A model generated the notes under the pieces. The model ran no database searches. It saw only the letters and a list, made by a program, of their open reading frames with translations, and was not told where the DNA came from. A stretch of DNA of 36,886 bases from Bacteroidota bacterium (lineage in GTDB: Bacteria > Bacteroidota > Ignavibacteria > UBA10030): assembly GCA_021813905.1 (NCBI GenBank), contig JAKAJH010000032.1, forward strand, positions 1 to 36,886. Direction: 5' to 3'. A program made the position numbers and the translations under genes. Of this stretch, positions 1 through 36,886 are shown piece by piece. The first letter of the stretch is position 1. Each line of letters starts with the position of its first letter.

Positions 1-402
1 CTCGAGATGCTCCGGCGGGACCTCGGTCTGGATGATCGGGTGGAGTTCGCCGGGGAGCGCACAGATGCGGCGGCGGAGCTGGCGCGCATGGACATCTTTC
101 TCCTCCCCTCGTTGTGGGAAGGATTGCCGTATGTCGTTCTCGAGGCGATGGCCGCGGGTGTGCCTGTCGTGGCGACGGCGGTCAACGGCAATCGGGAGCT
201 GATCACCCACGGAACGAACGGCCTGCTCGTTCCGGTGGCGGATGCGGAAGCGATGGCGGGTGCTGTGCGGTCGCTGATTGATGATCCTGCCCGGCGCACT
301 CACCTAGTGAATGGGGGAAAGAGAACTGTGCGCGAGTCATTCAGCCTTTCGGAAATGATCGACCGGACCGTCGATGTCTATCGGGAACTGATGCAACGAT
401 GA
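1..402 (+). CDS. Glycosyltransferase family 4, C-terminal part (cut by window edge)
   Basis: The reading frame is open at base 1, so only the C-terminal ~133 residues are present. The visible part is the second Rossmann half of a GT-B glycosyltransferase: a PSLWEGLPYVVLEAMA segment (the E-x7-E nucleotide-sugar binding region of the GT4 family) followed by GVPVVAT and GLLVPVADAEAMAGAV, as in typical Glycos_transf_1 domains. The enzyme would transfer a sugar from an activated donor; donor and acceptor cannot be told from this fragment. Its stop overlaps the nadD start in an ATGA (399-402), so the two genes are probably cotranscribed and translationally coupled. The family call is solid; the pathway (cell-wall or exopolysaccharide) is a guess. 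Confidence 0.88.
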   Translation, partial: LEMLRRDLGLDDRVEFAGERTDAAAELARMDIFLLPSLWEGLPYVVLEAMAAGVPVVATAVNGNRELITHGTNGLLVPVADAEAMAGAVRSLIDDPARRTHLVNGGKRTVRESFSLSEMIDRTVDVYRELMQR

Positions 403-1025
403 CGAACAAACGCATCGGCATCCTGGGAGGATCGTTCGACCCGCCGCACGCAGGACATCTGCGCATCGCAAAGGCGGCCGTCCGGCAGCTGCGGCTCGAT
501 GTGCTCTTCATTGTCCCGGCGCGGATCGCTCCGCACAAGCGGGAACGCCAGCCTGCCGCCACGCACCACCGGCTCGCGATGCTCCGGGCGATGGTCCGGG
601 GAATCCCACGTGTTCATGTTTCCGCAGTGGAAGTACGACGTCCCGGAGTTTCGTTCACCGTGGACACCGTCAGGCATTTCCGGCGGAGATTCCGCGGGGC
701 GGAACTCTTTCTGATCATCGGCGGCGACAGCCTGTCGGACTTCCGCCGGTGGAAGCACCCCGACCGCATCCGTCGTATGGTGACGCTCGCCGTGTACGCA
801 CGCAACGGATCACGGGCAGGCGCCCCGGACGTTCAATGGCTGCGGGGACCTCGCCTCACCGCGTCCTCGACGGACGTGCGTGATCGACTGGCGTCGGGTC
901 GCTCGATCGGGCGTCTGCTCCCGGGGGTTGTGGCCACGTATATCCGTCGGTATCATCTCTACCGAACCGTGACAGGACATTCACATGGAATCGAAGTCGC
1001 TGATTACCACCGCGCCCGTCGATGA
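399..1025 (+). CDS. nadD: Nicotinate-nucleotide adenylyltransferase NadD
   Basis: Cytosolic enzyme of NAD biosynthesis that joins nicotinate mononucleotide and ATP to give deamido-NAD and pyrophosphate. The N-terminus has the nucleotidyltransferase signature [11 protein letters not shown], with the HxGH motif at His17-His20. [15 protein letters not shown] in the middle matches the NadD-specific (I)GxDxLxxFxxW region. [11 protein letters not shown] near the C-terminus matches the ISSTxxR ATP-binding motif. The length (208 aa) is normal. The start overlaps the upstream glycosyltransferase stop (ATGA). The 3' end overlaps the glgB start by 41 bases, so the last residues are translated from DNA that also encodes the GlgB N-terminus. 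Confidence 0.95.
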
Positions 1026-3222
1026 CGTGTATCGCGTGGTCTTCACGGACCACCATGACCCGTTCTCCGTGCTGGGAATGCATGAAGCGGTGGTGCGGGG
1101 AAAGAAGTCGACCGTGGTCCGGGCGTTTCTGCCGGATGCGATGCACGCATGGGTGATCGACAGCGCTGACCGTTCCGAGTACGCCATGGTCAAGGTGCTC
1201 GAGGACGGATTCTTCGAAGTGCAATTCCCGGGCCGCACAAACGTATTCCCGTATCTGCTCAAGAAAGAACTTCCCGACGGACACGTCGAAGAATTCAGGG
1301 ATTCGTATTCGTACCTCCCGACGCTGACGGATTTCGATCTGTATCTCTTTGGAGCGGGAGATCACCATCGCATCCATGAGAAGCTGGGCGCGCATTACGC
1401 CGAGGTGAACGGCGTCGGCGGGGTGCAGTTCGCCGTCTGGGCGCCGAATGCCCGCAGCGTAAGCGTCATCGGAGATTTCAACGGCTGGGACCGCCGGAAG
1501 CACGCCATGCGGGTGCTGGGCTCGTCGGGCGTGTGGGAGATCTTCATTCCCGGACTCGCCGAAGGGGAGCTGTACAAGTTTCAGGTCAAAACGAAGGAAG
1601 GATTCATCCTCGACAAGACCGATCCGTACGGCACGGAGATGGAACACCGTCCGCGCACGGCGTCGCGCGTAAACTTCCTGCGTGATTTCGAGTGGAAGGA
1701 TGAGGAGTGGATGTCGCAGCGCCGCGAAGCCGACCATCTTGGCGAGCCGATCTCCGTGTATGAAGTGCATTTGGCATCGTGGGCCCGGAAGCCGGAGGAT
1801 GGAAATCGCTGGCTGTCGTACCGCGAACTGGCGGGGACGCTGCTGCCGTACGTGCGGGAGCACGGCTTCACGCACATCGAGCTGATGCCGGTGATGGAGC
1901 ATCCCTTCGACGGATCGTGGGGGTACCAGGTCACAGGATACTTTGCTCCGACGTCGCGGTTCGGTCGGCCGCAGGAATTCATGGTGTTCGTGGATGCGTG
2001 CCACCGGGAAGGCATCGGGGTTATTCTGGACTGGGTGCCGGCGCATTTTCCGAAGGACGATCACGCTCTGGCCCGGTTCGACGGGACGCACCTGTATGAA
2101 CATGCCGATCCCCGCCGCGGCGAACACCAGGATTGGGGCACGTACATCTTCAACTACGGCCGCAACGAAGTCCGTAACTTCCTGCTGGGCAATGCACTCT
2201 TCTGGATGGATCGGTATCACATCGATGGATTACGCATTGATGCTGTGGCGTCGATGCTTTACCTCGACTACTCGCGCAAGGAAGGCGAGTGGATCCCGAA
2301 TGAGCGGGGAGGACGGGAAAATCTGGATGCGATCCGGTTCCTGAAGGATCTGAACGCGCTCGCGCATCAGTACCATCCGGGCGTGCTGACTATTGCGGAA
2401 GAATCCACCGCCTGGCCCGGCGTGACGAATGCGGTCGCGCACGGCGGACTCGGGTTCAGTCTAAAGTGGAATATGGGATGGATGCATGACATGCTGGTCT
2501 ATTTCACCAAAGACCCGATCCATCGCGCGTACCATCACGACAAGCTGACCTTTGCGCTCTTGTATGCGTTCACCGAGCGATTTCTGCTGCCCTTGTCTCA
2601 TGACGAAGTGGTGCACGGCAAAGCGTCGATGCTCTCAAAGATGCCGGGCGACGACTGGCAGAAGTTCGCGAATCTTCGTCTGCTCTATGGGCTGATGTTC
2701 GGATTTCCCGGAAAGAAACTTCTGTTCATGGGTGGCGAGATCGGTCAGCGCGACGAGTGGAATCACGACCGTTCACTGGACTGGCACCTGCTGCAGTACG
2801 ATCCGCACGCGGGGTTGCAACGCTGGGTGACCGACCTGAATCATCTGTACCGCCAGCACGCGGCGCTGTACCAGGTGGACTTTCACTCCAGCGGATTCGA
2901 GTGGATCGATTTTCACGACGACAAGGGAAGCACCATCTCTTTCCTCCGGCGTTCTGCGGATGGCTCGGATGAGATGATCGTCGTCTGCAATTTCACGCCG
3001 GTCCCGCGGCACGACTATCTGGTGGGCGTGCCGAACGCGGGAGTGTACCGCGAGCTGCTGAACGGCGATTCGTCGTTCTACGGGGGAGGGAATATGGGGA
3101 ATGCGGGGGAACTTGTGGCATTCGCGCCGGGGTTTCACGGCCGGCCGGCCGCGTTGCGCATGACGCTGCCGCCCCTGGCGGCGGTATTCCTCAAGCGGGT
3201 GCCGGCGGAGACAAGCAGTTGA
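985..3222 (+). CDS. glgB: 1,4-alpha-glucan branching enzyme GlgB
   Basis: Makes alpha-1,6 branches in glycogen by cutting and transferring alpha-1,4 glucan segments. The 745-aa protein has an N-terminal branching-enzyme region with the HDPFSVLG signature, a CBM48 domain around residues 145-190 ([20 protein letters not shown]), a GH13 barrel and an all-beta C-terminal domain. GH13 conserved regions are all visible: [20 protein letters not shown] with nucleophile Asp419, IAEEST with acid/base Glu472, and LSHDEVVHG with Asp540. An AGGA ribosome site lies seven bases before the ATG, inside the end of nadD. No other glycogen gene is in the window unless the upstream GT4 fragment belongs to that pathway, which I cannot decide. 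It converges on the lipoprotein gene with only 4 bases between the stops. Confidence 0.97.
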
Positions 3223-3226
3223 GCTT

Positions 3227-3829
3227 CTACTTCGTGAACGAATGCAGCAGGGCCTGGAATTCGGATTCGGTGCCGGCGATTACCGCCGCAGGTCCGGTGG
3301 TCTTGAAGAAGACGTTCCCTTCCGGCGCCTGCACGATCGCTCCCAGCAGTCGGTAGTCCTTTACCGCCCCCTGCGACTGCATCATCGGACCGCCGGGCGA
3401 AAGATACGTCCCGGCAATGTGAACCGTCGTTACCGACAGCCCATTGATAGTCTCTGCGGTCGTTGCCGCTTTGGGGGATCCTTCGAATTGTCCCGACCAA
3501 CGGGCGACGTTGTCGTCAACGCCACCGCCCTGTCCTGTTCCGAAGAAGTACACCGCACATTCGGCGGAATCCGCACTCCCGTTTGGACCGGGGATGATGT
3601 ACGTGGCAACGCGCATCGGCTTCGGGGGCAGCGCGGACCAGCGGGCCGGGACCGTCCAGTGAATTCCGGCCGCCGAGGCGGATGATGCTGTTGTACTGCC
3701 GGCGCTCATTGCGGACGATGGTCCGCCGGTTTGCGCCGACTGTGACTCCGGCTCCTTCTTTGCGCATCCGGTGAAAACGATCCCCGAGAGAAGGACGAGT
3801 GTGAAGGGGGAAAGGCGGCGTGTGAGCAT
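3227..3829 (-). CDS. Predicted lipoprotein of unknown function
   Basis: A 200-aa protein whose N-terminus is a lipoprotein signal peptide: MLTRR, a hydrophobic stretch, then the lipobox FTGC with Cys22 as the likely lipidated residue. A low-complexity Ser/Ala/Gly linker to about residue 50 is followed by a compact domain with conserved-looking signatures (WTVPARW, MRVATY, ECAVYFFGTGQGG, ARWSGQFEG). I recognise this only as an uncharacterised lipoprotein type and assign no activity. A GGAG ribosome site lies about seven bases before the ATG. It is the only convincing minus-strand gene in the window, divergent from the MFS gene and convergent with glgB. As a lipoprotein it is a plausible client of the LolCDE-like exporter at 18.6-21.8 kb. 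Confidence 0.82.
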   Translation of the reverse strand: MLTRRLSPFTLVLLSGIVFTGCAKKEPESQSAQTGGPSSAMSAGSTTASSASAAGIHWTVPARWSALPPKPMRVATYIIPGPNGSADSAECAVYFFGTGQGGGVDDNVARWSGQFEGSPKAATTAETINGLSVTTVHIAGTYLSPGGPMMQSQGAVKDYRLLGAIVQAPEGNVFFKTTGPAAVIAGTESEFQALLHSFTK

Positions 3830-3849
3830 GGCGACGGCTCCGGTTCGGA

Positions 3850-3877
3850 TTGCTTTGCGGTGGTTTTCTTGTATATT
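3850..3877 (+). promoter_or_regulatory. Predicted promoter of the MFS transporter gene
   Basis: TTGCTT (3850-3855), 16 bp, TATATT (3872-3877) lies in the intergenic region ahead of the 3943 start. The -10 box is identical to the one at 6262-6267. It is a sequence match only, but it sits where a promoter is needed. Confidence 0.5.
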
Positions 3878-3896
3878 GACTGCGCACGATTTTCAA
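3870..3896 (-). promoter_or_regulatory. Possible divergent promoter of the lipoprotein gene
   Basis: Read on the minus strand: TTGAAA (3896-3891), 15 bp, TATACA (3875-3870), upstream of the lipoprotein start at 3829. It shares its TATA core with the plus-strand MFS promoter, so the two could compete for polymerase. The 15-bp spacer is short, so this is tentative. Confidence 0.3.
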
Positions 3897-3942
3897 CGAC
3901 CCGTGCCCTGAGAAAGTTCCGATCACCCTCCCGGATCAAGCT

Positions 3943-5331
3943 ATGAGCGACCCCGTCTCCTCCGAAACGACACCAACCACAAGCGTCGTCCGCGGCATCC
4001 TCCGTGAAATTGCGCAGCCGTTCATCGATCTCGTCCACGCCTCGCGTGCGCTGTGGGGAGTCAATCTCTCGTATCTTCTGGAAGGATTGACCTACTTCGG
4101 CGTGCTCGCGTATCTCGCGATCTACTTCAATACCTACGTCGGTTTGAACGACATTCAGGCCGGTCAGATGGTGGGCATCCTGACCGCCGGCATCACGCTC
4201 AGCATGCTCTTTCTGGGCGCGACGGTGGATCTGATCGGGGCGCGCAAAGCACTCCTGCTGGCGCTCGGGCTCATGCTGGTCGGTCGTGTGCTGCTCTCGG
4301 CAAGTCCGATCCTCGGGGGCGGACTCGGGATCTGGTCCACAACGCACCTGGTCGCGATGTTCGGCATCCTCTGGATCGTCCTTGGATACGGCATTTATCA
4401 GCCGGCGTGCTATGCGGCGGTAAAGTTCTTCACCACCGAGAAGAACGCCACCATGGGCTACGCGATGCTCTACGGCATCATGAACCTCGGAGCGTTTCTG
4501 GCGGGGATCATTGCACCGCCCATCCGGCACGCGACGAGCATGATCGGCGTCTTTTGGGTGTACAGCGGATTCACGGTGCTGGGAATTGTCGTCGTGGCGG
4601 TGATCCTCACGCGGCGGGCGATGGATTCGGCCATCGCGGAAGGCGGCACGAAGACGACCATCGAAGAGCGAAAGCCTCTCCGCGAGCAGGTCCTGTTTTA
4701 CGTCCGCAATTTCCCCATTCGGGACTACCGCTTCATGTTCTTCATCTTCATTCTGATCCCGGTGCAAACGCTCTTCGCGCATAACTGGCTGACGCTGCCG
4801 CAGTATTGCAGCCGGGCGTTTCAGGGAACTGTGAGCGACAACTTCGAATTCTTCAGCCAGGTGCAGTCGCTGCTGATCTTCATCCTGACTCCGATCGTGG
4901 CGGCCTTTAGCGGACGTATGAATACCTACACGATGATGATCGTGGGGACGTTCGTCATGGCGTCGCCGGCTTTCATCCTCGCACTGGGCCCAAGCATTTA
5001 CACGCTGTCGTCGTATCTCATCATCATGACCGTTGGTGAGGCCATCTGGTCGCCGCGCTTCCTGCAGTGGGTGGCGGAGATCGCTCCGAAGAACATGACC
5101 GGGATCTACATGGGGATCGGACAGTTCCCGTGGTTCCTGACGAAGGTCATTACCAGCATGTATTCGGGCTGGTTCCTGATGCACTACTGCCCCGAAGGCG
5201 TTGCGCCGTCTCAAATGCATACGCAGACGATGTGGTTCATCTACGGCATCATCGCCGTGTCGACGCCGATCGGTTTGCTCCTGGCGCGAAAATGGATGAT
5301 GAAGGGATTCCGGACGAAGCATGAAGGATGA
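3943..5331 (+). CDS. MFS transporter, POT/PTR-like
   Basis: A 462-aa polytopic inner-membrane protein with roughly twelve hydrophobic segments. The first reads NLSYLLEGLTYFGVLAYLAIYF, which resembles helix 1 of proton-dependent oligopeptide transporters (ExxxYYG-type), and DLIGARKALLLALGLMLVGR resembles the MFS loop 2-3 motif. It most likely moves a small solute coupled to protons. The substrate is not evident, and the ExxERFxYYG motif of true peptide transporters is only loosely kept. The ATG has no strong Shine-Dalgarno sequence. A promoter-like TTGCTT/TATATT pair lies 66-93 bases upstream. The gene is monocistronic or at most weakly linked to the hydrolase that follows about 110 bases later. 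Confidence 0.85.
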   Translation: MSDPVSSETTPTTSVVRGILREIAQPFIDLVHASRALWGVNLSYLLEGLTYFGVLAYLAIYFNTYVGLNDIQAGQMVGILTAGITLSMLFLGATVDLIGARKALLLALGLMLVGRVLLSASPILGGGLGIWSTTHLVAMFGILWIVLGYGIYQPACYAAVKFFTTEKNATMGYAMLYGIMNLGAFLAGIIAPPIRHATSMIGVFWVYSGFTVLGIVVVAVILTRRAMDSAIAEGGTKTTIEERKPLREQVLFYVRNFPIRDYRFMFFIFILIPVQTLFAHNWLTLPQYCSRAFQGTVSDNFEFFSQVQSLLIFILTPIVAAFSGRMNTYTMMIVGTFVMASPAFILALGPSIYTLSSYLIIMTVGEAIWSPRFLQWVAEIAPKNMTGIYMGIGQFPWFLTKVITSMYSGWFLMHYCPEGVAPSQMHTQTMWFIYGIIAVSTPIGLLLARKWMMKGFRTKHEG

Positions 5332-5333
5332 GC

Positions 5334-5356
5334 GTACGAGGGTACGAGAGTACGAG
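5334..5356 (+). repeat. GTACGAG short tandem repeat
   Basis: Three copies of GTACGAG at 5334, 5342 and 5350 (8-base period, with a related gcacgac after the last) begin three bases after the MFS stop. The rest of the 5332-5441 gap shows nothing else I can name apart from the ribosome site of the next gene. Confidence 0.7.
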
Positions 5357-5441
5357 GGCACGACGATGAATGGGGGGTACGGAAGCTGGTGTGTGGGTGA
5401 GCTTGCGTCTGGCGGTGCGAGCGTGGGAGATTGAGAGACGC

Positions 5442-6242
5442 ATGAGAATCGGACTCGTGCAAAGCGCACCGGTGTTCGGTGGCGTGGAACGGAACCGCCG
5501 AAGGCTTCTGGATCTCATGGGCTCCGCCCGGGCGGATTTGTATGTGCTTCCGGAGCTGTGCCTGAGCGGGTACGTCTTTGCCGAGACGAAGGAAGTCGAA
5601 GCGCTGTCCGAGCCGGCCGACGGTCCGTCCGCTCAGCAGTTCGTGGAATTCGCCCGAAAGACGGGCTCGTTCGTGGTGTTCGGATTCGCCGAGCGGAGTA
5701 CGCATCTCTACAATTCGGCTGCGCTGGTTGGTCCGGACGGACTCGTGGGAGTGTATCGCAAGGTCCATCTGTTCGACCGGGAACGATTGTTCTTTGCGCC
5801 GGGTGATCGGGGATTCCCCGTGTTCGATCTGCCGTTCGGTCGTGTCGGGATGATGATCTGCTTTGACTGGATCTTTCCCGAGAGCGCCCGGTCGCTCGCG
5901 CTTCGCGGCGCACAGCTTATTGCCCATCCGTCCAATCTCGTCCTGCCGCACTGCCCCGATGCAATGGTAACGCGCTGCCTGGAGAATCGCGTGTTTGCCG
6001 CGACGGCGGACCGCGTGGGTCGCGAACTCCATGCGGGGCGCTCACTGACATTCATCGGCACAAGCGAAGTGGTGTCACCCTCCGGCGAGATCCTGACGCG
6101 CATGTCCCGTGATGAGGAGGGTGTTGCGCTGTGCGATGTTGACCCGGCGGCTGCATTGCAGAAGCAGGTCACGCCGATGAGCGATGTGTTCGAAGGCCGG
6201 CGCCCGGATCAGTACACGCTGGGCCGTCCGGACATCGGTTGA
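5442..6242 (+). CDS. Carbon-nitrogen hydrolase (nitrilase superfamily)
   Basis: A soluble amidase-like enzyme that hydrolyses a non-peptide C-N bond. The superfamily Glu-Lys-Cys triad is visible: Glu in LPELCLSGY, Lys in YRKVHLFDRE and Cys in MMICFDWIFPE. The 266-aa length is usual for single-domain members (omega-amidase, N-carbamoylputrescine amidase and relatives). HPSNLVLPHC followed by RCLENRVFAATADRVG is typical of an uncharacterised bacterial/archaeal branch, so I do not name a substrate. I chose the ATG at 5442 because the family N-terminus MRIGLVQ starts there and a GAGAG/GGGAGA purine stretch precedes it. An in-frame ATG at 5370 would add 24 residues that look non-coding. Its TGA is embedded in the -35 box of the tRNA-Arg promoter. 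Confidence 0.9.
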   Translation: MRIGLVQSAPVFGGVERNRRRLLDLMGSARADLYVLPELCLSGYVFAETKEVEALSEPADGPSAQQFVEFARKTGSFVVFGFAERSTHLYNSAALVGPDGLVGVYRKVHLFDRERLFFAPGDRGFPVFDLPFGRVGMMICFDWIFPESARSLALRGAQLIAHPSNLVLPHCPDAMVTRCLENRVFAATADRVGRELHAGRSLTFIGTSEVVSPSGEILTRMSRDEEGVALCDVDPAAALQKQVTPMSDVFEGRRPDQYTLGRPDIG

Positions 6243-6267
6243 TATCCCTCCGAAGCTTTTGTATATT
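6239..6267 (+). promoter_or_regulatory. Predicted promoter of the tRNA-Arg repeat locus
   Basis: TTGATA (6239-6244), 17 bp, TATATT (6262-6267): a near-consensus sigma70-type promoter whose -35 box contains the stop codon of the hydrolase gene. Transcription would start near 6274, about 190 bases before the mature tRNA, and run through the decayed tRNA copy and the tandem repeats to the hairpin at 6861-6890. Confidence 0.7.
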
Positions 6268-6326
6268 CGAGTGTCCCGTGTTCATGCCGCTGAAGCTCCC
6301 GCCTTCACTTTGTTTCGACGGGCAGG

Positions 6327-6393
6327 CAGCATGGAGAGAGCAGCGGTTTCTTCCGAAGCGGCTGAACGGATTGAACGAAGTGATGCTCCGTTG
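6327..6393 (+). pseudogene. Decayed copy of tRNA-Arg and its 3' flank
   Basis: Bases 6327-6352 match the D arm through anticodon loop of the intact tRNA (6474-6499) with 24 of 26 identities. Bases 6377-6393 match the flank just after the tRNA (6541-6557) with 15 of 17 identities. In the intact locus these blocks are about 17 bases further apart, so the stretch that held the tRNA 3' half is shortened and diverged. No T arm or acceptor pairing remains, so it cannot give a working tRNA. It lies inside the predicted primary transcript. The rest of 6268-6461 shows no other feature I recognise. Confidence 0.65.
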
Positions 6394-6461
6394 AGTGCCA
6401 CTTTGAGAATCCGGACGAAGTCGGACCGAACAGCAGAGATTGTCATAGCAGAGTTACTCGA

Positions 6462-6536
6462 GCCCCTGTAGCTCAGCATGGATAGAGCAGCGGTTTCCTA
6501 AACCGTTGGTCGGACGTTCGAATCGTCTCAGGGGCA
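6462..6536 (+). tRNA. tRNA-Arg (anticodon CCT)
   Basis: All cloverleaf parts are present. Acceptor GCCCCTG (6462-6468) pairs with CAGGGGC (6529-6535), with A6536 as discriminator base. The anticodon stem GCGGT/ACCGT encloses the loop TTCCTAA, giving anticodon CCU, which reads the AGG arginine codon. The T arm loop is TTCGAAT. CCA is not encoded. The last 26 bases (6511-6536) are repeated downstream at 6637 and, imperfectly, at 6763. Confidence 0.96.
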
Positions 6537-6787
6537 CGAAGAAGTCCTGCTCCGTTGGCCCGCGGAAAGCGCGGGGTGCTCATGATTGCCGACGCGCTCG
6601 TTGCGCTCCGCTGACTCGCACGTGCAATCATGGCATCGGACGTTCGAATCGTCTCAGGGGCACGAAGAAGTCCTGCTCCGTTGGCCCGCGGAAAGCGCGG
6701 GGTGCTCATGATTGCCGACGCGCTCGTTGCGCTCCGCTGACTCACACGTGCAATCATGGCATCGGACATTCGAATCGTCTCAGGGCA
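6511..6787 (+). repeat. 126-bp tandem repeat seeded by the tRNA-Arg 3' end
   Basis: Two complete 126-base units (6511-6636 and 6637-6762) differ at one position (G6618 versus A6744). A 25-base partial third unit follows (6763-6787) with one substitution and one missing G. Each unit starts with the tRNA T arm and acceptor 3' strand; in the first unit this is part of the functional tRNA. The rest of the unit can fold: CCCGCG/CGCGGG (6559-6564 with 6570-6575) and CATGATTGC/GCAATCATG (6581-6589 with 6624-6632), repeated in unit 2. No integrase, transposase or plausible reading frame is present. The layout resembles the tyrT repeats of E. coli that give rtT RNA; the sequences themselves were not compared. 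Confidence 0.92.
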
Positions 6788-6860
6788 CACTCGATTTTTG
6801 TGTCGGTCGGCTCGTTGACCGGCACGCCTCCGCTGAAGAGGGATGTTCTCTGTTCTTGAC

Positions 6861-6890
6861 GCCAATTTCGGATCGCCGGAATTGGCTTTT
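6861..6890 (+). terminator. Intrinsic terminator of the tRNA-Arg locus
   Basis: An 11-bp stem (6861-6871 with 6876-6886; one T-G pair) closed by the loop ATCG is followed directly by TTTT. It ends the tRNA-Arg/repeat transcript about 60 bases before proS. From 6788 to 6860 I see nothing assignable. Confidence 0.75.
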
Positions 6891-6950
6891 GTATGCCGGC
6901 GCGGTTCAGGCCGGTGTGAGCCTGTCCAATCATTTGTTGAGTAAACATTC

Positions 6951-8645
6951 ATGCGACTGTCGACCGCGTTCGTTCCCACACTCAAAGAAACACCCACCGA
7001 CGCCACCATCCCCAGCCACCAGCTGATGCTGCGGGCGGGACTGATGCGTCAGCTCACGTCCGGCGTGTATTCATACTTGCCGCTGGGTTACCGGGCGATG
7101 ATGAAAGCGATGGCCATCGTCCGTCAGGAGATGGATGCCATCGGCGGGCAGGAATTTCAGCTGCCGGCGCTGAACCCGGAAGCACTCTGGGTGCAGACCG
7201 GACGCCGCAACGTGCCGAACTTCATTCTGAGCGTGAAGGAACGTGATCTGGTGCTGGCGCCGACGCACGAGGAAGTGATCGGCTATCTGGCCAGCATGCA
7301 CATCCAATCGTACAAGGATCTGCCGCAGATCTGGTATCAGATCCAGACGAAATTCCGGAATGAACCGAGGCCCCGCTCCGGCGTGCTGCGCGGCCGTCAG
7401 TTCATCATGAAGGATGCGTACACCCTCGACCGCTCGTGGGAGGATCTCGACAAGGGGTACGAGGCGCATGCGGGAGCGTACCGGCGCATCTTCTCCCGGT
7501 GCGGACTCGATTTCTTCGTCGTCGGCGCGTCCAGCGGCGCAATGGGAGGGACGGGCTCGCAGGAATTCATGATCGAGTCGAAATTCGGCGAGGATACGGT
7601 GGCCCGATGCCGTTCGTGCGGCTATGCGTCCAACCTGGAAGTAGCGACCTCCGGCGTTGCGCCGGTGGGGAAGACGGGCAACAACGGCCCGACCGAAGAG
7701 ATCCACACGCCGAACGTCCGCACGATCGACGAGCTCGTTACGTTCCTCAAGGTGGATCATTCGCGGCTCGCCAAATCGGTCGTCTATCGCCACGACGGCA
7801 AGCCCGTTCTTCTGCTCATGATGGGGAACGATCAGCTCAACGAAAGCAAACTGACGGCCATCCTGGGCGGCGGCGACATCTCGGCGATGCCGGCGGAGGA
7901 TCTGCGTGTCCTCACGGGCGCGGATGGCGGCTCGATCGGACCCGTGGGACTGAAAGGATTTCGCATCATCGCAGATAAGCGGCTCGAAGGCGCCAACGGA
8001 CTTGTGAGCGGCGCGAACCGCAATGATTATCATCTTGCGAACATCGATCTTTCGCGGGATGCGGTGATCGAGCGGTACGCCGATCTGCGCACGGTAGAAG
8101 ACGGCGAGCCGTGTCCGAAGTGCGGCAAGCCCCTGGTGGTCTCCAACGCGATCGAGCTTGGACACATCTTCAAGCTGGGCACGAAGTACTCCGAGGCGCT
8201 CAACATCCGGTTCCTCGACGAGAACGGCCAGTCGCAGCTCGTGATCATGGGGAGCTACGGCATCGGCATCGAGCGCATCGTGGCGTGCGCCCTCGAACAG
8301 AGCCATGATGAAAATGGCATCATCTGGCCGAAGAGCATCGCTCCGTATCAGGTTCACCTGATCGGGGTGAATATGAGCAACCCGGCCGTCGCCGAGCAGG
8401 CGAACCTCCTGTACGACGGGCTGACAAAGGCCGGCGTCGAAGTACTCTTCGACGATCGCGCGAACATCTCGCCGGGGTTCAAATTCAAGGATGCCGATCT
8501 GCTCGGGATGCCGATCCACGTGATCGTGGGCGAGAAGGGATTGAAGAATCAGCAGGTCGAGATCAAGCGACGGGCGACCGGCGAGCGGACGATGATCCCG
8601 CTGGCCGGAGCCGCGGAAGCGATCCGCAACATAACCACGAACTGA
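6951..8645 (+). CDS. proS: Prolyl-tRNA synthetase, bacterial type
   Basis: Charges tRNA-Pro with proline in the cytosol. The 564-aa length is that of bacterial-type ProS, with an editing insertion inside the class II catalytic domain. Visible parts: N-terminal MLRAGLMRQLTSGVYSYLPLGYRAM; class II motif 2 region FRNEPRPRSGVLRGRQFIMKD (residues ~137-157); a YbaK-like insertion domain around residues 230-390 that clears Ala-tRNA-Pro; the motif 3 region MGSYGIGIERIVACALEQ; and a C-terminal anticodon-binding domain from about residue 465. No strong Shine-Dalgarno sequence precedes the ATG, but the N-terminus fits the family exactly. It is transcribed downstream of the tRNA-Arg terminator and is followed six bases later by the aldehyde dehydrogenase gene. 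Confidence 0.97.
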   Translation: MRLSTAFVPTLKETPTDATIPSHQLMLRAGLMRQLTSGVYSYLPLGYRAMMKAMAIVRQEMDAIGGQEFQLPALNPEALWVQTGRRNVPNFILSVKERDLVLAPTHEEVIGYLASMHIQSYKDLPQIWYQIQTKFRNEPRPRSGVLRGRQFIMKDAYTLDRSWEDLDKGYEAHAGAYRRIFSRCGLDFFVVGASSGAMGGTGSQEFMIESKFGEDTVARCRSCGYASNLEVATSGVAPVGKTGNNGPTEEIHTPNVRTIDELVTFLKVDHSRLAKSVVYRHDGKPVLLLMMGNDQLNESKLTAILGGGDISAMPAEDLRVLTGADGGSIGPVGLKGFRIIADKRLEGANGLVSGANRNDYHLANIDLSRDAVIERYADLRTVEDGEPCPKCGKPLVVSNAIELGHIFKLGTKYSEALNIRFLDENGQSQLVIMGSYGIGIERIVACALEQSHDENGIIWPKSIAPYQVHLIGVNMSNPAVAEQANLLYDGLTKAGVEVLFDDRANISPGFKFKDADLLGMPIHVIVGEKGLKNQQVEIKRRATGERTMIPLAGAAEAIRNITTN

Positions 8646-8651
8646 ACTCCG

Positions 8652-10085
8652 ATGGCGCATCCGGTCGAGCGAATCATTCTCGGCGGAAAGCGAAACGACG
8701 CTCCCGTCGGGATGAGTGCGGAACTCCGTGATCCGTGGGACCTCCGTCCCGTCGGACGGATGGAGATCGCGTCGCGGGATCATGCGGAGACGGCGGTTCG
8801 GCGTGCCGCAGAGGGATTCACCGCCACGCGCGCGCTGCCGTCGTACCGCCGGGCGGAGATTCTGCAATTCATCGCCGGCGCAATTCGGACACGGAAAGAG
8901 ATCTTCGCGGGGCTGATCACGGAGGAAGTGGGCAAGCCGATCCAGTATTCCCGCGTGGAAGTGGATCGGGCCGTTCTGACGTTCGAAACCGCGGCGGCGG
9001 AAGCGGTGCGCATCGGCGGGGAGACCATCCCGCTGGATGTGGCCGCATCGTCGGCGGGACGGTACGGGATCACGCGTCGATTCCCGGTCGGCATCGTGCT
9101 GTGTGTCGCTCCCTTCAACTATCCGCTCAATCTCGTCGCTCATAAAGTGGCTCCGGCGATCGCAGCCGGAAATGCGTTCATCCTGAAGCCGGCTCCGCAG
9201 GCGCCGCGGACCAGTCTCCTGCTGGGAGATATCATCGCCGAAAGTGGATTTCCCCGGGACGCGTTCAGCGTGCTGTTGACGGACAATGAGACGGCCGAGC
9301 TACTGGTACGTGATGCGCGCATCGGCATGCTGAGCTTCACGGGAAGTGCGAAGGTCGGCTGGCACCTGAAGTCCGTCGCCGGGAAGAAGAAGGTTTTGCT
9401 CGAGCTCGGCGGGAACGCGGGTGCGATCGTGGATGAGACCGCCGACATCGACGATGCCGTGCGACGAACCGTGATCGGATCATTCGGCTCCGCCGGCCAG
9501 GTGTGCATCAAAGTGCAGCGCATTTATGTCCACGAGCGCGTCTTCCCGCAGTTTCTGAAGCGCTTTGTGGATGCGGCGAAGTCTCTCGCGACCGGCGATC
9601 CGCGCAAGGAAGAGACGGTCGTTGGTCCGTTGATCGACGACAGTGCCGCGGAGCGGGTTGAGCGGTGGATCCGTGACGCGGTGGCCGCCGGGGCGCAGCT
9701 GCAGTGCGGCGGAAGGCGAGCGGGTCGCGTGGTCGAACCGACCGTCCTGACCGATGTCGCGCTTGCCTGCGATGTGTACACCGAAGAAGTGTTCGGGCCG
9801 GTCACGACCATCCATCCGTTCCGGTCATTCGACGACGCCATCGCCGGGATCAACGACACGCGCTACGGACTGCAGGCGGGCGTGTTCACGAATGACTACC
9901 GGCACGTGATGGACGCGTTCGACCGGCTCGACGTCGGCGCAGTGGTGATGAACGACACGCCGACCTATCGCGTGGACCCGATGCCGTACGGCGGCATCAA
10001 AGATTCCGGATTCGGACGCGAAGGACTCCGTTTCGCCATCGAAGCGATGACCGAGCCGAAGCTGCTGGTGATGAATCCTTCCTGA
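8652..10085 (+). CDS. NAD(P)-dependent aldehyde dehydrogenase
   Basis: Oxidises an aldehyde to its acid with NAD or NADP. The 477-aa protein has the ALDH fold with the cofactor segment GNAFILKPAPQAPRTS, the general-base region LLELGGNAGA (Glu251) and the nucleophile region GSAGQVCIKVQRI (Cys285), 34 residues apart as usual. EEVFGPVTTIHPF and YGGIKDSGFGREG are the family C-terminal signatures. The style is closest to the lactaldehyde/non-phosphorylating glyceraldehyde-3-phosphate dehydrogenase group, but the substrate cannot be fixed from sequence alone. The start lies six bases after the proS stop, so it is probably cotranscribed, although no functional link to proS is obvious. Confidence 0.92.
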   Translation: MAHPVERIILGGKRNDAPVGMSAELRDPWDLRPVGRMEIASRDHAETAVRRAAEGFTATRALPSYRRAEILQFIAGAIRTRKEIFAGLITEEVGKPIQYSRVEVDRAVLTFETAAAEAVRIGGETIPLDVAASSAGRYGITRRFPVGIVLCVAPFNYPLNLVAHKVAPAIAAGNAFILKPAPQAPRTSLLLGDIIAESGFPRDAFSVLLTDNETAELLVRDARIGMLSFTGSAKVGWHLKSVAGKKKVLLELGGNAGAIVDETADIDDAVRRTVIGSFGSAGQVCIKVQRIYVHERVFPQFLKRFVDAAKSLATGDPRKEETVVGPLIDDSAAERVERWIRDAVAAGAQLQCGGRRAGRVVEPTVLTDVALACDVYTEEVFGPVTTIHPFRSFDDAIAGINDTRYGLQAGVFTNDYRHVMDAFDRLDVGAVVMNDTPTYRVDPMPYGGIKDSGFGREGLRFAIEAMTEPKLLVMNPS

Positions 10086-10121
10086 GTACGTGTTTGCTGT
10101 GAGGCGTGGAACGATCCTGTG

Positions 10122-13100
10122 ATGCAACCGCAGTTCATCCATCTTCATAATCATACCCATTACAGCCTGCTGGATGGTGCCGCGACGGTGCAGTCGCTGG
10201 TCAATGCGGCGGTGGAGTACGGCATGCCGGCGGTGGCCCTGACCGATCATGGCGTTATGTTCGGCGCGATCGAGTTCTACAAGCGGGCTACCAAGGCGGG
10301 CATCAAGCCGATCATCGGCTGTGAAGCATATGTCGTCACCAAGGGATCGCGGCTGGAGAAGGGGATCGAGAAGAACGGACGTTCCGCGGGGCGCGGCAAC
10401 TATCATCATCTTCTCCTTCTCGCGAAGAACGAAACAGGGTACAAGAACCTGATGAAGCTCTCGACCCTGGGTCATACGGAAGGATTCTACTACAAGCCGC
10501 GCATCGATTTCGAGCTGCTCACGCAGTACCACGAAGGACTCGTGGTGACGTCCGCCTGCCGGGGCGGCGTGATCAGCGCGCATCTGGTCGCGGGGAATTA
10601 CGAGGAAGCGCGATCGTACGCGTCGATGTACAAAGATCTGTTCGGCGATGATTTCTACGTCGAAATCCAGAATCACGGACTCGAAGAAGAACGGATCATT
10701 CTGAGCCAGGCGCCGAAGCTCGCCAAAGAGCTCGGACTCAGGATTGTCGGCACGAACGACTGCCACTACATCCGGCGCGAGCATGCGCTGCCGCACAACA
10801 TTCTGCTCTACATCCCCGACGCCAGCAGCACGAATACACCCGACTATGAGAATCTCCGCTACGGCACCGATCAGCTCTACTTCAAATCGGCCGCGGAGAT
10901 GGCGGAGGTGTTCCGGGAATTCCCGGAGGCCGTCACGTCGACGCTCGAGATCGCCGAGAAGTGCAACGTCAGGCTGGTGCTGAAACAGAATCACATGCCC
11001 ACGTTCCCGATCCCCGTCGACGCGGGCGTCGGATCGGCGGAGGAGTACTTCGATCGTCTCGTCCGGGAAGGCGTGCAGCGCCGGTACGCCTCGGTTACGC
11101 CCGAGATTGATCAGCGGCTGGAACAGGAGCTGGCGGTCATCAAGAAGATGGGCTACGCCGGCTACTTCCTCATCGTGCAGGACTTCATCAACGCGGCCCG
11201 GGAGATGGGAGTGCGTGTTGGTCCCGGACGCGGCAGCGCGGCGGGCAGCATCGTCTCATACGCGCTCGGGATCACGAACGTCGATCCGCTGCAGTTTGAC
11301 CTGCTGTTTGAGCGGTTTCTGAATCCGGACCGTGTCTCGATGCCGGATATTGACATCGACTTCGCCGACGACAAGCGCGAACGCGTGATCGATTACGTGA
11401 AGCGGAAGTACGGCGAGAACTCGGTGGCTCAGATTGTCACGTTCGGCACGCTTTCATCCCGCGCCGTGCTCAAGGATATCGGACGCGTGCTGGGCATCCC
11501 GCTCAGCACCATCGATTCGATCACGAAGCAGATCCCGGTGGTCATGGGCAAGGTGACGCCGATCGAGGAGGCGCTCAACACCATTCCCGAGCTGAAGTGG
11601 CTCAAGGACAGCGCGGACGAGAAGATCCGCATCCTCATCGATACCGCGCGGGTGCTGGAAGGGATGAACCGGAACGTCTCCACGCATGCGGCGGGCGTGG
11701 TTATTGCCCCGGGCGACATCGCGGACTACGTGCCGCTCTACAAGACGACGCAGACGGACCTCATGACGCAGTACAACATGAAGGATCTGGAAGACGCCGG
11801 ACTGCTCAAGATGGACTTCCTCGGTCTGCGGACGCTTACGGTCATCGAGGACGCGCTGGAAATGGTGCGTCAGGGGCACGGCGTGGCCCTCGACATCGAC
11901 CACATCCCCGACGCAGACAAAGAGACGCTTGAGATATTCTCGCGGGGGCAGACGGTGGCGCTGTTCCAGTTTGAAAGTTCCGGCATGCAGGACTACCTGC
12001 GGAAGCTGAAGCCGTCGTCGATCCACGATCTCGTGGCCATGAACGCCCTGTACCGTCCGGGGCCGATGGAGAACATTCCGGACTTCATCGACCGCAAGCA
12101 CGGCCGACAGCGCATTGCGTACCTGCACCCGAAGATGGAGCCGATCCTCCGGGAGACGTACGGCGTCATCGTATACCAGGAACAGGTGATGAAGATCGCC
12201 AGCGAGATCGGCGGTCTGAGCCTGGCGCAAGCCGATCTGCTGCGCCGTGCCATGGGCAAGAAGGACAAAGCGCTCATGGCGGAGCAGAAGAAGAAGTTCG
12301 TCGACGGTGCGACGACGAACGGCGTGGATCGGAAGACCGCGGGGGAGATCTACGATCTGATCGAGAAGTTCGCCTCGTACGGCTTCAACAAGTCGCACAG
12401 CGTCGCCTACTCGGTCCTCGCGTATCAGACCGGCTATCTCAAAGCGCACTATCCCGCCGAGTACATGGCCGCGACACTGACGAGCGAAATGGCCAACACC
12501 GACAAGATCGTCGTGCTGATCGACGACTGCCGGAAGATGGGCATTGAGGTACTGCCGCCGGATGTCAACGAAAGCGGCGTGAGTTTCGTCGTGTCACCGA
12601 AGGGCATCCGGTTCGGACTGAGCGCGATCAAGAATGTGGGCGAGAGCGCCGTGGAGCAGATCGTCCGGGTCCGGAGCGAGCGGGGACGATTCCACGACAT
12701 CTTCGATTTTTGCTCCCGCGTGGATCTGCGACTGGCGAACAAGAAGACGATCGAGAGTCTCGTGCAGGCCGGCGCGTTCGATTCGCTGCACGACAATCGT
12801 GCGACGCTGTTCGCGTCCGTGGAATCGGCGATCGCGTACGGGCAGCATGTGCAGGATCAGACAGGCAAGGGACAGTCGAATTTGTTCGATGCGGGCGGGG
12901 CGAAGGTCGACACGCGGCCGAAACTGCGCACCGCGACCGACTGGAGCGAGTCGGAGAAGCTGGAACGCGAGAAGGCCGTGCTCGGATTCTACGTCTCCGG
13001 TCATCCGCTGCTGAAGTACCGCGACGAAGTGGAAGGACTGGCCACGGCCCGGCTCGGGGAGCCGGAGCTGGCCCGGGCAAATGCGCAGGTGCGGGTCTGC

Positions 13101-13586
13101 GGCATCGTCGGTGACGTGCGGCGAAAGCCGGACCGGCGCGGCGAGACGATGGCGTTCGTGAAGCTGGAAGATTTCACCGGCAAGGGAGAGGGGATCGTCT
13201 TCGCGGATGCGTTCCGCAAGTACGGCCGCCTGCTTGAACCCGGCTCCATCGTCATGCTCATCGGCAAGAATGACGGGGGCGCCGATGCAATCAAGGTGAT
13301 CGTCAACGAGGTCGTGGACATCCACGACGTCCGCAAACGATTCGCCCGGAGCGTGGTGCTCTCCCTGAATCTCGACGCGCTGAAGGAGGATGGGCTGCAT
13401 CAGTTGCTGAAGGTGCTGGAACGGTTTCCCGGCAAGTGTCAGTGCTACCTGCACCTGGCCGGTGGCGGATTAGCCAACAATTCGGTATATTCGATCCGGA
13501 AGTACGCCGTGGACGCCTCCGCGGAATTCACGGCGGCGGTTCGCGTGTTGCTGGGGCCGGACGGCGTGCGTCTGCAGGGAACGTAG
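10122..13586 (+). CDS. dnaE: DNA polymerase III alpha subunit
   Basis: Replicative polymerase catalytic subunit. The 1154-aa DnaE-type order is: N-terminal PHP domain ([14 protein letters not shown], with DHG and a HIS/ASP-rich metal site), Pol3 palm with catalytic aspartates in PDIDIDF (Asp409, Asp411) and [10 protein letters not shown] just before it, fingers/tau-binding segments ([47 protein letters not shown]), helix-hairpin-helix, and a C-terminal OB fold (ARVCGIVGD-like region near residue 985). No exonuclease insertion is present, so this is DnaE rather than PolC. I use the ATG at 10122; a GTG at 10119 is in frame one codon earlier. The gap after the aldehyde dehydrogenase is 36 bases. 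Confidence 0.97.
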
Positions 13587-13602
13587 AACTGGAGGAGATG
13601 CA

Positions 13603-13926
13603 ATGAAGCCTGTCGAGATTACCGATGCGAATTTTCAGACCGAGGTTCTTAAGTCCGGTACGCCGGTCCTGATCGATTTCTGGGCGGAATGGTGCGGACC
13701 GTGCAAAATGATCGCTCCCGTGGTGGAAGAGCTGGCCAACGAGTACCAGGGAAAGCTGAAGGTGGGGAAGCTGGACGTGGACAATAACCAGCAGGTGGCC
13801 ATGCAGTACGGCATCCGCAGCATTCCAACGCTGCTCATCTTCAAGGACGGAAAGGTCGTCGATCAGGTGGTCGGCGCGGTTCCGAAGAAGATGCTCGTGG
13901 AGAAAGTGACGAAGCACGTCAACTGA
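13603..13926 (+). CDS. trxA: Thioredoxin
   Basis: Small (107 aa) cytosolic protein-disulfide reductase. It has the classic active site WCGPC with Cys31 and Cys34, the buried Asp in VLIDFWAEW, and the cis-proline segment [15 protein letters not shown]. The length is standard. A strong ribosome site (GGAGGAG, ~13592-13598) precedes the ATG. It follows dnaE by 16 bases and is closed by a good terminator. A TATATT at 13486-13491 within the dnaE 3' end could be a -10 box for a private promoter, but it lacks a clear -35. Confidence 0.96.
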
Positions 13927-13940
13927 CGATCGACAGACGG

Positions 13941-13982
13941 AAATGCGAGAGGTCCGCGCGCACAGCGGCTTCTCGCATTTTT
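13941..13982 (+). terminator. Intrinsic terminator after trxA
   Basis: AAATGCGAGA (13941-13950) pairs perfectly with TCTCGCATTT (13971-13980). The 20-base GC-rich loop can pair further, and the T run continues to 13982. It separates the dnaE-trxA transcript from aspS. Confidence 0.8.
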
Positions 13983-14019
13983 GTTTCCGCCGTGAGGATC
14001 GTCAAGAAAGGTCAACGCA

Positions 14020-15786
14020 GTGGCAACATTCCCGAAACGGACACATACCTGCGGCGAACTCCGCGCGGCGCACGTCGGCAAGGACGTGACACTGACCGGC
14101 TGGGTCCAGACACGCCGCGACCTGGGCGGCGTCATCTTCGTCGACCTGCGCGACCGCTTTGGCAAGACGCAAATCCTCTTCGCGCCGCAGGTCGACCAGG
14201 CCGCCTACGAGGGCGCCAAGGATATTCGCTCGGAGTATGTTCTTTCGGTGACGGGACGCGTCGCGCCCCGGCCGGAGGGGACGGAGAATCCGGAGCTCCC
14301 GACCGGCACGGTGGACGTCGAAGTGCACTCACTGGTCGTCCTGAATAAGGCGGAGACGCCTCCGTTCGCGATCGAGGACGACATCGACGTGAACGAGGAC
14401 ATCCGGCTGCGGTACCGCTATCTGGACCTGCGCCGGCCCGTCATGCAGCAGAATCTCGCCACGCGCCACCGCGGTTATCAGATCACCCGCTCGTATTTCG
14501 ACCGGAACGACTTCGTCGAAGTGGAAACGCCCATCCTGATGAAGAGCACGCCCGAAGGCGCCCGGGACTATCTGGTGCCGAGCCGGATCCATCACGGAAA
14601 GTTCTATGCCCTCCCGCAGTCGCCGCAGACGTACAAGCAGATCCTGATGGTGTCCGGGTTCGACCGGTACTTTCAGATCGTCAAGTGTTTCCGGGATGAG
14701 GACCTGCGCGCCGACCGGCAGCCCGAATTCACGCAGATCGACGTGGAAATGTCGTTCGTGGATGAAGAGGACGTGATGAGCACCGCGGAGGGGCTGGCGG
14801 CAGACATCTTCAAAGGCATCCTCGGCGTGGATGTGCCGCGGCCGTTCGAGCGGATGAGTTACCGCGAAGCGATGAACCGCTTCGGCAGCGACAAGCCGGA
14901 TACCCGGTTCGGCATGGAGATCCGCGATTGCTCGGAGGTCGTGGCCGGAAGCGGCTTCCGGGTGTTCCAGGAAACCGTCGCGAAAGGCGGGATCGTCGGC
15001 GCGATCTGCGTACCCGGACTGGCCGATTCGACGCGCAATCAGATGGACAATCTCACCGCGCTGGCGAAGTCGATGGGCGCGGGTGGACTCGTGTATCTGA
15101 AAGTGCATGGCGACACGATCGAATGCTCCGCGGAGAAATTCCTGAAGCCGGAAGAGGTCAAAGCCATCGCGGTGTGGGCAGGAGCGGTGGCGGGCGATCT
15201 GGTGCTTCTCATCTCCGGTCCCTGGAACAAGGCGCTCACGATCCTGGGCGGTCTTCGGCTGGAAATGGCCGGCCGTTTGAACCTCATTCCCAGGGATGCC
15301 TGGAACCTGCTCTGGGTGACCGACTTTCCGCTTCTGGAATACAGCGAAGAAGAGAAGCGGTACGTGGCGGTGCATCATCCGTTCACGGCGCCGCACCCGG
15401 ACGATCTGGCGCTGCTGGACAGCGCACCGGACAAGGTTCGCGCCCGTGCGTACGACCTCGTGCTCAACGGCAATGAGATCGCCGGCGGAAGCATCCGCAT
15501 TCACAGCACGGAGATGCAAAGCCGGATGTTCCGGCTGCTCGGCATCGACGACGAATCGGCGAAATTGAAATTCGGCTTCATGCTCGATGCGTTCAAATAC
15601 GGCGCGCCGCCGCACGGCGGCATCGCCTTCGGGCTCGACCGGATCATGATGCTGCTGACGGGCAGCCGGTCGATCCGCGACGTGATCGCGTTCCCGAAGA
15701 CGAGCAGCGCCATGTCGCTCATGGATGACGCACCCTCCGGCGTGGATCCGCGGCAGCTGGACGAACTGCATATCCGGATCGTGTGA
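14020..15786 (+). CDS. aspS: Aspartyl-tRNA synthetase, bacterial type
   Basis: Attaches aspartate to tRNA-Asp, or to Asp and Asn tRNAs if non-discriminating. The 588-aa protein has an N-terminal OB-fold anticodon-binding domain ([15 protein letters not shown]), class II motif 1 region ([22 protein letters not shown]), motif 2 ([20 protein letters not shown]), a GAD insertion domain around residues 290-400, and motif 3 ([14 protein letters not shown]). The GAD domain marks the bacterial type. The start is GTG, with AAAGG eight bases upstream; the residues after it ([19 protein letters not shown]) fit the family N-terminus. Amidotransferase genes that would settle Asp versus Asx specificity are not in the window. 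The end abuts the AtuA-family gene. Confidence 0.97.
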
Positions 15787-15791
15787 CGGTG

Positions 15792-17153
15792 ATGAAAGAA
15801 ATGATCCGCATCGCATCGGGGCAGGGATTCTGGGGCGACCTCCAGCGTGCCCCCGTCGATCAGGTGCGCAACGGCCCGATCGACTATCTCGTTATGGATT
15901 ATCTTGCCGAAGTGACGATGTCGATCCTTCAGAAGCAGCGGAAGAAGGATCCGGCACTCGGGTATGCGCGGGACTTCATTCCGCTGATGGACGAGATCCT
16001 TCCGACGGTGATGGCAAAAGGAATCCGGGTCATCACGAACGGAGGCGGCGTCAATCCGATCGCCTGCTCGGAAGCGGTGCTGGCCCTCGCGCGCAAGCAC
16101 GGCATCCCGGGCGTGCGGGTGGGAGTAGTGCTCGGCGATGACATCCTGCCGTCCCTCGACGCTCTTCTGGCGCAGGGACATGAATTGCGGCACATGGAAA
16201 CGGGTGAACCGTTGCGCTCCATCCGCGACCGTGTGCAAAGTGCGAATGTGTATTTCGGCGCCGGCCCCATTGTGGAAGCGCTGCGCCAGGGGGCCAACAT
16301 TGTGATCACCGGACGAACGACGGACACCGGACTCACGCTCGCACCGATGATGGCGGAATTCGGCTGGCAGCCGGATGACTGGAATCGTCTTGCGGCCGGG
16401 ACGATCGCGGGACACATCCTGGAGTGCGGAGCGCAGGCCAGCGGCGGCAATTTTTCCGCCGACTGGGAACACGTCCCCGATCTCGCGCGTGTCGGCTTTC
16501 CGATCGCCGAAGCGCATCCGAACGGCGAGGTGGTCATCACAAAACACCTCGGCACCGGAGGGCGCGTCTCGCGACAAACGGTCACGGAACAGCTCGTGTA
16601 TGAGATCGGTGATCCGCGCCAGTACATCACGCCCGACTGCGTCGCCGATTTCAGCAGTATTCATCTCGAGGAGGTCGGCCCCGATCGCGTGCGGGTTTTC
16701 GGGATCACGGGCGCTCCGTCGACGGAATTCTACAAAGTGTCCGCGTCGTTCAGCGACGGCTACACCGCCATCGGCACGCTGACGTACAGCTGGCCCGATG
16801 CGCTGGCAAAGGCGCAAAAGGCCGATGAGATCCTGCGCACGCGGCTGAAGGATCTCGGGCTGACCTATGAGGAGATTCACTCGGAATTCCTCGGTTTCAA
16901 CTCGTCGCACGGTCCGCTGTCGCCGCTGCCGGTGGAAGCCAACGAGATCGTCCTGCGCATCGGCGTTCGCGATCACCGGTTCGACGCCGTGGAGCGGTTC
17001 GGCCGGGAGCTTGCGCCGCTGATCCTCACCGGCCCGCCGTCGGTGACCGGATTCGCCGGCGGACGGCCGAAACCGGCGGAAGTCGTTTCCTATTGGCCCG
17101 CGTTGCTGCCCAAGACCGCTGTGCAGCCGCGCGTGCAGATCCTGGAGAGCTGA
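15792..17153 (+). CDS. AtuA family protein (DUF1446)
   Basis: A 453-aa protein of the acyclic-terpene-utilisation AtuA/DUF1446 family, recognised from [53 protein letters not shown] and the central [16 protein letters not shown]. AtuA is genetically needed for citronellol/geraniol breakdown in Pseudomonas, but its reaction is not established, and no other terpene gene is present here, so I give no reaction. The start is uncertain: ATG 15792 is used, ATG 15801 (MIRIASGQ) is equally likely, and a GTG at 15783 overlaps the aspS stop. The next gene, two bases after its stop, is the small AtuA-like domain that other organisms fuse to this protein. Confidence 0.85.
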
Positions 17154-17155
17154 GC

Positions 17156-17488
17156 ATGCGCGTGCGTCTGTTGGATCTGTGTCATGCCCGGTCGGGCGAC
17201 AAAGGCGATACGGCCAACATCGGACTGATCGCGCGGAAGCCGGAATATTTTCCGCTGATCGTCCGCGAGATCACGGCGGAGCGCGTGCGGAACCACTTCG
17301 CCGGGATTGTGCGGGGCAGCGTCGAGCGGTATGAACTTCCGAACCTGGGCGCCCTGAACTTCGTCCTGCACGAGGCGCTGGGCGGGGGCGGAACGCTATC
17401 GCTCCGGAACGATGCGCAGGGAAAGACCCTCGCGGCCGCGCTGCTCCGGATGGAACTGGATGTGGATAAGGACCTGCTCCTGAAATGA
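17156..17488 (+). CDS. Small AtuA-like domain protein (partner of the AtuA family protein)
   Basis: A 110-aa protein starting [23 protein letters not shown]; the [14 protein letters not shown] signature is that of the small domain found as a C-terminal part of many AtuA/DUF1446 proteins. A GGAGAG ribosome site seven to eight bases before ATG 17156 decides this start; a longer in-frame reading from 17093 runs through the end of the upstream gene. Two bases separate it from the AtuA stop, and its own stop overlaps the prfB start (ATGA). The arrangement suggests that the two AtuA halves work as a two-subunit complex. Function unknown. Confidence 0.8.
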
Positions 17489-18597
17489 TTGCGACCGAAC
17501 TCAAGACAAAACTCGACCAGCAGCGGGAACGTCTCGTCTCGCTTCGCCAGTACCTCGACCTCGACCGGAAGGAGGAGCAGGCGAAGGACCTGGAAGCGAA
17601 AACGCTCACCAACGGTTTCTGGGATGACAATGTCGCCGCGCAGAAGACGCTCGTGCAGCTCAAGGAGATCAAGGACTGGATCGAATCGTGGAACGAGCTG
17701 AAGCGCCTCGTGGACGATACCACCGGTCTCATCGAACTGGCAGACGAAGCGGGCGACCAGAGCGTCGAAGCGGAGATCGGTTCCGACATACGGAAACTCG
17801 AGGAACGGATCGAGCGCCTCGAGCTGCGCAACATGCTGAGCAGTCCGGACGACGAGAAGAGCGCGCTCCTCACGATCCATTCGGGCGCCGGCGGCACCGA
17901 GGCTCAGGATTGGGCGGAGATGCTGCTGCGTATGTACACGCGGTGGTGCGAGCGCAACGGATTTCAGGTGAGCCTCGCCGACCTGCTGGAAGGCGAAGGC
18001 GCCGGCATCAAGAGCGCCACGGTCGAAGTGATGGGCAAGTTCGCATACGGCTACCTGAAAGCGGAGATCGGCGTCCATCGCCTCGTGCGCATCTCGCCGT
18101 TCGATGCCAACGCCCGGCGCCACACGTCGTTCGCCTCGGTCTTCGTCTATCCGGAGGTTGAGGACGACGTGGAGATCGAGATCAATCCCGCCGACCTGGA
18201 GATCGACACGTACCGGTCGGGCGGGAAGGGGGGACAGAACGTCAATAAGGTGGAGACGGCGGTGCGGATCACGCACGTGCCGACGGGAATCGTCGTGGCG
18301 TGCCAGCAGGAACGCTCGCAATTCCAGAACCGCGAGCGCGCCATGAAGATGCTGAAATCGCGCCTCTACCAGCTTAAGCGGGAGGAAGAGGAAGCACGGC
18401 TCAGCGCCCTCGAAAGCACGAAGAAGAAGATCGAGTGGGGCAGCCAGATCCGCTCGTATACGTTCCAGCCGTACCAGCTCGTGAAAGATCACCGGACCGG
18501 GACCGAAAAGGGGGATGTGCAGGCGGTCATGGACGGTGAGATTGACGAGTTCATTCGCAGCTATCTGATGACCATGGCGCAAACGAAGACCGCATGA
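17485..18597 (+). CDS. prfB: Peptide chain release factor 2
   Basis: Terminates translation at UGA and UAA by triggering peptidyl-tRNA hydrolysis. The 370-aa protein has the helical N-terminal domain, the stop-codon-reading tripeptide SPF (204-206) in [15 protein letters not shown], the catalytic GGQ (249-251) in [19 protein letters not shown], and [22 protein letters not shown] near the end. SPF and overall length make it RF2, not RF1. The gene reads continuously: where many bacteria place an in-frame UGA for +1 frameshift autoregulation (early LRxYLDxD region), this one has CTCGACCTC. It overlaps its neighbours on both sides by ATGA, which implies coupling from the AtuA pair through to the lolC-like gene. 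Confidence 0.97.
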
Positions 18598-19661
18598 AGC
18601 GTCGACGGACCCCCGATCGCTCGCCGACGGCGGTTGCGCGGTTCATTGCGTTCCGTCATCTTGCGTCCCGACACAACCGCGGGTTCATTTCTCTCATCAC
18701 CGTCATTGCCATCGTCGGCGTGACGCTCGGCGTCGCCAGTCTCATCATCACTCTCTCCATCCTCGACGGATTCGAGCGGACCATCCGCGAGAACGTTGTC
18801 AGCTTCACCGCCCACATGGAGCTGTTCGCCTTCCAGAATCAGGTGCTGCCGGAGTACGAGTCCACGCGGCGCACGGTCATGGAGCGTTATCCCGAAGTCG
18901 TCGAGATGGCGCCGTACCTGGCGCGCGAAGGCATGATCCGTTCCGCTTCCTCCATCGACGGCGTGCTGATCAAGGGCGTTGACCCGACAAACGATATCTC
19001 CGCCGCCCGCAAACGGCTAGTCCTTGGCACGTACGATCTGAAGGAAACGGATCAGGGAATTCAGCATATCATTCTCGGAAGACGTCTGGCGGACAAGCTG
19101 CACGCGGAAGTCGGCGGACGGGTACTGCTCTACTCGCTCGGCGGCGCGTCGCTGACGCTGTCGCAATCGCGGGTGCTGCAGGCGCAGGTCGTGGGGATCT
19201 ATGAAACGGGCATGGCTGATTATGACGGGAGCGTCGCCTATGTGAACCTGCAGACGGCTCAGCGGCTCTTCCAGGTCGGGCGGACCGTCTCGGGATTTGA
19301 CATGCTCGTCGCCGACACAGACAGCCTGGAATCGCTGGCGCGACGCATTCCGGAGGATCTCGGCTATCCGTACTACGCGCGGACGATGTACGAGATGTAC
19401 CGCAATCTCTTCACGTGGATCGATCTGCAGAAGAAGCCGGTGCCCATTATCCTCGGTCTCATCATCATCGTCGCCACCTTCAACATCGTCGGCACGCTGC
19501 TGATGATGGTGATGGAAAAGTCGCGGCAGATCGGCACGCTGCGCACGCTCGGCATCGAGCGAAAGGTGCTCAGCCGCATCTTTCTGAATCAGGGTGCGCT
19601 CATCGGCATCACCGGCACTCTCCTGGGCAATCTGCTCGCGCTGATCATCTGCTGGCTGTAA
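18594..19661 (+). pseudogene. LolC/E-type ABC permease, N-terminal part, cut by an in-frame TAA
   Basis: A 355-aa inner-membrane permease of the FtsX/MacB fold, LolC/E branch. TM1 is around residues 25-55 (FISLITVIAIVGVTLGVASL) and is followed by a large periplasmic domain, TM2 around 283-307 (IILGLIIIVATFNIVGTLLMM) and TM3 around 333-355. Translation stops at TAA 19659-19661 right after TM3, before the expected TM4. The same frame goes on immediately from ATG 19662 and encodes the missing C-terminus. In the neighbouring paralog the equivalent position is glutamine (FLQHRYHLFPL versus WL-stop-MRYRFFPL), so a CAA-to-TAA change explains the break. It could be a real nonsense mutation, a two-chain protein, stop readthrough, or a sequencing error. 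It overlaps prfB by four bases. Confidence 0.85.
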
Positions 19662-19850
19662 ATGCGCTACCGGTTCTTTCCGTTGCCGTCGGATATCTAT
19701 TTCATGACCCACGTCCCCATCCATCTTTCGATTGTGAATTTTCTCATCGTCAGCATTCCGGCGGTCCTCGTGAGCCTCCTGGCTGCGGTGATCCCGTCCC
19801 GCATTGCGGCGCGACTCGATCCCATCCGACTGATCCGGTTCGGCTCATGA
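19662..19850 (+). pseudogene. LolC/E-type permease, C-terminal part after the in-frame stop
   Basis: 62 codons in the same frame as the preceding gene, starting with an ATG directly after the TAA. They encode the periplasmic loop (MRYRFFPLPSDIYFM), TM4 (FLIVSIPAVLVSLLAAVIPS) and the family tail SRIAARLDPIRLIRFGS. The two parts together give about 418 residues, the normal length for LolC/E permeases. Re-initiation at TAAATG could make it as a separate chain, although no ribosome site is seen. The TGA overlaps the start of the next permease (ATGA, 19847-19850), so the operon frame structure is otherwise intact. Confidence 0.75.
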
Positions 19851-21073
19851 ACTACGAACGTCTCATCGCGCGCCGCTATCTGCTGTCCCGCCGCGAGCTG
19901 GGATTTGTGAACGTGCTTTCGTGGATCTCCATCACCGGTGTGACGGTGGGCGTGGCGGCGCTCGTTGTGGTGCTGTCGGTCTTCAACGGATTTTCCGGTC
20001 TCGTAAAAGAGATCCTCATCAGCTTCGATCCGCACATCCGCATCGAACGGGAGTCGCCGGCCGATACGACCGCGTATGCGCCGGTGTTTGCCGCGATCGC
20101 CGGAGAGAAGGAGGTTCAGGCCTCCGCGGCGTTCGTTTCCGGCAAGGCGCTGGTGGTGGCGCGTAACGTGAACCGCGTGATCACGATTGTCGGCATGGAA
20201 CCCGGGAAGATCGGCGAGGTTTCGGGCGTGGCGAAGAAGATGGTACTCGGTTCGCTCGATCTGGACCGTCCCGGCATTCCCGGCATCGTGGTGGGAATGG
20301 TGCTGGCGGACCGCCTGGGCGTCGTCGTAGTAGACACGCTCTCCGTGATCAGTCCCGCGGGGGCCGAAGAGGCCACGCTGCACATGGGGGTGCCGGTGAT
20401 CCGTCGCTTCCGGCTCGTCGGCATGTACGAGTCGAACAACAAGGATTACGATTCGTACTACGCGGTCACGAATCTCTGGGGCGGGCAGTCGCTGTTCGGA
20501 ACGGCCGGTTCCATCGACGGCATCGACATCCGTTTGCACGACTACACGGATGCCTCGCGGGTGGCCGGGCGGCTTCGCAAAGAGATCGGCGGCGGCTACC
20601 GGGTCCTGACGTGGTACGATCTGCACCGCGAATTGTACACCGTCATGCAGCTCGAACGCTGGGGAGCGTATGTCATCCTGTGTCTGATCATCGCGGTCGC
20701 GTCGTTCAATCTGCTCGGGTCGCTGACGATGACGGTCATCGAGAAGCGGCGCGACATCGGCATCCTGAAGGCCATGGGCGCCACGGACGGGAGCATCCGG
20801 CGCATGTTCCGGTGGCAGGGACTTTCGGTGGGACTGGCGGGAACGATCCTGGGGAACATCGTCGGACTGGCGGTCGTCTTTCTGCAGCACCGGTATCATC
20901 TGTTCCCGTTGGATCCGACCGTCTACATCATTCCGGCGATTCCGGTGAAAGTGCATGTGCTCGATCTGGCGGTGATCTCGGCGGCGGCCCTGGCGCTGAG
21001 CGCGATTGCGGCGCGATTCCCCGCCATGCGGGCGTCCTCGTTAAATCCTGTGGAGAGTATCCGATGGGAGTGA
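19847..21073 (+). CDS. LolC/E-type ABC transporter permease
   Basis: A complete 408-aa permease and paralog of the preceding interrupted one. TM1 is near residues 20-45 (ISITGVTVGVAALVVVLSVF); the periplasmic domain follows. TM2 (YVILCLIIAVASFNLLGSL) leads to the cytoplasmic EKRRDIGILKAMGAT motif that contacts the ATPase. TM3 (GLSVGLAGTILGNIVGLAVV) and TM4 follow, and the tail is FPAMRASSLNPVESIRWE. In the Lol system two such subunits and two ATPases release lipoproteins from the inner membrane to a carrier. No LolA or LolB is visible here, and other uses of this fold (MacB- or FtsX-like) are possible but less likely given the paralogous pair plus LolD-like ATPase. I chose the start at ATG 19847, which overlaps the previous stop. 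Confidence 0.88.
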   Translation: MNYERLIARRYLLSRRELGFVNVLSWISITGVTVGVAALVVVLSVFNGFSGLVKEILISFDPHIRIERESPADTTAYAPVFAAIAGEKEVQASAAFVSGKALVVARNVNRVITIVGMEPGKIGEVSGVAKKMVLGSLDLDRPGIPGIVVGMVLADRLGVVVVDTLSVISPAGAEEATLHMGVPVIRRFRLVGMYESNNKDYDSYYAVTNLWGGQSLFGTAGSIDGIDIRLHDYTDASRVAGRLRKEIGGGYRVLTWYDLHRELYTVMQLERWGAYVILCLIIAVASFNLLGSLTMTVIEKRRDIGILKAMGATDGSIRRMFRWQGLSVGLAGTILGNIVGLAVVFLQHRYHLFPLDPTVYIIPAIPVKVHVLDLAVISAAALALSAIAARFPAMRASSLNPVESIRWE

Positions 21074-21768
21074 CACGCAAGCACATTCTCCTGCGCGGAG
21101 AGAACATCTGGAAGGAGTATCATTCCGGCCGGACGATGTCTCTGCCGGTCCTGAAAGGGGTGGACATTGAGGTGCGGCGCGGCGAGATCGTGGTGATCAT
21201 CGGTCCATCGGGATCGGGAAAGAGCACGCTGCTGCATGTGCTGGGAGGGCTGGACACGCCGTCGCAGGGAAACGTGTGGGTGGGGGATGAGGATATTTTC
21301 ACGCTGGACGAGGAACGCCGGGCGCGATTCCGCAACCGGTCATTGGGATTTGTGTTTCAGTTCCATCATCTGCTGCCGGAGTTCACGGCGCTTGAAAACG
21401 TCTGCATGCCGGCGCTCATCAAAGGCGAATCGCTGCGGGACGCGCAGCCGCGGGCAGAAACGCTGTTGCGGGATGTCGACCTGCTGCAGCGCATGCATCA
21501 CAAGCCCAATGAGCTCTCCGGCGGCGAGCAGCAACGGGTGGCGGTGGCGCGGGCGCTCATGAACGATCCGCAGTTCGTCCTGGCGGATGAGCCCTCCGGA
21601 AACCTGGACGAGGAGAACGGCCTGCAGCTGCACCGGCTGCTCACGCGATTGTCGGAAGAGTACGGCATCTCGTTCGTCATCGCGACGCACAATCCGGATC
21701 TGACGAAGCGCGCCGGCCGTGTCCTTCGGTTGCAGGATGGCAAGGTCGTGCCGGTGCGGCACGGATGA
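21064..21768 (+). CDS. lolD: LolD-like ABC transporter ATPase
   Basis: A 234-aa ATPase that would power the two adjacent permeases. Walker A is GPSGSGKST, the Q-loop is in FVFQFHHLLPEFTALENV (the wording typical of LolD/MacB ATPases), the signature is LSGGEQQRVAVARAL, Walker B is FVLADEPSGNLD and the switch His is in IATHN. The start ATG 21064 lies inside the end of the permease gene (10-base overlap); the leader MGVTRKHILLRGENIWKEY fits the family. It is the last gene of the prfB-permease-permease-ATPase run. After its stop comes a T8 run but no well-placed stem, so the end of the transcript is unclear. Confidence 0.92.
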   Translation: MGVTRKHILLRGENIWKEYHSGRTMSLPVLKGVDIEVRRGEIVVIIGPSGSGKSTLLHVLGGLDTPSQGNVWVGDEDIFTLDEERRARFRNRSLGFVFQFHHLLPEFTALENVCMPALIKGESLRDAQPRAETLLRDVDLLQRMHHKPNELSGGEQQRVAVARALMNDPQFVLADEPSGNLDEENGLQLHRLLTRLSEEYGISFVIATHNPDLTKRAGRVLRLQDGKVVPVRHG

Positions 21769-21787
21769 AATATTTTTTTTAGGGGAC

Positions 21788-21816
21788 TTGACAAAATGGC
21801 AAAGAAACGCTTATTT
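21788..21816 (+). promoter_or_regulatory. Predicted promoter of the candidate small RNA
   Basis: TTGACA (21788-21793), exactly 17 bp, TTATTT (21811-21816): a perfect -35 box and a reasonable -10 box just after lolD. The predicted start near 21823 is five bases before the first hairpin of the candidate RNA. Confidence 0.7.
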
Positions 21817-21822
21817 ATCACC

Positions 21823-21902
21823 GACCAGAACAACAGTTCCTCCCCTGACTGTTGTTCATTCTACGGTCTGGCCCGGCGTTCCCCCCGACGCTGGGCTTTT
21901 TG
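21823..21902 (+). ncRNA. Candidate ~80-nt small RNA with two C-rich hairpin loops
   Basis: Between a strong promoter and a strong terminator there is room for an RNA of about 80 bases with no reading frame. Stem 1 is a perfect 10-bp inverted repeat (GAACAACAGT 21828-21837 with ACTGTTGTTC 21848-21857) that displays the loop TCCTCCCCTG. Stem 2 is the terminator hairpin (21871-21896), whose loop is TCCCCCCG. Both loops could pair with GGAGG-type ribosome sites, the way known C-rich-loop small RNAs of Firmicutes and the 6C RNA of Actinobacteria are thought to work. Alternatively it is an attenuated leader of the DUF3098-like gene that begins 21 bases after the terminator. Expression is not shown by sequence alone. 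Confidence 0.6.
21871..21902 (+). terminator. Intrinsic terminator with C6-containing loop
   Basis: GCCCGGCGT (21871-21879) pairs with ACGCTGGGC (21888-21896), with one G-T pair, loop TCCCCCCG and a T run 21897-21901. It is a strong Rho-independent terminator and forms the 3' hairpin of the candidate small RNA. Confidence 0.85.
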
Positions 21903-21922
21903 TTATGTCACGGAGCTGAGCT

Positions 21923-22213
21923 ATGGCACGCGTTGAAACGAAAGCATCCGCGAAGCGCAAGACGATGGTCGAAGCGCTTCCGTTCACGAAAACCAACTAC
22001 CAGATACTGGGCGTCGGATTGCTGCTGATCGTGCTCGGATATGTCGCACTCGCTCAGCCACCCTGGGACGGCACGATGGCGCTCGTTGTGGCGCCGATCC
22101 TGCTGGTGCTTGGGTACTGCGTAGTGATCCCGGTGGGCATTCTGTACCGGCGCAAAGCAGCGCCGACCACGGTGCCCGACGCGCAGAGCCCGGCAGCGAC
22201 CGCGGGCCGTTGA
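21923..22213 (+). CDS. Small two-helix membrane protein, DUF3098-like
   Basis: A 96-aa protein with a basic N-terminal tail (KASAKRK), then FTKTNYQILGVGLLLIVLGYVALA (TM1, residues ~22-44) and a second hydrophobic helix MALVVAPILLVLGYCVVIPVGIL (~51-73), ending in a short polar tail. The F-x-x-x-N-Y start of helix 1 and overall layout match DUF3098, a small Bacteroidota-associated membrane family without known function. In that group DUF3098 genes are often near ftsX-like permease genes; here LolC/E-type permeases lie upstream. A GGAG sequence seven bases before ATG 21923 supports the start. It lies 21 bases after the small-RNA terminator, and its stop codon is inside the -35 box of the tRNA-Lys promoter. 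Confidence 0.75.
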   Translation: MARVETKASAKRKTMVEALPFTKTNYQILGVGLLLIVLGYVALAQPPWDGTMALVVAPILLVLGYCVVIPVGILYRRKAAPTTVPDAQSPAATAGR

Positions 22214-22238
22214 TACTGGACGATTCATTTCCTAATTT
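22210..22238 (+). promoter_or_regulatory. Predicted promoter of the tRNA-Lys/tRNA-Leu unit
   Basis: TTGATA (22210-22215), 17 bp, TAATTT (22233-22238). The -35 box contains the TGA of the preceding gene, the same arrangement as at 6239. The start would be near 22245, about 15 bases before tRNA-Lys. Confidence 0.7.
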
Positions 22239-22259
22239 AGAGTCATCATCGATGTTGGC

Positions 22260-22331
22260 GAGCGCGTAGCTCAGGGGTAGAGCATCTGCCTTTTAAGCAG
22301 AGGGTCGGTGGTTCGAGCCCACCCGCGCTCA
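22260..22331 (+). tRNA. tRNA-Lys (anticodon TTT)
   Basis: Acceptor GAGCGCG (22260-22266) pairs perfectly with CGCGCTC (22324-22330), with A22331 as discriminator. The anticodon stem TCTGC/GCAGA encloses CTTTTAA, giving UUU. The T arm is GGTGG-TTCGAGC-CCACC. CCA is not encoded. Confidence 0.97.
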
Positions 22332-22416
22332 CAGGAAGCGGGAATGACCGGCGTTGAAATTCACCCGATTCATTCCTATCTTGCTTGTGTGCGGTCCGTT
22401 CACGGATCGCCGGATT

Positions 22417-22500
22417 GCCCGGATGGTGGAACTGGCAGACACACCGTCTTGAGGGGGCGGCGCCCGAAAGGGCATGCGAGTTCAAGTCTCGCTCCGGGCA
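22417..22500 (+). tRNA. tRNA-Leu (anticodon GAG)
   Basis: An 84-base class II tRNA. Acceptor GCCCGGA (22417-22423) pairs with TCCGGGC (22493-22499), with A22500 as discriminator. The anticodon stem CCGTC/GGCGG encloses TTGAGGG, giving GAG. The long variable arm is CGCCCGAAAGGGC, and the T arm is GCGAG-TTCAAGT-CTCGC. CCA is not encoded. The 85 bases between it and tRNA-Lys hold no recognised feature. Confidence 0.95.
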
Positions 22501-22701
22501 CTGTCTCACGGCGGTTCCAACCGCCGATCGTGAATCAGGAGAACGTATCGACGCTTTGCTAACGGCGTGTTCCGCTGCACGGTGTGCAGCACTCTGAGTG
22601 AACGGTTTCACCAGGAACAGTCCGTTGCGCGCGTCGGTCTGTTGTTCCCGAAGGGCCGAATGTGGAGCAGAGGCTGTTCCGCATTCGGCCTTGCCGTTTC
22701 T
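22501..22701 (+). promoter_or_regulatory. Structured leader upstream of porU with three hairpins
   Basis: Between tRNA-Leu and the porU start there is no clear promoter but three inverted repeats: GGCGGT/ACCGCC (22510-22515 with 22520-22525), GCTGCAC/GTGCAGC (22574-22580 with 22584-22590), and a long one at 22654-22690. The last is a 17-bp stem with two G-T pairs and a three-base loop, ending 11 bases before ATG 22702 and followed by TTGCCGTTTCT. It could terminate or attenuate tRNA transcripts, or control PorU translation; it could also be inside the coding region if PorU starts earlier. Confidence 0.5.
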
Positions 22702-25700
22702 ATGCGCAACGCGATCCTTATTACTGCATGGTCTCTCCTGACGGCGCCGCTCTTCGCCCAACCGGCTGCGGATTGGCGTGTCGTGCGGGAGGATGCGCAG
22801 CAGCTGACGATCGAATTCCGTCCGCAGTTTACCCGCCTCCGCATGCCGTCCGCGGATGGGCGCGACGGGGCGTGGTACTCCCTCGCCGGGGGCGAGACGC
22901 CCGGCCGCGACAGCCTCGTGGACCTCATGCCGACCCGCACATTCCCGGTCCTCCTTCCGTCCCGCGCTTTCAGCGTGCATGTGGTCGAGGCGCAGTTCCG
23001 CGATACCGTGGATGATGCGATCTACGCAACGGCCGTCCAGGTGCCGCTGACGGACTTCGGCCGGACGCTCAAAGGAAAGGACCTGGCCTCGTCCGGAAGC
23101 ATTCCTCCGTCGAAATCGCTTGCACGCATCGAGGATCTGACGCCACGCGGCAACTCGTATGTCGGACGCCTTCGGATCAGCCCGCTGCAGATCCTTCCGG
23201 GAGGACGGATCCGCATCTACAGCCGGATCGTCGTTCAGATCGACCATGCCGCGTCCGGAGCCGGTTCGGCGAGCGCGTTGCTGCTGACGACATCGGGCCC
23301 TCCGGGAAACGTCCGGTCCGTTCGCAATGTCACCGCGACCAACAGCGTGCTGAGCCAGGGGACGTGGTATCGGTTCGATGTGACCGACGAAGGGGTGTAT
23401 CGGATCGATCTCGGCTATCTCCAGCGATCGGGCGTTTCGCTGCCGTCTTCCACGCCCATCGACGGCATCCGCATCTTCGGTAACGGCGGGCGCGTGCTGC
23501 CGGAGAATCTGCTCACCGCTCGTCCCGCCGATCTGCAGGAAGTGCCGCGCTACGTTGTGGACCGGAACGGCAACGGCATCCTGGATGCCGACGACTATCT
23601 GCTGGTCTTCTGCCGGTCGGTGCGGGGATGGGATTACGTCCCGGCGCAGAAGACGTTCCGTCATCACATCCATCCGTACACGGAACACAACAGCTACTTC
23701 ATCGCACTGGGTCTGCCCGGCACCGGACTGCGCATGGATACGGTGGCGTCCGATCCGCAGGCGGGAGCAACGGCGGTCAATGACTTCCAGGAACATCTCT
23801 TCCTGGAGCAGGAACGGTACAATCTGATCCGCTCGGGCCGTCGGTGGGTGGGACAGCTGTTCGATCAGTACACGAATGCGGTCACGTACACGAATCTGCT
23901 CAACGGTCTTGTGGCGGACGCGCCTATTCTGTACCGGTACGACCTGTTGAGTCATTCCGCGACGGTGGACACGTTCATCGTGACGGAGAACGACGTTCCG
24001 CTTGGGTCGCCGGTACGGATGTACACGGTGGATGTCTCGCCGAGCAACAACGAGTCTCCGTACGCGTACGAGGCGCTCGTCGACGGCGTGACGCGCACGG
24101 GTGGACTGCCCGACAACCGGAGTCTTATGAAGTTCCGGTTTGCGTCCACCAATCAGTCCGCACAGGCGTGGCTCGACTGGTTCGAAATTCTGTACCGCCG
24201 GCGCTTTGAAGCGGTGGGGGATTATCTGCAGTTCTCGTCACCCGATTCCACCGCGGATTTCGCCTACACGATCAGCGGGTTGTCGTCGCGCGATGCACTG
24301 GTGTTCGACGTGACGGATCACAACGCGGTGAAGCGCGTGACGCAGCTTTCGTTCGATGCGACGGATGCCGGCATCTGCCGCTTCGCGCGTCCGCAAACGG
24401 CGGGGAGCGTTCGTGAATACGTGGTCGCCGGACCGAATTCGTTGCGCACACCGGCAGCAGCCGTGAGCGTCCCGAATTCGAACCTGCACGGGCTGCAAAC
24501 GCCCGAGGATTTCATCATCATCAGTCCAACTGATTTCCTCCCGCAGGCGGACCGGCTGAAGCAGTTCCGCGAGCAGCACGACTCCCTGCGCACGCTCGTG
24601 GTCGACATTGCGACGATCCGGAATGAGTTCGGCGGGGGACTGCCCGACGTGATGGCCGTCCGGGATTTTCTGCGCTACACGCAGACATCCTGGCCGGTCG
24701 CGCCGCGCTATGTGCTGCTGTTCGGCAACGGACACTACGATTACAAGAATATCGCGTCGAGTGCGCCGAACTGGATCCCGCCGTACGAGACGGCGGAATC
24801 GAACTATCAGATCTATTCGTATGCGAGCGACGATTTCTTCGTCTTTCTGACGCCCAACGATACTCATGTGTCGATGGCGATCGGCCGCATCCCGGCCCGC
24901 ACGCTTGACGATGCGACCGTGATGGTGGACAAGACGATCTCGTACGCCACCACCGCGCCGTTGGATCCGTGGCGCAACCGTATTACCTTCGTGGCGGACG
25001 ACGATATCACATCGAACGGCTATGAGCCGAACTGGCACACGCCGCAATCGGAGCAGCTGGCGAATCAATTCACGCCGAACTCGTTCGAAAAGCGGAAGAT
25101 CTACCTCATCGAGTATCCCACCGTCAACAGTGCCGCCGGACGGCGGAAGCCGGACGTGAACAAGGCGATCGACGACGCGCTGAACGAAGGGACGCTGATC
25201 ATCAACTACATCGGCCACGGGAACGAGCGTCTCTGGGCGCACGAGGCGGTCTTCACACGGGAAGGGGACCTGCCGCAGCTGACGAACCGCGACCGGCTGA
25301 CGTTCCTGGTCGGCGCCACGTGCAACTTCGCGCAGTACGACGATCCGCAGGAACAGAGCACGGGCGAGGCGATCCTGACCATGTCGGCCGGTGGGGCGAT
25401 CGCCGAGGTTACGGCCTCGCGGGCAGTCTACTCCTCCGACAATGCCGCGATGAACGAGATTCTCTTCGGGTACCTGTTCCAACGGGACGCCAACGGCCGC
25501 CCGGCGCGCATCGGCGACGCGATGTATCAGACGAAGCAGATCCGCAACTTCGTGAACGATCAGAAATATCATCTGCTCGGCGATCCGACCGTGCGCCTGC
25601 GGATGCCCGAGAGCCCGGCCACGGTGGACAGCGTTAACGGCAGAAGCACGGCCTCGATGTCGTACGTGCCGTCGCTCGGCATGGCGGTGGTGAAAGGGAC

Positions 25701-26664
25701 CGTGAAGAACAGCAGCGGTACGGTGGCGACCGGATTCACCGGCCGCGGGATCATCACGCTCTTTGATGCCCGGCGTGTCGTCGCCATCCCGCGCTGGGCC
25801 CCGTTCGTCTTCACCGAGAACGGCAGCCAGCTGTATCAGGGAGAAGTGAGCATTCGCAACGGGATCTACGAGGCCGCCTTTCCGGTTCCGAAGGACGTTT
25901 CGTTCGGCGGGCCGTCCCGCATCTCGTTCTACGGATGGAACGGCGCGGACGACGCATCCGGCTACACGGAGAATCTCCAGATCAGCGGCATCGACTCCAC
26001 CGTGACGCCCGATTCCACCGGACCGGCTGTGGATCTCTTTCTCGGCGATCTCTCGTTCCGGTCGGGTGATCTGACTCCTCCCACGACGACGCTCATCGTG
26101 CGGCTGAGCGATCAGAGCGGCATCAATACATCGACGGTCGGCGTCGGACATCGCCTGGAGGCGCGCATCAGCGATCCCGATGAGACGATCGATCTGTCGA
26201 ATTACTACCGGAGCGATCTTGATACATACCGGTCGGGCGAAGTGCGCTATCCGCTGACCGATCTTCCCGAAGGACGGCATACGGTGACCGTCCGTGCCTG
26301 GGACATCCAGAACAATTCGTCGCAGGCGGAGATCGCGTTTGAAGTGCGCACGGCGGGCGCGCTCGAAGTGCTGCGCCCGATGAACGTCCCCGATCCGTTC
26401 GCGGAGCGCACGACCTTTACGTTCCAGCGTGTCTCGACCGATCCGATCGACGTCGAGGTCCGCATCTATTCGGTCGCGGGACGATTGCTGCAGACGCTCT
26501 CGGAAACGGGCATCGTCGATCGCTTCGTGCAGCTGCCGTGGGACGGACGGGATCGCGAGGGTGACCGTGTCGCCAACGGCGTGTATTTCTACCGGATCAG
26601 CGCGCGGAATATTGACGGTTCTCAGCACGCCGAAGCCATCGGCAAACTGGCGGTCGTGCGCTAG
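22702..26664 (+). CDS. porU: PorU-type C25 (gingipain) peptidase, type IX secretion signal peptidase
   Basis: A 1320-aa exported cysteine peptidase. In T9SS bacteria PorU, held on the surface by PorV, removes C-terminal signals of cargo and links the cargo to the membrane anchor. Signal peptide: MRNAILITAWSLLTAPLFAQ. An N-terminal beta region runs to about residue 590 and the peptidase C25 domain spans about 600-970. The catalytic dyad is His839 in YIGHGNERLW and Cys874 in VGATCNFAQYDD, 35 residues apart. Beta-sandwich domains follow, then a C-terminal FlgD-like/T9SS sorting domain (VRIYSVAGRLLQTL, WDGRDREGDRVANGVYFYRI). Other in-frame starts exist at 22567 and 22660 (the latter with GAAGGG upstream). 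I prefer 22702 because the signal peptide begins there. porV follows, which strongly supports PorU rather than an ordinary cargo protease. Confidence 0.9.
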   Translation: MRNAILITAWSLLTAPLFAQPAADWRVVREDAQQLTIEFRPQFTRLRMPSADGRDGAWYSLAGGETPGRDSLVDLMPTRTFPVLLPSRAFSVHVVEAQFRDTVDDAIYATAVQVPLTDFGRTLKGKDLASSGSIPPSKSLARIEDLTPRGNSYVGRLRISPLQILPGGRIRIYSRIVVQIDHAASGAGSASALLLTTSGPPGNVRSVRNVTATNSVLSQGTWYRFDVTDEGVYRIDLGYLQRSGVSLPSSTPIDGIRIFGNGGRVLPENLLTARPADLQEVPRYVVDRNGNGILDADDYLLVFCRSVRGWDYVPAQKTFRHHIHPYTEHNSYFIALGLPGTGLRMDTVASDPQAGATAVNDFQEHLFLEQERYNLIRSGRRWVGQLFDQYTNAVTYTNLLNGLVADAPILYRYDLLSHSATVDTFIVTENDVPLGSPVRMYTVDVSPSNNESPYAYEALVDGVTRTGGLPDNRSLMKFRFASTNQSAQAWLDWFEILYRRRFEAVGDYLQFSSPDSTADFAYTISGLSSRDALVFDVTDHNAVKRVTQLSFDATDAGICRFARPQTAGSVREYVVAGPNSLRTPAAAVSVPNSNLHGLQTPEDFIIISPTDFLPQADRLKQFREQHDSLRTLVVDIATIRNEFGGGLPDVMAVRDFLRYTQTSWPVAPRYVLLFGNGHYDYKNIASSAPNWIPPYETAESNYQIYSYASDDFFVFLTPNDTHVSMAIGRIPARTLDDATVMVDKTISYATTAPLDPWRNRITFVADDDITSNGYEPNWHTPQSEQLANQFTPNSFEKRKIYLIEYPTVNSAAGRRKPDVNKAIDDALNEGTLIINYIGHGNERLWAHEAVFTREGDLPQLTNRDRLTFLVGATCNFAQYDDPQEQSTGEAILTMSAGGAIAEVTASRAVYSSDNAAMNEILFGYLFQRDANGRPARIGDAMYQTKQIRNFVNDQKYHLLGDPTVRLRMPESPATVDSVNGRSTASMSYVPSLGMAVVKGTVKNSSGTVATGFTGRGIITLFDARRVVAIPRWAPFVFTENGSQLYQGEVSIRNGIYEAAFPVPKDVSFGGPSRISFYGWNGADDASGYTENLQISGIDSTVTPDSTGPAVDLFLGDLSFRSGDLTPPTTTLIVRLSDQSGINTSTVGVGHRLEARISDPDETIDLSNYYRSDLDTYRSGEVRYPLTDLPEGRHTVTVRAWDIQNNSSQAEIAFEVRTAGALEVLRPMNVPDPFAERTTFTFQRVSTDPIDVEVRIYSVAGRLLQTLSETGIVDRFVQLPWDGRDREGDRVANGVYFYRISARNIDGSQHAEAIGKLAVVR

Positions 26665-26704
26665 AACGGCCGCAAAGGTCCGTGATTCGACGCACGCAGG
26701 GAAA

Positions 26705-26733
26705 TTGAATCTCAAAACGGATTCCAGTACTTT
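26705..26733 (+). promoter_or_regulatory. Predicted porV promoter
   Basis: TTGAAT (26705-26710), 17 bp, TACTTT (26728-26733). The predicted start near 26740 is at the edge of a hairpin (26741-26755). It would give porV an extra transcript separate from porU. Confidence 0.5.
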
Positions 26734-26740
26734 ATCCACA

Positions 26741-26755
26741 GGCCGCATCGCGGCC
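26741..26755 (+). promoter_or_regulatory. 5'-end stem-loop in the porV leader
   Basis: GGCCGC-ATC-GCGGCC, a perfect 6-bp GC stem with a three-base loop, placed at the predicted 5' end of the porV mRNA and 15 bases before the GGAGGA ribosome site. A stem at the very 5' end can protect mRNA from decay; here that role is inference. Confidence 0.4.
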
Positions 26756-26784
26756 GGCTCATCGTTCACCGGAGGAAGCAGTAC

Positions 26785-27897
26785 ATGAAGAAGATCGTAG
26801 GTATTGCGGCAGTGCTGACCGTGCTGATCACGGGCACGCTGCCTGCACAAGGTGTTGTAACGACCGCTGTTCCGTTCCTCGAGATCGCGCCGAACTCACG
26901 CGCCAGCGCCATGGGCGAAGCGGGCGTGGCCCTCGGCGATGATGCCTGGGCGATTTACTGGAACCCGGCGGGATTTGCGTTTCAGCAGGGCTCCGAACTT
27001 TCGATGACACGCGCGGACTGGCTGCCCAACTTCGGCCTCAGCGACCTCTGGATCCTGCACAGCGTCTTCAAGACCTCGGTCGAGCAGCTCGACGGCACGG
27101 TCGGCTTCGGGCTGACGTATCTGAACCTCGGCAAGTTCGCGCGAACCCTGAACGATCCGACCGTCCTCGAAGAATTCACCGGCTATGAGCTGGCCCTGGT
27201 CGCCGGCTACGGCACAAAAGTGACGCCGACCCTCGGCCTCGGCATCAACGGCCGCTTCATCTACAGCCGCCTTGCGCCGTTCGGCACGGCCGAAGAACAG
27301 GGGCAGGGCGTCGCGTCGGGATTCAGCTTCGACGTGGGACTGCTCTACAAGCCGCACACGATCTACGTCCCGTTCACCGATCTCGACATGGGCGACCGCC
27401 TCAGCCTCGGCATGAACCTCTCCAACATCGGGCCGAAGCTGACGTACATCGACAAGGCGCAGGCAGATCCGTTGCCGATGAATCTGCGCCTCGGCTTTGC
27501 GTACAAGATCATCGAGAGTGATTACAATAATCTCACGTTGATCACGGACGTGAACCGTCTGCTTGTCAAGAGGGACACGAGCGGCGGCTCCGACGAATTC
27601 TATAAGGCTTTCTTTACCACGTGGACCGGCACGAGCTTCAACGAGCAACTGCGGCAGTTTACCACCGGCGTCGGCGTGGAATACTGGTACGGCATGCCGA
27701 AACTCATCGCCCTCCGGGCCGGCTACTTCTACGAGGATCCTCGCTCCGGAAACCGCAAGTTCATGACTTTCGGCGCGGGCATCCGCTGGGATATGTACGG
27801 ATTCGATTTCAGTTACATCAGCACATTCGAGGCACAGCATCCGCTCGGCGAGACACTTCGCTTTTCGCTTTCGATCGCCTGGGGCGGAGGGATGTAA
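26785..27897 (+). CDS. porV: PorV (LptO)-type outer-membrane beta-barrel
   Basis: A 370-aa FadL-like barrel that shuttles T9SS cargo from the translocon to PorU. Signal peptide MKKIVGIAAVLTVLITGTLPAQG. The family N-terminal signature is PFLEIAPNSRASAMGEAGVALGDDAWAIYWNPAGFAF (residues ~30-66), followed by alternating amphipathic strands and an extracellular-loop-rich middle. The C-terminal strand is TLRFSLSIAWGGGM. PorV and PorQ share this fold; adjacency to porU favours PorV. The ATG has a strong GGAGGA site, and a promoter plus stem-loop lie upstream in the 120-base gap after porU. The following gene starts 49 bases downstream and carries a T9SS tail, so it may be a client. Confidence 0.9.
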   Translation: MKKIVGIAAVLTVLITGTLPAQGVVTTAVPFLEIAPNSRASAMGEAGVALGDDAWAIYWNPAGFAFQQGSELSMTRADWLPNFGLSDLWILHSVFKTSVEQLDGTVGFGLTYLNLGKFARTLNDPTVLEEFTGYELALVAGYGTKVTPTLGLGINGRFIYSRLAPFGTAEEQGQGVASGFSFDVGLLYKPHTIYVPFTDLDMGDRLSLGMNLSNIGPKLTYIDKAQADPLPMNLRLGFAYKIIESDYNNLTLITDVNRLLVKRDTSGGSDEFYKAFFTTWTGTSFNEQLRQFTTGVGVEYWYGMPKLIALRAGYFYEDPRSGNRKFMTFGAGIRWDMYGFDFSYISTFEAQHPLGETLRFSLSIAWGGGM

Positions 27898-27946
27898 TCT
27901 GCCGCCCGCCCGACATCACCGCGCGACACGAGCCTCAGGAGTCGGT

Positions 27947-30900
27947 GTGACCTCCCTGCGTTGCCTTGTGGCCGTCCTGCTGTTCGCCGGCATCGGCATG
28001 GCGCAGCCGCGTCCGAACCTTCGCGTCGCGGTCGCGGGTCCTCCGGCATCCGCGCGCATGCTCCCGTTTCCAGGCGCCCCCGATACGTTGCGAATTCTCG
28101 GCGTGCGGGTGGAATTCGCCCAGGACCACGACCTGCAAACGACCGGAACGGGGCAATTCCTGCTCCAACCGGACGATGCATGGGGGATCGACCCGCCGCC
28201 GCACGACGGCGCGTACTTCCAGTCCAAGTACGATTTTATCCGCGGTTACTTCTTCCGCGTTTCGGGGGGCCGCCTCGTGGTCGTCGGACATCTGCTGGAC
28301 AGCGTTGTCACGCTCTCCGGCGCGATGAATTCCTACGCTCCGCCCACCATCGGTACCGACAATGCGCCCCTCGCGAGTCTCGCAAAGGAAGCGTGGACCC
28401 GTGCGGACTCGCTCATGCCGCGATTCGACTTCAGCCGGTACGATCTGTTCGTCATCTTCCATGCCGGCGCGGGACGCGACATCGATCTCGTCAGCCTGCT
28501 CGGGTACAATCCCACGCCGTTCGATATCCCGTCGATCTATCTCGATTCGACTGCGCTCCAGAGCGCCCTCGGAGCATCCGCGCCGCAGGGAATTCTCGTC
28601 GACAGCGGACGGGTTCGCATCACGAACACTGCTCTCCTGCCGGAAATGGAGTCGCGCATCCTCGGCTCCGGTCTGAGCTCCGACACGCTGCGCCTGAGCA
28701 TCAACGGTCTCTTCGCCTCCATGATCGGCAGTCGCCTGGGACTTCCCGATCTCTTCGACACGAAAACGGGGCGGTCGGGCATCGGACAGTTCGGGCTCAT
28801 GGATGGCGCGTCCATCTTTGCGTTTTCGGGACTCTTCCCGCCCGAACCGTCGGCATGGGAGAAGATCGAATTGGGATGGACGCAACCGATCGATCTTCCC
28901 GCAACGCGCGCGGCGGTGCCCATCCCCGCGGTGGAGTTCCATCCGGCCACGGGGGATACGATCTACCGCATTCCGATCAGTGACGCGGAATATTATCTGC
29001 TCGAGAACCGGAATCGCGACGTGCATCACGACGGCGCCACGGTGACCTTCCGCCGTTCCGACGGTACGCTTGATTCGATCCATGTCTTTTCGGATACGAC
29101 CGGCTTCAATCTGTACGATATCAGCGCCATCCATGGCTCGGTCGTTCGCGTGGACGAATATGACTGGGCGCTGCCCGGAACCATCGACAGCACGCATGAC
29201 TTCGACGGCGGCGGCGTGCTCGTGTGGCACATCGACGGGCGCGTCATCGACGCCGGACGCGCGACGAATACCGTCAATGCCGATCCGTCGAGACGCGGGG
29301 TCGGACTCGTCGAAGCCGACGGTTCTCCTGACATCGGACAGTCGTACGGACAGCTCGATGCAGGGGCGGGACTGGAATACGGCAGTCCGCTCGACTGCTG
29401 GTTTGTCGGAAACCGCTCGCCGTTGTACAAGAATCGCTTCGACGCGACGTCCCAGCCGGCAAGCCGGAGCACCTCCGGGGCTGCCACGCTTGTCTCGCTG
29501 AGCGGATTTACGGCACGATCTCCGCGAATGACATTTGATCTTTCCTTCGGCGATCCGCATTTCCAGTCGATTGCCGGCTTCCCAAAGAAGCTGGATGGCA
29601 TCGCGGACGGTCCGATTCCGGTGGATGTCGACGCGGATGGAAAGCAGGAATTTGTCGCTTCCCGGAATGCGGGCGCCTCGTCATCCGCGCACGGCGAGAT
29701 CTTCGCCTGGCGTCAGGACGGAGCGAAATGTCTTACGAGCGGTGATTCGAGCGGACTCGTGGCGGGGACGGACAGTACGCTTTTGCGGGGAAGTCTTGTC
29801 CTGCATCCGATGGGTTCGGACGGATTGGCGGCCGTCCTTTCGGACGGAGTCTATCTGTGGCGTTGTGCCGACATGAACTCAGACGGGATGTGGGATCGCG
29901 TCGCGGAACTTGCCGTTACGATGCCCGAAAAGAGCCGTCTTATCTTCCTCGATTCGCTGCTGTGTGTCGCGTCTCCCGATTCCTTCCGAGTGTTCGATGC
30001 GCAGGGGATGGAGCTTTCTCGTCTGGCGCGTCCGTGGAGCAGCGGCGTCCCGGCAATTGCACGTGCGGGATCGGGTTTGACCGTCGCAGTCTCTTCGGGC
30101 GATACGGTGGAGATCCTGGATGTCGCAACGATGAGTTCGCTTGCTCGGATTGACGCGGGTTCGTCGGTCCTCGGGATCGCCACGGGCGATGTCGATGGAT
30201 CGCACGCACAGTCGATCGTCGTGGCCACGGCGGCTGGCTCGCTGATCGTTCTCGACGCGTCGGGATGTGTCCGTGTGCGGACGGAGCATCCGGGCGACTC
30301 CTGGATATCCGGGCCTTTCCTCGCTGACGTCAATCATGACGGGCGCCTTGAGATCATCATGGCCTCGACTGCGGCGTGCCGGGCGTACTCCTGGCAGGGA
30401 ATTCTATCTGACGGCTTTCCGGTGCGCATGGAACCGGCGTCGGGCTCTGTCGGCGACGGCATCGTCAGTTCGACCGGCGATGCGGGATATCCCGTGCTGC
30501 TGAACGGCACGTCTGCCGGAGACGTGTATGACTGGCAATGGTCCTCCGGGCGGTATCGGGTTTTCCGCACGGCGCTCGGGGGTGCTCCGATTTCATCGAT
30601 GGCCGTCTTCCGGCATGGGACCGGTTCGGGGGCGACCGCCGGATTGCTCACGGCCGACGAAGGCGGATGGATCGCGGCGTACGATCTGGGGACGCCGGTC
30701 GGAACCGATGGACTTCCGTGGCCGATGCGCGGATATTCACCCGAAGGGACTTCGAACGCCGGCACAAGCACGGCGATGCCGGTGCCGCTGGGAGAAGGAT
30801 TCCTTCCGGCCGAGCGCGCATACAACTGGCCGAATCCTGTTTATGGCGGAACCACACAGATCCGGTATCTGTGTTCCTCGGATGCGGTTGTGACCGTGCG

Positions 30901-31081
30901 CATCTTCGACGTCGGCGGACGTTCGGTGGCCACGCTGCACGGAAAGGCAGTGGGGGGAATGGACGGAGAGATCCCGTGGGATGTGAGCGGGGTGGAGAGC
31001 GGCGTGTACTTCGCGCATATCGAAGCCGCCGCGGCAGGGAGGAGCGGCAGCGTGATCGTCAAGATCGCTGTCGTCAAATGA
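27947..31081 (+). CDS. Secreted M6-metalloprotease-like protein without zinc motif, T9SS tail
   Basis: A 1044-aa exported protein (GTG start, AGGAG site; signal peptide to about GIGMAQ). Residues ~45-330 look like an immune-inhibitor-A/M6 peptidase domain: ILGVRVEF near the start, SRYDLFVIFHAGAGRD, and GLPDLFDTKTG followed by GQFGLMDG. The zinc motif that should read HExxHxxGLPD is Ser258-Met-Ile-Gly-Ser262-Arg-Leu-GLPD, so both His and the Glu are gone while Asp268 stays. Residues ~530-930 carry FG-GAP/VCBS-like propeller motifs (DVDADGKQEF, DMNSDGMWD, DVNHDGRLEI). The end is a T9SS type A sorting domain (YNWPNPVYGGTTQIRYLC, VRIFDVGGRSVATL, GVYFAHIEAA). I expect a surface binding or structural pseudoenzyme. 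Its stop overlaps the next start (ATGA). Confidence 0.8.
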   Translation: MTSLRCLVAVLLFAGIGMAQPRPNLRVAVAGPPASARMLPFPGAPDTLRILGVRVEFAQDHDLQTTGTGQFLLQPDDAWGIDPPPHDGAYFQSKYDFIRGYFFRVSGGRLVVVGHLLDSVVTLSGAMNSYAPPTIGTDNAPLASLAKEAWTRADSLMPRFDFSRYDLFVIFHAGAGRDIDLVSLLGYNPTPFDIPSIYLDSTALQSALGASAPQGILVDSGRVRITNTALLPEMESRILGSGLSSDTLRLSINGLFASMIGSRLGLPDLFDTKTGRSGIGQFGLMDGASIFAFSGLFPPEPSAWEKIELGWTQPIDLPATRAAVPIPAVEFHPATGDTIYRIPISDAEYYLLENRNRDVHHDGATVTFRRSDGTLDSIHVFSDTTGFNLYDISAIHGSVVRVDEYDWALPGTIDSTHDFDGGGVLVWHIDGRVIDAGRATNTVNADPSRRGVGLVEADGSPDIGQSYGQLDAGAGLEYGSPLDCWFVGNRSPLYKNRFDATSQPASRSTSGAATLVSLSGFTARSPRMTFDLSFGDPHFQSIAGFPKKLDGIADGPIPVDVDADGKQEFVASRNAGASSSAHGEIFAWRQDGAKCLTSGDSSGLVAGTDSTLLRGSLVLHPMGSDGLAAVLSDGVYLWRCADMNSDGMWDRVAELAVTMPEKSRLIFLDSLLCVASPDSFRVFDAQGMELSRLARPWSSGVPAIARAGSGLTVAVSSGDTVEILDVATMSSLARIDAGSSVLGIATGDVDGSHAQSIVVATAAGSLIVLDASGCVRVRTEHPGDSWISGPFLADVNHDGRLEIIMASTAACRAYSWQGILSDGFPVRMEPASGSVGDGIVSSTGDAGYPVLLNGTSAGDVYDWQWSSGRYRVFRTALGGAPISSMAVFRHGTGSGATAGLLTADEGGWIAAYDLGTPVGTDGLPWPMRGYSPEGTSNAGTSTAMPVPLGEGFLPAERAYNWPNPVYGGTTQIRYLCSSDAVVTVRIFDVGGRSVATLHGKAVGGMDGEIPWDVSGVESGVYFAHIEAAAAGRSGSVIVKIAVVK

Positions 31082-31794
31082 GAATGGCCAACCGCCATGC
31101 ATCATCGGCGCGTCAGCAGATGTTCCTTCGTTTCCTTGTCCGGCCGGCCGCGATCGCTGTGCTGCCTCTCCTTGCGTCCTTCGACGGCTGCCGCGACAAT
31201 CCTGTCGAACCGATCCCGCCAACAGCTACATATCGCGTGGAAGGAACATTGAGCGATCACTTCGGACATGCGATCGACGGAGCGGCGGTGTTCGTGAATT
31301 ACGACTACTCGCTTGTTGACGAAGGTCCCGCGCCGGAGACGTCGTGTACCGTCGCCGATTCGACGCACATCGTCGCGGTGAATGTGTACGATTCCGGGAA
31401 CGTTCTTCGGCGGAAGATTTTCAGCGGTCCTGCGCCCGTCGGTACCTTTCGGGTGCTCTGGGATCACGCGGATTCATCCGGCGTTCTCATGCCGAGCGGC
31501 GTGTACAGCGTTCGGTACGAATCCGGCGGAGCGATGCTGGCGAGCTATCCGGTGGTGGTGGAGGGGGGACAGGTGAGCGTGACGGATTCGTCGGGACGCT
31601 TCAGCATACCCGCGGCGAACCTGCCGATCGGCTACTATCCGGCCGCGCTTTATTCCGCCGACAGCGCATTTTATTTCGGGAATTACTCGATCGCTTCGCG
31701 GGTGTACGTTACCGTCGAGACATCGGCGCAAAGCAAAACTGTGGCGGTGAATCTTGTCCAGGGCGAGACCGCCGTTCTCACCGTGCTTCTGTAG
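31078..31794 (+). CDS. Predicted exported lipoprotein with FlgD-like segment
   Basis: A 238-aa protein with ATG overlapping the stop of the M6-like gene (31078-31081). A long N-region is followed by a hydrophobic stretch ending LLASFDGC, a weak lipobox (Asp at -2), so lipidation at that Cys is likely but not sure. The mature part starts with a carboxypeptidase-regulatory-like beta-sandwich (YRVEGTLSDHFGHAIDGAAVFV). A FlgD-Ig-like unit then follows (FRVLWDHADSSGVLMPSGVYSVRYES), and it ends in a second small beta domain. I cannot assign a function. Coupling with the pseudo-M6 gene suggests that the two proteins act together at the surface. MFLRFLVRP (31123) is an alternative start that would give a shorter, more typical signal peptide. 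Confidence 0.75.
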   Translation: MRMANRHASSARQQMFLRFLVRPAAIAVLPLLASFDGCRDNPVEPIPPTATYRVEGTLSDHFGHAIDGAAVFVNYDYSLVDEGPAPETSCTVADSTHIVAVNVYDSGNVLRRKIFSGPAPVGTFRVLWDHADSSGVLMPSGVYSVRYESGGAMLASYPVVVEGGQVSVTDSSGRFSIPAANLPIGYYPAALYSADSAFYFGNYSIASRVYVTVETSAQSKTVAVNLVQGETAVLTVLL

Positions 31795-31844
31795 GAGAAG
31801 GGCTGCGACGTTTCACTGGGGTCGCGCTGATGAAGAGAGATTCG

Positions 31845-31858
31845 GGGGCTGAAGCCCC
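31845..31858 (+). repeat. GGCTGAAGCC palindrome, solitary copy
   Basis: GGGGC-TGAA-GCCCC in the 153-base gap between the lipoprotein gene and the barrel gene. Its core GGCTGAAGCC (31847-31856) is the same as in the repeat mosaic after 35.4 kb. A related CCTGAAGG follows at about 31890. No terminator T run is present. Confidence 0.6.
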
Positions 31859-31947
31859 TCAGGTGTTTGGTTTGTGCTGAGCCCGACCTGAAGGCCAGGC
31901 CGATGCTTTCTAACAACGAGTCTTTCAACTGCTTGTAAGGTTCTTTC

Positions 31948-34900
31948 GTGATTGGTCCACTTATCCGGCGTCTCTTTCCTCTGCTCGCGATCGTGGCGCT
32001 GGCTCTGCCGCTTCACGCCCAGGATGATCCCTTCCACCCGGAACTCGTCTGGCGGACGATCGAGACGCCGCACTTCCTCGTCCATTATCACACGGGCGCC
32101 GAATGGACGGCGCAGCAGGTGGCGCGCATCGGTGAGACCATCTACGGACCCGTGACATCGATGTACCACCACGAACCCGACCAGAAGGTCTCCTTCATCA
32201 TCCGCGATCACGACGATTATTCGAACGGCGCGTCGTACTTCTTCGACAACAAGATCGAGCTCTGGGCACCGGCCCTCGACTTCGAGCTGCGCGGCATGCA
32301 TCCGTGGCTGTGGAATGTCGTCACGCACGAGTTTACGCACATGGTGCAGATCCAGACGTCGCTGAAATTCGGACGGCGCGTGCCGGCGATCTATCTGCAG
32401 TGGCTCGGCTACGAGGAAGAAAGACGGCCCGACGTCCTGTACGGCTATCCGAATGTCCTCGTCTCGTATCCGCTCTCCGGTTTTGTCGTTCCCAGCTGGT
32501 TCGCCGAAGGCGTTGCGCAATACAACAATCCCTCGCTGCAATATGATTACTGGGACACGCACCGGGACATGATCCTGCGGATGTATCTTCTTCGCGGAAA
32601 GCCCCTGACGTGGGAAGAAATGGCCGTCTTCGGCAAGACAAGTCTCGGCAATGAATCGGCATACAATGCTGGATTCTCTCTTGTTTCGTACATCAGCGAG
32701 CACTATGGCGCGGACAAGCTCGAAGGCATCTCGCGAAAACTCGGCACACTCACGCGCGTGACTATCGACGGCGCCATCAAGGCGACACTCGGAATTGACG
32801 GACCCGAACTCTATCGGGCGTGGATGGACACGATGCGCGTGCGGTATGAGAAGGTCGCGCATGGCGTGGCGGCGGATTCAGTGGAAGGAGAGATCGTTGC
32901 CGGGGAGGGATTCGGCAACGATGATCCGGCGTTCTCGCCCGACGGATCGATGCTGGCCTACATCTCGAACAAGGGGGAGGATTACTTCGGCACGAGCGGC
33001 ATCTACGTAATGGACCGGAAGACAGGAACATCCCGCAAAGTCGTGGATCTGGTCCGCTCGACGCTGTCGTTCTCTCCCGACAGCCGGTCGATTTTCTATG
33101 TGAAAGGAACGCGGGACAATCCCCACTGGTCCCTGCTGAACGATCTGTACCGCTATGATCTGTCCGAGGAGAGGGAAACGCGCCTGACGCACGCCGCCCG
33201 GATATCGTATCCGCGCCTCTCGCCCGACGGAAAGCGGATCGTTTGCGTCGTGACGGGAGACGGATCGACGAATCTGGCGGTCATCGATGCCGATGGAACA
33301 AACCTCAGGAAACTGACGAGCTACGCCGCGGGACAGCAGGTCTATTCGCCCGTCTGGTCGCCGGACGGTCGCACCATCGCGTTCGGATTCTCGGAAGCGA
33401 ACGGGCAGACGATCGTTCTGACCGACACCGCGGGCAGCGTGCTGCGGCACATGCCGCTGAGCGGAGACGCGCGGACGCCGGAGTTCTCCGCCGACGGTCG
33501 GCACCTGTATTTCTCCTGGGACAGCACGGGCATCTTCAACATTTATCGGATGAGTCTCGCCAGCGGCGAGATCTCGCGCGTCACGAATGTGTTGGGCGGG
33601 GCGTTCCAGCCGACGCGATCGCCCGATTCGGTCATGGCGTTCGTGAAATACACCGAGACCGGTTTCAAGCTCGCCGAGATGCGTCTTCCGGCGGAGCCGG
33701 CGCCCGTCCCGGAGGAGCGGTCGTGGTGGACCGGCTTGCCGGACGTTCCGCAATCGAGCCTTGTGGCGCATTCCGGAATCTATGATACGCTGACCGTTTC
33801 ATCCCGTCCCTACCGGTCTGTCTACACGAGCCTGTCGCTCATTCCGCTCATTCGGGTGGATAACTACAACGAGCACAGCCGCGGCATCGATATTATCAAG
33901 CCGGGATTGTACTTCAGTTCCGGAGAAGTTCTGGACAAGCTGAACATGTTCGGCGGAGCGGCCATCAACCGGGAGCTGGAGCGGGACGTCTTCTTCATGC
34001 TGGATTACAAGGATAAGCTCCCTTTGCTGTATCAGCTCGGACTTGAACCCGCGGCGTCGCTGGAGCTCTACAGCATCTCGCGCAAAACGAACGTGTCGTT
34101 CCCGGTATATGTGGACAGGGAATACAATCTTTCGGCGGATGTGACCTACGATCTATTCGAATTCGATCTGGCGCTGAGTGAGAACCTGTTCAGCGAGTTC
34201 GATAAACTCGAAGCGCGGTATGCGCTGAGCCGTTATGCGGCCAGTATCGGTGCATTTCTCATCCCGACGCGGGGCGTGTCGTCGGCGTTCCGAAACGTCT
34301 ATCTTATCGGCGACGTGTTTTCGCTTCGTTGGACGCTGAATGCCATTGCCCCGACGGTGGATCGCGACATCAATCCCATCGGCCGGACCATCAGTTTGCG
34401 CTATTCGCGGGAACTGAACAAATACAATCGCGACCTGGAATACGACGACAGTCAGGGCTATCTCGTTCCGATCTACAGGAATGAGAATTTCAACCGCGTG
34501 GAGCTCCAGTGGAACGAGCACATCAAGCTTCCGTGGGACCGTCAGACGCTTTCTCTTGGCGTGCACGGCGGCACCATCCAGGGCATGCGGGCGGATACGA
34601 TCTTCAATTTCTACGCCGGCGGATTCATCGGCATGCGCGGCTATCCGTTCTACTCGATCGAAGGCAATCAGCTCGCGACGTTCAATCTGACGTACCGTTT
34701 CCCCCTTTGGTCGACCATCAATACCCGAATCCTCCAATTCTACTTTACCAAATTGTACGGCTCTTTCTTTGCGGATGTCGGGAACGCGTGGGATGGTGAC
34801 ATTCCGGCCATGGAGCAGTGGAAGAAGGATGTGGGATTTGAGTTGCGACTGGAGGCGTTCTCGTTCTATGCGTTTCCCACGCGCATCTTCTTCGCCGGCG

Positions 34901-35046
34901 CCTACGGTCTCGACCGCTTCACGCGGAACATTCGGGACGTGGATGTGACGTACGGGAAAGAGTGGAGATTCTATCTCGGTGTGCTGTTCGGATTTGAGCT
35001 GACGGATATTCAGGCGAAGGCGACGCAGTTTCTGCCGAGACTGTAG
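31948..35046 (+). CDS. Outer-membrane protein: gluzincin peptidase, TolB-like propeller and Omp85-like barrel in one chain
   Basis: A 1032-aa exported protein with a GTG start (AAGG eight or so bases upstream) and signal peptide ending LPLHAQ. Residues ~30-300 form a peptidase-MA-like zinc protease: HEFTH at 127-131 and the third ligand Glu187 in WFAEGVAQY. Residues ~325-570 hold PD40/TolB-type propeller repeats (FSPDGSMLAYIS, FSPDSRSIFYV, LSPDGKRIVCV, WSPDGRTIAFG, FSADGRHLYFSW). From ~615 to the end is an Omp85/surface-antigen-like barrel with GGFIGMRGYPF (892-901), matching the VRGF motif region of BamA, and a Phe/aromatic-rich strand pattern. Active-site residues are intact, so it may be an active surface or periplasmic protease anchored by its own barrel. 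Domain calls are from motifs; substrate and orientation unknown. Confidence 0.8.
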   Translation: MIGPLIRRLFPLLAIVALALPLHAQDDPFHPELVWRTIETPHFLVHYHTGAEWTAQQVARIGETIYGPVTSMYHHEPDQKVSFIIRDHDDYSNGASYFFDNKIELWAPALDFELRGMHPWLWNVVTHEFTHMVQIQTSLKFGRRVPAIYLQWLGYEEERRPDVLYGYPNVLVSYPLSGFVVPSWFAEGVAQYNNPSLQYDYWDTHRDMILRMYLLRGKPLTWEEMAVFGKTSLGNESAYNAGFSLVSYISEHYGADKLEGISRKLGTLTRVTIDGAIKATLGIDGPELYRAWMDTMRVRYEKVAHGVAADSVEGEIVAGEGFGNDDPAFSPDGSMLAYISNKGEDYFGTSGIYVMDRKTGTSRKVVDLVRSTLSFSPDSRSIFYVKGTRDNPHWSLLNDLYRYDLSEERETRLTHAARISYPRLSPDGKRIVCVVTGDGSTNLAVIDADGTNLRKLTSYAAGQQVYSPVWSPDGRTIAFGFSEANGQTIVLTDTAGSVLRHMPLSGDARTPEFSADGRHLYFSWDSTGIFNIYRMSLASGEISRVTNVLGGAFQPTRSPDSVMAFVKYTETGFKLAEMRLPAEPAPVPEERSWWTGLPDVPQSSLVAHSGIYDTLTVSSRPYRSVYTSLSLIPLIRVDNYNEHSRGIDIIKPGLYFSSGEVLDKLNMFGGAAINRELERDVFFMLDYKDKLPLLYQLGLEPAASLELYSISRKTNVSFPVYVDREYNLSADVTYDLFEFDLALSENLFSEFDKLEARYALSRYAASIGAFLIPTRGVSSAFRNVYLIGDVFSLRWTLNAIAPTVDRDINPIGRTISLRYSRELNKYNRDLEYDDSQGYLVPIYRNENFNRVELQWNEHIKLPWDRQTLSLGVHGGTIQGMRADTIFNFYAGGFIGMRGYPFYSIEGNQLATFNLTYRFPLWSTINTRILQFYFTKLYGSFFADVGNAWDGDIPAMEQWKKDVGFELRLEAFSFYAFPTRIFFAGAYGLDRFTRNIRDVDVTYGKEWRFYLGVLFGFELTDIQAKATQFLPRL

Positions 35047-35220
35047 GGCAATTACGAATGACGAGATACGAGAGACGAGTTGGGAGGGGGAGCAATTCGC
35101 AATTGACAATGGGAAATGAGCAATGAAGTGACAAAGCGAGAATGACAGACGAACCTCCAAAGTCCCTTGATTGGCCTTTGGTGCTTCGTTGGCGCATGGC
35201 ATTTGGTCATTAGGATTTCC
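35047..35220 (+). repeat. Degenerate low-complexity tracts (ACGA/CAATT and TTTGGTCATT words)
   Basis: 35047-35150 is made of recurring ACGA, GACGAG and CAATT/AATGA words without a fixed period. 35174-35220 is made of TTTGGT, GCTTCGTT, GGCATTTGG and TCATTAGG words. Neither codes for protein convincingly. Confidence 0.5.
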
Positions 35221-35309
35221 GTCAAGGGTTCACCCCACCCGGCCTCCCCGTCACCCCGAGCCACGTCGAGGGGCGCGAACGAGGGGAGGAGAATAGGTCG
35301 GACATTTCT

Positions 35310-35334
35310 CGCTCCCAAACTCTGTTTGGGAGCG
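35310..35334 (+). repeat. CGCTCCCAAAC / GTTTGGGAGCG palindrome
   Basis: A perfect 11-bp stem with loop TCT. A diverged relative with the same loop lies at 36413-36437 (CGCTCCCGAAC / GCTTGGGAACG, two mismatches). Just before it, 35250-35276 carries a CACCCCGAGCCACGTCGAGG-type element. Confidence 0.75.
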
Positions 35335-35403
35335 TGTACTGCAGTCTGTTTGCGCGGTGCCGTTTCGATGCGGGAGCATCGCAGCGAGTGGTAGGCGAAC
35401 TCT

Positions 35404-35423
35404 CCCCACGCTTCAGCGTGGGG
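35404..35423 (+). repeat. CCCCACGC-TTCA-GCGTGGGG palindrome, three copies
   Basis: A 20-base hairpin with an 8-bp stem. Copies lie at 35404-35423, 36511-36530 and 36816-36835 (the last with loop TTTA). Each copy sits upstream of a GGCTTCAGCC/GGCTGAAGCC element, 24 bases away at the first copy and the second. Confidence 0.85.
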
Positions 35424-35447
35424 TGGCGGACGACAGTCAGATAAGAG

Positions 35448-35477
35448 GGCTTCAGCCCGGTTCCTGCGGCTGAAGCC
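35448..35477 (+). repeat. GGCTTCAGCC ... GGCTGAAGCC inverted repeat, three copies
   Basis: Two 10-bp arms, each itself palindrome-like, separated by CGGTTCCTGC. Copies lie at 35448-35477 and 36555-36584, with a third beginning at 36860 and cut by the window end. The first two are followed by the same CGGTTGGAGTTTGT stretch. Confidence 0.88.
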
Positions 35478-35501
35478 GGTTGGAGTTTGTTTTGGTACGC
35501 C

Positions 35502-35525
35502 AACCGCAGCCTGAAGGCTGCGGTT
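35502..35525 (+). repeat. AACCGCAGCC-TGAA-GGCTGCGGTT palindrome
   Basis: A perfect 10-bp stem with a TGAA loop. It shares the TGAA loop with the neighbouring elements and with the copy at 31845-31858. Confidence 0.75.
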
Positions 35526-35597
35526 AGTAGGAGTTCGAATCGCTTCTCTCAGCTCAGGGCGTACTCGGATATTTGGCGGCAGGTCCTGAATAGGCAG

Positions 35598-35631
35598 GTA
35601 CGTGGTGAGCTCGTCGAACCACGTCGCGAAC
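35598..35631 (+). repeat. GTACGTGGTGAGCTCGTCGA-type palindromic repeat, three copies
   Basis: Copies at 35598-35631, 35730-35763 and 36617-36651. The arms ACGTGGT and ACCACGT flank a GAGC(T)CGTCGA centre, and a CGCGAAC-like tail follows. The first and third share the lead-in AGGCAGGTACGTGG. A related CCTTCGACATACTCAGGACG element lies at 35673-35692. Confidence 0.85.
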
Positions 35632-36468
35632 AGTTATGGTTCGAATCGTCCCTCGCTTCGCTCGGGACAGGTCCTTCGACATACTCAGGACGTACTAGGC
35701 TACGCGGGACAAGCCTTCAAAAAGCCCAAGTACGTGGTGAGCTCGTCGAACCACGTCGCGAACAAGATCAGGAACCGTTCTGTAGGAAGCTACGACGGCA
35801 CCTCGGGAAGCCGGCCTCATGCATCGGAAAGGGAACTTGTGGCGGAGCAGTATCTCGCGGCGCGCCGCGACAGTCTCCGCCTCGTCTATGAAGACGTTTG
35901 AAAGGCGCCGGAGCAATTCTGCGGTTTTTCAGGAGGCTCCTTAATCTTCCATGAAACGCTCTGAGGTCAACTGAAAGCGTTTTGTTGCGGTATCGGCGCG
36001 AGCTTGCGGCGATGTTGGCAGCTCTTCGAGCCTCAGGGTCAATTCTGAAAGGCTTATGATCATCCCTTCATCTCTTGTGGACCTTCTTGGGCCGAATCAT
36101 GACTCTGCTTGACCGTCAGGGGACGATTCTGAGAGGTTGATGGAACTTTCCGAAGGAATATTTTGGCGACACGAACGGATATTGACATCTGTTCGGGTTT
36201 TGGTACGGAATCCGGAAGCTTCATGGATGGTCTCTTAGCGGTTCTTGGGCACACCGGAACGCTTCTGAGCGGAGTTTTTCTGTAGTGACTACAAAATATT
36301 CTTACCGATGGCTCCTTTCACGCTCAAATGCACGGCGTGTATCGACCTTTGAGCAGACCTGACGTGCCGATTTCATGGCCTGGGCTCCGTGTTCATCCGG
36401 TGATCGTTTCCTCGCTCCCGAACTCTGCTTGGGAACGAATATTCAGCGCAAAAGCGAAGCTGCCCGAT

Positions 36469-36581
36469 GCGTCAGCATCTCCTCGCGTGTCAGCGTCCGT
36501 GGGCAGTTCTCCCCACGCTTCAGCGTGGGGTCATCGCTCACAGCCCAACAAGAGGGCTTCAGCCCGGTTCCTGCGGCTGAA
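36469..36581 (+). repeat. 113-bp direct repeat, copy 1
   Basis: Matches 36774-36886 over 113 bases with about five substitutions. The block contains the CCCCACGC hairpin and the first arms of the GGCTTCAGCC element, preceded by GCGTCAGCATCTCCTCGCGT. Confidence 0.85.
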
Positions 36582-36773
36582 GCCGGTTGGAGTTTGTTAG
36601 GTACACCAACAGGCAGGTACGTGGTGAGCCCCGTCGAACCACGTCTCGAACGATATCCGCACCGGACATTGTCATCAAGGTTCCGTTGCGGCGCTGGAAC
36701 GCTGCAACGAGAGGTAGGAGAACCGTTCTCAAGCTGAATCGGTGTGGGGGAGCGATTTCCCCAACGCGAGCGT

Positions 36774-36886
36774 GCGTCAGCATCTCTTCGCGTGTCAGCG
36801 TTCGTGTGCAGCTCTCCCCACGCTTTAGCGTGGGGTCATCGCTCACAGCCCAACAAGAGGGCTTCAGCCCGGTTCCTGCGGCTGAA
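36774..36886 (+). repeat. 113-bp direct repeat, copy 2 (runs off the window)
   Basis: Second copy of the block at 36469-36581, offset 305 bases. It reaches the last base of the window, so the true repeat may be longer. Confidence 0.85.

Follow-up and report, generated by a model that had tools for sequence, protein, structure and literature searches.

Repeats carrying part of a tRNA next to the intact gene have been described at tyrT/tyrV of Escherichia coli K-12, and a function as a structured RNA has been proposed for the resulting rtT RNA. Short double hairpins that behave as insertions are known from REP/BIME, from Rickettsia palindromic elements and from mitochondrial double-hairpin elements. 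Islands that enter tRNA genes leave displaced fragments beside the restored tRNA as their known mark (PMC9897764; PMC4383910). Lastly, the GIY-YIG enzyme SegB of phage T6 cleaves inside tRNA genes; it prefers RAWTSGAAC, which is the T-loop consensus GTTCSAWTY read on the opposite strand. SegB is needed for the tandem amplification of tRNA-Tyr, in which the tRNA plus segB are amplified (PMC13096335).

The locus reported here lies in a window of 36,886 nucleotides (the whole stretch of DNA that was analysed), which is contig C25 of a genome of 3.08 Mb assembled into 90 contigs. Between a nitrilase-like ORF ending at 6242 and proS, which starts at 6951, ARAGORN and Rfam (63.6 bits) both place an intact tRNA-Arg(CCT) at 6462-6536/7, as the first-pass annotation had it; this is the only CCT tRNA found in the whole genome. 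The two near-identical 126-bp units and partial third unit reported behind the tRNA were also recovered, with 6510-6635 and 6636-6761 being 99% identical (one mismatch) and the partial unit comprising 24 nt (6762-6785) at 96% identity. The units had been described as beginning with the tRNA's final 26 bases. That sequence is indeed found there, but the description reflects a choice of register. The unit was re-read by aligning the tRNA to its surroundings with long insertions permitted (hereafter spliced alignment). Each unit is then a copy of the 3′ half of the tRNA, beginning at approximately t35 and running to about t76; a double hairpin of 77 nt splits it in the variable loop, after t48. 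Moreover, a 5′ piece of the tRNA (t13-t36) lies upstream at 6327-6350, split at the anticodon by another hairpin-forming stretch; this piece had been overlooked in the earlier inventory. Together, the upstream and downstream pieces amount roughly to two halves of one tRNA and flank the working gene. The features of the locus are as follows.

6239..6267, + strand: sigma-70-like promoter site, probably of the tRNA transcript (consensus match only, 10/12; 0.3 expected in shuffles)
6327..6350, + strand: displaced 5′ piece of tRNA-Arg, t13-t36 (23/24 identical)
6351..6425, + strand: hairpin-forming insert at the anticodon of the 5′ piece, end approximate (fold; comparison with L009, a relative's locus)
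6462..6536, + strand: working tRNA-Arg(CCT), the sole CCT tRNA found in the genome (ARAGORN, Rfam)
6545..6558, + strand: displaced 3′ copy 1, first part, t35-t48 (spliced alignment, three mismatches)
6559..6635, + strand: 77-nt double-hairpin insert 1, in the variable loop (spliced alignment; folds)
6636..6663, + strand: displaced 3′ copy 1, second part, t49-t76 (identical to the tRNA)
6671..6684, + strand: displaced 3′ copy 2, first part (126 bp after copy 1)
6685..6761, + strand: double-hairpin insert 2 (one mismatch to insert 1)
6762..6785, + strand: displaced 3′ copy 2, second part, t49-t72, which is the partial third unit (one mismatch)
6861..6886, + strand: terminator-like hairpin, then TTTT (1 found against 1.0 expected by chance; weak alone)

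The promoter that had been proposed for this locus is thus retained as a promoter-like site. The terminator, which had been called strong, does consist of a hairpin followed by TTTT, but shuffled sequences yield as many. Two hairpins per unit, claimed previously, were also obtained by fold prediction; against shuffles, the insert plus its flanks is more stable than most (RNA z -1.7, DNA z -2.6), but the full 125-nt stretch is not unusually stable (z -0.64). Lying between a promoter-like site and a terminator-like hairpin, and having an anatomy in common with rtT, the repeats may possibly be transcribed as a structured RNA. That they are kept for a function of such an RNA is nonetheless improbable, given that their presence and copy number vary among close relatives at the same tRNA (see below), that insert sequences differ from tRNA to tRNA, and that the full stretch lacks unusual stability and has no Rfam match.

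The same spliced alignment was applied to tyrT/tyrV of E. coli K-12 and returned four copies, each consisting of t59-66, 68 nt of insert and t67-85. In other words, the rtT repeats consist of the tRNA-Tyr T-arm, with a hairpin insert of 68 nt dividing its T-loop. In anatomy, the analogy to tyrT/rtT drawn in the first-pass annotation is therefore sound. It does not extend to the RNA family. The RtT covariance model (RF00391) had no match in positions 6200-6950 of the window even at an E value of 10, with the four E. coli copies scoring 133-138 bits as a positive control, and the array was ruled out as an RtT RNA by cmscan. The array repeats have a tRNA 3′ end and hairpins, but the split is in the variable loop and the T-arm is intact.

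The 126-bp unit had no match elsewhere in the 3.08-Mb genome, and the loop core of the insert, searched in the genome with up to one mismatch, was confined to the array. Membership of a family of REP-like dispersed palindromes was rejected on both counts. Likewise, no hairpin excess was found across 437 kb of the genome, a density that offers no support for the hairpins being a genome-wide REP-like family there. Elsewhere in the window, overlapping ORFs at 35222-36846 contain repeated peptides (QVRGELVEPRREQ, PTLKRGES) and look like translated dispersed repeats; a perfect hairpin with 11-bp arms lies at 35310-35334. In two related genomes, G022 and G003, related hairpins also occur outside tRNAs, some of them in coding sequence. 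By eye, the hairpin GGCGGATCCGCCTCCGGCGGA is found in apparent coding sequences of G022 (L364-L366) just before an NPF-type motif of secreted proteins. Also by eye, double hairpins of the anticodon-loop type precede apparent Ser/Thr kinase genes in G003 (L387, L393, L395, L396), and at these kinase-like loci the gene start is partially duplicated.

A search for the units next to tRNA-Arg(CCT) in related genomes had been suggested as a check, and when run it showed that displaced pieces recur. The relatives, gathered in a scan with the downstream prolyl-tRNA synthetase, are uncultured Ignavibacteria-like Bacteroidota (UBA10030, fen_1299 and others). At the same tRNA in family relatives, 3′ pieces were found downstream (L007, L008, L010, L020, L025, L027) and 5′ pieces upstream (L005, L009), with those of L009 forming three 196-bp repeats and part of a fourth. 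The inserts fall in the anticodon, D, variable or T loops. Copy number differs between L007 and L008, which come from two genomes of one genus. As for an assembly artefact, the genome is spread over 90 contigs, and assemblies can miscount short tandem repeats; however, the units are not identical to one another, and independent genomes show the same architecture, among them E. coli K-12 and G182, a single-contig genome with three-copy arrays. An artefact is therefore scarcely credible.

Five related genomes were surveyed for displaced copies, with a reach of 700/900 bases for G022 and G003 and 600/700 for the others. Copies were found at 61/212 tRNA genes, namely 11/41 in the array's own genome, 15/43 in G010, 11/43 in G022, 18/42 in G003 and 6/43 in G033, which belongs to another family. 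Control queries, consisting of reversed or reverse-complemented tRNAs, gave 0 matches in the three genomes that the control covered (own, G010 and G033). The pieces have a marked polarity: 82 of the 89 are 5′ pieces upstream (41) or 3′ pieces downstream (41) of the tRNA (Fisher p 4e-17), and some of the exceptions look like cross-hits between neighbouring tRNAs. Moreover, 37 of 46 distinct inserts (a set that includes the 4 E. coli rtT copies) are located in loops, a bias that is real, although the loop definition is wide and covers ~54% of interior junctions. The T-loop accounts for 24, at or near TTC^GA, and many inserts of the surveyed genomes split this motif preferred by SegB. Many of the distinct inserts start with CCCGCC or TCC[CG] and finish with GGCGGG or [CG]GGA.

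At tRNA-Ser(GCT) (L358) and tRNA-Leu(TAG) (L356) of G003, the working tRNA lies inside the loop of the hairpin that splits an older copy of the same tRNA, so that the tRNA genes are nested. Extended to a general model, this arrangement gives a very good fit at single loci such as these but fails at one-sided ones, and was retained as a special case.

The array could also be read as the remnants of a tyrosine-integrase island, or of phage integration, at the tRNA gene, since islands are known to leave displaced fragments next to the tRNA genes that they restore (PMC9897764; PMC4383910). Yet no integrase gene lies beside tRNA-Arg, the 126-bp units being too short for an island and too small to contain such a gene. 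Across the survey, upstream 5′ pieces equalled downstream 3′ pieces in number (41 each), and the fragments are split by hairpins. This explanation is already unlikely, and we give it very little credence.

Short ORFs were found between the working tRNA and the displaced copy at tRNA-Asn of the array's own genome, tRNA-Pro(GGG) of G003 and tRNA-Ser(GGA) of G022. Three proteins of this kind, when compared with Pfam, proved to be GIY-YIG domains (E 1e-10 to 1e-13). Seven aligned nuclease proteins have Tyr, Tyr, Gly, Arg, His and Glu in common, and a profile of the seven finds UPF0213 proteins, SLX1 and I-TevI in PDB. The association of these genes with tRNAs is very strong. In the five genomes, 13/29 small GIY-YIG genes lie <400 bp from a tRNA, where 0.3 would be expected. 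One of these genes, taken as query, had matches in 74/148 Bacteroidota genomes, and 26 of its best 30 loci are within 370 bp of a tRNA. Conversely, partial copies are present near 43/51 of the tRNAs examined that lie <500 bp from a GIY-YIG gene, some of these copies belonging to a neighbouring tRNA of the same kind. The parts are arranged as [5′ piece with hairpin][GIY-YIG][tRNA] or [tRNA][GIY-YIG][3′ piece with hairpin], and the GIY-YIG gene is on the tRNA strand in nearly every case.

The array's own genome contains a complete unit of this type, comprising tRNA-Asn, a GIY-YIG gene and displaced t57-76 at +590 (L406, G000:C50, ~59406-59869). In other genomes whole units occur in tandem, as 3 x 345 bp at tRNA-Leu(TAA) (L465), 3 x 323 bp at tRNA-Ser(TGA) (L463) and 3 x 317 bp at tRNA-Pro(CGG) (L464). 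A further locus (L462, G111:C34 6988-9766) contains eight tandem GIY-YIG genes, ~364 bp apart, with tRNA 3′-end pieces and TCCGCC..GGCGGA hairpins between them and no intact tRNA nearby. At L470 (G089:C44), two tandem GIY-YIG genes come after a tmRNA gene and share its strand.

The array's own genome has a second small GIY-YIG gene (L416, G000:C53, ~76921-77118), flanked on its two sides by copies of a stable-RNA-like 3′ end (CCCCCGCTACAAG), of which the second is split by a small hairpin; the RNA has no ARAGORN or Rfam name. In G022, a group I intron (RF00028, 887-1149) lies ~260 bp before a GIY-YIG gene at 1408-1815 (L418, G022:C13).

Much of this pattern could be produced by a local tandem duplication with its ends in or beside the tRNA arms (through replication slippage at hairpins), after which small mobile palindromes entered the dead copies, with the GIY-YIG genes as separate visitors. 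Consistent with this, a direct duplication at tRNA-Thr(CGT) abuts the gene without a spacer, the hairpins of G022 and G003 are found outside tRNAs and even in coding sequence, and most copies in the array's own family have no nuclease gene. However, such a sequence of events predicts neither the link between GIY-YIG genes and tRNAs nor their position between the working tRNA and the displaced copy, and the hairpins are undispersed in the array's own genome. We regard it as rather unlikely.

Given the demonstrated anatomy, spread, polarity, loop bias, GIY-YIG/tRNA link and tandem whole units, we favour, with a probability of roughly 0.55, the view of the array as a footprint left by a small tRNA-restoring element in which a nuclease gene was either lost or never present. 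The array is placed with these elements because of its anatomy and because a complete unit exists elsewhere in the same genome. Its single intact tRNA is accompanied by displaced parts, the 5′ part before it and the 3′ parts after it, with hairpin inserts in their loops. There is no GIY-YIG gene between the tRNA and the displaced parts, the 126-bp units being too short for one, and no GIY-YIG ORF was found on the contig. As the units hold no such gene, the array can only be called a nuclease-less relative, and this absence, seen also in most copies of its own family, counts against our reading. An earlier suggestion that the repeats are the scar of repeated integration at the tRNA end comes nearer to it, except that the likely agent would be a GIY-YIG nuclease element and not an integrase island.

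By this mechanism the nuclease would cut a tRNA gene in a conserved loop, and repair from an element-bearing copy would insert the unit. Entering at the loop, the unit would supply the missing part of the tRNA, leaving one working tRNA. The original half, bearing a hairpin in its loop, would be left outside, with 5′ halves upstream and 3′ halves downstream. A complete element would carry its small GIY-YIG gene (UPF0213/SLX1/I-TevI-like by sequence) on the tRNA strand, between the working tRNA and the displaced half. Units might then accumulate in tandem because the restored tRNA would remain a target. The unit of the array would itself derive from a nuclease-bearing unit. A displaced copy may be protected by its hairpin against being cut again, an idea that fails to cover the array because the variable-loop insert leaves the T-loop motif of its displaced copies intact. 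Phage T6 SegB provides independent support for the cutting step (PMC13096335). Against this, SegB of phage T4 adjoins tRNAs, and no displaced copies were found at the T4 tRNAs near segB.

More broadly, and tentatively, there may be widespread minimal selfish elements in Bacteroidota, made of a GIY-YIG gene of ~80-100 codons and a tRNA part, that home into tRNA and tmRNA genes at loops and restore the tRNA each time, with the hairpin blocking recutting of the displaced part. The array would then be a non-autonomous member, and E. coli rtT a nuclease-less relict of a similar process. We put this wider proposal at somewhat below even odds. The array is probably akin to free-standing homing-type elements, with some chance of being a distinct class. 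Openly licensed papers yielded no description of chromosomal units that combine GIY-YIG genes and tRNAs with hairpin-split copies, which does not in itself prove novelty; the literature that we found concerns SegB in phages and displaced fragments from islands.

If correct, this interpretation would name an agent for partial tRNA repeats, which have been hard to explain since rtT, and would link these repeats with small GIY-YIG nucleases, which resemble UPF0213 in sequence and have a poorly known cellular role. It would also predict target sites. For annotation, partial tRNAs and short ORFs reading out of tRNA genes would often be parts of one element. Moreover, the old question of the nature of rtT would become testable.

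Compared with known systems, the array resembles REP/BIME, the Rickettsia palindromic elements and the mitochondrial double-hairpin elements in having short double hairpins that act as insertions, but its hairpins are tied to broken tRNA copies and are undispersed in their own genome. With tyrosine-integrase islands it shares a target tRNA that is split and restored while a displaced fragment remains (PMC4383910); in contrast to islands, the tRNA-copy units are ~60-470 bp, lack an integrase, have hairpins inside the fragment and involve the 5′ part as often as the 3′ part. SegB of phages T4 and T6 is a larger protein (T4 segB is 666 bp) and the T4 locus is without displaced hairpin-split tRNA copies, yet the likeness to the proposed elements extends to a free-standing GIY-YIG gene beside tRNA genes, tandem amplification and, if the proposed mechanism holds, cutting in tRNA genes. 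Finally, the rtT unit of E. coli is 178 bp as opposed to 126 bp, its insert is in the T-loop rather than the variable loop, and no nuclease gene is annotated at the locus; what tyrT/tyrV and the array have in common is a set of repeats behind a tRNA, in which the tRNA 3′ end is split by a hairpin insert.
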